This document shows positions 1 through 64,000 of a stretch of 64,000 nt of DNA, piece by piece. The DNA comes from Methanolobus zinderi (GTDB lineage Archaea; Halobacteriota; Methanosarcinia; Methanosarcinales; Methanosarcinaceae). Below the pieces are notes generated by a model. It was given only the letters and a program-made list of their open reading frames with translations. It was not told the origin of the DNA and searched no databases. Position numbers and translations under genes: made by a program. The stretch spans positions 2,595,332 through 2,659,331 of the forward strand of contig NZ_CP058215.1 in the NCBI RefSeq assembly GCF_013388255.1, written 5' to 3'. Within the stretch, counting starts at the first letter, position 1, and each line of letters begins with the position of its first letter.

Positions 1-432
1 AATCCTTTCCAGTCTGTGCCGGTTCATGCGGTCCTCGTAATATTTCCAGTCAAGGTACACGGACATGATACTCTGCTCTACATCCACCTTCAGATCACTG
101 TCCCTTTCAAACACCAGAACATTGGGCCGGATTATCTCAAAGCTGAGTACCGGAGGTGTATCGTTGAGCACTTGCAGGTCGATCCTATCGGTTCTGAGAA
201 GATCACATAAACCTGCAATCTGTTCAAGACGCTTTTTGTTCCTCTGGACTTTCGTCAGCCCGCGGGACAGGTAAATGCCTATGTCAATGTCACTCAAAGC
301 GGTGGATTTACCCTCTGCCACCGAGCCAAAAAGATAGGCAAGCTCAACACATTCCTCTTTACTGAAAAACTCTCTGAGGATAGGCAGGAGTTGTTCTTTT
401 GACGGAATCGGGGTTTTTGAATCCATGGGCAT
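1..432 (-). CDS. MNT-type nucleotidyltransferase, cut by window edge
   Basis: Minus-strand frame open from an ATG at 432 (second in-frame ATG at 426) to base 1, with no stop, so at least 144 residues and truncated by the window. The translation contains the minimal nucleotidyltransferase signature: LFGSVAEG followed by a SDIDIGIYL acidic pair, the GS and DxD motifs that bind NTP and metal. Proteins of this type are often the antitoxin half of MNT/HEPN pairs, adenylylating the HEPN RNase. The HEPN partner would lie to the left, outside the window, so the pair is inferred only. It could instead be a stand-alone nucleotidyltransferase. Confidence 0.8.
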   Translation of the reverse strand, partial: MPMDSKTPIPSKEQLLPILREFFSKEECVELAYLFGSVAEGKSTALSDIDIGIYLSRGLTKVQRNKKRLEQIAGLCDLLRTDRIDLQVLNDTPPVLSFEIIRPNVLVFERDSDLKVDVEQSIMSVYLDWKYYEDRMNRHRLERI

Positions 433-861
433 CGATGCTTTGAGGTTTTTAAATATTTTGTATGTGCCAATGAGCAATTAAGATTTGTCCCTCCAAGAGA
501 AGGAACAACGTAACCATCCGCCGAAGGCGGCACATTCCTTCACAATGTACTGAAGACCATTGCATTTATTTCAGCAGGATTTCCACAGAGTGTGGTCAAT
601 GTAAATTTTTGAGATATACGTGGCTTCCTTTTGTTCCACTACCAAGAAACTAGGTTTCACCCGGATTTCGATGAACTTCTGGCAGGAAATTACTGATAGT
701 CCATGCAATAAAAAATATTCCTTTTGAACTTTAGTGAACAGTAGCTTGCATTAATGTCCCTCCACTAGTTCAGCAGCAAAGGGTCGTGCCGCCTGCGGCG
801 GGTGGTTGTGTGCTATCAGTTCTCCAATCGTTCTTACAGTAAATAAGTGATCAAATAGCTC
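433..861. other. Gene-free stretch with two short GC-rich hairpins
   Basis: I see no convincing gene here. Two compact GC-rich inverted repeats stand out in A+T-rich DNA: CCGCC-GAA-GGCGG at 518-530 and GCCGC-CT-GCGGC at 788-799. A related GCGCCGC-GAA-GCGGCGC hairpin sits at 62190-62206 in the other accessory region. They may be dispersed palindromic repeats or weak terminators; nothing else was recognised. Confidence 0.5.
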
Positions 862-1419
862 CTACGCCTTTTCCAGCACCGCCGCCCTGTCAGGAAAACG
901 CCCCGGCCTGTCCGCAACCCTAAGCCCGGCATCGCCGGCTATCCTGAGGCTCTCCTCGAATTCCCTTTTGGAAACATGGAAGGGCGGCTCCTCCATGTAT
1001 ATGCGGCCACCGTCTTTGAGCACGGATACCAGTTCACTGAAGAACGATTCCTTGTCCGGCAGCTCATGTACCACATAGAAGAGGAAGACAAGATCAAAGC
1101 TTCCGGATACGCCAATCCTGTCCTCGGTGCACTGATGCAGCTCGACGTTCTGCTCGATCTCAGACCCCCGGATCTTTTCCCTTATCTGCTCAAGCATGCC
1201 TTCCTGCAGGTCAACGGCCACCACCTTACCGCTGTTGCCGACCATCCAGGCCAGATCAAGGGTAAAGAAACCCGGACCGCAGCCAACCTCCAGCACATCC
1301 ATACCCTCCCTGACATAAGGGGCAAGTATCTTCTGCGGATTCTGCAGCCATTTCCTGATTCTGTTATCAAGGCTGCCGGATAGTTGTACGGGACACACAT
1401 GGGTATTTCTTGAAGTCAT
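862..1419 (-). CDS. class I SAM-dependent methyltransferase
   Basis: A 185-residue protein with the Rossmann-type SAM-binding motif I (VLEVGCGPGFF, about residues 43-53), an acidic end of strand 2 (VVAVDLQ) and a motif IV region (FDLVFLFYVVHEL), which place it in the Methyltransf_11/25 group. The substrate cannot be told from sequence. The ATG at 1419 is preferred over an in-frame GTG at 1434 because GGAG lies about 12 nt upstream of it. It stands alone between the edge nucleotidyltransferase and the helicase gene, and its base composition is closer to the housekeeping genes than to the helicase. Confidence 0.8.
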   Translation of the reverse strand: MTSRNTHVCPVQLSGSLDNRIRKWLQNPQKILAPYVREGMDVLEVGCGPGFFTLDLAWMVGNSGKVVAVDLQEGMLEQIREKIRGSEIEQNVELHQCTEDRIGVSGSFDLVFLFYVVHELPDKESFFSELVSVLKDGGRIYMEEPPFHVSKREFEESLRIAGDAGLRVADRPGRFPDRAAVLEKA

Positions 1420-1557
1420 TGCTACACGCTCCACTAAATTAGGTTACATTTTAGAATATTGTTTATTGTAGAGATATCATCTAAAAGTAGATTAATTTGC
1501 CGAAAAAGATCTGTTGTGGAAAGGTGGGGGGACTACATAAAATATAGGTGTTTGTGG

Positions 1558-4500
1558 TCACCCTACAACAAGTCTTGAGGTCTCTCTTAATAAGTGAGCA
1601 GGCATTGGATATTTTAGTCTCCATACGAAGTTAATCGGTTTTTCGCCTTCATGACTCACATATTCCGCTGGCCCCAAGAAATAATAGGGTTGAGCTAAAG
1701 AATTGACACTTTTGTTTATTCTCACAAAAAGAAGGATTGTATGACCCATACCTTTGTGGTTAATATATCTCTGTCCGGTTTTAGAATCAATCCTGGTTGA
1801 TGCTTGACTTTGCCAATGGAAGAGATTTTCATTAATTGCATAGTCATTGTACATCGTAGTTGGAGAATAGTCTTTTTCATTCTTGTTTAATGTAATGAAA
1901 AACACATCTGTCTTTTTGTCTTTGATGTATAATACTCCAGTCTGTATAGTATGGTTTTTTTGCAAATCAAAATATCCAAGTCCAGCAAGTGCTTCTGCTT
2001 GCGTGTATTTAGAATGTAACCTTAGAGATGAAATATATGGCAAAGTTATTTCTGGAGAAATATTTCTTATGATACTCTTTTTGTGTTCTAACAACATGAT
2101 AATTTCATCATAGATTGTAGAATTATCTACTAACTTAGAAAAAGCATTTTTTAAAGAGGAGAACTTTTCCTTATTCCAGATAGTTAGAACAAACATTGTC
2201 AAATAGTATCTTTCTTTTTCCGAGAGATTACCCTCATCTATATTTTTGCCAATTAGACAGCTGATGACACAATCAATGTAGCTGCTATCATCGATATGTT
2301 GAATTCTTCTTAGACCGCTAGTTAATTGTTTTTCATCAGGTTCATTGAAATCATCAATGATTTCAGCTTCTGCCAGTGCTCTTGACCAGCACATTTTTTT
2401 GTAGATATCATCAAGGTCGAAATTATAGTAATTTATGAAATTTTCAAAAGACAATTCCATTCCTGTGTCAGCAACAAAGCTAGAAATTCTATTCACGATT
2501 GTTTGTCGTCTTAGATTGAGAACTTGACTAATATTATCTAATATGTATTCCTTAGATTTTCTCTCCAATTCTATACTGCAACCAGCAGGCAAATGTGGGA
2601 ATCCTTGCTCTACTTCAAAAGCGATATCTTGACCTATATTTTCAATCAATGCTTTGAACTTCAAATCAAATCTATAGTTTTTGTTCGCTTGTCCCACAAA
2701 ATCCAATACCGTTAAACAGTCTTTATCATCGCTTAGCCTAAGTCCACGTCCTAATTGTTGAAGGAATACTGTTAAACTTTCTGTTGGACGCAAAAAAAGA
2801 ACGGTGTCAATCTCAGGAATGTCAACTCCTTCATTGTACAAGTCTACAACAAAAATGAAGTTAATCTCTTTGTTTAGCAATTTATTCTGAACAGAGTTTC
2901 TTACATCTTTGCTGGAATCTGAAGTTAAATATTCACTTGCAATACCGTATTTGTTGAATATTTCAGACATGTATTCTGCATGTGCTTTTGAAACGCAGAA
3001 ACCTAAACCTTTGACGTTTCTGATATCCAAAACAGTCTGTACCGTTTTTTCACAAATCATTTTTGCACGATGGTCATCTGATACATATCGATCGCTGAGT
3101 TCACTTTGAACATAACCTCCACGCTGCCATTTCAACTTGGAATAATCAACACTATCAGTAATACCAAAATATTGGAAAGGACAAAGCAACTTTCTGTCTA
3201 TTGCATCTGGCAAGCGAATTTCAGCAGTTATGTGATTATCAAAGAACTTCTTAACATCTAAATTATCAGCACGTTCTGGAGTTGCAGTTAAACCTAACAG
3301 ACAGCTTGGATTTACGTGATCTAAAAATGATTTATAACTAGGTGCTGCTGCGTGATGAAACTCGTCTACTACAATATAATCGAAATATTCAGAATCTAAA
3401 AGGCCGTGAATTTCTTTAGAGTTATATGTTTGAATTGATGCAAATATTTGTCCCGTAGTTGCAGGAATATTTCCACCAACCATCATATCCCCATAATTAT
3501 GATCTCTTAGAACCATTCGAAATATGTATAGAGATTGCTTTAATATCTCTTCTCTATGTGCTATGAACAATAGACGTGGCTCTCTTTTGTGGGTTTCAAA
3601 AAACTCCTTCCTGAATTTCTTGAAATCAAAAGCTGCAATCATTGTTTTACCCGTGCCTGTTGCAGCCACTATTAAGTGTTTGTTTCTATGCAGTTGACGT
3701 TCAGCCCATATTGATTCGAGTATTTCTTTTTGGAATGGATATGGCGTTAAATCAAAATTAGGCATCAAGAAATCTGTATTGTTTTCATATTTTTCTGCTT
3801 GCAACGCCTTTATCAATCTAGACTTGTCATCTTTTTTATAAGTCTCAAATTCCCTATCGTTCCAATAGGTATCAAAGGTGGCTTTAATTTTAGCCCATTG
3901 AAAAGACTGCTCATACTGACTAATTTTTATATTCCATTCTAATCCGTCAGTCAATGCTGCATTAGAAATATTAGAAGAACCAATATATGCCGAAGAAAAA
4001 CCAGTTTGTCTTTCAAACAAATAGGCTTTCGCATGCAATCTCGTCCTTCTACTATCATAACTCACCTTTAAAGTCGTGTTTGGCAAACTTTCTAGAAACT
4101 CAATAGCTTTTGCATCGGTTGCGCCCATGTAACTAGTTGTTATAATCCTTAATTCCGTTCCATTTCGTGAAGTGAACTCCTTTAGTTCTTCCTGAAGTAT
4201 TCTGATACCGCTCCATTTTATGAAAGAACAAAGAATATCCACTCTATCAGACGACAAAATCTCTTTTTTAAGTTGAGAAACTAATGAAGGGTCTTGCCTT
4301 GTGCCTGTAAGCAATGTACCTAGGGAAAGTGGAGTATCAGGACGCGAGAAATCAAAACTTAAATTTTCATCAAACACTGCCATGAGTTTTTCAGCAGATT
4401 CTGAGATGTCTAAACCTTGGGTTTCGATACCATAATTATTCAAAACATCTACTATTGCATTGCATATTTCAATCTGCTTATCGATCTTTGTTTTCCCGTT

Positions 4501-4677
4501 CTTATCGCCTTTAATCTCAGATAAAACATGAGAAAGAACTCGATACATATATTGTGCTAAGTAGTCATTGCTATCGGCATCATTAAGTCGAGATAAATGT
4601 TTATGCTTATCATCGATGTCGAACAAGTCTTTGGAAAGGAACTCATTTACAATATGTTCATACAATCCTGATTTCAT
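1558..4677 (-). CDS. PLD-nuclease / superfamily 2 helicase / DUF3427 protein
   Basis: A 1039-residue protein (1046 if the TTG at 4698 is used). Using the longer numbering, the N-terminal third holds a phospholipase-D-like domain with HAKAYLF (H222, K224) and the GSSN element near 240. Then come the helicase motifs: Walker A ATGTGKT (346-352), DEFH (445-448), TAT (471-473) and motif VI QQLGRGLR (647-654). The C-terminal third resembles DUF3427. This architecture is known from mobile and defence loci, where it is thought to cut or unwind foreign DNA; the role here is inferred. The gene is visibly A+T-richer than the ugd gene beside it, consistent with transfer. All domain motifs look intact. 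Confidence 0.85.
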   Translation of the reverse strand: MKSGLYEHIVNEFLSKDLFDIDDKHKHLSRLNDADSNDYLAQYMYRVLSHVLSEIKGDKNGKTKIDKQIEICNAIVDVLNNYGIETQGLDISESAEKLMAVFDENLSFDFSRPDTPLSLGTLLTGTRQDPSLVSQLKKEILSSDRVDILCSFIKWSGIRILQEELKEFTSRNGTELRIITTSYMGATDAKAIEFLESLPNTTLKVSYDSRRTRLHAKAYLFERQTGFSSAYIGSSNISNAALTDGLEWNIKISQYEQSFQWAKIKATFDTYWNDREFETYKKDDKSRLIKALQAEKYENNTDFLMPNFDLTPYPFQKEILESIWAERQLHRNKHLIVAATGTGKTMIAAFDFKKFRKEFFETHKREPRLLFIAHREEILKQSLYIFRMVLRDHNYGDMMVGGNIPATTGQIFASIQTYNSKEIHGLLDSEYFDYIVVDEFHHAAAPSYKSFLDHVNPSCLLGLTATPERADNLDVKKFFDNHITAEIRLPDAIDRKLLCPFQYFGITDSVDYSKLKWQRGGYVQSELSDRYVSDDHRAKMICEKTVQTVLDIRNVKGLGFCVSKAHAEYMSEIFNKYGIASEYLTSDSSKDVRNSVQNKLLNKEINFIFVVDLYNEGVDIPEIDTVLFLRPTESLTVFLQQLGRGLRLSDDKDCLTVLDFVGQANKNYRFDLKFKALIENIGQDIAFEVEQGFPHLPAGCSIELERKSKEYILDNISQVLNLRRQTIVNRISSFVADTGMELSFENFINYYNFDLDDIYKKMCWSRALAEAEIIDDFNEPDEKQLTSGLRRIQHIDDSSYIDCVISCLIGKNIDEGNLSEKERYYLTMFVLTIWNKEKFSSLKNAFSKLVDNSTIYDEIIMLLEHKKSIIRNISPEITLPYISSLRLHSKYTQAEALAGLGYFDLQKNHTIQTGVLYIKDKKTDVFFITLNKNEKDYSPTTMYNDYAINENLFHWQSQASTRIDSKTGQRYINHKGMGHTILLFVRINKSVNSLAQPYYFLGPAEYVSHEGEKPINFVWRLKYPMPAHLLRETSRLVVG

Positions 4678-4832
4678 AGCATTCACACTTTTAACCAAAA
4701 TTTGAAAGAAGTATTAAATTAAGAATATATTAAGAAATTGCTATTTGGAATAAATAACTTATTCAAAATAGCTTCATTCCCAAATCCTAATATACACTCC
4801 ACAACAATTTACACTCCCAGGAGAAAACACCC

Positions 4833-6128
4833 ATGAAAGTATCCATAATAGGCTCCGGCTACGTAGGCTCGGTCTCTGCCGCCTGCTTTGCCGAACTTGG
4901 CCATGAGGTCATCTGTATCGATATCGATGAGAAGAAAGTGGAAATGATCAACTCCGGCAGGGCGCCCATCTGGGAGGAGGGGCTTGACGACCTGCTGGAG
5001 AAGTATTCACAGAAGACGCTCATTGCAACATCCGATTATGACTATGCGGTGCAGAACTCGGATGCGTCCTTTATCTGCGTTGGCACGCCATCGGGAGAGG
5101 ACGGGAGTATCGACCTCTCCATCGTGAAGGCTGCGAGTGCCAGTCTCGGAAAGGCCATCGCAAAGAAGGACCACTACCATGTGGTCGTGGTGAAGAGTAC
5201 TGTCGTGCCCGAGACCACCGAGAAGGTCGTGCTGCCGATCGTGGAGGAGCACTCCGGCAAGAAGGCAGGCAGGGACTTCGGGATCGTGATGAACCCGGAA
5301 TTCCTCAGGGAAGGCAAGGCCGTGTATGACTTCATGCACCCTGACAAGATCGTGGTGGGCGCCATTGACGAGAGGTCGGGCTTTGTGATCTCCGAGCTCT
5401 ACCGCGGGCTGGACTGTGAGATCACGCACACAAATCCCAGGACCGCCGAGATGATCAAGTACGTCAACAACTCATTCCTGGCAACCAAGATATCATTTTC
5501 CAACGAGATCGGCAATATCTGCAAGCAGCTCGGCATCGATACCTACGAGGTCATGGATGCCGTAGGCACAGACTTCAGGATCGAGCGCAGCTTCCTCAAC
5601 TCAGGTGCCGGATTCGGCGGATCCTGTTTCCCCAAGGATGTGAAGGCCATAATCGGCAAGGCCAACGAGATAGGATATAAGCCACAGCTACTGGAATCTG
5701 TTGTTGGTGTCAACGACCGCCAGCCCCTGAAAATGGTGGAACTTTTGCAGGGAAAACTGGGCGAGCTCAAGAACAAAAGAATAGCCGTGCTCGGGCTGGC
5801 CTTCAAGAACGATACAGACGACATCCGGGAATCACGCTCAATTCCGGTTATTGCGGAACTCCTGCGACAGGAAGCCGATATTGCTGCATATGATCCCATG
5901 GCAGAGGAGAACATGCGGAAGATCTTTCCCGATATCACTTATTGCGAATACTCATCCGAGGCCCTCGAAGAGGCCGAAGGATGCCTGATAATGACAGAAT
6001 GGGTTGAGTTCGGGAAACTGGACAAAGAGTTCGAACTCATGACAAAGAAGGTGGTCATCGACGGCAGGAAGATGATAGAGCCGGAAAAGCTCAGTACTGA
6101 TATCGACTACGAGGGCATCTGCTGGTAA
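4833..6128 (+). CDS. UDP-glucose 6-dehydrogenase family protein
   Basis: A 431-residue nucleotide-sugar dehydrogenase. The N-terminus has the NAD-binding glycine motif GSGYVGS (residues 7-13). The centre has the catalytic-cysteine motif GGSCFPKDV (Cys265), and the C-terminal UDP-binding domain contains a conserved FKNDTDDIRES segment. These proteins oxidise UDP-glucose or a related UDP-hexose to the uronate with two NAD+, supplying surface glycans. The pattern fits Ugd better than the ManNAc dehydrogenase WecC, but substrate is not proved. AGGAG lies 13 nt before the ATG. Gene 6135-6395 starts 6 bp after its stop and may be cotranscribed. Confidence 0.9.
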   Translation: MKVSIIGSGYVGSVSAACFAELGHEVICIDIDEKKVEMINSGRAPIWEEGLDDLLEKYSQKTLIATSDYDYAVQNSDASFICVGTPSGEDGSIDLSIVKAASASLGKAIAKKDHYHVVVVKSTVVPETTEKVVLPIVEEHSGKKAGRDFGIVMNPEFLREGKAVYDFMHPDKIVVGAIDERSGFVISELYRGLDCEITHTNPRTAEMIKYVNNSFLATKISFSNEIGNICKQLGIDTYEVMDAVGTDFRIERSFLNSGAGFGGSCFPKDVKAIIGKANEIGYKPQLLESVVGVNDRQPLKMVELLQGKLGELKNKRIAVLGLAFKNDTDDIRESRSIPVIAELLRQEADIAAYDPMAEENMRKIFPDITYCEYSSEALEEAEGCLIMTEWVEFGKLDKEFELMTKKVVIDGRKMIEPEKLSTDIDYEGICW

Positions 6129-6134
6129 GTAATC

Positions 6135-6395
6135 ATGGAAGAGATATTCATACTCGAAGTCGGCGAGAAGAAAAAGATCAAGGGAAGCTTTTTCGGAGGT
6201 AATGTGGAAATGGTCTACTGTGGAATGTCCGGTGAGAAGACGTTCTCCATCGGCCTGCTCTTTTCAGAAGGGTATCAGGGACATGGCCTCAATCTTTTCT
6301 TTCCTGCAAGATCCACATCCATCACCCTTGATAAAAAGAAATACCACGTCCGCAACGTCACTCCAGAGAACATAACCCTTCAGGTATCTGAGTAA
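6135..6395 (+). CDS. hypothetical 86-aa protein
   Basis: A small soluble protein of 86 residues that I do not recognise. It has no signal peptide or membrane segment and alternates short beta-type stretches with Gly-rich turns (GSFFGG, GEKTFSIGLLFSEG), suggesting a compact all-beta fold. Its start is 6 bp after the ugd-like gene stop, so it probably belongs to the same transcript. An oligo-T-poor A+T-rich gap follows before the next gene. Existence as a gene is supported by length, position and codon use; function is unknown. Confidence 0.6.
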   Translation: MEEIFILEVGEKKKIKGSFFGGNVEMVYCGMSGEKTFSIGLLFSEGYQGHGLNLFFPARSTSITLDKKKYHVRNVTPENITLQVSE

Positions 6396-6457
6396 AAATC
6401 GAAGGGTTTTAATACAAAATATTAATTAAGTATGGATCTGTTGGCAGGCAGATTCAT

Positions 6458-7105
6458 ATGAGTGACGAAAAAAGGATCAGAGAAGACATCAATGGCAGGC
6501 TCCACTCCCTTGACCAGGGTCTGCGAAGTGTTGAAAAACGGCTGCGTGCCGTGGAGAGAAGATTGTCCGGAGGAGACGCTTCAGGAGTAGAACTGGCGGA
6601 GTATGAGGCTGAACTTGAGCGGGAACTCGAAGAGACCAGGGAAGGCATCACAGCGATCACACAGGAACTGGCGGATCTCAAAAGCAGCACCGCCACCTCT
6701 GAAGAACTCGATACGGAGTTGCAGCACCTGCGCCAGCAGGTCGCGGAACTCAGCCAGAGCCTCCAAGGGCTAAAAGAAGAGAATGCAGGGCTTAAGGATC
6801 TGTTATCCAAAGACAAAAATAAAAATACAGAGCATTCCTCAGAAGAACTGAAAACAGAGATCGCACAATTGCGCGAGCGTCTTGAAAAAACAGAGAAGCG
6901 TAACCGTATCAACATCGGCTCAATGCAGGTCCCGATGGAAATGTCAGGAATCGTCGGGGCACTGATCCTTCTGGCAACCGGCGGCCTTATCATGGCCGGG
7001 AGATGGGACATCATCCGCTCTCCCTACTTCTCCTTTGGTATCGCTTTCATCTTCGCAGTCGCCGTGCTCATGAAGTTCTATCTGGCCAACCATTCAAGAG
7101 CATAA
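6458..7105 (+). CDS. coiled-coil protein with C-terminal membrane hairpin
   Basis: A 215-residue protein. Residues about 5-155 are dominated by charged heptad-like Leu/Glu/Arg repeats typical of a long coiled coil. They are followed by two hydrophobic segments (about 162-180 and 190-208) separated by a short polar loop. The topology implies a C-terminal membrane anchor with the coiled coil in the cytoplasm. No catalytic motif is visible and I cannot assign a family. It is convergent with the pilin-like gene at 7117-7563, whose stop lies 11 bp away. Confidence 0.7.
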   Translation: MSDEKRIREDINGRLHSLDQGLRSVEKRLRAVERRLSGGDASGVELAEYEAELERELEETREGITAITQELADLKSSTATSEELDTELQHLRQQVAELSQSLQGLKEENAGLKDLLSKDKNKNTEHSSEELKTEIAQLRERLEKTEKRNRINIGSMQVPMEMSGIVGALILLATGGLIMAGRWDIIRSPYFSFGIAFIFAVAVLMKFYLANHSRA

Positions 7106-7116
7106 ACCCCAAGACT

Positions 7117-7563
7117 CTATTCCTTTCTTACCTTGACAAAAAAATCATCCGAATAATCAAGATAGCCTTCCTGCATTACTTCCACAGCTATGAAGCCCTC
7201 GCTCTTGCCAGTGGGAAGCGTGACATTTGTAAGTCTGAAGCTAAACTCCCCCGAGACGTCCGTAATCCCACCTATTACCTGTTTTCTTGCAGGGCCCCAT
7301 ATTATGACATTGGCGCCTCCAACAGCTGCGTCCTCCTGATCGATAACCCGCACCAGCAACTCAGGGGAATCCGTGTTAGTATCATTGATGCTGAAACTGC
7401 TGCTATTTACCGTTGCATACATGCTACCTGGGGTAAGGGGAGTGCTGAGGACCGCTGAGAGAATAGCGTACATCCCTATCATACCGATGATGGTCAGTAC
7501 CACCATGCGTATCGGGAGTCCCGTGGCTGCACTGCAGTCATTTAAAAAAGAATGGTCGGACAT
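7117..7563 (-). CDS. membrane-anchored pilin-like protein, Ig-like domain
   Basis: A 148-residue protein with a single hydrophobic helix at about residues 19-40 preceded by a short polar leader. An extracellular part of about 100 residues reads like a carboxypeptidase-regulatory/Ig-like beta sandwich (VRVIDQEDAAVGGANVII, GGITDVSGEFSF). The arrangement resembles archaeal type IV pilin-like or surface proteins, although a clear class III signal-peptidase site is not obvious. The neighbour 7591-8115 has the same plan (one helix plus a domain with a D-x-x-G-x-x turn), so the two are probably paralogs in one operon. Confidence 0.65.
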   Translation of the reverse strand: MSDHSFLNDCSAATGLPIRMVVLTIIGMIGMYAILSAVLSTPLTPGSMYATVNSSSFSINDTNTDSPELLVRVIDQEDAAVGGANVIIWGPARKQVIGGITDVSGEFSFRLTNVTLPTGKSEGFIAVEVMQEGYLDYSDDFFVKVRKE

Positions 7564-7590
7564 AGTAAAAAAAAAAATATCAGAACCAGC

Positions 7591-8115
7591 TCATGTGGTC
7601 CTGACAACCCTCACTGCATCGGTTTTTTCGTAATCGTAGAAACCGTCTGCAGATATCGTAAGGTCCATACTTCCTTCGTTCTGGTTGGTCCCGAGGCTGA
7701 TCTCATCCCCGCTGCTTGTGTTACTGGTGGTCAGCAGACAGTAGCCGTCGTCATCAGTAACACTTGTCGCAACACCACCGAGCCCGCGCAGGACCACGTT
7801 GGCATCCCTGACAGGATATCCGTCAGGATCGGTTACGGACAGTTCCACATCTATGGCAAAGGGAGAGTTTGCCGTTGCAGAACTGACAATAACAGTATTT
7901 CCGGGGCTTGTAGAAGTGCTGTTAAGGCCAACCGCATCGATCGTCACAGCCATGTTCTTGGTCGGAGGCGGAATGATAGCGATAAGTGCGGCCAGAGCCA
8001 CCATACCAACCACGAGCATTACGACGATATTGATCGGAAGTTCGATTGCCGAATCATCGGCAAATATTTTTCTTATCTTTTTCAAAAAATACCACCACTT
8101 CCAAAAAAATAACAT
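7591..8115 (-). CDS. pilin-like surface protein, Ig-like domain
   Basis: A 174-residue protein. The N-terminus has KKIRKIF then a hydrophobic helix (about residues 29-50) like an archaeal pilin N-terminus (DUF1628-like region). A domain with SVTDPDGYPVRDANVVL and a SVTDDDGYCLL turn follows, as in carboxypeptidase-regulatory-like folds. An alternative TTG start at 8085, preceded by GGTGGT, would remove ten unusual aromatic residues and give a more normal pilin leader; I think that start is at least as likely. It lies 27 bp upstream of its paralog and diverges from hisH, sharing a 98-bp promoter gap. Confidence 0.65.
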   Translation of the reverse strand: MLFFWKWWYFLKKIRKIFADDSAIELPINIVVMLVVGMVALAALIAIIPPPTKNMAVTIDAVGLNSTSTSPGNTVIVSSATANSPFAIDVELSVTDPDGYPVRDANVVLRGLGGVATSVTDDDGYCLLTTSNTSSGDEISLGTNQNEGSMDLTISADGFYDYEKTDAVRVVRTT

Positions 8116-8213
8116 TGTATATAAATTCTATGATTTGTTTCGTCTTTTTATATTGTGATCTGAATAATAAATAATCGTTACATTCATGTACCAAAACCCT
8201 GCTTTAAATTCTC

Positions 8214-8822
8214 ATGAAAAAGATCGTAATCATAGACTACGGACTCGGCAACCTCAGAAGTGTCCGCAAGGGACTGGAACACGCAGGTGCGAATGTCGTG
8301 ATATCCAGTGATCCCGAAGAGATAATGAGTGCTGACGGGGTAATCCTGCCAGGAGTTGGCGCTTTTAAGGATGCCATGAAGAACATAAAACAAATGCTTG
8401 ATACGATCAATGAGTATGTGGATTCCGGAAAGCCCATGCTCGGGATCTGCCTCGGACAGCAGATACTGATGAGCCGGTCGGAAGAAGGAGGACATTCCAC
8501 AGGACTTGGCCTGATAAAAGGAGAAGTCCTCAGGTTCCCGCACACCGATCTGAAAGTACCCCACATGGGATGGAACTCCATCAGCATAGATCAGGACCAT
8601 CCCCTTTTCAAGGATATACCCGATGACACTTATGTGTATTTCGTACACTCATTCTATGTGGATACGGGAAAAGGTAACACACTTGCCTCATGCGAATACG
8701 GTAAAAAGTTTGCAGCTTCCGTGGTCAATGATGCGGGCAATGTAATAGGCACCCAGTTCCATCCCGAGAAAAGCGGGGACACCGGTCTGAAAATGCTCAG
8801 AAACTTTGTTGCAATGTGCTAA
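8214..8822 (+). CDS. hisH: imidazole glycerol phosphate synthase subunit HisH
   Basis: A 202-residue class I glutamine amidotransferase. The start MKKIVIIDYGLGNLRS is typical of HisH. The nucleophile Cys79 lies in GICLGQQ, the oxyanion strand is PGVGAF, and the His/Glu pair lies in TQFHPEKS near the C-terminus. HisH supplies ammonia from glutamine to HisF to close the imidazole ring in histidine synthesis; hisF is not in this window. No strong Shine-Dalgarno is visible before the ATG. The next gene starts 13 bp after its stop and is probably cotranscribed, without an evident functional link. Confidence 0.95.
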   Translation: MKKIVIIDYGLGNLRSVRKGLEHAGANVVISSDPEEIMSADGVILPGVGAFKDAMKNIKQMLDTINEYVDSGKPMLGICLGQQILMSRSEEGGHSTGLGLIKGEVLRFPHTDLKVPHMGWNSISIDQDHPLFKDIPDDTYVYFVHSFYVDTGKGNTLASCEYGKKFAASVVNDAGNVIGTQFHPEKSGDTGLKMLRNFVAMC

Positions 8823-8835
8823 TAAGAGGAAAAAC

Positions 8836-10158
8836 ATGGACATCGAAGGCTACGCAAAAAGAGGGCTCAGGAATAATGATCCCGACCTCGAGGAAAAACT
8901 TGCCTCGAGGATACTGGAAGTAAAAAAGACGAGTGAAAAGCATGCCAGGGATCTTGCCAGAGCCACCATTGTGGAAGCAAAGGCTACTATAAACGTGAGA
9001 GGAGACGTACTCGAGCCGACAGTATCCGGAGTGAGCATGGGCGAGTTCGGTGTCGGATCACGTGGCATGGGAGACTTCTATACCCATGAAAAGATAGCAG
9101 AAGTGATAGGGAAGACCGAGGCCGTGGTTGACACCACCCACCTTGACGACTCGGGTGTTGTAAAAGCCGGGGAAGCAGGGGAGTATATTATATTGACAGT
9201 TGACGGCATACACTCCAGGCTGAGCGACTTTTCCTTCCTTGCAGGTTTTCACGTAGCCCGTGCAGCCCTCAGGGATGTATATGTCATGGGTGCAAGACCG
9301 ATTGCCATGCTCTCGGACATCCATGTTGCGGACGACGGAGACGTTGGCAAGATCCTGGACCACATCGCAGGTATCACAGCAGTGGCAGAGCTTTCCGGGA
9401 TACCGCTTATCACAGGAAGCACGCTCAGGATCGGCGGTGACATGGTAATAGGTGAGCGCATGACCGGCGGTGTCGGAGCTGTTGGAGTCACATCGGACCT
9501 CACGGCACGCGAGCAGACAAAGGCAGGGGACATGATCCTAATGACCGAGGGAGCAGGCGGCGGAACCATTTCCACGGCCGCACTCTACTACGGCATGCAT
9601 GAGGTGGTGGATGAGACCATTAACATCAAGTTCCTGGAAGCATGTGAAAAACTCCTTGACTCAGGTCTTGTGGAACATATCCATGCCATGACGGATGTCA
9701 CAAACGGTGGCATACGCGGTGATGCAAAGGAGATATCAAGAACCGCAGGCGTCAGGCTCGTATTCCGGGAAAAGAAGATGAGAAAACTCGTAAATCCCGT
9801 GGTACTTGAAATGCTGGAATCCCTTGAGATCGACTACCTCGGAGTCTCGCTTGATGCCCTGCTCATTATCGCACCGGAAGAGTTTGCCGATGATATAATG
9901 GAAACCATCAGGTCCGCAGGTGTTGATATCAGCATCATTGGACAGGTAGAGGAGGGCAGCGGTGCCATGATCGAGATAAACGGTGAATTGAAGGATTTCA
10001 CCCCGCGTTTCAGGGAATCGGCATACACCCCCATCAAGAAGATGATAGGCGAGGAAGAACCCCGTGACTTTGAGGAGATGCAGAGGGCCATTGACAGGGC
10101 AACCCTTGAAGCAATCGCAAAAAAGAAACGGGTAATCGAAAAGGTAAGGAAGGGATAG
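8836..10158 (+). CDS. AIR synthase-related protein (PurM/HypE/SelD superfamily)
   Basis: A 440-residue protein. The N-terminal region (about 1-70) is followed by an AIR-synthase-like ATP-binding half with TVDGIHSRLSDF and DVYVMGARPIAMLSDI, then a C-terminal half with MTEGAGGGTIS and the Gly-rich NGGIRGDA motif. Members bind ATP and phosphorylate or activate acyl or thiol substrates. This longer methanogen-associated group (probably the COG1973 type) has no firmly known reaction as far as I know. The start is set at 8836, where AAGAGG lies 8-13 nt upstream; an in-frame ATG at 8806 overlaps hisH. The stop codon is TAG. Confidence 0.8.
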   Translation: MDIEGYAKRGLRNNDPDLEEKLASRILEVKKTSEKHARDLARATIVEAKATINVRGDVLEPTVSGVSMGEFGVGSRGMGDFYTHEKIAEVIGKTEAVVDTTHLDDSGVVKAGEAGEYIILTVDGIHSRLSDFSFLAGFHVARAALRDVYVMGARPIAMLSDIHVADDGDVGKILDHIAGITAVAELSGIPLITGSTLRIGGDMVIGERMTGGVGAVGVTSDLTAREQTKAGDMILMTEGAGGGTISTAALYYGMHEVVDETINIKFLEACEKLLDSGLVEHIHAMTDVTNGGIRGDAKEISRTAGVRLVFREKKMRKLVNPVVLEMLESLEIDYLGVSLDALLIIAPEEFADDIMETIRSAGVDISIIGQVEEGSGAMIEINGELKDFTPRFRESAYTPIKKMIGEEEPRDFEEMQRAIDRATLEAIAKKKRVIEKVRKG

Positions 10159-10165
10159 ACAGGGT

Positions 10166-11500
10166 CTATTCTTCCGCACTTTCAGCTTTTTCTTCTTTCA
10201 CTGGCTCAACTATGAGCACCGTATCATCCTTTTCCATAATTGTTACCTTATCTCCTTTCTCTATGGACACACCTGAGCGTGCCTTCCAGTATTCCCCCCT
10301 GTGAAGCACGTAGCCTTCTGACCCCGGTTCAATGGGCCTGATCACAGTTGCAGTCTCACCCAGCAGTTCACCGAACTGAGGCTTGCGTTTTCTGACCTCT
10401 ACAACTTTGTACAAAGCAAAGAGCAGGAACAAACCCACCAGAATTGTCGGCGCGACTACGGACACCAGTATAGTCCTCTGGAAATCGGCAGGGGTGTAGT
10501 TCCTCGGGAAATCCGTAGGTGCTAGCAGCACACTGCCGGCTATGATGCATACAAGGCCTGCAATTCCGAATATTCCTATTCCGGGAGCCTGCAATTCCAG
10601 CACGATCAGTCCAATACCCACCAGTATCAGGAAAACAGCCCCTATGTTCACATCAAAGCCCGTCCCGATCAGACCAAGAGCAATAGCCACGATTCCGAAG
10701 AGTTCTGCTCCGAACCCCGGATTCGATATCCCCAGTATTACCGCATATATACCTAGCAGCAGCAGCAACGACGAGACTATGGGATTGGATATTATGTTCA
10801 TGAAGGCGAGTCTGAGAGGAGTATCATAGTATACGATCGTGGCACCCTCTGTTTCAAGCACTCTGCCCTTTATCTCCTCACCATCAACCTGCACAAGCAG
10901 ATCCTCAACAGAAGGGGACACATACTCTATAACATCATATTCAAGGGCGGTTTCAGCATCAAGGTTCAGGTTCTCTGTAATGAACTCGGCTGCTGCGGTC
11001 TGGTTCCTGCCATGCTTTTTGGCACTCTCGGTTGTACGGGTCACTATGGCATTGATGACCTTGGAATCGTTTACCGGCTCCGAGCCCCCAGTCGTCACTG
11101 TCACGGGCTGTGCAGAACCAATGACCGTAAAGGGAGCCATGGCGGCGATATCCGTACTGATAAGAATCAGCGTTCCGGCAGACCATGCCTGGGTGCCTTC
11201 AGGATAAACATATCCTATCACAGGTACGTCGGTAACTCCTATCTGCTCAATGATGTTGAGGGTTTCATCGAGACCTCCTCCCGGAGTATTAAGGGTTATC
11301 ACGAGAGCTTCATAGTCTTCGTTCTCTGCAAAGGCAATCGCATCGGCGATAATGTCATCGGTGACCGGTGTGATCGAATCGGATATCTCAAGTACCAGCA
11401 CCCTCCGCTCGTCCTGAGCCGATACAATACCCGGTGCAATGGATGAGATCAGGATAAAAATTAAAAAAAGGATAATACAGAACCTTTGCAGGAATCTCAT
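10166..11500 (-). CDS. NfeD membrane-bound serine protease (ClpP class)
   Basis: A 444-residue long-form NfeD protein. It has a signal peptide (about 1-28), a ClpP/SppA-like protease domain (about 33-235), four or so membrane helices (about 245-370) and a C-terminal OB-fold NfeD domain (about 385-435). Ser107 in AWSAGT and Lys147 in NDSKVI are placed like the Ser/Lys catalytic dyad described for the Pyrococcus 1510-N protease. Such proteases cleave the C-terminal region of stomatin partners. The stomatin gene lies directly upstream with 1 nt between the reading frames, so the classic slipin-NfeD operon is complete. Confidence 0.92.
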   Translation of the reverse strand: MRFLQRFCIILFLIFILISSIAPGIVSAQDERRVLVLEISDSITPVTDDIIADAIAFAENEDYEALVITLNTPGGGLDETLNIIEQIGVTDVPVIGYVYPEGTQAWSAGTLILISTDIAAMAPFTVIGSAQPVTVTTGGSEPVNDSKVINAIVTRTTESAKKHGRNQTAAAEFITENLNLDAETALEYDVIEYVSPSVEDLLVQVDGEEIKGRVLETEGATIVYYDTPLRLAFMNIISNPIVSSLLLLLGIYAVILGISNPGFGAELFGIVAIALGLIGTGFDVNIGAVFLILVGIGLIVLELQAPGIGIFGIAGLVCIIAGSVLLAPTDFPRNYTPADFQRTILVSVVAPTILVGLFLLFALYKVVEVRKRKPQFGELLGETATVIRPIEPGSEGYVLHRGEYWKARSGVSIEKGDKVTIMEKDDTVLIVEPVKEEKAESAEE

Positions 11501-11501
11501 A

Positions 11502-12281
11502 TTACTCCTTTGACAAATCTTGCTTTGAGAATGCCTTCGACATGGCTGCTATCTCTGCCGTATTGGTGGAATTTGAGACCACTATCAGATTCCTTTCCCT
11601 GGAGATCTCTGCAAGTGTCTGCAATTCCCTGAGCTTTATCGTCACAGGCACCTGTTCATACAACTTGGCGGCATCCTTCATCTTCTCTGCGGCAATGAAC
11701 TCACCGTCCGCAAGGATGATACGGGCACGCTTCTCACGTTCTGCCTCGGCCTGCTTTGCAATCGCACGCAGCATAGTCTCGTCGATGCTCACATCCCTGA
11801 TGGTCACGTTGGTAACCTTGATACCCCACGGATCAGTGGAAGCATCCAATAGTTCCTGAATCTGCAGGTTAATCTCCTCTCTTTTGGACAGGACATCGTC
11901 AAGCTCGATCTGTCCGATGACATCACGTAGCGTTGTCTGGGACAGGGTCGATGTGGCATACCTGTAGTTCTCAACCTCATTGACGGCCTTTGAAGGCTCT
12001 ATCACCTTATAATAGATAACAGCATCAACTGCAACGGTTACGTTGTCCTTGGTGATCACCACCTGTTTGGGGACATCTATGGTAACCACACGAAGGTCCA
12101 CCTTCTCCACCGTATCGATGACAGGGATGATGAAGAACAGACCCGGACCTTTCACCCCGCTCAACCGACCTAAACGGAAGATAACAACACGTTCGTATTC
12201 CTTTACTATCTGTATCGCCTTGGACAGAATAACAAATGCGAAAACCGCAATAATAATAGTTATAAGTTCAACTTCGACCAA
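11502..12281 (-). CDS. slipin / stomatin-like SPFH protein
   Basis: A 259-residue SPFH-domain protein. An N-terminal membrane helix (about 5-25) is followed by EYERVVIFRLGRL, which begins the SPFH domain. Then come the stomatin-type regions GPGLFFIIPVIDTV and ATSTLSQTTLRDVIG and a coiled-coil Ala/Glu segment (AIAKQAEAEREKRARI). It forms membrane-bound oligomers and is the expected partner and substrate of the NfeD protease encoded just downstream. The start codon is a TTG. A TATA element at 12309-12320 places transcription start only a few bases upstream, which supports this unusual start. Confidence 0.9.
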   Translation of the reverse strand: MVEVELITIIIAVFAFVILSKAIQIVKEYERVVIFRLGRLSGVKGPGLFFIIPVIDTVEKVDLRVVTIDVPKQVVITKDNVTVAVDAVIYYKVIEPSKAVNEVENYRYATSTLSQTTLRDVIGQIELDDVLSKREEINLQIQELLDASTDPWGIKVTNVTIRDVSIDETMLRAIAKQAEAEREKRARIILADGEFIAAEKMKDAAKLYEQVPVTIKLRELQTLAEISRERNLIVVSNSTNTAEIAAMSKAFSKQDLSKE

Positions 12282-12308
12282 TTATAACACACACCTTACT
12301 ATAATATC

Positions 12309-12320
12309 GATATTTAAAAG
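12309..12320 (-). promoter_or_regulatory. TATA box of the slipin-nfeD operon
   Basis: Read on the minus strand the element is CTTTTAAATATC, centred about 33 nt before the slipin TTG, so the predicted transcript begins within about 10 nt of the start codon. This is inferred from spacing only. Confidence 0.55.
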
Positions 12321-12388
12321 AAAGGCTCAGTGAATTAAAAACACATCGGTCAAAACTTGAAAACGTTTTCAGAAGAGATATAGGAGAT

Positions 12389-12471
12389 GGGCCTGAGATA
12401 TTACTTGAGGGGAATGTACACGAAAGCATGATAGCAAAATTGTTATCATTGGATCAATAACCTTCAGGCCC
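12389..12471. ncRNA. candidate structured RNA element
   Basis: An 83-nt element within a 367-bp gene-free gap. The outer stem is a perfect 8-bp pairing, GGGCCTGA at 12389-12396 with TCAGGCCC at 12464-12471. The inside contains a 9-bp hairpin, ATGATAGCA at 12428-12436 with TGTTATCAT at 12441-12449, with one G-T pair and an AAAT loop. No open reading frame of note covers it. The strand is undetermined: a weak TATA-like TTAATAAA lies upstream on the minus strand. It could be a small RNA, a leader of the DHH-protein gene or a protein-binding DNA palindrome. Confidence 0.4.
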
Positions 12472-12648
12472 AGCAAATTATAGAACTCCTTTATTGTTTA
12501 TTAATGTGATTGATTTTGATGTTGATAATTTCAAACCACCAACAGGAAAACGGCTTCAGCAAATAGGAAGGGCTTTCCCTGCATATAAATAAATTAATAA
12601 ACCAAGCAAAGACATAAATCCAACGTGCTACATTTAGGACTTGATATA

Positions 12649-14772
12649 ATGAGCGAAAAATGTCAGGAGTGCGACGGGAAAGGTTACAGGGTCGTCGGCT
12701 CAAATAAATGTCCCGAGTGCAAAGGAGCGGGAAAATCAAAATCCATTGATCTTATGAAGCTTTCCGAGAAAGACGTGGACAGCTTTCTCAAAAACGGTTC
12801 GGACTGCAACCGCTGTGGCGGATCAGGTGAGATTGAAACAAGAGAAGACTGTACAGTGTGTTCCGGAAAAGGTGCATTTTATAAGTGTAAGATATGCGGG
12901 AATGCAATAGCAGACCTGTATAACGGAGAAGAGGTATGTGCAGGCTGTGCTAAAAAGCAGATAGTATACAAGATAGATGATTCCTGCGACATCAATGAGA
13001 TGGAAGTAGGAAAATATTATCATTCAACAGTCAGGAACCTGGCGGACTTCGGAGTTTTCGTAGACCTGAACTCCAGTCTCAGGGGACTCATCCATTCCAG
13101 CAACCTGAAAGAGGAACTCAAAGTCGGTGAGCCGGTGATCGTAGGGGTCAAGGAGATCAGACCGAAAGGCAAACTGGACCTTGTACCTGTGAAGATAAAA
13201 GAATACCAGACTGTAGAGCTGGAAAAAGGCCTTCCTCTTAAGCTTGCATCCGAGGCGTCAGATCTTGTGGGAATGAATGTTAGGATGGAAGGAGAAGTAA
13301 TACAGGTCAAGCAAACCGCGGGTCCGACGATCTTCACCATAGCCGATGAGAGCGGACAGATATCCGCCGCTGCCTTTGAGAGTGCAGGGGAGAGAGCTTA
13401 CCCACATATCGGCTCGGATATGATAGTCTCCGCCACAGGTGAGATCACCTCCCGTGGCGATAGCGTTCAGCTTGAGATCAGAAGTCTTAAGAAAGTGAGT
13501 GGTGCAAAGGAAGACGAGATATTAAAGCGTATAGAGGCTGCCCTTGACAGAAGAGCTGAGCCTTACACTGTTGATTTCATGGTGGAGAGCGAGGTTCTTG
13601 AGAAGCTCAGGCCAGCCATGATGAAGGTTGCCAAGGAGATACGCAAGGCGGTGATCAAGTCAATACCCATACTGCTCCGACACCATGCTGATGCCGACGG
13701 AATGACCGCTGCCCTGGCGATCGAGAAGGCTATATTACCATTGATACGCGAGGTCAATGGCCAGGACGGAGAGTACTATTTCTACAAGAGAGCTCCTTCC
13801 AAGGCACCATTCTACGAGACCACAGATGTTGTGCGTGACATCAGTTTCGCACTTGAGGACATGGCACGTCACGGCCAGAAGATGCCACTTGTTGTCAGCG
13901 TGGATAACGGCTCAACCCTTGAGGACGTGCCTGCCATGAGACAGGCAAGGGTATACGGTATTGAAATGATAGTCGTGGATCACCATCATCCGGATGAGGA
14001 AGTCGATGAATTCCTCAAAGCACATGTGAATCCCGCACACGTCGGCGGTGACTTCGGTATGACAGCAGGAATGCTGTGCACTGAGGTCGCACGTATGATC
14101 AATCCGGATGTAGAGGACCTTATCAAGCATCTTCCAGCGGTTGCGGCAGTAGGAGACCGTTCCGAAGCGGAAGAAGCAAAGGATTACATAGACATGGTCT
14201 CTGACAGATACTCCCTGCAGGACCTGAAGGATATGGCACTTGCACTTGATTTTGAAGCATACTGGCTCAAGTTCAACAATGGTAAGGGAATACTTGATGA
14301 TATCCTCGATTTCGGTGACACAAAGGTACACAAAAATCTTGTGAAACTGTTATGCGAGCAGGCAAACGAGATGATCGACGAACAGATAGACGTCTGCATG
14401 GCCCATGTCAAGACACAGACACTTGCAAACGGAGCACTCCTGAATGTGCTTGATGTGGAAAACTATGCCCACAAGTTCACATTCCCGCCACCGGGCAAGA
14501 CATCGGGAGAAGTCCATGACCGCCTCTGCAAAAGATTCGAAGGCAAGCCAGTGATAACACTTGGTTTTGGTCCGGACTTTGCAGTGATACGTTCCAGAGG
14601 TGTGAGGATGAACATCCCGAAGATGGTAAAGGAACTCCACGAGGAAGTAAAAGGCGGAGGAGTCAACGGAGGAGGACACCTTGTGGTAGGCAGTATCAAA
14701 TTCGTTGAAGGAATGCGTACCGAAGTACTGTCCAAGCTTGCAGAAAAAGTAGGAGCCGTAGAAGTGGATTAA
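12649..14772 (+). CDS. archaeal RecJ-like DHH protein with zinc finger and S1 domains
   Basis: A 707-residue protein of the archaeal COG1107 type. The N-terminus has DnaJ-like CxxCxGxG zinc motifs (CQECDGKG, CPECKGAG, CNRCGGSG, CTVCSGKG) and a further four-Cys cluster. An S1 RNA-binding domain (about 120-185) and an OB-fold follow. The DHH phosphoesterase core comes next, with LLRHHADADGMT and VVDHHHPDEE, and a C-terminal Gly-rich GGGVNGGGH (DHHA1) motif. The family is linked to RecJ/GAN-type nucleases acting in replication or repair with GINS/CMG; activity of this one is inferred. The ATG at 12649 is preferred over an in-frame ATG at 12625 because AGGAC precedes it. Confidence 0.9.
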   Translation: MSEKCQECDGKGYRVVGSNKCPECKGAGKSKSIDLMKLSEKDVDSFLKNGSDCNRCGGSGEIETREDCTVCSGKGAFYKCKICGNAIADLYNGEEVCAGCAKKQIVYKIDDSCDINEMEVGKYYHSTVRNLADFGVFVDLNSSLRGLIHSSNLKEELKVGEPVIVGVKEIRPKGKLDLVPVKIKEYQTVELEKGLPLKLASEASDLVGMNVRMEGEVIQVKQTAGPTIFTIADESGQISAAAFESAGERAYPHIGSDMIVSATGEITSRGDSVQLEIRSLKKVSGAKEDEILKRIEAALDRRAEPYTVDFMVESEVLEKLRPAMMKVAKEIRKAVIKSIPILLRHHADADGMTAALAIEKAILPLIREVNGQDGEYYFYKRAPSKAPFYETTDVVRDISFALEDMARHGQKMPLVVSVDNGSTLEDVPAMRQARVYGIEMIVVDHHHPDEEVDEFLKAHVNPAHVGGDFGMTAGMLCTEVARMINPDVEDLIKHLPAVAAVGDRSEAEEAKDYIDMVSDRYSLQDLKDMALALDFEAYWLKFNNGKGILDDILDFGDTKVHKNLVKLLCEQANEMIDEQIDVCMAHVKTQTLANGALLNVLDVENYAHKFTFPPPGKTSGEVHDRLCKRFEGKPVITLGFGPDFAVIRSRGVRMNIPKMVKELHEEVKGGGVNGGGHLVVGSIKFVEGMRTEVLSKLAEKVGAVEVD

Positions 14773-14811
14773 CACTTCTACACTTTAAATTTTAATTTCA
14801 ATAACTGATTC

Positions 14812-15423
14812 TCAGTCAACCCTTACTATACGTACCAGTGAGTTCACAGGTACATCGGATATTGTCTCCGAGCCGCTCTTGTCAACAAGGACCGCAACCG
14901 CAATTGGCTTTGCACCGGCGCTTCTCAGGTGCTTGATCACGTCTTTCATTGTGCTTCCGGTTGTGATGACATCATCCACAATGATACAGCTCTTGCCATC
15001 GATACCTGCAAAGTTCCTGCTGAAGGCGCCCCTGTTCTGAGTTTCATCATTCTGTTCGTTATATGCATGATAGACGGAAAGTCCGAGTTCCAGCTCATCT
15101 GCCATAAGGCTTGCAAGCGGAACACCACTCAGGCCAATACCCACAATCAGGTCTGCTTCCACATCTGTTTTGCTCATAGTATCAACTACCATGTCACAGA
15201 GGGCGATACCTATATGGCGGAGCCTGAAAGCACTTTTCCCTATGTTGCTCCAGTTTACTGAAATGTCCTTGGGAGCAGGAGGGACCTCTTCCTTCCTGGA
15301 ACGGGTCAAAAGCCATGTAACCGTATCTCTGGAAACATTCAGTTCATCTGCGATCTGCCTGGTAACAAGCCCGTTCGCCTGCAACTCCTCGGCTTTCTGG
15401 ATCAATTTATCAATATTCTTCAT
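14812..15423 (-). CDS. PyrE-like phosphoribosyltransferase transcription regulator (GfcR-like)
   Basis: A 203-residue protein. Residues 1-50 form an N-terminal HTH ([22 protein letters not shown]). A phosphoribosyltransferase fold follows, with the PRPP-binding loop [17 protein letters not shown]-PRTase fusions of this kind are annotated as orotate-phosphoribosyltransferase-like proteins. In haloarchaea the homolog GfcR regulates central carbon metabolism, so this is more likely a metabolite-sensing regulator than a true OPRTase. It stands between the convergent DHH gene and nob1. The regulatory target in this organism is unknown. Confidence 0.85.
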
Positions 15424-15479
15424 GTGAACCCCGCTAAGATAAGATAAGATTCATTAGTTCCTAATACATGTGAAAGATG

Positions 15480-15962
15480 TTATATTTTTCTTTTACGCCT
15501 TTTTTTCAGGGTGCAGCCGCAGACCGGACAGACATCTCCCTTATCAAAGCGCCTGTGACATCCGGTGCATTCCTTCTGCCACTGGAGTACGTCGCGTATC
15601 TTTTTCTGGGCCACAGGCATAACCTCAATACCCAGCACATGTGCCACGTTCTGCACTGCATAATCATCCGTGAGCAGCACGGCGTCATCTTTGTACTCGA
15701 GTGCCTTGGAAAGTATATCTATATCCGTTGAAGACAGTTCCTCGACATCCCGCGTCCCTTCGGCTATTTCAAGCACCTTTTTGCGTATGAGAGGATCTGG
15801 TAATTCCACCCTGGTGCCTCCTTCGCGGGCAAGTTCGAACCTCAGGGAAGCCTCGGAACTTCTGAGCTCCTCAACAACGGAGCTGACCGTTATGATCGTT
15901 CCCGGGTCGATATCCTTCCCCATTATAAAGACTGCTGAGTCGGCTATATAGTGAACCATCAT
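15480..15962 (-). CDS. nob1: rRNA maturation endonuclease Nob1
   Basis: A 160-residue protein. The N-terminal PIN domain has acidic residues in place (IADSAVF with Asp8, VVEELRS, TDIDIL and LLTDDYAV). A C-terminal zinc ribbon is formed by CTGC and CPVCGC, with a basic tail rich in Lys and Arg. Archaeal Nob1 cleaves precursor 16S rRNA at its 3' end during small-subunit maturation. Length and domain order are normal for the family. Other subunit-maturation factors (Rio1, KH protein) are encoded near 45-46 kb. Confidence 0.93.
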   Translation of the reverse strand: MMVHYIADSAVFIMGKDIDPGTIITVSSVVEELRSSEASLRFELAREGGTRVELPDPLIRKKVLEIAEGTRDVEELSSTDIDILSKALEYKDDAVLLTDDYAVQNVAHVLGIEVMPVAQKKIRDVLQWQKECTGCHRRFDKGDVCPVCGCTLKKRRKRKI

Positions 15963-16073
15963 CCCTGATAATGCGTCCGACCCTGATTAACTCTTTGGAA
16001 GTATCTTATTCCAGGACAATAAAACGAACCGGTCTCGAGAAACATAAACAAATATATAGATTTCAATGCCAGA

Positions 16074-16083
16074 TTATATATAT
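16074..16083 (+). promoter_or_regulatory. TATA box of the KaiC-like gene
   Basis: TTATATATAT centred about 25 nt before the ATG at 16103, which predicts a leaderless mRNA. No Shine-Dalgarno sequence is visible before that ATG, in agreement. Confidence 0.6.
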
Positions 16084-16102
16084 TTACTGCATATAATAAT
16101 AC

Positions 16103-16831
16103 ATGGTTATAATGAACAGATTATCCACAGGTATATCCAGATTTGATAAAAAATTACAGGGCGGCTACCCGGAAGGAGAATCAATCCTCATAACCGGGGA
16201 ACCCGGTACCGGTAAGACCATCATGGGAATCCAGTTTTTGCACCAGGCATGTTCTCAAGGCAAGAAGTGTATGATGATAGCCACAGAGGAAACACCTGAA
16301 AAGATACTGCTCCACGCTAAATTGCTGGGGTTTGATCTGAAACCCTTCTTTGAAAGCAATCTGTTATTGATAATGCGCATACTGGAAATGAGGGCTTCCT
16401 ATACCGGAATATCATCCGAGAGTTTAGGTGATACAAGCATGCACATGGAAGATCTTACAAACCTCACCCACCTGATAGCGGATGATGTCGAGGCAGTGGT
16501 TATCGACAACATAGGTACCTTTTCAATAGGAGACGAGGTTCGCCTGTTCAGGGATAAGCTTGAAACAATAGCATATTTCCTCTCATCACAGAAGATCACA
16601 TCATTGCTGATGATAGACGGAACTGCCCATGAGCTCACCCACAGGATAGCCGAGTATTCCACCTATGGGACCATAAGACTGCTGACAAAGGAAAATCCCT
16701 ATACGGGAAAAATGGAGCGCTTCATGCATATACCCAAGATGAGAGGAACGAAGATCTCACTGGATCCCATTGTTTATGATATCAGCGACGAAGGTATCAA
16801 ATTATCCACATCTCAGGGCAAAAAAGATTAA
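16103..16831 (+). CDS. KaiC-like RecA-superfamily ATPase
   Basis: A 242-residue single-domain KaiC/RAD55-type ATPase. LSTGISRFDKKLQGG begins the domain, Walker A is GEPGTGKT and the Walker B strand reads AVVIDNIG. Single-domain archaeal KaiC proteins include ArlH (archaellum) and many of unknown signalling role. There is no archaellum cluster nearby, so ArlH is not supported. The gene is monocistronic in appearance, with its own TATA box. The DNA between its stop and nadE is only 42 bp, so read-through into nadE is possible. Confidence 0.8.
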   Translation: MVIMNRLSTGISRFDKKLQGGYPEGESILITGEPGTGKTIMGIQFLHQACSQGKKCMMIATEETPEKILLHAKLLGFDLKPFFESNLLLIMRILEMRASYTGISSESLGDTSMHMEDLTNLTHLIADDVEAVVIDNIGTFSIGDEVRLFRDKLETIAYFLSSQKITSLLMIDGTAHELTHRIAEYSTYGTIRLLTKENPYTGKMERFMHIPKMRGTKISLDPIVYDISDEGIKLSTSQGKKD

Positions 16832-16873
16832 GCATTATTGCCGATACTTCTCTAAAGTAAGCAGGTATGTAAC

Positions 16874-17671
16874 ATGGACATCGAAAAAGCCAGGGATATT
16901 ATTGTTGATTTTATCAGGGAAAGAACAAAAGAAGCAGGAGTAAAGGGAGCTGTTGTCGGGATCAGCGGAGGGATCGATTCGGCCCTGACAGCATACCTCA
17001 CAGTGGAGGCCCTTGGAAAGGAAAATGTGCTGGGGATCCATCTGCCCGAACTCAAGCTCACGCCTGCAGAAGATGTCCTGGATGCTACCGAGATAGCCGA
17101 ACGCCTTGGGATCGAGTTCAAGACCATTGATATTTCAGGGCCTCTGGTATCCTACATGGAAGCCATACCTGACAGCGGACAATCCTTCAATCATGCCAAC
17201 GGTAATCTAAAGGCAAGGATACGTATGTCAATACTCTATTACTACGCCAATATCATGGGAAGGATGGTAATGGGTACAGGTAATAAGACCGAGATACTGC
17301 TTGGCTACTTCACAAAGTACGGTGACGGAGGAGTTGACCTGGAACCAATTGGCGATCTCTACAAAACAGAAGTAAGAGAGATGGCAAACATGGTGGGAGT
17401 GCCTGCGGATATCATCGACAAAGCCCCATCCGCCGGACTCTGGGAAGGACAGACCGACGAGGACGAACTTGGTATCAGTTACGAACTTGTTGACAGGTTC
17501 CTGGGGCTCCTGCTTGAAGGAGAAAGTCCGCAGATGGCACAGAACACCTTGGGACTGACAGCCCAGCAAAGGGATTCCGTGGTCTCAAGGATCCACACGA
17601 ACCTGCATAAACAGAAAGCTCCACCTGCTGCAGACCTGGATTCACTGAGAGGATCCTACATCACAGTATAA
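16874..17671 (+). CDS. nadE: ammonia-dependent NAD+ synthetase
   Basis: A 265-residue N-type ATP pyrophosphatase. The PP-loop motif SGGIDS is at residues 31-36. Downstream the family motifs GTGNKTEILLGYFTKYGDG and APSAGLWEGQTDE bind deamido-NAD and ATP. There is no glutaminase domain, so ammonia is the expected nitrogen donor. It makes NAD+ from nicotinic acid adenine dinucleotide in the last step of the pathway. Length and motifs are normal. Confidence 0.96.
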   Translation: MDIEKARDIIVDFIRERTKEAGVKGAVVGISGGIDSALTAYLTVEALGKENVLGIHLPELKLTPAEDVLDATEIAERLGIEFKTIDISGPLVSYMEAIPDSGQSFNHANGNLKARIRMSILYYYANIMGRMVMGTGNKTEILLGYFTKYGDGGVDLEPIGDLYKTEVREMANMVGVPADIIDKAPSAGLWEGQTDEDELGISYELVDRFLGLLLEGESPQMAQNTLGLTAQQRDSVVSRIHTNLHKQKAPPAADLDSLRGSYITV

Positions 17672-17686
17672 TTTCAATATATAGCT

Positions 17687-18991
17687 TCACCTTGCAGGAA
17701 AAAGTGTATTCTCCGAATCTGTAAACCTCACAAGGGGTTTTGCAAGGTGTCTTCTGGCGCAGGGCGGTACTTCATAGAACCCCGCTTCTATGTTTCTCTC
17801 CCGGCGGACGGTTTCAGCTTCGTTTGCGCTTGTTCCGCATTTTTTACAGCGGTATCCCTGATCCGCACCTGCGGATTTCATCCTCTTGCCACAGGAAGGG
17901 CATCCGGGATTTCTTTTTTCCAGTTTCTCCGCAAGTGAGAGTACCTTCATCTTCTCGATGTTCAGAGTATTGTCCATAACACTGCCGTAAACAACAACCC
18001 GGTCACCGGGAAGCAGTTCACGTACTACATCCCTGAAATTCTTTGTCGGCTCAAAGGCCGCACAATCAATGCTCTGTCCAGAATCATCTTTCAATACGAA
18101 GATGGAATGTCCGCCCTGAATAGTATCTGCAGCATTCTCAACTGTTCCTTCCAGAATATATGAGTGCATTGCTTCCACACCATCTACCCCTGCTGCCCGG
18201 ACAAGGTGCATATCTGTTCCCTGATTTGTTTTATAAATACATGAGCGCTCAATATCCTCGGAACGGACCATTTGCGCTGCCTTTTTCACCGCATGTTTAC
18301 TATTTCCCCTGATACCGTAAAGTACAGGGTCAGGGGATCGGGGCACACAAACCACAACATTGTTCTCCCTGTCCACAGAGTCCCATGTTTCCGGATATGT
18401 GCAATCGTCGGCCTCGTACAGGGATCCGGAATCAACAGAGCGCCTGCTGCCCCAGACTTCCTTTTTCCTGTATGCAAGATACTCATAGGTGTGATCCCAT
18501 CCGGGATTGAGCATTGCCCCGCAGGCTGCAAGCGCACCTATCAGGCCTCTTCCGTTCTTAAAAGCCCTGAACTTGAGAGAAAGTTTGTCTGCAAGGTCCT
18601 TTGCCTCGTCTATACCGATAACATCCCTTACAGCCCGTCTGAAAAAGCTGCGAAGTTCCTTTTTGACCACTTCAAAATCGCTCTCAAGTACAAAAACAAC
18701 GCCCGGATTTGTGTTCTCACATTCCATTATGGAAAGAGATTCGATTCTTGATACCACATGATCGATCACCTTCCCGGGGTTCCGGCATCTCACACAGATA
18801 GCAACCGAAGCGTTTCCTCTGGTCTTATAGGGAATCGTGGGGTTCAGACGTATGAGCAGGGGGTCGCCTACATGCTCTCCGAATGCCGATATCTCATCTG
18901 CAAGCAGAGCTCCTAGATATGTTGTGCACATACCTTCCCTGGAATCCGTGTCATCTATTCCGATAACCATTTTTATCGTATCGCGGGTCAT
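17687..18991 (-). CDS. tiaS: tRNA(Ile2) 2-agmatinylcytidine synthetase TiaS
   Basis: A 434-residue protein. The N-terminal IGIDDTDS signature, a GLIGALAA segment, an OB-fold region (about 255-335) and a C-terminal zinc ribbon (CPSCGKR, CKKCG) are the hallmarks of TiaS. The enzyme attaches agmatine to C34 of tRNA-Ile2 so that it reads AUA, an essential archaeal modification. The ATG at 18991 is chosen because GGTGA lies four bases before it; the internal ATG at 18970 has no such signal. It is convergent with nadE, 15 bp apart. Confidence 0.93.
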   Translation of the reverse strand: MTRDTIKMVIGIDDTDSREGMCTTYLGALLADEISAFGEHVGDPLLIRLNPTIPYKTRGNASVAICVRCRNPGKVIDHVVSRIESLSIMECENTNPGVVFVLESDFEVVKKELRSFFRRAVRDVIGIDEAKDLADKLSLKFRAFKNGRGLIGALAACGAMLNPGWDHTYEYLAYRKKEVWGSRRSVDSGSLYEADDCTYPETWDSVDRENNVVVCVPRSPDPVLYGIRGNSKHAVKKAAQMVRSEDIERSCIYKTNQGTDMHLVRAAGVDGVEAMHSYILEGTVENAADTIQGGHSIFVLKDDSGQSIDCAAFEPTKNFRDVVRELLPGDRVVVYGSVMDNTLNIEKMKVLSLAEKLEKRNPGCPSCGKRMKSAGADQGYRCKKCGTSANEAETVRRERNIEAGFYEVPPCARRHLAKPLVRFTDSENTLFPAR

Positions 18992-19048
18992 TGGGTCACC
19001 AGCAAATAATCGTGATTGTAACTAATGGTCCCGCATGACAAGAAACGA

Positions 19049-20950
19049 TTAATAAGTGTCGGTTGGCTTCATTACAGGCAGAATTACCTCGACCTGTGTA
19101 CCGGTATCAGGTTCGCTTTCCAGCCTTATGGTACCTCCATGACCTTCAACGATACTCTTACAGAGATATAGTCCGACCCCGTTTCCACCATATTTGCGGG
19201 TCATCGAACCGTCCACCTGATAGAAGCGTCTGAAAAGATCCGGCATCCGCTCTTTAGGAATACCGATGCCCGTATCCTTGAAAACTACATGCAGACAGCC
19301 ATTTTTAGGATAAGCTGAGACCGTGATCTCCCCGGAGACCGGGGTGAATTTAACGGCATTTTCCAGAAGGTGAGAGAATACCATTTCAATATAGTTAAGG
19401 TTACCAAGCACAAAGGGCAGAGAAGCCGGGAAATTCCTTTTAATTTCAGGCAGACTGTCACCCTGGAAGAGATTGGTCTCATATAACACTTTTTCCAGAA
19501 CATCGCTGACATGGATAACATCAATGTCGTATTGTATATTGCCGGACTGCACATTCTGCATACATAGCAGGGAGTCGATCCTTTTGTGCAGCTTTTCGGC
19601 ACTCATGACTATGTTGCCCACACTCTTGCTCTGGCTATTGTTCAGAGAACCAAGCTGTCCTTCATGGAGCAGTTCTGCATAACCTTTTATGGATATCAGT
19701 GGTGTTTTGAGTTCATGGGTGAGGTTTGAGAGGAACTCGTTCTTCATGATGTCAAGAGACTCAAGTTCCTTGTTCTTCCTTGCCAGTTCCTCTGCATATT
19801 CCCTGAACTTATCATCATCCCGTTTTTTCTTAACGATGTTCCACATGCCTTTCATGAGCAGGGTTATCTGCCGGACATCAGAACTGTCATAGTCGCCTTC
19901 CTTATTGCCGACACCTGCAATTACAACTATATTGTCATTATCGAATACTGGTACCCCAAGATGGCTGCTGATGCTCACATGGCCTTCAGGGTAGCCTTTC
20001 TTCAGGGGATGGTCGGCTGAGAAGTCATTTATTATGATGGGCTTTCGCTGACGTATCGGCTCACCCCATATCCCCGTATCAGCCACCCTGTACTCTATGG
20101 GTCTGTCCTTGATCTCACACGTTTGCATGGCATTTCTGGACCAGGAATGCATTGTTATAATTGATTCATCCTCACTGAGAAAACCAATATAACCGATCTT
20201 GCTCCGGGTAAGTTTCACAGCTTCCTCCAGGGCAAAGAGAGTGATCTCACGGATATTTGAGTCAATCATATTATTAAGTTCCAGCAACGCTTCCAGCCGG
20301 GACTCATCCAGGAAAAGGGCCTTTTCAGCTTCTTTTTTAGAGGTCACATCGTTGAAGATAAGCATCCCCTGGTCGCCATCGGTTTTAGTAAAATGGAACT
20401 CTATATTCTTTACAGAACCATCTTTGCAGCTTACCTTCCATTCGGATCTGCATAACTTTTCGCCACGTATGACCGATCTGCAGGAATCCATCCATGATGA
20501 ATAGACCTCCTTCCTGTATTCCTCATCAGGATAGGCAAGCTCCCACCATTTTTCCATAGTGGGGATGTCCTCATCTGTGTATCCGAAGGTTTCAGTGAAT
20601 TTTTTGTTGAAATATACAGGATCTGCTTTCTGATCAATAAGAGCAATGGAAAAGGGAAAGTTTTCGACAGCTTTTCTGAAACGTGTTTCGTTCTCCTGCA
20701 GGGTCAGGTTATGCTCATATATCATTTTTGAGCTAAGAACACCCAGAATGAGCATAATAAGCAGGAAAGAAGAGCGGACATAGATCTCATGGCCCGGTAC
20801 ATCCAATAACAGCAGATTGCTGAAATTGTTATCGTAGAAGAAAAGATAATCAACAATGGAATCGAATACCCAGAAAAGCAGGCCCATGAGCAGGAAAAGT
20901 GAAATGGTCTTTGAGAATATCTTTTTCCTTCCGGATGTTTTTAGATCCAA
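19049..20950 (-). CDS. membrane histidine kinase, PAS-GAF-HisKA-HATPase
   Basis: A 633-residue sensor kinase. Two N-terminal membrane helices (about 14-38 and 57-77) enclose a short extracellular loop. They are followed by a PAS domain (about 86-205), a GAF domain (about 215-375), a HisKA dimerisation box with phosphoacceptor His412 (THELKTPL), and an HATPase domain with N box ENAVKFTP, DTGIGIP and GGNGVGLYL. No response regulator gene is adjacent, which is common for methanogen kinases. The signal is unknown. The gene diverges from the XRE regulator gene at 21187. Confidence 0.92.
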   Translation of the reverse strand: MDLKTSGRKKIFSKTISLFLLMGLLFWVFDSIVDYLFFYDNNFSNLLLLDVPGHEIYVRSSFLLIMLILGVLSSKMIYEHNLTLQENETRFRKAVENFPFSIALIDQKADPVYFNKKFTETFGYTDEDIPTMEKWWELAYPDEEYRKEVYSSWMDSCRSVIRGEKLCRSEWKVSCKDGSVKNIEFHFTKTDGDQGMLIFNDVTSKKEAEKALFLDESRLEALLELNNMIDSNIREITLFALEEAVKLTRSKIGYIGFLSEDESIITMHSWSRNAMQTCEIKDRPIEYRVADTGIWGEPIRQRKPIIINDFSADHPLKKGYPEGHVSISSHLGVPVFDNDNIVVIAGVGNKEGDYDSSDVRQITLLMKGMWNIVKKKRDDDKFREYAEELARKNKELESLDIMKNEFLSNLTHELKTPLISIKGYAELLHEGQLGSLNNSQSKSVGNIVMSAEKLHKRIDSLLCMQNVQSGNIQYDIDVIHVSDVLEKVLYETNLFQGDSLPEIKRNFPASLPFVLGNLNYIEMVFSHLLENAVKFTPVSGEITVSAYPKNGCLHVVFKDTGIGIPKERMPDLFRRFYQVDGSMTRKYGGNGVGLYLCKSIVEGHGGTIRLESEPDTGTQVEVILPVMKPTDTY

Positions 20951-21151
20951 TATGACACCTTTTCCTGAAAATATTTGATAACTTTTTAAGACAGAGTGTG
21001 CATGTGAGAAAATATGATAGTGGTTTTACGCTTTTTTTGTATATACACTATTACTTTTAAACAATGTATAAATAAATTTTTGCGTGGAGAACATGTCTAA
21101 ATATAAGTCAGAAAGTGTCTGGGTTAAATATCCCCGGTATATAATAGATAT

Positions 21152-21160
21152 ATTTATATA
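21152..21160 (+). promoter_or_regulatory. TATA box of the XRE regulator gene
   Basis: ATTTATATA centred about 31 nt before the ATG at 21187, predicting a leader of only a few bases. Confidence 0.55.
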
Positions 21161-21186
21161 GACCTGCAAACGAAGGCTATTTCGTA

Positions 21187-22182
21187 ATGACGAAAGAAAT
21201 TCTAATACATCAGATCGTTGATGTATTAAAACAGGCAGGATTCATCGTTTCAAAACGCTGTAACATAAGACCCAGAAGTTTTGACCTGGCGGCCAGGAAT
21301 GCTGAAACACTTCTTTTCTGTAAGGTATTATACAATATTGACGGCCTCAATGAAGAAACCGCAAAGGAGATGAGATGTCTTGCAAGATACCTTGGAGGCT
21401 CCGCACTGCTTGTCGGAGCAAAGACCCGGGATCAGCTGCTGGAAGACAGCGTTGTCTATATGCGCTATGACATACCTGCAGTCAATTTACAGACCTTTTA
21501 TGATTATTTTGTAGAGAATATACCGCCTCTTGTATCCGCTTCGCCCGGAGGGCTCTATGTATCCATTGACGGGGATGTGCTAAAAGAAGCACGCCAGAAG
21601 GTTTCTATGTCACTGGGATCACTTGCCTCAGAGCTCGGAGTCTCACGCAGGACTATCAGCAAATATGAAGATGGCAACATGGATGCTTCAATTGACATCG
21701 TCCTGCACCTTGAAGAGATACTTGATGTGGCACTGGCGCAATCCATTGATCTGCTGCAACGCTTTGATAAGCATGGAAGGATTGAGATCGCACCGGAAGA
21801 GATTGTTGAAAAACATATTATTGAAAAGCAGACACCTGATGATGGAATACTGAACATGCTCCACATGCTTGGTTATCAGGTTATGTCTACCAGCCAGGCA
21901 CCCTTTAAGGCCATCTCAAGGGATACATGTGACACATTGCTCACAGGAATCAGTAACTATAGCAGTGCAATGATAAAGCGTGCGGATCTTATGAGCAGCA
22001 TATCCTGTGTGACGATGACAAAATCAGTCTTTATTATCAACGGCAAGATCAAGACTCAGACTGTCGAGAACACAGTACTTATCGAGAAAAGGGAACTTGA
22101 TCAGCTGGCCGGAACAGAGGAGCTTGCAGAGCTTATCGATGAGAGGACGAAGAAGCCCAGCGTGAAAGATATAAAAGTCTGA
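21187..22182 (+). CDS. archaeal XRE-family HTH transcription regulator
   Basis: A 331-residue protein. The N-terminal part (about 1-120) looks like a restriction-endonuclease-like alpha/beta domain without obvious catalytic residues. An XRE-type HTH follows (about 137-160; SLGSLASELGVSRRTISKYE), then a C-terminal domain of about 110 residues. This matches the widespread archaeal putative HTH-type regulatory proteins of about 320 residues (the PRK04140 type), whose targets are mostly unknown. It is 65 bp upstream of purN in the same direction, with its own promoter. Confidence 0.85.
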   Translation: MTKEILIHQIVDVLKQAGFIVSKRCNIRPRSFDLAARNAETLLFCKVLYNIDGLNEETAKEMRCLARYLGGSALLVGAKTRDQLLEDSVVYMRYDIPAVNLQTFYDYFVENIPPLVSASPGGLYVSIDGDVLKEARQKVSMSLGSLASELGVSRRTISKYEDGNMDASIDIVLHLEEILDVALAQSIDLLQRFDKHGRIEIAPEEIVEKHIIEKQTPDDGILNMLHMLGYQVMSTSQAPFKAISRDTCDTLLTGISNYSSAMIKRADLMSSISCVTMTKSVFIINGKIKTQTVENTVLIEKRELDQLAGTEELAELIDERTKKPSVKDIKV

Positions 22183-22247
22183 TCTTTTTTTATCGGAAGA
22201 GGTAATTTCCAAAACCCTAATATATGGAAATCCCTTAAGGAGTAGCA

Positions 22248-22856
22248 ATGACTACCAAGATAGCAGTGCTTGTTTCAGGAAGGGGCTCCAATCTGCAGTC
22301 TGTGATAGACAATATAGAAAGCGGTTATATCCGGGACGCAGAAATTAAGGTCGTTATCAGCGACGTCGGAGATGCCTATGCTCTTGAACGAGCCCGCAAA
22401 CACGGGATTCCTGCTGTTTTTACGGATCCTTTATCTTTTGAGAACAAGCCGGCCTTTGAGCTGGAAATATTGAAGACCCTTAAGGAGCACAATATCGATC
22501 TGATCCTTCTTGCAGGCTATATGCGCATTGTAGGAAAGGAGATAATCAGCGCCTATCCGAACAGGATCATAAATATCCATCCTGCACTGCTTCCGGCATT
22601 TAAGGGACTGCATGCACAGCAGCAGGCTTTCAAATACGGTGTAAAGGTATCGGGATGTACTGTTCATTTTGTTGATGAGGGTATGGATACAGGACCGATA
22701 ATCATTCAGAAATGCGTACCTGTCCTTGAAGACGATACCGCTGACACCCTTGCGGCACGTATCCTTGAACAGGAACACAAGATATTTCCCGAGGCTGTGA
22801 AGCTTTTTGCTGAGGGTAAGCTTAAAGTGGAAGGCAGGATTGTAGTACACACATAA
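22248..22856 (+). CDS. purN: phosphoribosylglycinamide formyltransferase
   Basis: A 202-residue PurN. The N-terminal VLVSGRGSNLQS binds the phosphate of GAR, LLAGYMRIV and NIHPALLPAFKG carry the catalytic Asn/His region, and VHFVDEGMDTGPII holds the catalytic Asp. It uses 10-formyl-tetrahydrofolate, which links it to the folate genes that follow. AGGAG lies just before the ATG. Together with glyA, folD, the folP-like gene and metV it forms a one-carbon gene run consistent with tetrahydrofolate use in biosynthesis, as known in Methanosarcina barkeri. Confidence 0.95.
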   Translation: MTTKIAVLVSGRGSNLQSVIDNIESGYIRDAEIKVVISDVGDAYALERARKHGIPAVFTDPLSFENKPAFELEILKTLKEHNIDLILLAGYMRIVGKEIISAYPNRIINIHPALLPAFKGLHAQQQAFKYGVKVSGCTVHFVDEGMDTGPIIIQKCVPVLEDDTADTLAARILEQEHKIFPEAVKLFAEGKLKVEGRIVVHT

Positions 22857-22909
22857 TTTACATTCATATACCCAGGAATTTATTATTACGGATCTAACGG
22901 TTGATTAAA

Positions 22910-24145
22910 ATGTCTTATATCTCGGAAGTTGACCCAGAGATCGCCGAGGCTCTCAAGCTTGAGGCGAACCGTCAGGATTACAAATTGAACCTGATAGCAT
23001 CAGAGAACTATGCAAGCCGGGCAGTAATGGAAGCACAGGGCTCTGTGATGACGAATAAATACGCTGAAGGATATTCAGGAAAACGCTACTACGGCGGATG
23101 CGAATACGTCGATATTGCAGAGGATCTTGCCATTGAGAGGGCAAAGGAAATCTTCGGTGCAGAGCATGTGAACGTCCAGCCACATTCCGGTTCCGGTGCC
23201 AATATGGCATGTTACTTCTCAGTTCTCAAGCCCGGAGATACCATCATGTCAATGGACCTCTCACACGGAGGGCACCTCTCACACGGAAGTCCCGTGAACT
23301 TTGCAGGACAGCTCTATAATATAGTACCATATGGTGTTGACAGGGAAACCGAAGCTCTTGATTACGACGCACTCATGGAGACTGCAAAGGTGAACAAGCC
23401 CCGGATGATAGTCTGTGGAGCTTCAGCATATTCAAGAACACTGGATTTCAAGGCATTCAGGGAAATAGCCGATGAGGTTGGAGCATACCTGCTTGCGGAT
23501 ATTGCACACATAGCAGGACTTGTTGCCGCCGGAGCACATCCAAGTCCTGTCCCTTACGCTGATTTTGTCACAACCACGACCCACAAGACCCTCAGGGGCC
23601 CCAGGGGTGGAATGGTGATGTGTAAAGAGGAGTATGCAAAGAACCTGAACAAGTCAGTTTTCCCCGGAATCCAGGGCGGACCGCTTATGCATGTCATCGC
23701 GGCTAAGGCTGTTGCATTCAAGGAAGCCATGGGAGAGAAGTTCAAAGCAGACCAGCATCAGACAGTAAAGAATGCGAATGTTCTGGCAAAAGAGCTTCAG
23801 GAAAAGGATTTCGATATAGTCTCAGGCGGAACGGACAACCATGTCATGCTCCTGAACCTGAACAAATTCGATATTACCGGCAAAGATGCAGAGGCTGCAA
23901 TGAGTAAGGCAGGCATCGTGCTCAACAAGAATACCATTCCTTTCGAAACAAGAAGTCCGTTCATCACAAGCGGTATCAGGATCGGTACACCTGCGGCAAC
24001 CACCAGGGGAATGAAAGAAGAGCAGATGAAGGAGATTGCAGGGTACATCAGTGATGTCATCAATAATCTCGACAAAGATACTGTCCTTCACAGCATAAAC
24101 TCCGACGTGGAGCAACTCTGCAGCGGATTCCCCATATATAAATAA
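22910..24145 (+). CDS. glyA: serine hydroxymethyltransferase
   Basis: A 411-residue PLP enzyme interconverting serine and glycine while passing one carbon to a pterin. The N-terminal LIASENY motif, [13 protein letters not shown] and the PLP lysine in [14 protein letters not shown] (Lys226) are all present. The ATG at 22910 is preferred to an in-frame TTG at 22901 because it gives the usual [11 protein letters not shown] beginning. The neighbours folD and purN suggest tetrahydrofolate rather than tetrahydrosarcinapterin as carrier, but this is inference. Confidence 0.97.
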
Positions 24146-24188
24146 TTGAAAGGCAATCCTGTATAGGGAATATAACAGGGGTTTGCAT

Positions 24189-25061
24189 ATGGCAGAAGAG
24201 AACTACGATTCCAGGAAGATAGACGGCAGAAGCCTGGCAAGGAAGGTAGAGGAACAGGTCGAAAAGGGAATAGACCAGCTCCAGGCAGAAGAGGGTATAG
24301 TACCCGGACTTGCAACAATACTCGTAGGTGCTGATCCGGCATCAAAGATGTACGTGCGCCTGAAGCACAAAGCATGCGAGAGGGTCGGCATACATGCGGA
24401 GGACCACGAGATGCCCGAGTACACCACCCAGGAACAGCTCATGCAGCGCATCTGGGAACTTAATGAAAGGGAGGACATACACGGAATCCTTCTACAGCTA
24501 CCTCTCCCCGAGTGCCTGGATGAGAAAGCTGCCATGCTTGCAATCGATCCTGCCAAGGATGCCGACGGCTTCCATCCTTATAATATGGGAAAACTCCTGA
24601 TAGGAGAAGAAGGACTCGTACCCTGCACACCTAAAGGAGTGATCAGGGCTCTGGAAGAATATGATGTTGAGGTACAGGGAAAACATGCAGTTATTGTGGG
24701 ACACAGCAATGTCGTTGGAAAACCAATGGCTGCAATGCTGGTCAACAGGAACGCAACTGTTTCCGTATGTCATGTGTACACCGACGACCTGAAGAAGTAT
24801 ACCCTAGATGCTGATATCCTTGTTGTGGGTACAGGTGTCAAACACCTCATAAAAGCCGATATGGTGAAAGAAGGTGCGGTTATTTTTGATGTAGGGATCA
24901 CCGAGGAGAACGGCAAGGTCTACGGAGATGTCGATTACGATAATGTGGTCAAAAAAGCCTCCCTCATTACTCCGGTCCCCGGAGGAGTTGGGCCAATGAC
25001 TATCGCAATCCTCATGGAACACGTGCTCATGGCAGCAAGGAATTTTGCTGAAACACACTAA
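24189..25061 (+). CDS. folD: bifunctional methylene-THF dehydrogenase / cyclohydrolase
   Basis: A 290-residue FolD. The catalytic YVRLKHKAC segment carries the conserved Lys, followed by [15 protein letters not shown], the NADP-binding [11 protein letters not shown] and the C-terminal [11 protein letters not shown]. It converts 5,10-methylene-THF to 10-formyl-THF, feeding purN upstream. The ATG at 24189 is used rather than the TTG at 24183. The gap to glyA is 43 bp, consistent with one operon. Confidence 0.96.
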
Positions 25062-25112
25062 TATTTATTTAAAAATGCTGTTTTTTATACTGAATTGATT
25101 CAGGGCTGAATA

Positions 25113-26348
25113 ATGGTTGTTGATGTTGACATATGCGGTTTGAAAGTTGGTGATGAACATCCTGTCAGGTTGATGGGAGTCATTAACCTCAGCAAGGAAT
25201 CCTTTTACAAGGGTTCTGTGGTTAGTACTGATTCTCTTCTTGATGTTGCCCATAAAATGGTAGATGACGGGGCAACTATACTGGATATCGGAGCACGCTC
25301 CACATGGCCTCTTGCAAAACCCGTTATCGGGAAAGAAGAGGAACTGGAGCGCATGATCCCTGCACTGGATATCCTGAAGGACAACGTGGATGCACTCATA
25401 TCCGTGGATACGGTATACTCAAGCGTTGCTGAAGAATCACTAAAACACGGTGCCGATATTGTCAATGACGTATCAGGCTTTACAAGTGATCCCCACATGA
25501 TCGATGTTGTTGCAGATTATGACTGTCCTGCAGTGGTGATGGCATCGGAAAACGTTCCCGGAGACCCTATCGGCATGGATGCTATAATGGATTCACTGGC
25601 ATCCATAATTGACAGGGCGGATGCCAGAGGGATAGATACTGATAAGCTCATACTGGACCCTGCCATAGGCAAGTGGATCCCTGAAAAGGACCCCATATAT
25701 GATTTTGAGACCATCGACCAGTTCGAAAGCCTGAAGGTCTTTGAAAAGCCCCTGCTTGCAGCGATCTCACGAAAATCCTGTATCGATGCGGTGCTGCATA
25801 AACCCGCAAGCGAGAGATTGTACGGAAGCCTTGCCGCAACGGCAATTGTTGTACATAAAGGAGCACATATCATCAGGACACACGACATTCCCGAAACAAA
25901 GGATGTGGTCGAGGTTGCAAGGGCGATGAGGAAGAAAGAATCCTCTGTAAAGGCAGGGGATTTCGAGGTATCCCTGAAGGACATAATCCATCCTGATGAT
26001 GCAGAATACCTGATGAAGAACATCGGTGTCACCGGCACAGGTGCAAAGGTCATGAAGAACAAGACCGTGAGCAAGGTCATGCGCGTAAACAACATCACTA
26101 CCACCGAGGCACTGATAATCAAGCAGGAAATCCTGGCCCGTGGAGGAGATGCAGCCCTTGAACGCAATGCAGTTTCCCATGAGACCGAAAAGACAGATAT
26201 CCTGATAATAGGTACACTTCTGCAATTCGAGAAACTGATACCAAAACTCTCGTACCAGGCACGTAATCTACCGCTTATTGCTGAGATGATAGCAGAGGCC
26301 CTTGAGCATGATATGGATGTGGAGCATCGTTACCGGAGAGAATTATGA
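25113..26348 (+). CDS. dihydropteroate synthase-like protein
   Basis: A 411-residue protein. The first 270 residues form a DHPS TIM barrel: MGVINLSKESFY, ILDIGARST, SVDTVYSSVAE, IVNDVSG and AISRKS match the usual FolP motifs in order. The C-terminal 140 residues are an extra domain seen in archaeal DHPS-related proteins. It probably joins p-aminobenzoate or an arylamine to the pterin in folate or sarcinapterin synthesis; which one cannot be told. Its stop overlaps the metV start by 4 nt, showing translational coupling. Confidence 0.85.
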   Translation: MVVDVDICGLKVGDEHPVRLMGVINLSKESFYKGSVVSTDSLLDVAHKMVDDGATILDIGARSTWPLAKPVIGKEEELERMIPALDILKDNVDALISVDTVYSSVAEESLKHGADIVNDVSGFTSDPHMIDVVADYDCPAVVMASENVPGDPIGMDAIMDSLASIIDRADARGIDTDKLILDPAIGKWIPEKDPIYDFETIDQFESLKVFEKPLLAAISRKSCIDAVLHKPASERLYGSLAATAIVVHKGAHIIRTHDIPETKDVVEVARAMRKKESSVKAGDFEVSLKDIIHPDDAEYLMKNIGVTGTGAKVMKNKTVSKVMRVNNITTTEALIIKQEILARGGDAALERNAVSHETEKTDILIIGTLLQFEKLIPKLSYQARNLPLIAEMIAEALEHDMDVEHRYRREL

Positions 26349-26956
26349 TAATCTCATCTGCAAAACCCTTTGAAGAGGTCCTTGAACTGTTAAAGGATGA
26401 AGACGATATATTCATTATCGGATGCAGTGCATGTGCTGCTAAGCTGCATGTAGGAGGGGAACCTGAAGTCCTGAACATGCGCCAGCGCCTTGAAGAGGCG
26501 GGAAAACATGTGGTGGGATGGTGCATACCCAGCGCTGCATGCAGTGTTGCTTCCTTTGATTCACTTATGGAAAAAAACCCTGCCATAAAGGATGCAAAAA
26601 CCGTCCTTGTCATGGCATGCGGAAGTGGAGTTTCCATTGTATCCCAGATCGTGGAGCTAGCTGTTTATCCGTCCAATAACACGGAATCCCTCGGAGGGCG
26701 CTCACAGGGAGAAATTATCCCTGAACTCTGTGCCATGTGCGGAGATTGTAAGGTGTATTATTTTGGCGGCATCTGCCCTAAAGGCCAGTGTCCAAAGCAA
26801 TTACTTAATGGCCCCTGCGGCGGTTCCATCGAGGGAAAATGCGAGGTTGACCCTGAAAAGGACTGTGTATGGGAACTGATCTACAGCAGGCTTGAGAAGA
26901 TAGGCAGACTTGATTTGCTGGAAAAAGTGTGGACTTGCGAAGAGGTCACAGGGTAA
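26345..26956 (+). CDS. metV: methylene-THF reductase zinc-finger subunit MetV
   Basis: A 203-residue protein with the layout of the MTHFR C-terminal domain/MetV family. An N-terminal part with GCSACAAKL and a GWCIPSAACS motif is followed by a Cys-rich C-terminus (CAMCGDC, CPKGQCPK, GPCGGS, CEVD, CVW). MetV partners MetF in the methylene-THF reductase of acetogens and some archaea. Normally metF is adjacent; here metF lies 3.9 kb downstream behind an inserted island. The start overlaps the upstream stop (ATGA). Confidence 0.88.
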   Translation: MIISSAKPFEEVLELLKDEDDIFIIGCSACAAKLHVGGEPEVLNMRQRLEEAGKHVVGWCIPSAACSVASFDSLMEKNPAIKDAKTVLVMACGSGVSIVSQIVELAVYPSNNTESLGGRSQGEIIPELCAMCGDCKVYYFGGICPKGQCPKQLLNGPCGGSIEGKCEVDPEKDCVWELIYSRLEKIGRLDLLEKVWTCEEVTG

Positions 26957-26963
26957 TTTATTT

Positions 26964-27695
26964 TCAGGTTAGCTGGTCAGGGCTTATTCTGGGATTTGTA
27001 TTCGGATAATATCTTTTGAACCTGCCACTTTTTTCGAAACAGATAAAATTTTCATCCGTGAGTTTGCTGACATGCCAGCTTATAGTGCTTTTGTCCACAC
27101 CCAGCTTTAAGGACAAATCCTTATTTGTAATGCCCGGCTCCTTGAGAATGGCTTCAAATACATCCGTTGTTGTGTTGTTTTCCGGATAAGGGTTTAGTGA
27201 AATAATTTCGTCTTCAGTACAGAGTCCTTTGCGAAAATAACCCGTCAGCCTGCCAAATCAGGCAGATGACAGCATGTTGGCCATTTTGAGTTTATCTGCA
27301 TGATACCTGAAGGTTCCTCTTTTCATACGAAGATCTTTTAATATATCGCCTTCAGAACACCCCGGATGGTTAGAAATATAGGAGAGGATGCGTTTCCTGT
27401 TTTTCTCTCCCCTCCTGAATCCGATCTTTCCAAGAAGGAACGGAAAGAACTTGAAAAATCCAAAGGATGAAAACGAAAGGAAACAAAATATCGATATCAG
27501 TTTAAAGTAAAGAGGTAAATCCCAAAAAGTATGCGTCCCATCAGCTCCGCTGCTATCAATCAATTCTTCCGGGATGTCGTCAGGACGTTCTGAAGAGGGA
27601 ATAATAGTATATCCGGCACTTCCAGTAAAGCAAGCTGTTGAGATGAGAAGCATGATACACGATATTTTCAGTAACAGGGAGATATTAATTTTCAA
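26964..27695 (-). pseudogene. membrane-anchored double winged-HTH regulator with in-frame TGA
   Basis: The minus-strand frame from a TTG at 27695 runs to TGA at 27258-27260, then continues in the same frame without another stop to TGA at 26964-26966 (243 sense codons plus the internal TGA). The first part has a signal peptide, one membrane helix (about 62-85) and a winged HTH (SEGDILKDLRMKRGTFRYHADKL). The part after the TGA resumes with the wing (FGRLTGYF) and holds a second winged HTH (ITNKDLSLKLGVDKSTISWHVSKL). The tandem layout matches methanogen membrane wHTH regulators, so one codon was mutated. Readthrough cannot be excluded. Confidence 0.75.
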
Positions 27696-27791
27696 TTGAT
27701 ATTTGGCTCCACCATTTTATGAGATTATCATAGTGACAAAACGGATTTCATTGAATGACTTCATATAGTTATTCCGATGTTCAGAGAATTG

Positions 27792-27800
27792 TTTATATAT
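27792..27800 (+). promoter_or_regulatory. TATA box of the small membrane protein gene
   Basis: TTTATATAT about 33 nt before the ATG at 27829, predicting a very short leader. Confidence 0.5.
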
Positions 27801-27828
27801 TAAATAAAAAAACTTAGATTAATAGATT

Positions 27829-28065
27829 ATGGCCACTTTTCCAACTGAAAACAAAAAATCAAATCAAACCAAAGAGAGAGTGAACATGAAAAAAGTCCCG
27901 GTCAGAGAACGATTTTTGCATTTCCTTACAATCCTTATTGTCAGTACATTATTAGGATACCTGTATGATGACCTGATAAACGGGATATTTGTTGGAACTC
28001 TAATTGGAATCGGTTTTATAGTAATAGGAGAAGGGATGATTGGAGAAAGGCAAAACAAAAAGTAG
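27829..28065 (+). CDS. small membrane protein, 78 aa
   Basis: A 78-residue protein with a polar N-terminus and two hydrophobic segments (about 28-45 and 50-68) joined by a YDD loop, forming a membrane hairpin. An internal ATG at 27886 preceded by a GAGAG sequence would give 59 residues and keep both helices. The TATA element at 27792 fits the longer form. I do not recognise the family. It opens the small island of membrane proteins between metV and metF. The stop codon is TAG. Confidence 0.55.
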   Translation: MATFPTENKKSNQTKERVNMKKVPVRERFLHFLTILIVSTLLGYLYDDLINGIFVGTLIGIGFIVIGEGMIGERQNKK

Positions 28066-28182
28066 ATTATCTTTTCAATTGGAACTTTTGGCCATAATCA
28101 TTTAATATCTTAAGCAAATTTTAGTATTTACTAAATAAATTAATTATGTCCTGCAGATTCAACAAAACAGAGAACAGACAAT

Positions 28183-28782
28183 ATGAATGCTGAAACTGAT
28201 ATTAAACAGAAAATGCATGTGGATATCTTTTTTGACACCACCATATTGAAAGTTCTTATACCTGTAGTACTGGTAATAATTATCCTGTATTTCCTGTGTG
28301 GCCAAACACCTGAATGTAAAATACTTATATATTTTAGCTTATACCTGAGCTTTATTCTGCTTCTGCTAAAAGATAATACTGTTGTAGAGATCACAACCCA
28401 AATGGCAATTATTCACAGACCTTTTTTTGCTCCAATAATAATTGACAAGAGAAGAATAAAAGATATCCAGATCAAAAAGAACACAAATCCGATCTTTCGC
28501 TACTTAATATTCATAATTCTCCTGCTTCTAACAGTATATGTTGCTTACCACAGACTCCAGGATGTCCTGTATGCAATACAGGGAGAAACACTAACACAGG
28601 GAATACTTGTAATTCTGTATGAATTCTGGTTAGTATTCTTATTGATGGTTATTTTATATGGAATTTGGATTAAACTCCCATATTCTACCTTACTGAGAGT
28701 TGATACGGATAAATCCAGATTCATATTTTATTCACAGGAAACTGCAACATTAAAAAAGAGAATAGAAGCTCAGGAGCATTGA
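28183..28782 (+). CDS. DUF1673-like membrane protein
   Basis: A 199-residue protein with four hydrophobic segments (about 22-40, 45-61, 106-124 and 139-163). Between the second and third is a short beta-rich stretch that looks like a PH-like segment (VEITTQMAIIHRPFF). The plan resembles the DUF1673 family known mainly from Methanosarcinales, whose function is unknown. The broken gene just downstream (28787-30503) is a clear paralog: the two align along their whole length, from KxxMxVDI near the N-terminus to the RFxFYS element near the C-terminus. Confidence 0.7.
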   Translation: MNAETDIKQKMHVDIFFDTTILKVLIPVVLVIIILYFLCGQTPECKILIYFSLYLSFILLLLKDNTVVEITTQMAIIHRPFFAPIIIDKRRIKDIQIKKNTNPIFRYLIFIILLLLTVYVAYHRLQDVLYAIQGETLTQGILVILYEFWLVFLLMVILYGIWIKLPYSTLLRVDTDKSRFIFYSQETATLKKRIEAQEH

Positions 28783-29122
28783 TGACATGTCACCGACAGA
28801 GTATATAAAAAAAAGAATGAATGTGGACATAATTGGTGATTTCAGTAATGTCCTGATAATTACTATTGCTTTTTTTATTTCACTATTTCTAATGTTTTTG
28901 CCGGGAATCCAGTCACCTGTTTTTGACATACTGTTTTTTTCAGATTGGTTTTTTTGCTTCGGAGCGCTTATATTGCAGGATATCACTACTGTAGAAGTAA
29001 ACAAGGACAGGATTGTAATCCAGAGATATTTTTTCAGTCCCATTGAAGTAAAAAAGAAAGACATTGAACTGGTAAAGCTAAAAAACAATATTAGTGCCAT
29101 ATACCGCATTTTGTTCTATTTA

Positions 29123-29146
29123 TAGTGTTCAACGCAACTTACTACA
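29123..29146 (+). repeat. left terminal inverted repeat of the IS
   Basis: About 24 bp, matching the reverse complement of 30195-30219 at TAGT-TT-AAC-CAAC and the ACAC inner end, with several mismatches between. Confidence 0.75.
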
Positions 29147-29169
29147 CGTATTAATTCCTATCTTATTTT

Positions 29170-30208
29170 ATGGCGGGGAAAGAACAAATTCTGATTGACC
29201 GAAAGGTAACTCTCGACGAGGTTAACGATCTGATCAAGTATGAAAGTAATTCAAGAGTGTTGAAAAGGCTCTATTTTGTTAAATTTAGATATTTAGGTGA
29301 TTCTGTAGAAGAAGCTTCTACTAAAGTCGGAGTGACTAAGAAAACAGGATATTGCTGGCAAGAAAGTTGGAATAAAGGCGGCTATGCCGCCTTAATACCA
29401 AATTTTGGTGGAGGTAGGAAATCCAAACTTACTGATGAACAAAAAAAGGAATTAAGAACTTTGTTAGAAAATAAGGATTACTGGACCACAAGAGAAGTCT
29501 GGGAGTTAATAAAGGAAAAATACGGCGTAGAATATTCAGAGAAACAAGTAGGAGTTATACTCCACAATTTTAACATGTATCACTCAAAACCATATCCTCT
29601 TGACTACAGAAAACCTAAAAACGCTGAAGAGATCTTAAAAAAAACTAAGCGAAGCAATTCCAAAAGATATTGGTCAAGACGAGCAGTATATCGTAGGTTT
29701 CCTGGATGAATCTTCCCCACAAACAAAAGCAAACACTCAAAGGTTATGGTCATTTAAAAAACCGTTGATAATAAAAAATATGGATTACATTAAAGCAAAT
29801 GCATTTGCATTTTATTCTATCAACGGGAACAGTATCATTGATTTTATGGAAAGCTCAAAAACAGAAGATGTGTGCAAATTCTTGGAAAAAATTGTAGAGC
29901 AAAACCCAGGGAAAAGAATAATTCTTGTTCTCGATAATGCAAGATCGCATCATGCAAAGAAAACGATAAGTAAAGCGAGAGATTTAAAAATAACACTTGT
30001 GTTTCTACCACCTTATTCACCAGATCTAAATCCAGTAGAATTTGTCTGGAAAACAATCAAAAGAGAAGTATCAGTCAAATTTGTCAGATCAAAAGAACAT
30101 TTGAGGAATATTATCAAAATGGAATTTATGAGGGTAGAGAGCTCATTATCGTTTGCAAAAAAATGGATGGAAACTTTTAATGCACAAATAAAAAGTGTGA
30201 TTTGTTGA
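29170..30208 (+). CDS. IS630-family DDE transposase, frame interrupted
   Basis: The first frame (29170-29709) encodes an N-terminal HTH region of about 160 residues (DSVEEASTKVGVTKKTGY). The rest lies in the +1 frame and ends at 30208. It contains the DDE core: VGFLDESS (first Asp), ILVLDNARSHH (second Asp) and LPPYSPDLNPVEFVWK (Glu), typical of IS630. The switch must occur near the run of eight A residues at 29637-29644 or the following AAGCGAA. It may be a programmed frameshift or an inactivating indel; the rest of both frames is undamaged. Confidence 0.82.
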
Positions 30209-30219
30209 GTTAAAGACTA
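30195..30219 (-). repeat. right terminal inverted repeat of the IS
   Basis: Partner of 29123-29146; it ends with GACTA immediately before the duplicated TA. Confidence 0.75.
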
Positions 30220-30550
30220 TATTTATGCTTGCAGCTTTAATCTACGTATCTTTCCATGCATATAATAATATCAATAAAGACCTCATAGATGGGAGACCAG
30301 TTGAAGCAATGGTTTTTTCAGTCCTGTCCAATTCTATTGTACCCATTTTTTTACTAATCCTATCTTTAAATGCTGAAAAAAGGCTTAGATATTCTTCTTT
30401 TATTGAAGTCATTGCCAAGAAGGGCAAATTCAGATTCTATAGTCATGATGCGGAAGATTTCAGAATGATTGCTGATACTGGAATGCAGGAGAAGCCATCA
30501 TGAATAGCACGTTTGTACTTGGCAATAAAAATAGAATGGAGATTTAGGAC

Positions 30551-30733
30551 ATGGATTATTTCTACGCTTACAATCTGACAAATATTTACGTATTTATTGC
30601 CATATTCTTGATACTGATGCTCAGCTTAAAAGCAATAGCGGATAGAAAGAGCTGTAGATTAAATATATTTGTTTGGATATTGATTGCATTCTTCATGTTT
30701 CTGATTGCTAATTTCATTTCATCACTGATTTGA
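30551..30733 (+). CDS. small membrane protein, 60 aa
   Basis: A 60-residue protein made mostly of two hydrophobic helices (about 10-28 and 38-58) joined by a basic loop (ADRKSCRLN). It follows the broken DUF1673-like gene by 47 bp in the same direction and may have been cotranscribed with it. I do not recognise a family. Length is short and evidence is limited to the hydrophobic pattern and the start after TTTAGGAC. Confidence 0.45.
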   Translation: MDYFYAYNLTNIYVFIAIFLILMLSLKAIADRKSCRLNIFVWILIAFFMFLIANFISSLI

Positions 30734-30861
30734 CGTCAAGATTCATGATGATAGTCTGAAACAGTCCATGATTGCAATAGGTCAGGGTCTGCCTGATTCG
30801 GGAAAGACTTGACCACCTGCTGCGATGATTTTAAAAGCCCGACCTGCATATAACCTCCTCG

Positions 30862-31743
30862 ATGTCCCTGACCTTCAAAGATAAACTTGAATCCGATCAT
30901 TTTCTTATTACGGCAGAGATCAGCCCCCCGAAAGGAACAGATCTCAGCGAAGCCCTTGCGGATGCAGAGCTTATACGGGATCAGGTAGATGCTCTCAATG
31001 TCACGGATAACCAGCGTGCGGTCATGAGAATGAGTCCGCTGGCAGTCAGCAGGGCACTGCAGGATGCGGGACACGAGGTTATCATGCAGCTCACATGCAG
31101 GGACCGCAACAGGCTTGCACTGCAATCGGAGCTGCTGGGAGCCTATGCAATGGGTATCAGGAACATCTGTGTGATGACCGGGGATCACACCACCAAAGGC
31201 GACCATCCCGGTTCAAGGCCGGTATATGATATGGATTCCGTTCAGCTTCTTGATATTGTCCGCAGGATGAGGGAAGGATATGACCTTGCGGGCAATGTTA
31301 TAGATAATCCCCCTGAATTCACGGTGGGTGCGGTTACAAATACGAATCCTTCAAAACTTATGCAGATGATGAAGCTGCGGAAAAAGGCAAAATCGGGACT
31401 TGATTTCATTCAGACTCAGGCTGTTTATGACACCGGCCAGTTCGAGATGTTCATGGAGATGACAGAAGATATCGAAGCTCCCGTCATTGCCGGATTGATC
31501 CCTCTCAAATCCGCGAGAATGGCACGATTTATGAATCAGAACGTGCCGGGAATTAATGTTCCTGAAGAAATAATACAAAGGATTGAAAATGCAGAGAGAC
31601 CAGTTGACGAAGGTCTGGCCATATGTGCGGAAACAGCGCGTGAGCTCAAAAAACTCTGCAGGGGAATCCACATCATGCCTATAGGAAAACATGATAGAAC
31701 CCCCCGGATACTTGAAATGGCCGGAATCAGGAAGAACATTTGA
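30862..31743 (+). CDS. metF: methylenetetrahydrofolate reductase MetF
   Basis: A 293-residue MTHFR TIM barrel. The N-terminal ITAEISPPKGTD, VNVTDNQRA, a CRDRNR motif, CVMTGDHTTKGDHPGS and the late FIQTQAVYD strand are in family order and bind FAD and methylene-THF. It reduces methylene-THF to methyl-THF. Its usual partner metV is upstream across the island at 27-30.8 kb. The stop overlaps the next start by one base (TGATG), so metF, the thiC-like gene and cofE appear cotranscribed. Confidence 0.92.
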   Translation: MSLTFKDKLESDHFLITAEISPPKGTDLSEALADAELIRDQVDALNVTDNQRAVMRMSPLAVSRALQDAGHEVIMQLTCRDRNRLALQSELLGAYAMGIRNICVMTGDHTTKGDHPGSRPVYDMDSVQLLDIVRRMREGYDLAGNVIDNPPEFTVGAVTNTNPSKLMQMMKLRKKAKSGLDFIQTQAVYDTGQFEMFMEMTEDIEAPVIAGLIPLKSARMARFMNQNVPGINVPEEIIQRIENAERPVDEGLAICAETARELKKLCRGIHIMPIGKHDRTPRILEMAGIRKNI

Positions 31744-32990
31744 TGACTAAAACGCAAATAGACCACGCAAAGGATGGCACCCTCACAGCCGAGATGCTTG
31801 AAGTTGCAAGGACAGAGAATATTGAAGAAGAACTTGTTCTGGAAAGGGTTGCAAACGGCAGCCTCGTGATTATGACACGAAAAGGTTGTCCTCCCGTTGC
31901 GATCGGAAAGGGTGCAGGTACCAAGATCAATGTCAACATGGGGACGTCTTCAGCTTCAATTGATCCGGGTTCCGAGATAGAGAAAGTTAAGATCGCACAG
32001 AAATACGGTGCTGCCACCATCACCGACCTCTCAATGGGAGGAGACATATCCGCCATCAGAAAGCTGGTACTTGAAAATACTCAACTCCCTGTTACAACAG
32101 TACCAATATACCAGACAATAGTCGAATGCGGAATGGATAATGTCAGCTTTGATGACATTCTTTCATATCTGAAAAAACACATTTATGAGGGTGTAAGTTC
32201 GGTACTTCTGCACTGTGTCGAAAGGAAGATGCTGGAGCAACTCAAAGGTTCCGGAAGGGTCATGGGAATGGTATCCAAGGGAGGATCCTTTACCAGCAGC
32301 TTTATGCTTCTTAATGATTGTGAGAATCCTTTCATCGAGCATTTTGACGAGATCATGCAGATACTCAGGAAGAACGATGTCGTGCTCTCCCTGGGAAATA
32401 CCATGAGAAGCGGGTGTGTTCATGACTTGAAGGACGGTGCGCAGTTGATGGAAATCGAAAGGAACGCCACACTTGCTAAAAGAGCAAATGATATAGGCGT
32501 ACAGGTGATCATCAACGGCATGGGCGGCCATATTCAGGCATCAGAGATACCGGAATCCGTGAAATTATATAAGGAAAAAGCAGACTTTCCATTATTTGTA
32601 GCCGGTCCTCTGCCAACGGATATTGCGGTAGGGTACGATCATATCGCAGGTGCGGTGGGAGCGAGCATGGCAAGCGGAGCAGGTGCAGATTACCTTTGCT
32701 ACATAACACCCGCAGAACATCTCTCGTTGCCAAGCCCGCAACAGGTCAGAGAAGGGCTTATCGCATTCAGAATAGCAGCCCATATAGGAGATTCCATAAA
32801 ATACGGCTTGAGTGATAATGACCTCATGCTTGCAAGAAAAAGAGCTGAATTTGACTGGAAAGCACAGGCAGAGCTTGCTATTGATCCGGACAGACCGACT
32901 CAGATGTGCCCTGATGAGGGGCCATGTTCCATGTGTGGAGATTACTGTGCAATTAAGATCATGAAAAACTATCTTTCCGGAGATAACTGA
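31743..32990 (+). CDS. ThiC-family radical SAM protein
   Basis: A 415-residue member of the ThiC family, which forms the HMP pyrimidine of thiamine from AIR. Conserved pieces include NVNMGTSSAS, VPIYQTI, LSLGNTMRSGC, INGMGGHI, VAGPLPTDIA and IGDSIKYGLSDND. The C-terminal cluster motif reads CSMCGDYC, that is CX2CX3C. The close relative BzaF makes 5-hydroxybenzimidazole, the lower ligand of the Methanosarcina corrinoid Factor III. ThiC and BzaF cannot be separated by eye, so no symbol is given. The ATG at 31743 overlaps the metF stop; cofE begins directly after its stop. Confidence 0.88.
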   Translation: MTKTQIDHAKDGTLTAEMLEVARTENIEEELVLERVANGSLVIMTRKGCPPVAIGKGAGTKINVNMGTSSASIDPGSEIEKVKIAQKYGAATITDLSMGGDISAIRKLVLENTQLPVTTVPIYQTIVECGMDNVSFDDILSYLKKHIYEGVSSVLLHCVERKMLEQLKGSGRVMGMVSKGGSFTSSFMLLNDCENPFIEHFDEIMQILRKNDVVLSLGNTMRSGCVHDLKDGAQLMEIERNATLAKRANDIGVQVIINGMGGHIQASEIPESVKLYKEKADFPLFVAGPLPTDIAVGYDHIAGAVGASMASGAGADYLCYITPAEHLSLPSPQQVREGLIAFRIAAHIGDSIKYGLSDNDLMLARKRAEFDWKAQAELAIDPDRPTQMCPDEGPCSMCGDYCAIKIMKNYLSGDN

Positions 32991-33767
32991 ATGCAGACAG
33001 ATCATTCCTCGTTGCAGATATTCGGAATAAGGACTCCGCTCATCAGACCGGGAGACAATATTGCAGAGATACTTATAAGTTCTGTCGAAAATTCAGGGAT
33101 CACTTTTCAGGACAATGATATCCTCATCATTGCAGAATCACCACTTGCAACCGCCGAGAATCGTCTGGTATTTCTTGGGGATGTGGAGCCATCCGGAAAA
33201 GCAAAAGAACTCGCACTTCAATACCGTCTGGACCCACGGGAAATGGAGCTTATACTGCAGGAATGTGACGAAATATTCGGTGGAGTTCCCGGTGCCGCAC
33301 TGACCATCACGGACGGTACTCTCTCACCTAATGCGGGCATTGACAGTTCTAACGCCCCTGAAGGATATGTGGTACTGCTTCCCGAAGACCCGCAGGCCAG
33401 TGCCGAACGGATCCGCAGTGACATAGAGAGTCATTGCAATTGCCATATAGGAGTGATAGTGGGTGACAGCCGCACACAACCCCTCAGACTCGGGTGTGTG
33501 GGCATTGCCCTGGGAAGCTCCGGTATAGTACCTGTAGAGGATGTCAGGGGTTCGGTGGATCTTTTCGGAAAGGAGATGAAGATCACCCGAAAAGCTGTTG
33601 CCGATAATCTTGTTTCTGCCGCACAGATTCTTATGGGAGAAGCCGGGGAAAGTATTCCTGCAGTGCTTATCCGTGGAGCACCGGTACAGTCTACTAAGGA
33701 ATCTGTGGAAATGCCTCTTTTCTCACCGGACGAATGTATGTACTACAGCAATATCAGGAAACAGTAG
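32991..33767 (+). CDS. cofE: coenzyme F420:L-glutamate ligase
   Basis: A 258-residue CofE. Recognised segments are FGIRTPLIRPGDNI at the N-terminus, DILIIAESPLATAENR, and the C-terminal IGVIVGDSRTQPLRLG and GIALGSSGI motifs. CofE adds one or two glutamates to F420-0 with GTP to give F420, the hydride carrier of methanogens. It starts at the base after the thiC-like stop, with CCGGAG upstream, so translation is likely coupled. The stop codon is TAG. Confidence 0.93.
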   Translation: MQTDHSSLQIFGIRTPLIRPGDNIAEILISSVENSGITFQDNDILIIAESPLATAENRLVFLGDVEPSGKAKELALQYRLDPREMELILQECDEIFGGVPGAALTITDGTLSPNAGIDSSNAPEGYVVLLPEDPQASAERIRSDIESHCNCHIGVIVGDSRTQPLRLGCVGIALGSSGIVPVEDVRGSVDLFGKEMKITRKAVADNLVSAAQILMGEAGESIPAVLIRGAPVQSTKESVEMPLFSPDECMYYSNIRKQ

Positions 33768-33976
33768 GAAGCTGTATTCCTGGCCTGAAATTTTGAAAAT
33801 ATAGAATATTGTCAGTGTTATAGAACACTATAGAGAAATAATAATTACAATCTCATATAGAGCTCATTGTTTCTAAAAAGAGCTATTTACCACTCAACAA
33901 AATATTGGTACAAAGTTCATGTTCTTTCCGGTAAAGTCCCATGCTGGATTCATTCGCAATCCAAGGTTGGTCAAAT

Positions 33977-35512
33977 ATGGAAAGACAAAAGATTAATTTT
34001 ATGGTAACCCTCGCAATCGTAGGGTTAATTCTGCTCGGAAGCATGGCTTCCGCAGTATCTGGAAAACAATTTGATAGAGAAAACAAAAATGATATTGATT
34101 TTCCAGAGCATGCAAAAGGACTTACGAAGCAAAAGGATAACTCAAAGATAAAGAATGTAATTGTCATGGTACCAGACGGATGTGACCAGGATATTCAGAC
34201 CCTTGCACGCTGGTACAGTGGAGAGGAACTGCAGCTTGACAGTATGTTCACAGGAATGGTTTCCACAAACATGGCAAACTCGGTCATCACCGGTTCTGCT
34301 GCTGCTGCAACAGCCTTTGCAACAGGTGAGAAGACCACAGCCAGATTCCTTGGAGTAGGACCAAGGACCGATGATCTGCTTTCAATATATGAAGCAGAAG
34401 ACATGACCGAGCCTTATGCACCAGTGGCATCAGTACTCGAAGGTGCAAAACTTGAAGGAAAAGCAACTGGCCTTATTGCAACTTCCAGTGTTACCCATGC
34501 AACACCTGCAGCTTATGCAGTACACATACATGACAGAGGAATGGACAGCGAAATAATGGAACACATAGTCTACCAGGATATCGATGTCGTATTTGCAGGC
34601 GGAGAGAATTATCTGAGTAACAGTCGTAACGATGGTGAGAACCTCAAAGAAGTTCTCCTGGACGAAGGATACCAGTTTGTTACTACAGCAGATGAAATGG
34701 AATCCCTGAAATCAGGCCAGGCCTGGGGAATGTTTTCAAGCGGACACATGCATTACGATATCGACCGCGAGGGTACAGAAGAGCCTTCAATTTCAGAGAT
34801 GACTGATAAAGCGATCGAGCTGCTATCTCAGGATAAGGACGGATTCTTCCTTATGGTGGAAGGCAGTCAGGTTGACTGGGCAGGACACGCAAACGACCCT
34901 GAACACATGGTAACAGACTTCCTTGCATTTGATGAAGCTGTTGAGGTTGCTGTTGACTTTGCCGAACAGGACGGACACACACTGGTAATAGTCTTCCCTG
35001 ATCACAACACCGGTGGTATGACAATAGGAAACTATGATACATCTTACACAGATCTGACAGTGGAAGAACTTGTTAATCCAATTGAGGGAGAAGAAGGCAC
35101 TGTAGAGATAGGATGGACAACAGGCGGACATGCTGGTGGAGATGTACCTCTCTGGGCGTATGGTCCCGACAAGCCAACCGGACTCCTTGACAATACCGAA
35201 CTTGCAACATGTGTAGCTGATGCATTCGGCTTCGATCTTGCTGATGTAAATGAGGAGCTCTTTGTGGAAGTTGATGAAGCATTCCCTGGAATGTGGTCAC
35301 TTGATACAACCGACCCTGCAAACCCGGTCCTTGTGATCAACGGTGAAGCTGAACTTCCAATAAGCAAGGACATCCTGAGAATTGATGGCACTGAGTACGA
35401 TCTTGAAGGTATCGTTGTGGCTGTCCCGATGGCCGATGGAGATGGAACACTCAGCGCAGATGATGATTTCTACATCCCACATGAAGCAATCGAGATCATC
35501 AACAACGCTTAA
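33977..35512 (+). CDS. secreted alkaline phosphatase family protein
   Basis: A 511-residue protein with a signal peptide (about 1-27; hydrophobic core VTLAIVGLILLG). The alkaline phosphatase core follows: MVPDGCD (metal Asp), ITGSAAAATAFATG with nucleophile Ser107, SSVTHATPAA, FFLMVEGSQVDWAGHAND, VFPDHNTGG and GGHAGGDVP. The residue before the nucleophile is Gly where many members have Asp. A C-terminal extension of about 100 residues follows the core and looks beta-rich. It would release phosphate outside the cell. The ATG at 33977 is chosen for its leader peptide; an ATG at 33941 would precede the signal by 12 residues. Confidence 0.9.
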   Translation: MERQKINFMVTLAIVGLILLGSMASAVSGKQFDRENKNDIDFPEHAKGLTKQKDNSKIKNVIVMVPDGCDQDIQTLARWYSGEELQLDSMFTGMVSTNMANSVITGSAAAATAFATGEKTTARFLGVGPRTDDLLSIYEAEDMTEPYAPVASVLEGAKLEGKATGLIATSSVTHATPAAYAVHIHDRGMDSEIMEHIVYQDIDVVFAGGENYLSNSRNDGENLKEVLLDEGYQFVTTADEMESLKSGQAWGMFSSGHMHYDIDREGTEEPSISEMTDKAIELLSQDKDGFFLMVEGSQVDWAGHANDPEHMVTDFLAFDEAVEVAVDFAEQDGHTLVIVFPDHNTGGMTIGNYDTSYTDLTVEELVNPIEGEEGTVEIGWTTGGHAGGDVPLWAYGPDKPTGLLDNTELATCVADAFGFDLADVNEELFVEVDEAFPGMWSLDTTDPANPVLVINGEAELPISKDILRIDGTEYDLEGIVVAVPMADGDGTLSADDDFYIPHEAIEIINNA

Positions 35513-35522
35513 AGCCAAAATC

Positions 35523-35550
35523 AAAGGGATTATATTCCCTTTTCTTTTTT
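35523..35550 (+). terminator. hairpin and T-run after the alkaline phosphatase gene
   Basis: AAAGGGA at 35523-35529 pairs with TCCCTTT at 35536-35542 around a six-base loop and is followed by TCTTTTTT. It lies 10 bp after the stop codon. Confidence 0.65.
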
Positions 35551-35673
35551 AGTGATATCCCATCAAGCAGAGATATTCAGCAAATTTAATATTGATCTAT
35601 CTGACCTGCATGAAGGAACAGGCCTTAAAAGCTGACGAATAACCCAATTTACTTATGGGCTGCATATTACTAT

Positions 35674-37101
35674 TTACTCCTCAAGACCCAGACCCTTCAT
35701 GATCATGTGATAGTCGCCTACATGCATCCTTGAATAAAATGCCCTCTTGATCACTTCACTCAGAGAAGGATGTATATCCATAGCATGCATTATCGGGTGG
35801 GCACTCTGTTCGGAAGTGTATATCACAGGAGTGATCTCATGGATGAGTACTGAAGCATGTGGCCCTATTATATGAGCACCGAGAATTTTTTCATTCTCTG
35901 CTTCCATGATTATTTTCACAAATTCATCCTTAAGGTCCATTGCATGACCTTTTCCGGTTTCCTCAAACCGATAGAAACCTATTATGATATTCTCTTCTCC
36001 GTATTCCTCTATGGCCCTGAACTCATTCATTCCCACTGCAGCGATTTCAGGATATGAGAAAACCGCGTGGGGTACCGCATGATAATCCACACTCTTTTTC
36101 TTGCCAAGAACTGCGTTATAATAGACTACAGTGGATTCATGGTTAGCTACATGTTTGAAAAGGTACATCCCATTTGCATCCCCGAAAGCCCAGACATTCT
36201 TTGCCGAAGTTTCCAGGTGTTCATTTACCTTTATCCAGCCTCTGTCATCTACTTCTATTCCACCCTTTTCAGGATTCAGGATATCAGTATTCGGAGACCT
36301 TCCTGTGGCAACAAGTATCTCACTTGCAACTACTATTATCTCCTCATCGGTCTCACGGTCTTTGCAGATCACTTTTTTACCTTCTGGAGATGAGCTGACC
36401 TCAAGAACCTCACAGTTTGTGATGATATCCATGTAACCCGACATCATCTTCTTTGCAAGCGTCGAGACTTCCGGTTCTTCACCTGGAATGAAGAAAGGAT
36501 TTCTTCCGAGGACCGTGACCTTTGATCCCATTGCAGAGAAAAAATGTCCGTATTCTGCCGCGATGTAGCCTCCACCGATGATAGCCAGACTTTCAGGAAG
36601 TGCCTCAAGTTCAAGAACAGTGTCACTTGTCAGATAACCGGTATCATCAAGTCCCTTAATGGGCGGGATCATGGGTTTTGAGCCGGTGCACAGAAATATC
36701 ATCTCTGCGCTGATCTCTTCGTCTCCGACCCTGAGTGTATAGGGAGCTGTGAAACTGGCAATATCCCTGTAGTAATCGATCCTTTCACTGTAGGAATAGC
36801 CTTTCTTTACGTTTTCTATGTCCTCAGATATGGAGTTTCTCATCCTGCCCATGACAGCCCTGAAATCGATGTCTTCGATACTGGCCCGTATACCGAAATT
36901 CTTTGCTTTTTTTATATCTCTCACAAGTTCTGCCGGGTAAAGGAGTATCTTTGAAGGTATGCATCCGCGGGTGAGACATATCCCTCCGGGTTCGTCCTTA
37001 TCCACGACAGCAACTTTAAGTTCCGGGTTCGCATCCATCATAGGATAGACATAGTTCATACCGGAACCCGTACCAATAACGATTAGATCATATTCTTTCA
37101 T
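35674..37101 (-). CDS. dihydrolipoamide dehydrogenase-like flavoprotein
   Basis: A 475-residue class I pyridine nucleotide-disulfide oxidoreductase. It has the FAD motif VIGTGSG, redox cysteines in GGICLTRGCIPSK (Cys42 and Cys47), the NAD(P)-binding IIGGGYIAAEYG, the FAD segment VWAFGDANG and a C-terminal dimer region with the HPS base (MDIHPSLSE). No 2-oxoacid dehydrogenase genes are nearby, so the disulfide substrate is not evident; mycothione- or mercuric-reductase-like activities are alternatives. It is convergent with the phosphatase gene and transcribed alone. Confidence 0.88.
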   Translation of the reverse strand: MKEYDLIVIGTGSGMNYVYPMMDANPELKVAVVDKDEPGGICLTRGCIPSKILLYPAELVRDIKKAKNFGIRASIEDIDFRAVMGRMRNSISEDIENVKKGYSYSERIDYYRDIASFTAPYTLRVGDEEISAEMIFLCTGSKPMIPPIKGLDDTGYLTSDTVLELEALPESLAIIGGGYIAAEYGHFFSAMGSKVTVLGRNPFFIPGEEPEVSTLAKKMMSGYMDIITNCEVLEVSSSPEGKKVICKDRETDEEIIVVASEILVATGRSPNTDILNPEKGGIEVDDRGWIKVNEHLETSAKNVWAFGDANGMYLFKHVANHESTVVYYNAVLGKKKSVDYHAVPHAVFSYPEIAAVGMNEFRAIEEYGEENIIIGFYRFEETGKGHAMDLKDEFVKIIMEAENEKILGAHIIGPHASVLIHEITPVIYTSEQSAHPIMHAMDIHPSLSEVIKRAFYSRMHVGDYHMIMKGLGLEE

Positions 37102-37259
37102 GTGATTTCCCCACAGTAGATATTTATTATGGATATTAGAGTTACATAATCCTATTATTTATTGGTTCTATCGGCTGCTCAAAAACTTAAAATAATAACC
37201 GCCACTCAGAGTAAATATATTTATTGTACCGTATTATTATCCTCTCACGGAGAAAAACG

Positions 37260-38618
37260 ATGCCTGATAAAAGAGAACAGCTGGCAAGCAGAATCGGATT
37301 TCTGCTTATATCAGCAGGATGTGCCATCGGTCTTGGGAATGTCTGGAGATTCCCTTTTATTACGGGGAAATATGGTGGTGCCGCCTTTGTCACAGTCTAT
37401 CTGATGTTTTTACTTTTGCTTGGCCTGCCAATACTTATAATGGAGTATTCCATCGGAAGGGGCGGGAGACTTAATATCGCAGGTTCCATGAGGAATCTGG
37501 AACCTGATGGAAGCAAATGGCACAGACTTGGTTATTTTGCCATGATGGGAAATTTCCTTCTGGCAATGTTCTACACTACTGTGGCCGGATGGGGACTTGC
37601 GTATGTTTATTTTTCACTCAGCGGCAGATTCAACGGAATGGGACCTGAAGAAGTAGGTACCTTCTTTAGCAGCTTTCTGGGAAACACGGAAGCTCTTGTA
37701 TTCTGGATGACACTGGCTGTGCTCCTCGGATTCTGGGTATGTTCCCTCGGACTGCAGAAGGGAGTGGAGAAGGCCAGTAAATCCCTGATGGCAGGTCTGT
37801 TTGTAATCCTGCTTGCACTTATAGTCAGAGCTGTGACGCTGCCCGGAGCAGCAGAGGGTATCACTTTTTACCTGCTTCCGGATTTTTCAAGACTGAGCTG
37901 GGAAGCTGTAAATGCAGCAATGGGACAGGCTTTTTTCACACTCAGCATAGGAGCGGGAGGAATGGCGATCTTCGGAAGCTACATCGGTAAAGAGCGCCGC
38001 CTTACAGGTGAATCCATCAATGTTGTTGCACTTGATACGACAATTGCACTGCTCACAGGACTTGTAATATTCCCTGCAGCCTTTGCCTTTGGTATTGCTG
38101 CGGATTCCGGGCCGGGACTGATATTTGTGACCCTGCCCAATATATTCAACCAGATGACAGGCGGGCAGATATGGGGAACTTTCTTCTTTGTATTCCTGTC
38201 ATTTGCGGCAATGACGACACTGATAGCCGTTTTTGAGAACATCATGGCATTTACCATGGATGAGAGAGGATGGGGAAGAAAAAAGGCTGCGTTGATCAAT
38301 GCAACAGGTATTTTCATACTTTCCCTACCCTGCACACTGGGTTTTACATTACTGAAATGGATACAACCTCTTGGAAACGGAACCGGCATCATCGATCTTG
38401 AGGACTTTGTTTTCAGTAATCTTATCCTCCCGATAGGTGCACTCTCCTTTGTCCTTTTCTGCACCTACAGATTCGGTTGGGGATGGGATAATTTCATAGA
38501 GGAGGTGGATGAAGGAAAAGGAATTAAATTTCCTCTCTGGATAAAACCCTATCTGAACTTTGTACTGCCGGTTATTATCCTGGTGATAATGATAAAGGGA
38601 TGGCTGGAGATATTGTAA
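37260..38618 (+). CDS. sodium-dependent transporter, NSS/SNF family
   Basis: A 452-residue membrane transporter with about eleven hydrophobic segments. The first helix carries the family signature GCAIGLGNVWRFPF with the following GKYGGAAFV, and IMEYSIGRGG follows helix 2; these line the sodium and substrate site as in LeuT. Members import amino acids or similar solutes with sodium. The substrate is unknown. GGAG lies 8 nt before the ATG at 37260; a more upstream ATG at 37224 lacks such a signal. Confidence 0.93.
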   Translation: MPDKREQLASRIGFLLISAGCAIGLGNVWRFPFITGKYGGAAFVTVYLMFLLLLGLPILIMEYSIGRGGRLNIAGSMRNLEPDGSKWHRLGYFAMMGNFLLAMFYTTVAGWGLAYVYFSLSGRFNGMGPEEVGTFFSSFLGNTEALVFWMTLAVLLGFWVCSLGLQKGVEKASKSLMAGLFVILLALIVRAVTLPGAAEGITFYLLPDFSRLSWEAVNAAMGQAFFTLSIGAGGMAIFGSYIGKERRLTGESINVVALDTTIALLTGLVIFPAAFAFGIAADSGPGLIFVTLPNIFNQMTGGQIWGTFFFVFLSFAAMTTLIAVFENIMAFTMDERGWGRKKAALINATGIFILSLPCTLGFTLLKWIQPLGNGTGIIDLEDFVFSNLILPIGALSFVLFCTYRFGWGWDNFIEEVDEGKGIKFPLWIKPYLNFVLPVIILVIMIKGWLEIL

Positions 38619-38651
38619 GTAATAAGTACGTAGTAATGCAGAAAACTCAAA

Positions 38652-38684
38652 AAAGTAACAAGGGTCAATTGACCCCATTACTTT
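38652..38684. repeat. REP-like extended palindrome
   Basis: A nested inverted repeat: AAAGTAA at 38652-38658 pairs with TTACTTT at 38678-38684, and inside is the perfect palindrome GGGTCAATTGACCC at 38662-38675. It lies in the 334-bp gap between the transporter gene and 5S rRNA. It resembles the palindromes mobilised by REP-associated Y1 transposases, and could also end transcripts from both sides. The rest of the gap holds no gene I can support, only short oligo-T runs (minus strand, about 38925) that may terminate the rRNA operon. Confidence 0.5.
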
Positions 38685-38952
38685 CGAACGAGAGAGAAAC
38701 AAATACTGAACGTTTTTGATGGTATATAGATGCTTTTGTGTATATTACTGGTAAAATACAAATGCAGAGATATTTTTTTGCCAATCCGCTTTTAACGAGA
38801 ACAGACAACGTTTGAATGGATAAAATCATATAAAACTCTCACAGCTTCCGCTAAGAACGATTGACAACTTGTAAAAAGCAATGTAAATAACAGAGATTAA
38901 TCTCAGCATTGTAAAAGTCAGTAGAAAAAGTAGGTTTAAGTTAGAGTAAATG

Positions 38953-39089
38953 TAAGTGAGCCAGCAGCGATTCGTAGTTCCCAAAGACTCTCGTACTTCA
39001 GTACAGTACGAAACGCTGGCAGGCTTATCTTCTGTGTTCGGGATGGGTACAGGAGTTGCCCTGCCGCTATGGCCGCCAGACTCACTTAC
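38953..39089 (-). rRNA. 5S ribosomal RNA
   Basis: Recognised by archaeal 5S sequence read on the minus strand (GGCGGCCATAGCGG near the 5' end, CCCATCCCGAACAC in the centre). The ends GTAAGTGAG and CTCACTTAC pair to form the terminal stem; mature ends are estimated to a few bases. It lies 15 bp downstream of tRNA-Cys. Confidence 0.93.
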
Positions 39090-39104
39090 ATATGATGAAG
39101 GTAA

Positions 39105-39176
39105 AGCCAAGGTCCGGATTCGAACCGGAATGAAATCGCTCTGCAGGCGATTGCGTAGCCGCTCCGCCACCTTGGC
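39105..39176 (-). tRNA. tRNA-Cys (GCA)
   Basis: A complete 72-nt cloverleaf on the minus strand. The acceptor GCCAAGG pairs with CCTTGGC, the anticodon loop CTGCAGA sits on an ATCGC/GCGAT stem, and the T arm contains GGTTCGAATCC. The 3' CCA is not encoded. It is placed between 23S and 5S. Confidence 0.95.
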
Positions 39177-39254
39177 GCAAAGAGCGATAATTCATTGTAG
39201 CCAGTATCTTAAATACTTTACCTTTTAGATCAAGATAATCACATACACATATCA

Positions 39255-42232
<2,978 letters not shown>

Positions 42233-42333
42233 TATATGCATGCTTATAATGATCTCATTGTGTTCGACATTGGGGATGTGAACACTTCATCCTTCCCTGG
42301 CAAAATTACTTGCCTGGTGCACTAATAATTAAA

Positions 42334-42406
42334 TGGACTTGCTGGGATTCGAACCCAGGGCCTTCGCCTTGCAAAGGCGACGATCTTCCAACTGATCTAC
42401 AAGCCC
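42334..42406 (-). tRNA. tRNA-Ala (TGC)
   Basis: A 73-nt cloverleaf in the 16S-23S spacer. The acceptor GGGCTTG/CAAGTCC contains the G3-U70 pair that marks alanine tRNAs; anticodon TGC lies in CTTTGCAAG; the T arm has GGTTCGAATCC. CCA is not encoded. Confidence 0.96.
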
Positions 42407-42428
42407 TTGAGCGTCCCGCTTGTGTATT

Positions 42429-42459
42429 GGATCTGGCAGTTTATCGATTTCTGACCGGT
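42429..42459 (-). other. 3' half of the 16S processing stem
   Basis: GGATCTGGCAGT (42429-42440) and TTCTGACCGGT (42449-42459) on the plus strand are complementary to 44107-44118 and 44088-44098, so the RNA pairs around the whole 16S. Unpaired bases between the two blocks fit a bulge-helix-bulge cleaved by archaeal splicing endonuclease. Confidence 0.7.
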
Positions 42460-42490
42460 AAGTGGTGATCGGCTTTGTGCCGATCTGCTT

Positions 42491-43965
<1,475 letters not shown>

Positions 43966-44087
43966 TGTTGATCACACACAAAATTTTGGAAGTCATTTTA
44001 AGGAATCGATCGGAGAAATTCTATTTGAGAGAATTTTCCTTTCTGCACATAAGTTTGGTTAATTCCTTATGTAGTGTATTATGCACT

Positions 44088-44118
44088 ACCGGTCAGAATT
44101 AACCGAACTGCCAAATCC
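44088..44118 (-). other. 5' half of the 16S processing stem
   Basis: ACCGGTCAGAA (44088-44098) and ACTGCCAAATCC (44107-44118) pair with 42429-42459; see that entry. Confidence 0.7.
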
Positions 44119-44181
44119 AACGTCAGACAGGAAATAACTCCTGCCTCCACTTGTTATAAGGCGGTGATTGTAATTGATTTT

Positions 44182-44229
44182 CGCGCATTGCGCGAGGACT
44201 CCTACAAGGCAGCGATCATATATAAACCT
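44182..44229 (-). promoter_or_regulatory. rRNA operon promoter, proximal copy
   Basis: On the minus strand AAGGTTTATATATG (TATA box about 44217-44226) is followed 22 nt later by the palindrome CGCGCA-A-TGCGCG (44182-44194), near the predicted start site. The same arrangement recurs about 100 bp upstream. Confidence 0.7.
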
Positions 44230-44280
44230 TCCGACCATCAAGGCCGAAGACTTTGACCGACTTCTTTTTTGAGTCATTTT

Positions 44281-44330
44281 CGCGCACGGATGCGCGGAGA
44301 CTTTCTAACGCTGCAATCGTATATATACCT
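44281..44330 (-). promoter_or_regulatory. rRNA operon promoter, distal copy
   Basis: On the minus strand AAGGTATATATACG (TATA about 44320-44328) is followed 23 nt later by the hairpin CGCGCA-TCCG-TGCGCG (44281-44296). Sequence between TATA and hairpin also resembles the proximal copy, so this is a tandem duplicated promoter. Confidence 0.7.
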
Positions 44331-44530
44331 TTGCATTCCGAAGAACGCAGGCAAAGATTGTTAGCATTTATGAATGTTCGTGGCAATAACCACATTTCCA
44401 CTCGGATTATAACTGTAAGATTTAATCCGATATAAGACTTGTGGAATGCCTTTCTAACTGCAAAATTCAGCAAGAGTAGTGCACGAAGCACCTACAAAAG
44501 CCACCTTTGCAGGGATACCTAGATACGTGC

Positions 44531-44547
44531 ACTAGTATATAAAACTC
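44531..44547. promoter_or_regulatory. TATA element between rRNA and aIF1A operons
   Basis: ACTAGTATATAAAACTC can serve in either direction. On the plus strand it would start the aIF1A-rio1-KH transcript near 44565. On the minus strand it would be a further upstream rRNA promoter. Direction is undecided. Confidence 0.45.
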
Positions 44548-44661
44548 ACGTATTTAATTAATTTGAAATAGATTAAAGTCATCTGAAAAACAGCCACATG
44601 TACACAAGATTTAACAACATATGATACAATAAGTATTCAAATCCGAGAAAGATAAACCTAA

Positions 44662-44996
44662 ATGAGGAATCATAACTGCAGAGAAAGAAGCATAGTACCA
44701 GAAGCGCGGGTGAAACCGCAGTAACCAGAGTAAGAACCCCACGCAAAGAGAACAACGAAGTACTTGCAACAGTCGAGAGCATGCTCGGGGCAAACCGTGT
44801 AAGACTCAGATGCATGGACGGCGTTGTAAGAATGGGCAGGATCCCTGGTTCAATGAAGAAGAAAACATAGATACGCGAAGGTGACATTGTACTTGCAGTT
44901 CCGTGGGAATTCCAGGACGAAAAAGCGGACGTAATCTGGAAATACACCCGTCCACAGGCAAACTGGCTGGAACGCAAAGGTTACCTTAAAGGTTGA
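44662..44996 (+). pseudogene. translation initiation factor aIF1A with in-frame TAG
   Basis: From 44682 to 44996 one frame encodes an aIF1A protein ([58 protein letters not shown], and a C-terminal [12 protein letters not shown]). It is broken once, by TAG at 44868-44870 where the family has Trp. The N-terminus is also disturbed: the ATG at 44662 is out of frame by two bases, consistent with an extra AG near 44680, and in-frame TAA lies at 44673-44675. Rio1 starts 3 bp after its stop, so this is the ancestral operon position. It is either a decaying copy or is read with amber decoding; an intact copy elsewhere is expected. Confidence 0.85.
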
Positions 44997-44999
44997 TCC

Positions 45000-45806
45000 A
45001 TGAAAAAAGAAGTTGCAAAAAGGGTGCAACGGATCGACACCAAAGTCGATAAAATGCGTATGCGTCGCAAAGACACAAATACTCTCAAGGTAAAGGAGAA
45101 TGTATTTGATGACGCAACCCTGAAGATACTTTACACCGTATCTAACAAGGGAATCCTCAATGCCATCGGAGGATCCATCAGTACTGGCAAAGAAGCCAAC
45201 GTTTTTCTCGGAGAAGGCAAAGACGGCGACATTGCAGTAAAGATATACAGAATCTCATCCAGTACTTTCAGATCCATGGAAGAGTACATCCTTGGAGATC
45301 CCAGGTTTCGTAACGTGAGGCATGCAAAAAAGGACATAATCTTCGCATGGACAAAAAAAGAACACAGAAACCTCACGCGCGCAAAAGAAGCAGGAGTTAG
45401 AGTCCCGGAGCCCGTCCATGCCGAGCGCAACGTGCTCATGATGGAGTTTTTAGGAGAGGAAGGCAAAGCTTACCCCCTGTTAAAAGACGTTAATCTTGAT
45501 CCGGAAGATGCAAAGCTTATTTTTGACACCGTGATCAGATATGTGGAACTTCTTTACGTGAAAGCAAATCTCGTACACGGAGATTTGAGCGAATATAATA
45601 TAATAGTGAACCCACGTACAATGGAACCCATCTTTATCGATATGGGTCAATCCGTAACGCTCGAGCATCCCAAAGCAAGGGAATTCCTGATGCGGGACAT
45701 AGAGAACATACTGCGCTTCTTTAAACGATACGGTATCAAAGAGCAGGCTGAAGATATCTACTCGAGCATGAAGGAAATAAAACAAAAGACCAATAAATTA
45801 TCATAA
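45000..45806 (+). CDS. rio1: serine/threonine kinase Rio1
   Basis: A 268-residue atypical kinase. ISTGKEANVF (about 60-69) is the RIO ATP loop, Lys81 lies in VKIYR, and the catalytic HGDLSEYN (Asp195) is followed by the metal motif IDMGQS (Asp214). Length and motifs fit Rio1 rather than Rio2, since there is no N-terminal winged helix. It acts in late small-subunit maturation. The operon aIF1A-rio1-KH is conserved in many Euryarchaeota, and nob1, at 15.5 kb in this window, acts in the same process. Confidence 0.95.
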   Translation: MKKEVAKRVQRIDTKVDKMRMRRKDTNTLKVKENVFDDATLKILYTVSNKGILNAIGGSISTGKEANVFLGEGKDGDIAVKIYRISSSTFRSMEEYILGDPRFRNVRHAKKDIIFAWTKKEHRNLTRAKEAGVRVPEPVHAERNVLMMEFLGEEGKAYPLLKDVNLDPEDAKLIFDTVIRYVELLYVKANLVHGDLSEYNIIVNPRTMEPIFIDMGQSVTLEHPKAREFLMRDIENILRFFKRYGIKEQAEDIYSSMKEIKQKTNKLS

Positions 45807-45828
45807 TTACTGAAACGGTAGATTCACT

Positions 45829-46365
45829 ATGACACATGTAAAAGTTCCCAAAGACAGAATAGGTGCCATCATAGGCCCAAAGGGAAGCGTTAAAGAATTG
45901 ATCGAGAGCAAGTCAGATGCAAAACTTGACATCGATAGTGAGAGCGGAGTGGTGGAGATTATTCAGGGAGATGACCCTGTAGGTGCCCTGCGGGCCGCAG
46001 AAGTCGTAAATGCCATCGCACGAGGATTCAATCCTGACAAGACCATATCCATGCTTGACGATGACCTGATAATGCTTGAGGTCATAGACCTTTCAAAGAT
46101 CGCAAGTACCCAGAAGGATCTGCTTCGTCTCAAAGGCCGGATAATAGGCAAGGGCGGTAAGACAAGAGAGATTACCGAAAGGCTGATAGGAGTAAAGATA
46201 TCGGTTTACGGCAAAACTGTCAGTATCATCGGAAACCCAGAGCAGAACCAGATTGCCAGAACGGCCATAGAGATGCTTGTTGACGGTGCACCGCACGGAA
46301 CCGTTTACAGTTTCCTTGAGAAAAAGAGACAGGAACTCCTGCAATCCCAGCTCGACTATTACTGA
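45829..46365 (+). CDS. KH-domain RNA-binding protein (archaeal Krr1/Dim2-like)
   Basis: A 178-residue protein with two KH domains. The first has VPKDRIGAIIGPKGSVKE (GPKG loop) and the second has RLKGRIIGKGGKTREI (GKGG loop). Such archaeal Pno1/Dim2/Krr1 homologs bind pre-16S rRNA and pair with Nob1 or aIF2-alpha in ribosome maturation. It is 22 bp after rio1, in the normal operon order. A TATA-like ATATTTAAATG follows its stop, probably for the next gene. Confidence 0.92.
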   Translation: MTHVKVPKDRIGAIIGPKGSVKELIESKSDAKLDIDSESGVVEIIQGDDPVGALRAAEVVNAIARGFNPDKTISMLDDDLIMLEVIDLSKIASTQKDLLRLKGRIIGKGGKTREITERLIGVKISVYGKTVSIIGNPEQNQIARTAIEMLVDGAPHGTVYSFLEKKRQELLQSQLDYY

Positions 46366-46429
46366 TTTAGTATTATATTTTAACAAAAATATTTAAATGT
46401 ATTAAAGTCGATATAAGACCGGTGGATAA

Positions 46430-47122
46430 ATGCGAGGATATATCAACAGATCCGATATCAAAATGTATGCAGGTTTTATCCTGATATTGCTACCGATTAC
46501 CATCCTCTGTTACAATCAGGAACTTTCCATCGGAACCATATCTGCTTATCCGCTTCTGGCAATACTTATACTGATGCTTGCAGGCTCTTTTGTAGAGATA
46601 CCGGTCCTTAAGACCAGGACCAAAAAAACAGAGCAGCTTACTAGGTTTGCTCCTTTTATCGAATATATTTTTTCAGTCCCTGTTGTCAGGGAACTGAACA
46701 TCGGCAAAGAAAGGGTTTTTGATACCACCATAACCCTGAACTTTGGCGGACTTATAATCCCCCTGTTTGCGATCACCTATCTTTTTCTGACAGAAGCAAA
46801 CATCACTGCCCTTGAAGTGATGCTTATAATAATAGTAGCAGTCAGTTTTCTGTCAGAGATGATCAACGGCGTAGGAATAGTTGTCCCGCAATATATAGGC
46901 ATCATAGCAGTGCCATTCTCACTGCTTATTGAACCTCAGAATGCAGGATCCGTGACTTTCATTGCAGGAATAGGAGGCATACTGATCGGAACAATAGCAT
47001 CAGTCATTGCCTTTAACAAAGAGAACAGTGGTAGTGCCTATATCAGTATAGGAGGGGCAGGCAGCTTCAGAGCAATATATGTCACTGCCATTCTTGCAAG
47101 CCTTCTATCACATTTCAGCTGA
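46430..47122 (+). CDS. DUF1614-like membrane protein
   Basis: A 230-residue protein with about six hydrophobic segments. NFGGLIIPLF in the middle and GGAGSFRAIYVTAILA at the end resemble the DUF1614 family of prokaryotic membrane proteins, whose function is unknown. GGTGG precedes the ATG. Its last 15 bases overlap tail-to-tail with the KaiC-like gene on the opposite strand, so the two transcripts would be partly complementary. Confidence 0.7.
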   Translation: MRGYINRSDIKMYAGFILILLPITILCYNQELSIGTISAYPLLAILILMLAGSFVEIPVLKTRTKKTEQLTRFAPFIEYIFSVPVVRELNIGKERVFDTTITLNFGGLIIPLFAITYLFLTEANITALEVMLIIIVAVSFLSEMINGVGIVVPQYIGIIAVPFSLLIEPQNAGSVTFIAGIGGILIGTIASVIAFNKENSGSAYISIGGAGSFRAIYVTAILASLLSHFS

Positions 47123-48016
47123 TTTTTCAATACCCAGTCTTTCTGCCCTTCTTTTCTCAATCCTCTGTTGCAATGTCTGCGAAGGGATATTGAGTGCGCG
47201 ATACTTGGCTATTCCGGAATTTGTGAACCTGAAAGGTTGCGGCGTATGGTCAACCCGGGTTGCCCGCATCTTCTGCACGGCCATAACAGGCATGGGCGTA
47301 GTATCAATATCGTTCGTCTGAATGAAATCGAGGAAAACCACACCATCACCCAGGAAATCAAAATCATCGAACTCTTTCCTTTCAATGCCATGTGACTTTT
47401 CAGTAACAAGAAGAGAAGTGATCATGTTCTTCTTGAGCAACCTGTGCAGACTCCTCCATGCCGTGGATGTGCGGAAATCTGCCGGGGCCGTAAGAACGTT
47501 CAGAGAATCAAACACCACACGTTCGGGTTTATGTGAATCGATGATCTCTATCATTTCTTCCGAAGTCAGCATGGAAATACCGAATATCTCGAGATAGCCA
47601 TCGTCGATGTACTTGCCCACATCCCAGCCGAAACGGGTGAAATGTTGCACGAGCTGTTGCGCCCTTTCCTCGAATGAGAAAAAGATGCATCTCTCTCCAT
47701 TTTTAACCCCCTCCATGAGATACTGCATTGAAAAGGTAGTCTTTCCAGTACCAGGGGGACCGGTAACAATGACCGCAAAGCCTTTTGGGATACCTCCCTC
47801 AAGGAAGTCATCCAGGCCGGGTATACCGGTATTTATACGTTTTATCAGTTTGTCAATGTTCTGTGTATCAAGTTTTGCTTTAAATCGGGTAGTATCTAGA
47901 TTAAGAAGAGCTTTTTCCAGTACGACGTTTTTCGCACCAAGTTCTTTTTCGTATCGTTCAAGGACCTTGATCGCATCTGCACTTAATGTAGTATGGATGG
48001 GGAATTTTGTTTTCAT
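47108..48016 (-). CDS. KaiC-like ATPase with N-terminal regulatory segment
   Basis: A 302-residue RecA-superfamily ATPase. Residues 1-60 are an N-terminal extension (FPIHTTLSADAIKVLERYEKEL) that looks like a ribbon-helix-helix or oligomerisation segment. The KaiC domain follows, with INTGIPGLDDFLEGGIP, Walker A GPPGTGKTT and the Walker B strand RVVFDSLNV. The C-terminal tail is basic and helical. It may be a signalling or transcription-linked ATPase; the role is unknown. Start ATG 48016 follows GGTGG. Two TATGTACATA palindromes sit upstream of its TATA region. Confidence 0.8.
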   Translation of the reverse strand: MKTKFPIHTTLSADAIKVLERYEKELGAKNVVLEKALLNLDTTRFKAKLDTQNIDKLIKRINTGIPGLDDFLEGGIPKGFAVIVTGPPGTGKTTFSMQYLMEGVKNGERCIFFSFEERAQQLVQHFTRFGWDVGKYIDDGYLEIFGISMLTSEEMIEIIDSHKPERVVFDSLNVLTAPADFRTSTAWRSLHRLLKKNMITSLLVTEKSHGIERKEFDDFDFLGDGVVFLDFIQTNDIDTTPMPVMAVQKMRATRVDHTPQPFRFTNSGIAKYRALNIPSQTLQQRIEKRRAERLGIEKSAEM

Positions 48017-48068
48017 CACACCACCGTGAACATTAATATCGTTTTATATATTTAAAAGGTTATGGTTT

Positions 48069-48098
48069 TATGTACATACCCAATTTATTATGTACATA
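48069..48098. promoter_or_regulatory. paired TATGTACATA palindromes
   Basis: Two identical 10-bp palindromes at 48069-48078 and 48089-48098, spaced 20 bp centre to centre (two helix turns). They lie just upstream of the TATA-like TTTTAAATATATAAAA of the KaiC-like gene, a typical place for an archaeal regulator site. Similar sites occur near 49512 and 49617. Confidence 0.55.
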
Positions 48099-48099
48099 C

Positions 48100-49467
48100 T
48101 TAGTCTTCTTCAGAGATCAGTCCTTTTCCGGGCAGGAAGCTGCCATGTCCACGTGATGCCAGGACCTCACCGTCCCAGATGATTTCACCCCTTGAAAGGG
48201 TGTGTTCAGGGAAAATGCCATCCATTCCCTCATAAGGCGTCCAGCCAGCCTTACTGTGGAGATTATCCCCTTTTATGGTAGTAATATTTGAGGGGTCCAC
48301 AATGATCAGGTCCGCATCATAACCTTCGGCAAATATTCCCTTGGAATAGCGGTTGAGTCCGAATATCCTTGCGGGATTTTTGCTTGTTACATCGATCATC
48401 CGTCCGATGGGGATAAGATTTCTCTTAACTGCCACAAGCATTAAAGGCAGGAATGTCTCCACACCCGGAACACCTGATGGTGCTGATTTTATGCCAACGT
48501 CTTTTTCAGCCTCCGTATGCGGAGCATGGTCTGTTGCCACTATATCTATAGTACCATCGTTCAAGGCGTTCAGAAGCATTTTAGGATTGCGGCGATCCCT
48601 CAATGGAGGGTTCATTTTACCGAATGAACCAAGGCGCTCCCAGTCCCTGGTTGACAGGAATAGATGGTGAGGAGTTACCTCACTGGTGACATTGCAGGGG
48701 GCGCCGGAACTCTGCTGAAGGTATTTCTCCTTACGCAGAAGACCCACGGTCTCAAATGCACTGATATGACAGAAATGAGTCTGAGTTCCATGCTTCTTTG
48801 CAAGCTTTAAAGCCTTCTCAGCAGCAAAAGCCTCACACAGATTTGGCCTCGCCCTGGAGTGTGACTGGGGAGTGAAATCATTTTTCAGGTAAGCCTCACA
48901 CTCCTGCCGTATCTTCTCATCCTCGGCATGGATGCAGGCCATGGCACCGAGCTCTTTGATAACAGCCAGTGCCTCATCAAGGGTTTCTTCACTGATATTG
49001 AGTGCTCCTGTGGACTCGGCCATAAAGATCTCACCAAAAGCTGTAGCACCAAGTTCCCAGAGTTCAGGAAGCTTTTCAATATTACCGGTAACTCCTCCGT
49101 ATATCCCAAAATCGATTATTGATTTTCTGTTTGCAAGTTTGACCTTCTCCCTGAAGGACTTCTTATCGATTGTCGGGGGAATGGTATTTGGGTGATCGAT
49201 GACTGTCGTAACGCCACCTGCTGCGGCAGAGCAGGAACCTGTGTACCAGTCTTCCTTCTCTATAAGACCAGGTTCCCTGAAATGCACATGTGCGTCAATT
49301 CCCGCAGGCAGCGTCAGGGCGCCCTTTGCATCTATGACCTCATTCAATCTTTGAGCATCTATCTGCCTTGCGATCTTAATGATCTTCCCGTCCTCAATGA
49401 GAACTTCGGCAGGCTGGAGATAATTATTCACATAAACTTTTGTATTCTTAATCAGGATATCTGGCAT
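48100..49467 (-). CDS. pyrC: dihydroorotase
   Basis: A 455-residue amidohydrolase of dihydroorotase class I. PAGIDAHVHFREPG carries the first metal histidines, followed by FCHISA, ATDHAPH and the C-terminal GIFAEGYDADLIIVD. The HVHFRE signature and the length match archaeal PyrC. It closes carbamoyl aspartate to dihydroorotate in pyrimidine synthesis. No other pyr genes are adjacent. It diverges from pstS, and a TATGTACAT-like site lies 45 bp before its start. Confidence 0.93.
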   Translation of the reverse strand: MPDILIKNTKVYVNNYLQPAEVLIEDGKIIKIARQIDAQRLNEVIDAKGALTLPAGIDAHVHFREPGLIEKEDWYTGSCSAAAGGVTTVIDHPNTIPPTIDKKSFREKVKLANRKSIIDFGIYGGVTGNIEKLPELWELGATAFGEIFMAESTGALNISEETLDEALAVIKELGAMACIHAEDEKIRQECEAYLKNDFTPQSHSRARPNLCEAFAAEKALKLAKKHGTQTHFCHISAFETVGLLRKEKYLQQSSGAPCNVTSEVTPHHLFLSTRDWERLGSFGKMNPPLRDRRNPKMLLNALNDGTIDIVATDHAPHTEAEKDVGIKSAPSGVPGVETFLPLMLVAVKRNLIPIGRMIDVTSKNPARIFGLNRYSKGIFAEGYDADLIIVDPSNITTIKGDNLHSKAGWTPYEGMDGIFPEHTLSRGEIIWDGEVLASRGHGSFLPGKGLISEED

Positions 49468-49511
49468 GACAGCAAGTATCTTTTTCAGAGTATATGCATT
49501 TTATGATACAG

Positions 49512-49627
49512 GATGTACATATCTCATTTTTACCTGACACCGACCTAGTAATAATATATAATCACAATAGGTGCTATATAGAATATGATTACTATCTGGA
49601 TGTGTATAGGATTATATATTGTACATA
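49512..49627. promoter_or_regulatory. pyrC-pst intergenic operator-like sites
   Basis: GATGTACATA at 49512-49521 differs by one base from the two palindromes at 48069 and 48089. A degenerate TATTGTACATA lies at 49617-49627, overlapping the TATA-like ATTATATATT of the pst operon. Together they suggest a common regulator of these three promoters, possibly phosphate responsive; this is inference. Confidence 0.4.
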
Positions 49628-49712
49628 CATAATTTTTATGTAGTCTTTTCGTGTTGGTTCACCTGGCATAAAATCAATCATATAGTACAAAACCAAAAGG
49701 AGAAGAAATAAA

Positions 49713-50615
49713 ATGGACAAGAAGTTTTTAAGAAACATCTCCATCTGTTCTATTGTATTACTCATTCTAGTGTCTGCATTTGCCGGTGTTGGCTGTGTGG
49801 ACCAGGGAGAAGATACAGAGGAAGAAGCCGGAGCAACAACTACAGGAGACTCAGCATCCGGAAGTATAATAGTAAAGGGTTCTGACACCGTACTTCCACT
49901 GACCCAGGCAGAAGCTGAAGATTTCATGATGGAAAACCCTGAAGCAAGTGTTACCGTCATTGGCGGAGGGTCAGGAGTAGGTATTGCAGCACTTATCGAC
50001 GGTGAAGTAGAGATCGCAATGGCCTCAAGGCTCATGAAAGACTCAGAGATAGAAAATGCACAGGCCAATGGAATTGATCCAGTGAGAACTCAAATTGCAA
50101 TCGATGGTATTGCAGTCATAGTCAACCCTGATAATCCTGTCAGTGAACTCACCTTTGAACAGCTTAAAGGAATCTACGACGGAAGTATCAGCAACTGGGA
50201 AGAAGTTGGCGGAGATAACCAGGAAATTGCAGTAATGAGCCGTGACAGCAGTTCAGGAACATACGGATACTTCAAGGAAGAAGTTCTTCTCGATGAGGAA
50301 TACCGCCAGGACGCAATCACCCAGCCAACCACCGGTGCAATTGTTCAGGAAGTCTCCCAGAATGAGGGTGCAATCGGCTACATCGGATTTGCATACCTTG
50401 ATGAAAGCACAAAGGCACTCTCACTTGACGGTGGAGACGGATTCGTAGAAGCTAACCCTGAGAACATAATCAGTGGAGACTATCCTCTTGCAAGACCACT
50501 GCAGTACTACACCAATGGTGAGCCTGAAGGCCTTGAAGGAGAATTCATCGACTTCGTACTGAGCCCGACCGGACAGGAAATTGTCTCAGAAATAGGATAT
50601 TTCCCTGTAGCCTGA
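49713..50615 (+). CDS. pstS: phosphate ABC transporter substrate-binding protein
   Basis: A 300-residue lipoprotein. The leader ends in a lipobox-like AGVGC with Cys28, followed by an acidic/Thr-rich linker. The PstS domain contains IIVKGSDTVLPL, GGGSGVGIAAL and RDSSSGTYGYF, which bind phosphate. It captures phosphate outside the membrane for PstCAB. It is first in a complete pstSCAB-phoU operon. The extracellular alkaline phosphatase at 34 kb would supply its substrate. Confidence 0.95.
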   Translation: MDKKFLRNISICSIVLLILVSAFAGVGCVDQGEDTEEEAGATTTGDSASGSIIVKGSDTVLPLTQAEAEDFMMENPEASVTVIGGGSGVGIAALIDGEVEIAMASRLMKDSEIENAQANGIDPVRTQIAIDGIAVIVNPDNPVSELTFEQLKGIYDGSISNWEEVGGDNQEIAVMSRDSSSGTYGYFKEEVLLDEEYRQDAITQPTTGAIVQEVSQNEGAIGYIGFAYLDESTKALSLDGGDGFVEANPENIISGDYPLARPLQYYTNGEPEGLEGEFIDFVLSPTGQEIVSEIGYFPVA

Positions 50616-50637
50616 GTAACTCCTAAAAGGGAAAGAA

Positions 50638-51525
50638 ATGATAAAAAGGAATAAAAAGGAAAAGGCGATCGAGTCACTGCTCTTCGTTTCTGGAGCAGTG
50701 GCGGTAATAGCTCTTTTCCTTCTCTGTCTTTTTTTATTCCGGGACGGAATTCTTCTTTTCCAGGATGAGTCAGTTATAGACTTCCTTACAGGTGAGAGAT
50801 GGTATCCCACATCCAGCCCACCATTGTTCGGCCTGGTACCTTTGTTCCTTGGTTCCGTAATTGTAACTATTGGAGCCATATTATTCTCAGTTCCTCTTGG
50901 AATAGCCGCAGCAATCTACATCTCCGAACTTGCGGACCCTCGCATTGCCGGCATACTCAAGCCCTTCACAGAGATTCTTGCAGGTATCCCATCAGTGGTC
51001 TTCGGATTCTTTGGCCTGGTAGTACTTGTACCATTGTTACAGGATGCTCTGGACCTTCGTACGGGACAAACGGCACTTACAGGATCCATAATGCTGGGGA
51101 TAATGGCATTGCCCACCATAATATCAATATCGGAAGATGCAATCAGTTCTGTCCCGCGAGCCATCAAGGAAGGATCGCTGGCACTTGGATCCACTAAATG
51201 GCAGACCATCTACAAGGTAACAATACCCGCTGCACTCTCAGGAATATCAGCAGCGGTAATGCTTGGCATAGGACGTGCCATCGGCGAGACCATGACAGTC
51301 ATGATGGTAACAGGAAATGCAGCGGTGATACCGGGATTCCCCTCGGGACTGTTCGATCCGGTCAGGACCATGACAGCCACCATAGCCCTTGAAATGGGAG
51401 AGGTGCCTCAGGGAAGTGAACACTTCCATGCACTGTTCGCTGTTGGTTCTGTGCTGTTCATAATCACATTCATCATAAGTGTTGTAGCCAGCAACATAAA
51501 AAAGAGATACAAATTCAACCTGTGA
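50638..51525 (+). CDS. pstC: phosphate ABC transporter permease PstC
   Basis: A 295-residue permease with about six membrane helices and the ABC-coupling EAA-like loop AIKEGSLALGSTKWQTI. VPLGIAAAIYISEL and GIPSVVFGFFGL are typical of PstC/PstA proteins. AAGGG precedes the ATG, 22 bp after pstS. Its stop lies 5 bp before the pstA ATG. Confidence 0.95.
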   Translation: MIKRNKKEKAIESLLFVSGAVAVIALFLLCLFLFRDGILLFQDESVIDFLTGERWYPTSSPPLFGLVPLFLGSVIVTIGAILFSVPLGIAAAIYISELADPRIAGILKPFTEILAGIPSVVFGFFGLVVLVPLLQDALDLRTGQTALTGSIMLGIMALPTIISISEDAISSVPRAIKEGSLALGSTKWQTIYKVTIPAALSGISAAVMLGIGRAIGETMTVMMVTGNAAVIPGFPSGLFDPVRTMTATIALEMGEVPQGSEHFHALFAVGSVLFIITFIISVVASNIKKRYKFNL

Positions 51526-51530
51526 TAGCG

Positions 51531-52388
51531 ATGTTATTCAATCCCAAAACAAATGAAAAGATAGCATTTACAATACTTAGGCTCTCCGCTGCACTGGTTG
51601 TCTTTTTCGTCATTGCCATACTGGCTTATGTACTCTACAACGGACTCGGTGCACTTAGCATTGACTTCATAACAGAGATGCCACGAAGCAGGATGACAGA
51701 GGGAGGCATATATCCCGCTATTGTCGGAACTGTCTACCTGATAGTGATATCCATGGCAGTTGCACTTCCTGTGGGTATTCTTGCAGCGATCTACCTGAAT
51801 GAATACGCAAAGCCAGGAAGGACCACATGGACCATAGAACTCGCGATAAATAATCTTGCGGGAACGCCATCGGTGGTTTTCGGACTGTTCGGACTTGCGA
51901 TGTTCGTAAAATACTTTGGCTTCGGCCCAGCAATACTTTCAGCCTCGTTAACTCTTGCATTGCTGATCCTGCCGGTTATTATAAGAGCAAGCCAGGAAGC
52001 CCTCATTACCGTACCAAAGGAATACAGAGAAGCGTCACTCGCCCTGGGAGTAACCAAATGGCAGACAATACGCAAGGTTGTCCTCCCGGCAGCAATACCC
52101 GGAATGGTAACAGGTGCAATACTCAGTGTAGGAAGAGTAGCAGGAGAAACTGCGCCAATTTTGCTTACTGGTGCAGCTTATTTCCTTCCAAGGTTACCGG
52201 ATTCGGTATTCTCACAGTTCATGGCATTGCCATACCACCTGTTCGTGCTTGCAACCGCAGGTACCAACATCTCACAAACAAGACCCATTCAATACGGAAC
52301 CGCACTTGTACTGCTGTTAATAGTCCTTGGAGTGAACCTGCTGGCCGTCACTATCAGAAACCACTACAAGAAGAAGATAAAACGGTAA
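51531..52388 (+). CDS. pstA: phosphate ABC transporter permease PstA
   Basis: A 285-residue permease with about six membrane helices. ALPVGILAAIYLNEY, GTPSVVFGLFGLAMF and the coupling loop EYREASLALGVTKWQTI parallel PstC. The ATG at 51531 is used; a GTG at 51522 overlapping the pstC stop would add three residues and is possible, since neither has a clear Shine-Dalgarno. Confidence 0.94.
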   Translation: MLFNPKTNEKIAFTILRLSAALVVFFVIAILAYVLYNGLGALSIDFITEMPRSRMTEGGIYPAIVGTVYLIVISMAVALPVGILAAIYLNEYAKPGRTTWTIELAINNLAGTPSVVFGLFGLAMFVKYFGFGPAILSASLTLALLILPVIIRASQEALITVPKEYREASLALGVTKWQTIRKVVLPAAIPGMVTGAILSVGRVAGETAPILLTGAAYFLPRLPDSVFSQFMALPYHLFVLATAGTNISQTRPIQYGTALVLLLIVLGVNLLAVTIRNHYKKKIKR

Positions 52389-52442
52389 TCACAATCATAA
52401 TTTAGTCAAAAAGAGAATTCCAGTGTCTTAGAGGTACATCAA

Positions 52443-53213
52443 ATGTCAGATAATTTCACAAACGGAACAGAGATAGAGGTCAGGGACCTGAATCTCTGGT
52501 ACGGCGAGAACCACGCCCTTCATGATATATCAATAGATATTCCAAAAAACAGTGTCACAGCTTTCATTGGACCCTCTGGTTGCGGAAAATCTACGTTTCT
52601 CAGATGCCTGAACAGAATGAACGACCTTATTCCCAGCTGCAGGATAGAAGGCGATGTGAACATCAATGGAGAGGACATATACTCCAGGGATGTGGATGTA
52701 GTAGACCTGAGAAAAAGAGTGGGAATGGTATTCCAGAAGCCAAATCCCTTCCCTATGTCCATATACGACAATATAGCATATGGTCCCCGCATACATGGCG
52801 CCAAGAAAAAAGATCTCGACGGCGTTGTAGAGGATGCACTCAAATCAGGTGCCCTATGGAATGAGGTCTCAGACAGGTTAAAGGTCTCGGCCCTTGACCT
52901 TAGTGGTGGCCAGCAACAGAGATTATGCATAGCAAGGACACTCGCAGTCAAACCTGAGGTGATTCTTCTTGATGAGCCTGCAAGTGCACTGGACCCCATA
53001 TCCACAGGTAAAATCGAAGACCTTATATCAGAGTTAAAAAAGAATTATACTATAGTTATAGTAACACACAATATGCAGCAGGCTGCCAGGATATCAGATT
53101 ATACGGCATTCTTCCTGCTGGGAGATCTGATAGAGTTCGGAAAGACCGAACAGATCTTTGAGAGTCCTAAGGAAAAAGAAACCGAGGATTACATCACCGG
53201 AAGATTTGGGTGA
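52443..53213 (+). CDS. pstB: phosphate ABC transporter ATPase PstB
   Basis: A 256-residue ABC ATPase. Walker A is GPSGCGKST, the Q-loop region is [10 protein letters not shown], the signature is LSGGQQQRL, Walker B is VILLDEP, and a switch His lies in VTHNMQQA. The [14 protein letters not shown] stretch is characteristic of PstB. It powers phosphate import with PstCA. The phoU start codon follows its stop by 4 bp. Confidence 0.96.
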
Positions 53214-53217
53214 AAAA

Positions 53218-53868
53218 ATGACACGTCAACGATATCAGGAAAATCTGGATACACTCAAAAGATATGTTATTGAAATGGGGGAGAAGTCCTACAAGTCTGT
53301 GGAAGATTCCATGTATTCCCTAAATTCCATTGACATGGAGCTTGCAGAACAGGTAATTCAGGGTGACAGAGAGATTGACGAATATGATCTGAAGATCGAA
53401 AAGTGTGTCAGTCAGCTAATTGCACGCCAGAGCCCCACTGCCGGAGACATGAGGTTGGTAACATCTTGCTTAAAGATATCACTTGATCTTGAAAGAATGA
53501 GTGATCTTGCAGTGGACATTGCCAAGGTCACAAAATGCATTGAAGAAGAACATACAAAACCTTTCTCCAATATCCTTAAGATGTCTGAAATGGGTAAGCA
53601 AATGCTGCAGCATTCAATGATTGCCTTTGAAACGCTGGATGAAGACCTGGCAAGAAAAACAGCCGCAAAGGATGATGAGGTTGACAAGCTCTTCTATGAA
53701 TCTGAAAATCAGCTCATGGAGATGATGAGCGAGGATAAATTAATAATCAACAATGCTTCATACCTGCTATTTGTCCTGCGCTACCTTGAAAGGATAGGAG
53801 ACCATGCCTGCAATATCTGTGAAAGTGTTGTATACATTGCATCCGGCGAAAGAGCAGACCTTAATTAG
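53218..53868 (+). CDS. phoU: phosphate regulator PhoU
   Basis: A 216-residue all-helical protein with two PhoU repeats. Each includes an E/D-rich metal-binding stretch (GDREIDEYDLKIE and AKDDEVDKLFYESEN) and a RxLERIGDHACNI-type element near the end. PhoU restrains Pst uptake and Pho signalling. The ATG at 53218 follows GGTGA; an in-frame upstream ATG at 53158 lies inside pstB and is rejected. The gene ends in TAG and is convergent with polB. Confidence 0.93.
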   Translation: MTRQRYQENLDTLKRYVIEMGEKSYKSVEDSMYSLNSIDMELAEQVIQGDREIDEYDLKIEKCVSQLIARQSPTAGDMRLVTSCLKISLDLERMSDLAVDIAKVTKCIEEEHTKPFSNILKMSEMGKQMLQHSMIAFETLDEDLARKTAAKDDEVDKLFYESENQLMEMMSEDKLIINNASYLLFVLRYLERIGDHACNICESVVYIASGERADLN

Positions 53869-53874
53869 ACAAAA

Positions 53875-56592
53875 CTAAAAGTCAAACAGTGAACTCTGGG
53901 CATTGCTTGCCTGTGAGTCATCAACTGGCTTTTCTTCTCTTTTTATTCTTTTTATGGGCAATTCCTTTGGCTTGTCAGAAAAATCGAACAGACCCTTTTG
54001 TTTTGAATCATAGTCAAGGTTTGCAGTATCCACGCCAAATACGCCAAGTATGCGCTCCACAGGAGGCAACAACTGCTTCTTGACATAATAGTCCACATCA
54101 ATGGGTATGTTGTGCTCTCTAACGTAGTCCGGATCTTCGGCGCGATTAACGAACAAATCTTTACCTGCAACTATGACAAAAGGTATACGTTCACCAACCG
54201 GAGGAGGGTTACCCGTCCTTTCCTCGATCTTCTCGACAACCGTAAGATGAGGCTGTTTGTTCTTATATCGGGAAGCACTTTTTGAGAACATCCTTGTCAT
54301 CACAAGATCATCGATTATATCCTCATCCTTCTGAACATCGATGTTCCGGATTCCGTCAACTACATCCCTCACATGCAATACTGCAGCTTCATAGTCACCT
54401 TCTTTAAGAACCAGTTCAAGTACTTTGTTCAGGGTCTTGGATGTCAATCCACACCAGTCCCGGCGGACGGTCTCCATTCCCTTGACCTTTATGGAGTCTT
54501 CCCACTGATCACCGGACCTCTCAAAGACCCAGATAGCATATCGTTTCTTGGCTATGAAAAGACCTCTGCGGGCAATCGACTCGAACTCAAGTTCCATGGG
54601 ATCCGGCAGTGAAGCCGAGACCGTGCCTGCGATCCTGTTGCCCACAAGTTCCGCATCTTCAAGGGAGATCGGATCATCAGAGCTGCACTGTACAAACACA
54701 CTGTCGGTGTCACCGTACACAACAGAGAGCGCTACTATGCGATCATCATCATTGATAGCATCAACTTCTTCGGTGAAACAGACTTTGCTGTCACGCAGTA
54801 TTACCTTATTTATGCTACCATTGACAATTGAGCGGGTATTGAGAATATTCTCTCTTCCGAAACTGGTAACTGCATTTGCAAGTGCAAGGCTGTAAAGCCG
54901 TGCCCTTGTATATCCGGAATAACCATAGAAACTGTTCAGAAGGATCTTCAGGGCAAGCTGAGTAGCATCGAGTACACGATATTCACTCTCATTGACCGCA
55001 TTTTTCATGAGTTTCTTGGTTTCCACCCTTCGGTCCAGCAGATTCTCGAGAATAGACGGCATTATACCTTTCGAGACTTCTGTTGAAACGAATTCTCCTC
55101 CGGAAGGTGGCTTTATAGTCTCGCTGTCGGGACGGTCCTGATCCACAACAGTGGTATAGCAGAGGTTGTGTGCCATCATTATGGTGGGATAGAGAGACTT
55201 GTAGTCAAGTATGACTATGTTCTCAAGCAGGCCCTTCTTGGGCTCAAGCACCTCGCCTCCTTTCAGACCTTCACTACTGCGATTTCTGAAACTCACCAGA
55301 TCATCGGACGGTTTTGTAGAGATGACACGGTCCCTTTTACCGTACTCACGCAGGAGCAGGTTCTCAACCATGGAGGTCTGACCCCCGTCCACCACTTCCT
55401 GCAGGAGCGAACCACTTACCTGCGCTATAGCGATGTGTTTATCCAGAAGCCTGAGTTTCATGAACAGCTCAAGGGCCAGCTCGGAGTCACGCTGTGCATA
55501 ATCAATGAAATGCAGTATCTTTTCACCGTCGTCATTCCAGTACTCTTCCATCTCAGCGGGAGCAACGTCCAGCTTTTCCCTCTCAAGCAATTCTTTTGCA
55601 ACATTTCTCAGCGTATAGCGCTTGAGACTGTATTGAGTCCTGATAAGCGGGAGGGCATCCACGACAACACGCCCCGGGATCGATACCATTGTACGGTTGC
55701 CTATCCTGCGGTAACTCAGTATTCTGCCATCCCTGCCAACAACAGGCTTTAGCCTATGGCCCATGTCATTGAGCACATTCACCCTGTCAGCGATATAAGG
55801 TATATCAAAATCAATTTCGTTATATCCCTCAACGATATCCGGATCATAGTTCTGGAAGATCTCGAAAAAACGCTCAAGCATGGCTACTTCGTTCTCGAAA
55901 CATTCTACATTGTCCGAAACACCTTCAACTTCCTTGGCAACCAGGACTTTAGTATCAAATTCTTCAAAAGCAGGACTGAAGGAAAGACTTATCATGATTA
56001 TAGGAGAAGATTCAGGTACAGGTAGGGAACCACCCAGAGGCAGGCATTCAATATCAAATGCCAGATGTTTCAGCGGAGCATTGGAGAGTTTTTCAATTTC
56101 TTCCAGAGAAGAAGCTGTGAACGCCTTATCACAGTATCGGGTCTGTCCGCCTGAGTGGCTTATTTCGGATGATTCTTCGACATTTACCCAGCCCATACCA
56201 TGCAGTTCCCGGTCGATCAGGAAACGATTCCTGAAAAGGATGTCAGTTTCATATATTTCTTTTACAGCAGGTATGTTCGAGATGTCATCACGTATTTCAG
56301 GAACATTTCCCGGTTCGAATGTGATGATCTTTAACATTGTTTTTTTAGAGACCTGATATCCCACAGGCTCGAACTTCCGGACAAGCTCCACTCTTTTGAT
56401 CGCCGAGGGAAAACGTTCCTTCAGTAATTCCCCGGCAGATTCCGGATCACCAGTGATATTGACATAAAAATAAGGCTCAAAGTCCGGTACAAAGCAGCAG
56501 ACACTTTCCCCATCCTCATTCCTTCCGAAAAGGCGGATCACGGGTCCTTTATCCTCACGGATATAATCGGCGTCCAGTATCTGAAAATTCAT
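53875..56592 (-). CDS. polB: family B DNA polymerase
   Basis: A 905-residue replicative-type polymerase with no intein. Exonuclease motifs are FDIECLPLGG (Exo I), VEGYNEIDFDIPYI (Exo II) and YAQRDSELA (Exo III). Polymerase motifs are DYKSLYPTIM (A), LKILLNSFYGYSGY (B) and YGDTDSVFV (C). A polar insertion of about 35 residues lies just before motif C, helping explain a length above the usual 780. The C-terminus has two PCNA-binding-like boxes, QKGLFDF and QSSLFDF, the second at the very end. It is transcribed toward phoU. Confidence 0.96.
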   Translation of the reverse strand: MNFQILDADYIREDKGPVIRLFGRNEDGESVCCFVPDFEPYFYVNITGDPESAGELLKERFPSAIKRVELVRKFEPVGYQVSKKTMLKIITFEPGNVPEIRDDISNIPAVKEIYETDILFRNRFLIDRELHGMGWVNVEESSEISHSGGQTRYCDKAFTASSLEEIEKLSNAPLKHLAFDIECLPLGGSLPVPESSPIIMISLSFSPAFEEFDTKVLVAKEVEGVSDNVECFENEVAMLERFFEIFQNYDPDIVEGYNEIDFDIPYIADRVNVLNDMGHRLKPVVGRDGRILSYRRIGNRTMVSIPGRVVVDALPLIRTQYSLKRYTLRNVAKELLEREKLDVAPAEMEEYWNDDGEKILHFIDYAQRDSELALELFMKLRLLDKHIAIAQVSGSLLQEVVDGGQTSMVENLLLREYGKRDRVISTKPSDDLVSFRNRSSEGLKGGEVLEPKKGLLENIVILDYKSLYPTIMMAHNLCYTTVVDQDRPDSETIKPPSGGEFVSTEVSKGIMPSILENLLDRRVETKKLMKNAVNESEYRVLDATQLALKILLNSFYGYSGYTRARLYSLALANAVTSFGRENILNTRSIVNGSINKVILRDSKVCFTEEVDAINDDDRIVALSVVYGDTDSVFVQCSSDDPISLEDAELVGNRIAGTVSASLPDPMELEFESIARRGLFIAKKRYAIWVFERSGDQWEDSIKVKGMETVRRDWCGLTSKTLNKVLELVLKEGDYEAAVLHVRDVVDGIRNIDVQKDEDIIDDLVMTRMFSKSASRYKNKQPHLTVVEKIEERTGNPPPVGERIPFVIVAGKDLFVNRAEDPDYVREHNIPIDVDYYVKKQLLPPVERILGVFGVDTANLDYDSKQKGLFDFSDKPKELPIKRIKREEKPVDDSQASNAQSSLFDF

Positions 56593-56828
56593 GCCCTATC
56601 TTAGGGTTGTACTATTCATATATGTTTTGTTTTGGCAAATAAGAAGATTTCAAAATACCACAAAAGAATATAGTTTGAAAAAGTGTCTAAAAAACAAGAT
56701 GCTATAAAATCAACTTCAAAATGAAAGATTTGATGCCCGGAGCGGGGATAAATCCCTAAATTTTATGCCAGTCTAATACTTTCACTTTACTAACTTTACC
56801 TATTTTTACCAGTTGGCTAATAGGTTTC

Positions 56829-56898
56829 TTGGGCTGTGGTGGCTAATCGCCTGCAAAAGGGCGATCTAAGTTGACTAGACTTAGGAACCACAGCCCAA
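56829..56898 (-). ncRNA. candidate three-way-junction RNA
   Basis: A 70-nt element. TTGGGCTGTGGT (56829-56840) pairs perfectly over 12 bp with ACCACAGCCCAA (56887-56898). Inside are two perfect 6-bp hairpins: ATCGCC/GGCGAT (56846-56865, 8-nt loop) and CTAAGT/ACTTAG (56866-56884, 7-nt loop). A TATA box lies 19 nt beyond the right end on the minus strand, which puts transcription start at the first stem base. It is not a normal tRNA: there is no T-loop GTTCRA and one arm is missing. A cruciform replication or recombination site of the adjoining element is the alternative. Confidence 0.55.
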
Positions 56899-56913
56899 TT
56901 TAGAATTTGGCGA

Positions 56914-56928
56914 AACTTATATATATTG
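56914..56928 (-). promoter_or_regulatory. TATA box for the three-way-junction RNA
   Basis: Minus strand reads AATATATATAAGTTT with an A-rich GAAAC before it as a possible BRE. Its centre is about 25 nt from 56897. It could alternatively serve the plus-strand chain of small genes starting at 56992. Confidence 0.55.
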
Positions 56929-56991
56929 TTTCTGCTAAAAGAATTTACATCTGGCTGACTACCAGATAAAATGACTAAGAAGGCTAAATAA

Positions 56992-57135
56992 ATGCAAACA
57001 AATACGTATAGTAAAGACTTTTTTAGCACAGCATATCAACCAATTAGCGAAAGCTATCTCCGCGGCAATAGATTGCACCATCCTTTGTGGAAATGTGATC
57101 AGACTGAAGTATCTGTCGCGGAGGTACAGGCATGA
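56992..57135 (+). CDS. 47-aa hypothetical, first of an overlapping gene chain
   Basis: ATG at 56992 directly follows the TAA of a six-codon mini-frame (56971-56991), and its TGA overlaps the next ATG (ATGA at 57132). The 47-residue product is polar with several Tyr and Ser and one Cys; I do not recognise it. Support comes from the tight start-stop coupling shared by the following genes, a pattern common in archaeal viruses and plasmids. Confidence 0.4.
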   Translation: MQTNTYSKDFFSTAYQPISESYLRGNRLHHPLWKCDQTEVSVAEVQA

Positions 57136-57278
57136 GTCTCAATCCTCTATCCCGTGAGATTGCTCTGCACATCTACCAGGACAACAAGGAACTGATAGAC
57201 AACGATGCAGAGTCCGGTTCTGACTGGAATATGCGTGTAGCAAGAACTATCAAATATCTTGCAGGGGTGTCTGCTTAA
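57132..57278 (+). CDS. 48-aa hypothetical of the overlapping chain
   Basis: A 48-residue polar helical peptide (REIALHIYQDNKELIDND). GGAGGT lies 7-12 nt before its ATG, the best Shine-Dalgarno in this chain. Its TAA overlaps the next ATG by one base. There is no recognised family. Confidence 0.5.
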   Translation: MSLNPLSREIALHIYQDNKELIDNDAESGSDWNMRVARTIKYLAGVSA

Positions 57279-57427
57279 TGTCTCGTCTTATTTTGAATCC
57301 CTTCGGACAGCGGAATATAAGCCCAGAAGAGGTTGTTGCCTGCAAGTGTCCGGGAGTATTCATGACATCCTCAGGCAGGAAGATCTTCATGCCATCACTT
57401 CAGATCCTGCACAAAGTGGAGGGATAA
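57278..57427 (+). CDS. 49-aa hypothetical of the overlapping chain
   Basis: A 49-residue peptide with a CKC pair and a basic centre (SSGRKIF). AGGGG lies upstream of the ATG inside the previous gene. The stop is 2 bp before the next ATG. A longer overlapping frame (57259 onward) reads through this region in the phase of the next gene, but its N-terminal half lacks a start signal and is rejected. Confidence 0.45.
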   Translation: MSRLILNPFGQRNISPEEVVACKCPGVFMTSSGRKIFMPSLQILHKVEG

Positions 57428-57429
57428 AA

Positions 57430-57606
57430 ATGCGAGCAAGAAAAAGCTCTGATAATCCCTGCATTTCCTGTATTCACGATGGATCAGGCGGGCCTAAGTG
57501 CCTGATGGGAATCCATCGTGAAAAGACAAGGAACGGTTTCAAGGGTTACAAGAACTGCTCCAGATACTATCCCAGGGACTGGTCTGCTTATCTGGAGGTA
57601 GTCTGA
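57430..57606 (+). CDS. 58-aa Cys-containing small protein
   Basis: A 58-residue protein with Cys11, Cys14, Cys24 and Cys43 (CISC, then KCLMG and NCSRYYP). The spacing could bind zinc or an iron-sulfur cluster. It resembles small Cys proteins of mobile elements but I cannot name it. GGAGGG precedes the ATG, and its TGA overlaps the next ATG. Confidence 0.55.
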   Translation: MRARKSSDNPCISCIHDGSGGPKCLMGIHREKTRNGFKGYKNCSRYYPRDWSAYLEVV

Positions 57607-57800
57607 TGGCTAAGGCAAAATACCGATTGAAGGACAACAATGGTAGTGGCATCTATGTCACTATCCCTTCCGAGCTTGCCTTTGCCCTTGGTCTCCGGGA
57701 CCTTAACGGGAACATCATCACCGGCTGTGTCAGGTTCGAGCTTGGCTATGATGATACAGGACCGTATGGTATAATCAGGCCGGCCATTGACCAGGAATGA
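57606..57800 (+). CDS. small AbrB-like DNA-binding candidate
   Basis: A 64-residue protein whose segment GIYVTIPSELAFALGLRD resembles the start of a SpoVT/AbrB swapped-hairpin domain (I-x-IP-x-x-x-x-x-x-LGL). Such proteins act as small repressors or antitoxins in archaeal elements. It overlaps the preceding gene by one base and the next by four (ATGA). Confidence 0.5.
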   Translation: MAKAKYRLKDNNGSGIYVTIPSELAFALGLRDLNGNIITGCVRFELGYDDTGPYGIIRPAIDQE

Positions 57801-59254
57801 AATTCCCTGAACCTGTGACCCATGAGTTCGGCTGTTTTTTGCACATAACAGACCTGAACTTCTACTTTGCAGTGGTCAATTACTTCTCCCACAATGTAGA
57901 TGATCCGTATAATCACTACATCAAGATAGGCCACCGAAACTTCAAGTTCTTCTCAAAACAAGGCGGCCTCTATAATCCAAAAACCAAGAAACTTGCATTT
58001 GAATACATGTTCCACTGGAAGGATGAAACAGGAGCATCAAAATGCAGTTATTCAATTAAACCTCTCTTTGGAGCAGGTACAAAGACAAAAAATGGTAAGG
58101 TCCTCAATCTTCCAACCGTAGGGACTCAGATCCATATCGAATCCTCATATATAGACCTAGACGAACACTTCGATATCATTTTTGAAATAATGGATTTCCT
58201 TGGAGCTTCACGCTTCCAGGATAAGATTGATCGTTCAAGGTCCACCATTTACCAGATGGCCAGGCATGTCCGATATCATGAGCGACACGAACATGATATG
58301 GTAGCCATGCTGCAGGCAATAGAGCAGGAGTCCTCTATGCTCGGAGACTCCAAGCTTGTAAAAACTCTCAAATCCGGTAAATACGATATGTATAAGCTGG
58401 ATAATCCCGATTTTTCAGTATGCAATTTAAGAACTGAATGGCAGCACAGCGTAAAATCATACCGTATCACCAATTTCCTTGACCGTGTACCCGAGGATCC
58501 TCTAAGACATCCCAAACTAGAAGTATTCCTCAAATCCAATACAAAATTAAACCCCTCTATCTCTGAATTCCTTTCCCTGAAAAGAGATCTGGATAAACTC
58601 CTGTATTCTCTTATCAGCTTCCTGAACCAACCCCTAGAGTACGTTTCTGACAACTACTTTAATGCAGAATCTGTTTTCGATCATCGTCATGATCTTCCAG
58701 AATGGGACTATAAGAACCAATCTCACCAGAGCCAGCATATAGACCTTGGAGAGAACATGAGAGCAGTCAAAGCCCTTGCATACATAGCCCTGCAGTCTGA
58801 AGGCTGTGCAGATTTCCGGGATATCCAGGAAGGAACCGAAATACCCGAGCGTTCCCTATGGCGTTACATCAATTACTGGAAATCGGAAGGATATCTCGAC
58901 ACAGTAAGGGAACACTGCACAAAGGTGTTCTTCAAAACAAGGAGCATCTGGGAAGCATCAAAACAGCCCCTTATAGACTTCTGCAGCGCATTCCACATAG
59001 GCTTCAAGAAGATATTCGGTGAGGTGTTCATAGATTCCGGAGTCATCCGACAATACCGGGAACGTGCCAAGAACCTAAGGATAATCAAATCCAAAAAGTC
59101 TGCTAAAAAGTCCCAGGACCAGGAACCTATTATCGTTGATAGTTACAGACATGCCGATAAACTGAGAAAAGAACTAAACGAACTTGGTGTTCATCGTAAG
59201 ATTGGAGTTCGGTCTAGCCACAACACAATGAGATACAGCCGTGTATTCAGTTAG
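57797..59254 (+). CDS. 485-aa mobile-element protein with winged HTH
   Basis: I do not recognise this protein with certainty. The N-terminal 150 residues are beta-rich with many aromatics. A central helical part (RHVRYHERHEHDMVAMLQAI, about 157-176) follows. Residues about 315-375 form a winged HTH (ALQSEGCADFRDIQEGTEIPERSLWRYINYWKSEG is its span, given here only in part: DIQEGTEIPERSLWRYI). The C-terminus is basic. Position at the end of a chain of tiny coupled genes suggests a replication initiator or regulator of a plasmid or virus remnant. No integrase or polymerase motif is visible. It ends in TAG. Confidence 0.6.
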   Translation: MKFPEPVTHEFGCFLHITDLNFYFAVVNYFSHNVDDPYNHYIKIGHRNFKFFSKQGGLYNPKTKKLAFEYMFHWKDETGASKCSYSIKPLFGAGTKTKNGKVLNLPTVGTQIHIESSYIDLDEHFDIIFEIMDFLGASRFQDKIDRSRSTIYQMARHVRYHERHEHDMVAMLQAIEQESSMLGDSKLVKTLKSGKYDMYKLDNPDFSVCNLRTEWQHSVKSYRITNFLDRVPEDPLRHPKLEVFLKSNTKLNPSISEFLSLKRDLDKLLYSLISFLNQPLEYVSDNYFNAESVFDHRHDLPEWDYKNQSHQSQHIDLGENMRAVKALAYIALQSEGCADFRDIQEGTEIPERSLWRYINYWKSEGYLDTVREHCTKVFFKTRSIWEASKQPLIDFCSAFHIGFKKIFGEVFIDSGVIRQYRERAKNLRIIKSKKSAKKSQDQEPIIVDSYRHADKLRKELNELGVHRKIGVRSSHNTMRYSRVFS

Positions 59255-59300
59255 CAGTAGCTATGAAAAATAAACAGTTTGAATAAATCAGTGAACAAAT

Positions 59301-61976
59301 TTAGTGTTTATCTCTAATTAGATTGAACTTAAGATTGTTTGAGTCAGCAACTTTGAACTTCATGCCTTCTGCAATGTCTACAGTGTTGTCCTTGCTGAGT
59401 GTAACGGTACATGTGTTCTTCATAACGATAACGTTGGAACCAATAGATTCGACTTCAAGTTTTCCAAACTTGTTGCCGATTTCAATCTCAAGAACATCCT
59501 TGTAGTCAATGAGCCAGAGACCTTCGACTACAACAAGGCTGTCTACTTGACCTTGGAATATATTGGTTACATGCACCCTCATAACTTCAACACCAATCTC
59601 ATCTGCAACATTGGTATTGAATATCCATGTTCCACGTGTTTTGTCACCAGCAATGATTACTCTATCATCTATGAATTCGCCGTTTCTTGATAATTCCATC
59701 CATACTTTGTCACCACTTACATCAATCTGTTTTGCGGTAAGTTCATAACCATTTGGCAGTTCAAGCGCAGAGCCGACTCTCAGGGTATACTTGTCGCCGT
59801 TGTCAAGGAGCAGCTTGGTTAACTTGTCTGGCGTGTTTTTCTTTAATGGAATATACTTATCTCCAAACAAGCCCATGGCGTTATAACTGTCTCCCCAAGC
59901 ACCAGATTCAAAATCAATCTGTTTAATTTGGGTTTCGTACGCAAGTCCACCTTTCATTATATTTCTATCATTGATAAAAGACCCACCGTAAACTTTAAGC
60001 TTTTCTCCGAAAACGAATCCATCAAAGTTAGTTGCGTTCATTTCGATAAAATCATTATCATCTGAACCTATTATATTGTTAAGATCTGTACCAGCATACA
60101 GCCTGCCTCTCACTGAAGCTGTACTTGCTGCTACAGTATCTATAGGATTCACTTTCGCAGCTAGTGGATGTTTTGTATTCACTATATTTGTAAGAATTTC
60201 ATTGTCTAATTTAGCTTTAGAAAGTGATTTTACCTTGGAAAGCTGTTCGACAAATAAATTCCGTACTCCTCGCAGATTAGAACCTGTCAGGTCTGTCCCC
60301 GTCAGGTCTACCTCTAACAGATCTGCCCCTATTAGGCTTGCCCCCGTCAGATTTGCTCCCTTTAGGTTTGCCCATGCTAGGTCTACTTCATTCATGCCCG
60401 CGTCCAGCAAGTCTGCCTCTCTCAGATCTGCATTCAGCAAGCCTGCTCCCTTCAAATTTGCATCCCTCAGTTTTGCCTCTCTCAAATCTGCATCTATCAG
60501 GCTTGCTTTCCTTAGGTCTGCTACTCTCAGGTCTGCCCCCCTAAGGTTTGCCCCCTTTAGGTTTGCCTCCCTTAGGTCTGCTACTCTCAGGTCTGCCCCC
60601 CTCAAGTCTGCCTCCTTCAGATCTGCCCCCCTAAGGTCTGCCTCCCTTAGGTCTGCTCCCCTAAGGTCTGCTCTTGGTTTAATTTCATATTCATGGGAAG
60701 ATGTATCTAACTCAATCTCTTTTGGAGCAATGCTACTGAGAAATAAATAAGTTCCAATGTTAGTTTCTTCAAATTGCTCTTCTCCACTTGAGAGAACATG
60801 AACAATCTTTTCATTTTTGCAGTAATCGTAGTATTCCTCTTTGCCTTCTTCTTTTTTAAAATTTGAAATTGCCTCATCCCTTTTTTCATCATCCATCCTA
60901 GCAATATTCTGAATTTCAAAAAGAATTTTTTGATTCCCTTTAATCTCATCCGTAAACTTAGGTGAAGAGAAGCATAGAATATTCCATTTAATCAAAAGCT
61001 CTTCTTCATATCCTAATTCACCTTTAAGTGATTCTCCTAAAATTCTCATCAAATTTAGTGAATTCAAAAATCGTATAATTTCTCTCTGATTGCCTTTCAA
61101 ACCTTTGACAATTATATCTAAATAGGGATCTAATTCGGAATCAGCTTTTAATTCATCTTTAATGAAAGACCTTATATGATCATCTTTTAGAAGAGGGAGA
61201 TCAAAATTTAGCTGGATCATCTTTTTAATATAGTCCACACCAGAAAAATCTTTTATGCCATTGTATTGAGCATCGATTGCTTTTGCAATCATAGAAATAT
61301 CAGTTCCTATAATGAAAAAGCATCCTTCTTGATCTAAAAATAGATTGATGGATTCTAAAACAGATGCTATATTTTTTGGAGAGCATCTATCCAAATCATC
61401 AATAAAAATTACCATAACTCCATCGTTATCTGTGTATTTACCTTCAGTTTTCTCAAGAACAAATGTTTGAAGTATTGTCTTCATGTAATCTTGGAAAAGG
61501 TCGAAAAATGATAGTTTATTTTGATATTCCGTCTTTCTAGTCCATTTTTCAAGTTCTGGACCATTTCCAAGAGTTAATATTTTCGCCAAATCACTCATCT
61601 GTTTTAACACATCTATTTTTTCAGAACCAACCAGAACTTTAGATTTAAGTTTGTCTAAAAGCCCTTTTCTTTCCATTTCTTCTAAAATTTCGCGTATCAA
61701 AGCTGCAAGCATTGAATCGCATTCTGAATATTTCCATGCATCAAACCATACGGTTTTGACCTTTCTTGTCTGTTTATCCAAAGTAGATTCATCTAATTTA
61801 TTTTTTAATGTTCTCATCAAAGTTGTTTTTCCACTACCCCATTTACCATTAATTGCTACTGTAAAAGGAGTCTTATTATCCTTGTTGAGAATAATTTTTG
61901 ATAAAGAATCTGCGTAATTCTCAAAATTAAAATGACTGGCATTACCTATTGGAGAATCTCTGTAAACTTTGGACAT
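59301..61976 (-). CDS. KAP NTPase / pentapeptide repeat / S-layer (DUF1608) fusion
   Basis: An 891-residue protein; an upstream in-frame ATG at 62000 would add 8 residues, but GGTG precedes 61976. In the longer numbering, a KAP-type P-loop NTPase spans about 20-330 with Walker A GKWGSGKT (52-59) and Walker B VIFIDDLDRC (197-206). About 27 pentapeptide repeats (AxLxx) span 443-577. Residues about 618-890 match a Methanosarcina S-layer domain: GYELTAKQIDVSGDKVWMEL, FQGQVDSLVVVEGLWLID and GMKFKVADSN. There is no signal peptide or membrane helix, so the S-layer domain would be cytosolic. KAP-pentapeptide proteins resemble phage-exclusion ATPases. A defence role is inference. Confidence 0.85.
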   Translation of the reverse strand: MSKVYRDSPIGNASHFNFENYADSLSKIILNKDNKTPFTVAINGKWGSGKTTLMRTLKNKLDESTLDKQTRKVKTVWFDAWKYSECDSMLAALIREILEEMERKGLLDKLKSKVLVGSEKIDVLKQMSDLAKILTLGNGPELEKWTRKTEYQNKLSFFDLFQDYMKTILQTFVLEKTEGKYTDNDGVMVIFIDDLDRCSPKNIASVLESINLFLDQEGCFFIIGTDISMIAKAIDAQYNGIKDFSGVDYIKKMIQLNFDLPLLKDDHIRSFIKDELKADSELDPYLDIIVKGLKGNQREIIRFLNSLNLMRILGESLKGELGYEEELLIKWNILCFSSPKFTDEIKGNQKILFEIQNIARMDDEKRDEAISNFKKEEGKEEYYDYCKNEKIVHVLSSGEEQFEETNIGTYLFLSSIAPKEIELDTSSHEYEIKPRADLRGADLREADLRGADLKEADLRGADLRVADLREANLKGANLRGADLRVADLRKASLIDADLREAKLRDANLKGAGLLNADLREADLLDAGMNEVDLAWANLKGANLTGASLIGADLLEVDLTGTDLTGSNLRGVRNLFVEQLSKVKSLSKAKLDNEILTNIVNTKHPLAAKVNPIDTVAASTASVRGRLYAGTDLNNIIGSDDNDFIEMNATNFDGFVFGEKLKVYGGSFINDRNIMKGGLAYETQIKQIDFESGAWGDSYNAMGLFGDKYIPLKKNTPDKLTKLLLDNGDKYTLRVGSALELPNGYELTAKQIDVSGDKVWMELSRNGEFIDDRVIIAGDKTRGTWIFNTNVADEIGVEVMRVHVTNIFQGQVDSLVVVEGLWLIDYKDVLEIEIGNKFGKLEVESIGSNVIVMKNTCTVTLSKDNTVDIAEGMKFKVADSNNLKFNLIRDKH
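60270..60674 (-). repeat. 15-bp periodic coding repeat (pentapeptides)
   Basis: About 27 tandem 15-bp units encode AxLxx pentapeptides. Near the N-terminal end of the array the DNA itself is almost identical: 60511-60542 and 60571-60602 match over 32 bases, indicating recent duplication of a 60-bp block. Confidence 0.85.
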
Positions 61977-62514
61977 TTTAAAGCACCATTGACAACACAT
62001 ATAAAAATATATAATAACATATTAACTTTCTGATAAAATCATTTCAATGGTAACTGCTCTTTGTTTCCACTGCAACCTATCTATCCATGGTACTGAAATT
62101 TTCTCTTACGATTTTCCTCTAAAAAATCTCCTGCTACTGCTTATGCAATATATTCTATTCCTCTGAAATATCCCACCTACCCAGCATTAGCGCCGCGAAG
62201 CGGCGCTTGTGGCTTTTTTCATCCGTTCCCTTAGGTACACGATTAAGGCGTGTGTGCCACGATTGACCTGTAATGCGATTTTAAGTCTAAAATTGGGTTT
62301 CAAATTTTCCATTCGAAATTGGCCTTGTGTTTTGTAACGCTTAAGTATTATGTACTCTAGCTGTTTTCAAGAATAAGAATTAAAAAATATTGTACTCTTT
62401 TATTATTTGGGACGTTAAATGATTTCTAAGATAATAATGTATCTAAAAAAAGAATGACGAATGTTTTAAATATTATCGTTATGTATTAAACTTGCTTGTA
62501 CAGGAAGTGGATAA
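61977..62514. other. Gene-free gap with a strong GC hairpin
   Basis: No gene is supported. The first part holds the TATA-like ATTATATATTTTTATA (minus strand) for the KAP gene. A GCGCCGC-GAA-GCGGCGC hairpin lies at 62190-62206 with T-rich sequence after it (GGCTTTTTTC), similar to the GC hairpins near 518 and 788. A TATTATCG/ATGTATTAAA stretch just before 62515 may hold the promoter of the PIN gene. Confidence 0.5.
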
Positions 62515-63171
62515 TTGGGCAAAAAAATCGTGATTGACGCATGTGTTGCTATTGATTTAAATGTTCACAAAGTAAGTTTTTTAGACGATTTTTTAAATGT
62601 GCTTGGAGAAGACACAATACACATTTCTTCAATCAATTATCAGGAAATATTTAACGGAGACATTCGTAGAAAACTTCAGCGTTCTCCGAAAGTAAGTATA
62701 CATGAAAATGATCAATCGGCATTTGAACAATTTTCAGATGAGCTTGAACCTTTAAAAATAAATATGGGTAAAAAAGATCGCCATGTTTTGTTTCTAGCAA
62801 AAACAATAGATGCTGATTATGTTGTTAGTTCCGATTTAAATGTTGTAGATAAAACGGAAAAATATCAACGTTATAGAAATTTTGAACATTTAAGGCCACT
62901 TACTACAGTTTCTTTACTTGCATATTTATATAAACAAGGAAATATCGAGTATGATGTTTTTTTTGAGAAGAGTTTATATTTGTTCAAGAACAAAGAAATA
63001 GATAACGTATTAAATGATTTAAGTAGACAAAATCTCAATACTAATAGACAAGACCAAATCGCAATAATAAATGATTGCAAAAAAAATTTCAAATATAGAT
63101 TTGATTTATATAGAGAACCACTTAATAAGGAGTTAAGTCGTATTTGGTCTACAGTGAGGGTACAAACATGA
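62515..63171 (+). CDS. PIN-domain ribonuclease, probable toxin
   Basis: A 218-residue protein starting at a TTG with AGGAAGTGG just before it. The N-terminal 125 residues have the PIN arrangement of acidic residues: Asp8 (VIDACVAID), Glu44 (YQEIF), Asp88 (KKDRHVLF) and Asp107 (VVSSDLNVV). The C-terminal 90 residues are helical and of unknown type. PIN proteins of this form usually cleave RNA as toxins. The next gene overlaps its stop, and a SecB-like gene follows, so it appears to be part of a three-gene module. It is visibly A+T-rich. Confidence 0.8.
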   Translation: MGKKIVIDACVAIDLNVHKVSFLDDFLNVLGEDTIHISSINYQEIFNGDIRRKLQRSPKVSIHENDQSAFEQFSDELEPLKINMGKKDRHVLFLAKTIDADYVVSSDLNVVDKTEKYQRYRNFEHLRPLTTVSLLAYLYKQGNIEYDVFFEKSLYLFKNKEIDNVLNDLSRQNLNTNRQDQIAIINDCKKNFKYRFDLYREPLNKELSRIWSTVRVQT

Positions 63172-63551
63172 ATGATTTAATAAAAGATACTTTGCGTTCA
63201 CTATACGAAGGTGAAATGACTTTTTCCGAAGCTTCTAGTTTGCTTGAGGTTTCGAAAGACGAAGTTGAAGAAATGCTAGAATCTTTTGAGTGGGTACCTT
63301 CAGCAGAGCGTATATCTGAGCTTTGCGAAATTGAAAAAGAAACAATTTCATTGATTGAAAATAAAAATGAAACTGTTATTTTCAAGGTAACTGATAATTC
63401 TGCATATAGTTTTGAATCTATAGAATTTATGGAACCCGTTTCAAATTTTTCGATAAATACAAATACTCCAATAAGAACCTTCGCTCAATGTCCTCAAGAC
63501 AATATTGTTTTTAGTAGTACAGACGATGATGCTATCTCTTATATTCAATAA
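63168..63551 (+). CDS. HTH protein, probable antitoxin
   Basis: A 127-residue acidic protein. The N-terminus reads as an HTH (YEGEMTFSEASSLLEVSKDEVEEML, given as its core TFSEASSLLEVSKDEV) resembling UPF0175-type antitoxins. The rest is beta-rich and may wrap the toxin or meet the chaperone. Its ATG overlaps the PIN stop (ATGA) and GAGGG lies upstream. The order toxin-antitoxin is reversed compared with most pairs. Confidence 0.65.
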   Translation: MNDLIKDTLRSLYEGEMTFSEASSLLEVSKDEVEEMLESFEWVPSAERISELCEIEKETISLIENKNETVIFKVTDNSAYSFESIEFMEPVSNFSINTNTPIRTFAQCPQDNIVFSSTDDDAISYIQ

Positions 63552-63571
63552 TATCGACAGGATGATATTTT

Positions 63572-63988
63572 ATGCAGGCGGAAGTAAAGGGTATATATAT
63601 CAAAAAATTGGATGCATATCGAGAAAATGTGATTCCAAATAAAGAGAAACTAGCTGTAAAAATAAATATCAATATATCACTGATAGAGCTTAAAGAAACT
63701 GAGAGTGATGATTTTGTTATCAAGTCTAGTTTTACATTATCTATTTTAGAACACAATACTAAAACAGACATAGGTAATATAAATGCTCAGTTAGATGTTT
63801 TGATAGGAGTTGACTCTAAAGAGGAGTTAATTTCTGAATGGGAAAACACAGGTGACAAAAAGTTGCCTCAGCCTATTAGAACTCAAATAGATAATTCAAT
63901 TTTTTATTTTACTATGCCGGTAGCAATAAATCTCGCAGAAAAAATGCAAATGCCTATTCCTATCCCCCCACTTATAAATAAAAAATAA
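63572..63988 (+). CDS. SecB-like chaperone
   Basis: A 138-residue protein. The C-terminal pattern QPIRTQIDNSIFYFTMPVAI followed by LAEKMQMPIPIPP resembles the long helix and Pro-rich end of SecB-like proteins, including archaeal ones such as MJ0357. The N-terminal part alternates beta strands as in the SecB fold. It starts 20 bp after the HTH gene with AGGATGAT upstream. In toxin-antitoxin-chaperone systems a SecB-like protein protects the antitoxin, which fits its place here. Assignment rests on pattern and context. Confidence 0.6.
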   Translation: MQAEVKGIYIKKLDAYRENVIPNKEKLAVKININISLIELKETESDDFVIKSSFTLSILEHNTKTDIGNINAQLDVLIGVDSKEELISEWENTGDKKLPQPIRTQIDNSIFYFTMPVAINLAEKMQMPIPIPPLINKK

Positions 63989-64000
63989 GTGGTAATGATT

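Follow-up and report, generated by a model that had tools for sequence, protein, structure and literature searches.

Inovirus genomes are single-stranded, and in the filamentous phages the hairpins of the intergenic region act as packaging signal and minus-strand origin. In the RNAI/RNAII system of ColE1 and the CopA/CopT system of R1, structured antisense RNAs made from an opposed promoter overlap the leader of the replication transcript. To our knowledge, few studies have addressed how archaeal inovirus-like proviruses replicate and are induced. The Methanosarcinaceae have such proviruses, among them that of Methanolobus profundi (MobM), with an excised circle confirmed by PCR (PMC6813254). 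DUF7845 proteins are rolling-circle initiators, termed Rep-Arvir, and one element carrying them, SNJ2, has a conserved hairpin origin downstream of rep, with an upstream inverted repeat; outside Halobacteria, no structured element near rep proved to be consistently conserved in the 2026 paper describing the family (PMC13107129). In Sulfolobus, the DNA-damage element ANTTTC is bound by Orc1-2 (PMC9738581).

We analysed a 64,000-nucleotide stretch of the Methanolobus zinderi genome (contig NZ_CP058215.1, positions 2,595,332 to 2,659,331; hereafter the window, whose own numbering is used for all coordinates). At 56829-56898, assigned to the minus strand, lies a three-way junction in which the perfectly paired 12-bp arms of P1, TTGGGCTGTGGT (56829-56840) and ACCACAGCCCAA (56887-56898), enclose two 6-bp hairpins, P3 (ATCGCC, 56846-56851, with GGCGAT, 56860-56865) and P2 (CTAAGT, 56866-56871, with ACTTAG, 56879-56884). 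The first-pass annotation had described this closing stem and its two hairpins, and both the sequence and the predicted fold bear it out: the minus-strand RNA of 56829-56898 folds at -32.7 kcal/mol (z -5.35), and none of 200 shuffles was equally stable. A further hairpin, P4/P5 (ACCTATT...AATAGGT, 56798-56825, minus strand), adjoins the junction and extends the conserved fold, as judged from covariation (three of the six pairs of helix 4 changed on both sides) and from individual folds. The junction is present once in the genome. An Rfam search of the locus returned nothing at the gathering score and nothing relevant at E <= 5, and there was no tRNA match, in keeping with the earlier view that the structure does not follow tRNA, box C/D or H/ACA rules. 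No terminator is evident 3' of P4; the hairpin CCCGCTCCGGGC was ruled out as a terminator, being the 3' end of a tRNA.

The same annotation had placed the structure at the edge of a mobile-element-like region, and this edge proves to be the left end of an element 16.35 kb long, integrated upstream of polB in a tRNA-Met gene that contains an intron; the junction is 85 bp inside the element. The element is bounded by a 19-bp exact direct repeat, AGATTTGATGCCCGGAGCG, at 56726-56744 and at the window-equivalent positions 73077-73095. The left copy of this att repeat comprises flanking sequence and the 3' terminus of the minus-strand tRNA-Met gene that the element interrupts, such that the 3' tail alone stands beside polB and a complete tRNA-Met gene is re-formed at the other repeat, 16.35 kb away. 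Most genomes of the genus carry this intron-bearing tRNA-Met gene uninterrupted, immediately upstream of polB; the structure thus travels with the element, and we discarded the idea of a chromosomal small RNA upstream of polB.

The genes of the element, from which it is known here, mark it as an inovirus-like provirus. It encodes a Zot/pI morphogenesis ATPase (PF05707, E 1.3e-9; phrog_197, E 2.3e-18) and, at its right end, a tyrosine integrase, and its virion genes lie on the plus strand; for small coat-like proteins with a signal and a membrane segment, the matches were weak and confined to relatives (phrog_2186, E 0.0024 in G002; Phage_coatGP8, E 0.26). The left operon includes a DUF7845 (Rep-Arvir) rolling-circle initiator of 485 aa (57797-59254, plus strand; PF25227, E 2.8e-26, 93.2 bits against a cut-off of 27), for which searches of phage and plasmid collections gave no match. 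Its first gene is likely to be a 47-aa ORF read from the sequence at 56992-57135 (plus strand), which overlaps the next ORF by ATGA. A long hairpin at 57050-57130 contains the ribosome-binding site of the ORF starting at 57132, and the G002 leader has a long hairpin too, of a different kind. Also inside the provirus, on the minus strand at 59301-62000, is an 899-aa protein with a KAP P-loop NTPase, pentapeptide repeats and an S-layer domain; its NTPase part matches the PADLOC models PDC-S20, PifA and QatA, and the protein is possibly a carried defence gene. Provirus and initiator are each of an already described kind.

BLAST and covariance searches, the latter suggested for the Methanosarcinaceae by the first-pass annotation, show that the junction and the P4 hairpin are common to five integrated elements from two genera. 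BLAST identified three further copies within the genus, and one copy in a second genus (genome G089) was found by a covariance model at E 4e-6, before G089 had entered any model; genome G006 yielded a fragment match only. An initial model (R1) that included the 3' tail produced many weak matches across the family, which we rejected as homologs of the structure, most being a repeated motif without it. Below E 0.2, the model rebuilt without the tail (R2) had no matches beyond the G006 fragment and the five copies. Folded singly, all four same-genus copies form P4/P5 and three of the four form the complete junction; in G008, whose element is a remnant of about 2.4 kb retaining both ends, P1 is broken by a deletion. 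In G002 the module lies away from polB, and a search for the att site of that element did not find one. The same genome has two divergent integrase genes back to back with a repair-type motif between them (L172, 4501-6927), which suggests neighbouring elements. Three further genomes of the genus, G019, G021 and G024, contain weak junction-like sequences (L128 6128-6261, L131 5644-5776 and L132 4623-4756), accompanied by P4-like hairpins and by the motif or a divergent version; they are possibly decayed copies at other sites and were left out of the evidence. Scans of IMG/VR for rep, integrase, pI and a TATA-plus-stem pattern gave one useful relative (L138), in which the region between integrase and rep is rich in hairpins but holds no alignable module.

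In the five-sequence alignment, 91.9% of cells pair, both sides have changed in 11 of the 28 pairs, and the covariation score exceeds that of all 500 shuffles. When the partners were slid by one to three columns as a control, pairing fell to 34-45% and at most two pairs (0-2) were double-changed. Conservation of pairing among homologs, on which the first-pass annotation had made its candidate depend, is therefore found, and the three-armed structure is real and evolutionarily conserved rather than a product of chance. That the arms vary in sequence between elements and yet remain complementary speaks for a folded single strand and against a palindrome read by a protein. From comparison of these genomes, the junction and P4 appear to constitute a selected, folded single strand lying between the integrase and the replication operon in inovirus-like proviruses of the Methanosarcinaceae. 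In G007 the element shares the module, the integrase and Zot/pI but has, in place of DUF7845, an unrelated protein bearing a conserved HxH, probably an HUH-type Rep. As the module is kept with two unrelated initiators, it is tied to the end of the element and not to one initiator. The HxH Rep-like family (L059, 5916-7313; relatives L212-L216) occurs in several genomes of the order, without a Pfam or PHROGs match.

A minus-strand TATA box, TATATATA (56925-56918), stops 19 nt short of the first base of P1. The TATA-to-stem spacing remarked on in the first-pass annotation holds well beyond this genome: a minus-strand TATA-like box lies 19-22 nt from P1 in all six elements compared, two of which are barely alignable (the set includes G094, hardly alignable, whose junction was inferred from its stems only). 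The direction of this box is ambiguous, because the same site (GAAAC + TTATATATA, 56912-56925) reads on the plus strand as BRE and TATA towards the left operon. GAAAC and TATA are invariant in the four Methanolobus copies; the GAAAC BRE is absent in G089. There, a nuclease gene ends directly before the minus box and separates the module from the rep operon, and the box can hardly serve that operon, making the plus reading unlikely in G089.

At the other end of P1, the plus strand carries an operator-like motif, TAATACTTTCACTTTACTAACTTT (56774-56797), common to host DNA-repair promoters and to the promoter of the element's integrase, followed by a TATA-like box, TATTTTTA (56801-56808), 23 nt from ACTTTC. 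This is the layout of the host repair promoters, in which ACTTTC mostly stands about 23 nt before a TATA-like box, and it predicts a plus-strand start near 56829, at the first stem base. The distance from the ACTTTC motif to P1 is 48-53 nt in six of six elements. With opposed boxes at fixed spacing from both ends of P1, two promoters seem to start at the ends of one stem.

The 24-bp motif (TAATACTTTCACCCNGCTTGC) precedes TATA-like boxes of host genes (G000 loci L184-L198), which were named by NCBIfam or Pfam models: those for the hef nuclease, radA, recQ, xseA, topA (topoisomerase I), rpa (replication factor A) and a radical-SAM protein linked to repair. It also stands before a nucleoside deoxyribosyltransferase gene and before the integrase gene of the element. 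DP2 was dropped as a target in this genome, the ORF after the site being merely 26 aa. The motif occurs 4-13 times per genome of the genus, against 0-3 times for a reversed control, and from its distribution is a candidate mark of a DNA-repair regulon of the Methanosarcinaceae. Most host sites score 25-33 bits. The integrase copy scores 14.4 and the module copy in this genome 12.0, the latter falling within the maxima of shuffled windows (8.6-15); in relatives the scores are 22.4 (G002), 23.9 (G089) and 19.2 (G006 integrase). The two copies in the element are inverted around att, as integrase arm sites might be, but each shows the host repair-promoter layout, so an operator is the simpler explanation. 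As a probe for the putative regulator of the motif, we propose TAATACTTTCACCCNGCTT.

Evidence on the folded strand points both ways. G.U pairs number 10 when the aligned helices are read on the minus strand and 3 when they are read on the plus, and in G089 the minus reading gives P5 a GAAA loop. For P2, by contrast, pairing is better on the plus strand, and folding energies favour now one strand, now the other. Given the preference of P2, we do not take the G.U bias as proof of strand, and lean, not strongly, towards a minus-strand RNA.

The reading that we favour, tentatively and at somewhat less than an even chance, is that the module is a structured minus-strand RNA, antisense to the beginning of a leader that damage may induce. 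The minus TATA box would give rise to a short structured transcript from the first P1 base, running through the junction and then P4/P5, and this RNA (P1-P2-P3-P4) would be produced in the quiet state. The opposed plus promoter, under the repair-gene motif, would start at the other end of P1, and the first 70 bases of its leader would be complementary to the junction. The minus RNA could then pair with the plus leader and minus transcription collide head-on with the plus promoter, the two together setting a threshold that would hold the left operon down until DNA damage raised the plus promoter; the integrase promoter carries the same motif. This reading is favoured by the covariation, by the spacings of both boxes in six of six elements and by the presence of the motif at repair genes, and also by the G.U count, the GAAA loop of G089 and the G089 nuclease gene before the minus box. 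Counted against it are P2 and the split energies, the plus-direction GAAAC BRE in four copies, the weak motif score here, the lack of an evident terminator after P4, and the position of the G089 nuclease gene between module and rep operon.

Its main rival, in our judgement somewhat unlikely, is that junction and hairpin fold in the viral strand as DNA and act as a minus-strand origin (sso-like) or packaging signal. The element does encode a Zot/pI ATPase typical of inoviruses together with a rolling-circle initiator, and a module upstream of the replication operon that is kept with two unrelated initiators has the initiator-independence expected of one. However, the virion genes are on the plus strand, presumably the strand packaged, and the fold leans to the minus; nor would a single-stranded DNA element have any need of promoter-like boxes at fixed spacing at both of its ends. 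The ambiguous box itself raises another alternative, that the left operon has its plus promoter in the TATA at 56917-56925, while the junction folds at the 5' end of the leader made from the upstream operator promoter, a leader that it would stabilise or whose translation it would delay. GAAAC and TATA do form a BRE and TATA on the plus strand, the plus start is predicted at the first base of the stem and P2 is better paired in that reading, but P4 covaries although its position, ahead of that start, is within the promoter, and G089 has no BRE; we consider a plus-strand leader alone quite unlikely. It is distinctly improbable that the module is a rolling-circle nick origin or recombination site, a cruciform recognised by Rep or integrase. 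In favour of this, att is about 85 bp away, a related integrase, whole or remnant, accompanies the clear module, and the relative SNJ2 has a hairpin origin, yet that origin is downstream of rep (PMC13107129), the structure far exceeds a nick hairpin in length, and it is retained with two unrelated initiators. Double-stranded operator palindromes under a repressor, with no folded strand, would account for inverted repeats within and between promoters but are hardly credible, as a protein that reads sequence does not explain arms that differ among elements and stay complementary.

A limited literature search found neither the structured module nor the repair-gene motif. Upstream of a replication operon, the covarying module is a concrete candidate for an RNA that controls a mobile element or for the element's single-strand origin. 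The motif common to radA, hef, recQ, xseA and rpa allows a direct test for a methanogen damage-response regulon, and its sharing lets one ask whether proviruses respond to the damage regulon of their host. The full extension, an archaeal counterpart of phage induction in which integrase and replication promoters would carry the operator of an undescribed DNA-repair regulon, checked by an antisense three-way-junction RNA, we regard as unlikely.

Like the intergenic region of the filamentous phages, the module presents stable hairpins upstream of an inovirus replication gene, but here the lean is to the non-coding strand and the function is putative. If both promoters are used, the RNA would overlap an opposed replication leader as do RNAI/RNAII of ColE1 and CopA/CopT of R1; unlike those, it is archaeal, its antisense action is putative, and the two starts would lie at the ends of one junction. 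The ACTTTC core of the repair promoters resembles the ANTTTC element in DNA-repair gene promoters of Sulfolobus (PMC9738581), a lead that may reflect chance, the motif here being much longer and from another phylum. With the Methanolobus profundi MobM type, the provirus shares its host family, the Zot/pI-type ATPase, direct-repeat integration and a chronic-virus gene set, and differs in its structured intergenic module and repair-type operator, neither of which was found in a search of PMC6813254. Finally, as in Rep-Arvir elements of the SNJ2 type, a DUF7845 initiator, an integrase, insertion in a tRNA gene and structured DNA near the replication genes occur together; the origins of those elements are short hairpins downstream of rep (PMC13107129), whereas here a junction and a hairpin lie upstream of the operon, in a module also found with an HxH Rep.

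Follow-up and report, generated by a model that had tools for sequence, protein, structure and literature searches.

Our analysis points to a small family of proteins in Methanolobus that are mobile, cytosolic and of defence type, each joining a C-terminal S-layer domain to an exchangeable N-terminal effector-like domain. The gene from which the family was recognised lies in a stretch of 64,000 nucleotides of the Methanolobus zinderi genome (hereafter the window; features in Table 1). It encodes 891 residues in one frame uninterrupted by stops (59301-61976, minus strand), and its homologues share the same start methionine. The first-pass annotation had described the product as a KAP NTPase followed by about 27 pentapeptide repeats and one complete DUF1608 module, and all of these parts were recovered by profile searches. 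The KAP_NTPase domain covers residues 18-288 (Pfam, E = 7.5e-39, 134 bits against a cut-off of 20) with both the Walker A (GKWGSGKTT, from residue 44) and Walker B (VMVIFIDDLDR, from residue 187) motifs intact. The pentapeptides number exactly 27 (residues 436-570; Pfam Pentapeptide, 3.1e-39) and are encoded by a 15-nucleotide repeat unit. The HMM search against DUF1608 (PF07752) that had been proposed as a check matched residues 645-878 to positions 11-259 of the 259 in the profile (E = 1.2e-60, 205 bits against a cut-off of 30), NCBIfam TIGR01567 also matches (E = 4.5e-55), and the closest structure in the PDB is that of the Methanosarcina S-layer protein MA0829 (3u2g, E = 1e-53).

Proteins of the MA0829/SlmA1 type, which share this domain (PF07752, DUF1608, TIGR01567), are exported and have a signal peptide, usually tandem domains, and a C-terminal membrane anchor (PMC3361143). 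The fusion protein, in contrast, has one such domain, no export signal and cytosolic partners. In agreement with the annotation, no hydrophobic N-terminus, signal peptide or membrane helix was found in it (the maximum 19-residue hydropathy is 1.3), nor does it have the inserted membrane helices seen in many KAP members, which are not obligatory. Signal peptides and membrane helices are absent from all five fused proteins described below, while the other S-layer ORFs with a readable N-terminus do have a hydrophobic leader. Judged from the sequence, then, the full-length domain of the S-layer family is present but its export signal and surface location are not; export was rejected given the lack of a leader or membrane helix, and the protein is predicted to be cytosolic. 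An assembly artefact or chimera was likewise rejected: the fusion is real, because the genome is a single closed contig of 2.7 Mb and homologous fusions are found in independent genomes.

Table 1. Features of the fusion gene and its surroundings (window coordinates).
Feature	Position	Strand	Remarks
Attachment-site half, left end of element	56726..56744	.	AGATTTGATGCCCGGAGCG, repeat of tRNA 3' end
DUF7845/phrog_3288 gene (viral transcription regulator)	57797..59254	+	Neighbour, inside element
KAP NTPase-pentapeptide-S-layer fusion gene	59301..61976	-	891 aa, start MSKVYRDSP, stop included
C-terminal S-layer module and linker	59304..60164	-	Residues 605-891
27 pentapeptide repeats	60267..60671	-	Residues 436-570; Pfam Pentapeptide
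KAP P-loop NTPase domain	61113..61925	-	Residues 18-288, Pfam
PIN-domain-like gene	62515..63171	+	Weak match (PIN, E = 0.06), by inspection; inside element
135-aa partner of PIN-like gene	63144..63551	+	Antitoxin-like by position only; inside element

The suggested likeness of the KAP part to phage-exclusion proteins held up against models of known defence systems, the matches being PADLOC PDC-S20 (4e-31), PifA (2e-27) and QatA (1e-25). PifA (which serves T7 exclusion by the F plasmid), QatA and PDC-S20 resemble the fusion in their N-terminal KAP P-loop NTPase and their association with mobile DNA, but their models are without the C-terminal S-layer domain. For PifA, the presumed triggers are particular T7 proteins (PMC8594841). 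Membership of a QatABCD system was rejected at 111 bits against an equivalog cut-off of 600, and no qatB, qatC or qatD was recognised among the adjacent genes, which encode a DUF7845 protein, a PIN-like protein and small proteins.

Homologues were collected by searching 100 relatives with the fusion protein, then 112 genomes of the family and then 186 of the order. Five fused genes with the same S-layer subtype and a cytosolic N-terminus were found, in 4 of the 186 genomes of the order, all of them Methanolobus; this count holds at the score level of the clade and does not cover other, lower-scoring kinds of fused PF07752 domain. A profile built from the five fused S-layer domains scores its members at 546-592 bits and the next sequence at 346. 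Three of the N-termini are KAP domains and two are nucleosidase/TIR-like. In genomes G007 and G019 the S-layer domain follows KAP with no pentapeptides in between; G019 also has a nucleosidase-S-layer gene at a second place. A scan of a wider collection of genome contigs turned up just one fused gene, the nucleosidase-S-layer gene of Methanolobus vulcani PL 12/M. Genome G026 has KAP and pentapeptides without the S-layer domain, in a gene broken by what appears on inspection to be an insertion-sequence transposase. When the N-terminal KAP domain was searched for across the family (112 genomes), only four Methanolobus genomes and two distant proteins came up. Neither the complete KAP-S-layer protein nor the alignment of S-layer domains found a relative among IMG/VR viral contigs, named phages gave no match to the fusion, and in the plasmid collection KAP and secreted S-layer matches occurred only apart from each other. 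KAP exclusion proteins, TIR/nucleosidase effectors and S-layer proteins are each known already; the combination of a KAP or nucleosidase domain with an S-layer domain was not found in the literature searched, which left most subscription journals out of reach.

In the G019 and M. vulcani proteins P0004 and P0005 the same S-layer module stands behind an N-terminal domain that starts with CFVIMPIG, contains the motif NPNVFYELG and is matched by no Pfam model. All six aligned homologues of this domain match the PADLOC profile for CBASS TIR effectors, and a profile of the six finds the DNPH1/Rcl nucleotide N-hydrolases (E = 0.001) with YELG, whose glutamate is conserved, in alignment. On the strength of these two resemblances the domain is best called nucleosidase/TIR-like. 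The SAVED or STING-like nucleotide receptor of CBASS TIR effectors is absent from P0004 and P0005, however, and the S-layer domain occupies the sensor position. A stand-alone relative of 159 residues, without the S-layer part, is encoded in a genome of a Methanosarcina-like genus (G139). Between G019 and M. vulcani the DNA of the nucleosidase parts is 97% identical and that of the S-layer parts 84%, a disparity which suggests that recombination has brought about an exchange.

The M. zinderi gene (genome G000) is carried by a provirus-like element of 16.35 kb inserted at a tRNA gene. The 19-bp sequence AGATTTGATGCCCGGAGCG at its left end is a direct repeat of the 3' end of this tRNA gene, which contains an intron, has a CAT loop and was assigned as tRNA-Met; the tRNA copy lies 16,351 bp away, beyond the window (C1:2668408-2668426). 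From 56726 the element fills the last 7.3 kb of the window, its right half extending beyond it to C1:2668426. Besides a phage integrase it encodes small membrane proteins, a candidate spike and a Zot-like ATPase of morphogenesis; the combination of integrase, tRNA attachment repeats and a viral morphogenesis gene is that expected of a provirus. At the same tRNA, G007 has a related element without the fusion gene (L137), and G019 and M. vulcani have an empty integration site. The provirus site is situated between polB and the region of the main S-layer gene (L137, 16057-18780; L009, 1207-3924), such that in two species a virus-like element integrates a few kb from an S-layer gene. Within the M. 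zinderi element, the PIN-like gene and the 135-residue gene (62515-63551) overlap in the manner of a toxin-antitoxin pair.

One of the two fused genes of G019 is casposon cargo (locus L034), accompanied by PolB, HNH and Cas1. The casposon has 21-bp direct repeats (400-420 and 13609-13629) together with inverted repeats at the 3' end of a tRNA-Leu gene, and so displays a Cas1-solo, PolB, terminal inverted repeats and a target-site duplication in tRNA-Leu. Its inverted repeat resembles GGGATATAGGTAAC, that of the experimentally active casposon of Methanosarcina mazei (PMC10359463). A 151-nucleotide inverted repeat in L034 was rejected as the casposon ends, one of its arms being inside polB; the casposon instead terminates in the short repeats at tRNA-Leu. 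A second inverted-repeat-like sequence begins just beyond the right repeat (13609-13640), with a truncated cas1 further on, and the locus probably holds tandem casposons.

The remaining three genes share one chromosomal spot by the deoxyhypusine synthase gene, outside provirus and casposon. It holds KAP-S-layer in G007 and nucleosidase-S-layer in G019 and M. vulcani, from which it follows that the N-terminal module has been swapped at a single spot. Upstream of deoxyhypusine synthase (L114-L127) the content of this spot varies among the genomes of the genus that were read, and by inspection includes, according to species, zeta-toxin-like genes, katG-like peroxidase genes, transposase genes and Schlafen/AlbA_2-HTH genes. 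The proposed inspection of neighbouring genes for defence functions was rewarded in M. vulcani, where the fused gene lies beside a short CBASS-like locus (L036, 10484-11970) that pairs a cyclase (CD-NTase, 2e-112) with a known type of effector (Cap15, 2e-67). The CBASS genes are convergent with the nucleosidase-S-layer gene, on the opposite strand, and do not form one operon with it.

These locations bear on the idea that the protein is a factor of the mobile element acting on its host, for example by binding nascent S-layer protein to help virions out of the cell, or by changing the surface so that superinfection is blocked. The provirus in M. zinderi and the casposon in G019 would suit such a role, but casposons have no virion, three of the genes are on neither kind of element, and a nucleosidase/TIR-like fusion partner is typical of immune effectors; we regard this explanation as improbable.

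Maximum-likelihood analysis of 75 S-layer domains placed the five fused ones in a single clade (support 100/99). The S-layer module is therefore of single origin and is the constant part of the family, the effector-like part having been swapped. Secreted proteins surround this clade in the tree, with multidomain surface proteins, and not the main lattice protein, as its sisters. Within it the nucleosidase pair is sister to the KAP pair, and the KAP-pentapeptide-S-layer protein of the window branches first, so that the simplest reading is that the nucleosidase took the place of KAP. Pairwise comparison gave dN/dS values of 0.21-0.34 (S-layer part) and 0.17-0.20 (KAP part), with dS up to about 0.9, and both parts are under purifying selection. 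This argues against a functionless chance fusion that was passively spread with mobile elements. Although such an origin would suit the rare and patchy distribution, the frames are intact in all five genes and the S-layer part was retained while the N-terminus changed, and we give the idea very little credence.

The fused S-layer domains also differ from secreted ones in composition. They are less acidic (net charge per 100 residues of -7.8 versus -13.3) and richer in lysine (7.1% versus 4.0%), yet keep 81% of the columns conserved among the secreted domains, which fits folded domains adapted to the cytosol. A module shared by two unrelated effector-like domains, and mobile with proviruses, casposons and defence genes, has the hallmarks of either a sensor or an assembly device in immune proteins. 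Among the explanations considered we favour, tentatively and at somewhat less than an even chance, one in which the S-layer domain is a sensor that mimics a surface protein and triggers the attached effector. Viral proteins that recognise or remodel the S-layer (fibres, spikes, S-layer-active enzymes) would engage the domain in the cytosol, and the effector would then fire, by ATP hydrolysis in the case of KAP or by nucleotide or NAD cleavage in that of the nucleosidase, leading to cell shutdown or exclusion of the second virus. For a provirus cargo, as in M. zinderi, the immediate role would be to keep out competing viruses. That the family serves in defence and that its S-layer domain does the sensing are inferences, as are the kind of ligand and the mechanism of killing.

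Published work on archaeal viruses leads us to favour the receptor-mimic reading. Two archaeal tailed viruses use the S-layer protein as their receptor (PMC12494034), and particles of the virus MetSV, which are produced in the cytoplasm of M. mazei, bind to its S-layer or to proteins associated with it (PMC9694453).

The main rival to the receptor mimic is a scaffold role, in which the S-layer domain oligomerises in the cytosol and so clusters or activates the KAP or nucleosidase domain, sensing being done elsewhere, by KAP itself, the pentapeptides or a nucleotide signal. In its favour, S-layer domains form the contacts of the lattice, and effector domains often require clustering; one S-layer domain is common to two different effectors, most of the conserved columns are kept, and pentapeptides replace or precede the S-layer domain in related KAP proteins (as in G026). 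Against this, the fused proteins have a single S-layer domain where lattice proteins have two in tandem, and that domain is most closely related to multidomain surface proteins, not to the main lattice protein. We consider assembly rather unlikely as the full explanation.

How closely the fused domains resemble the host's S-layer bears on what a sensor might detect. Their identity is 46-50% to the main S-layer protein of their own genome and 52-54% to surface proteins of another genus, and in no case does the closest surface protein come from the same genome (for M. vulcani the comparison set lacked an own-genome domain). Nearest kinship to the host's own S-layer was accordingly rejected in favour of the secreted multidomain surface proteins, and strict mimicry of that layer by a decoy is correspondingly less tenable. 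The sensor or decoy first proposed for this gene has therefore fared unevenly: it gains from the recurrence of the same S-layer clade on a second, unrelated effector-like domain and from genes on a provirus, on a casposon and beside CBASS, but loses from the fact that the closest relatives are multidomain secreted surface proteins and not the S-layer of the host. The same comparison tells against a sensor of envelope state, in which host S-layer protein left unexported or unassembled in the cytosol, for instance on building up when infection blocks secretion, would bind the fused domain and trigger the effector. The family of the fused domain does build S-layer contacts, and S-layer proteins are major expressed proteins in Methanosarcinaceae (PMC3361143), but the S-layer protein of the host is no close relative of the fused clade, and no tracking of it by the fused domain was observed; we hold this possibility to be a minor one.

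Other observations weigh against the receptor mimic itself. There is no sign of diversifying selection, all pairwise dN/dS values being well below 1; few genomes carry the family (4 of 186 by the fused-domain profile); and the S-layer glycans that some viruses probably contact would be absent in the cytosol.

In plants, NLR immune receptors with integrated decoy domains contain a copy of the pathogen's target. The logic proposed for the receptor mimic is alike, with no sequence relation, the mimicked component here being one of the cell surface. No prokaryotic integrated decoy of a surface component was found in the literature searched. The wider proposition, that prokaryotes use integrated decoys of virus receptors, in which a cytosolic copy of a surface domain with exchangeable effectors, borne by proviruses or casposons, responds to viral receptor-binding or S-layer-active proteins during their synthesis with abortive infection, we judge unlikely on present evidence, though not remotely so. 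Should the S-layer part prove to be a sensor, archaea and their proviruses would detect infection through an intracellular copy of the surface that viruses have to recognise, wired to a killer enzyme. The integrated-decoy principle of plants would then hold in prokaryotes as well, and viral receptor-binding proteins would be expected to act as immune triggers. With or without a decoy, the family presents a defence-type module with swapped effectors, carried by both a casposon and a provirus, and it is a directly testable candidate for the genetically tractable relatives in Methanosarcina. Elsewhere in the window, a complete rRNA operon (16S, tRNA, 23S, 5S, tRNA) is encoded on the minus strand at 38959-43965.
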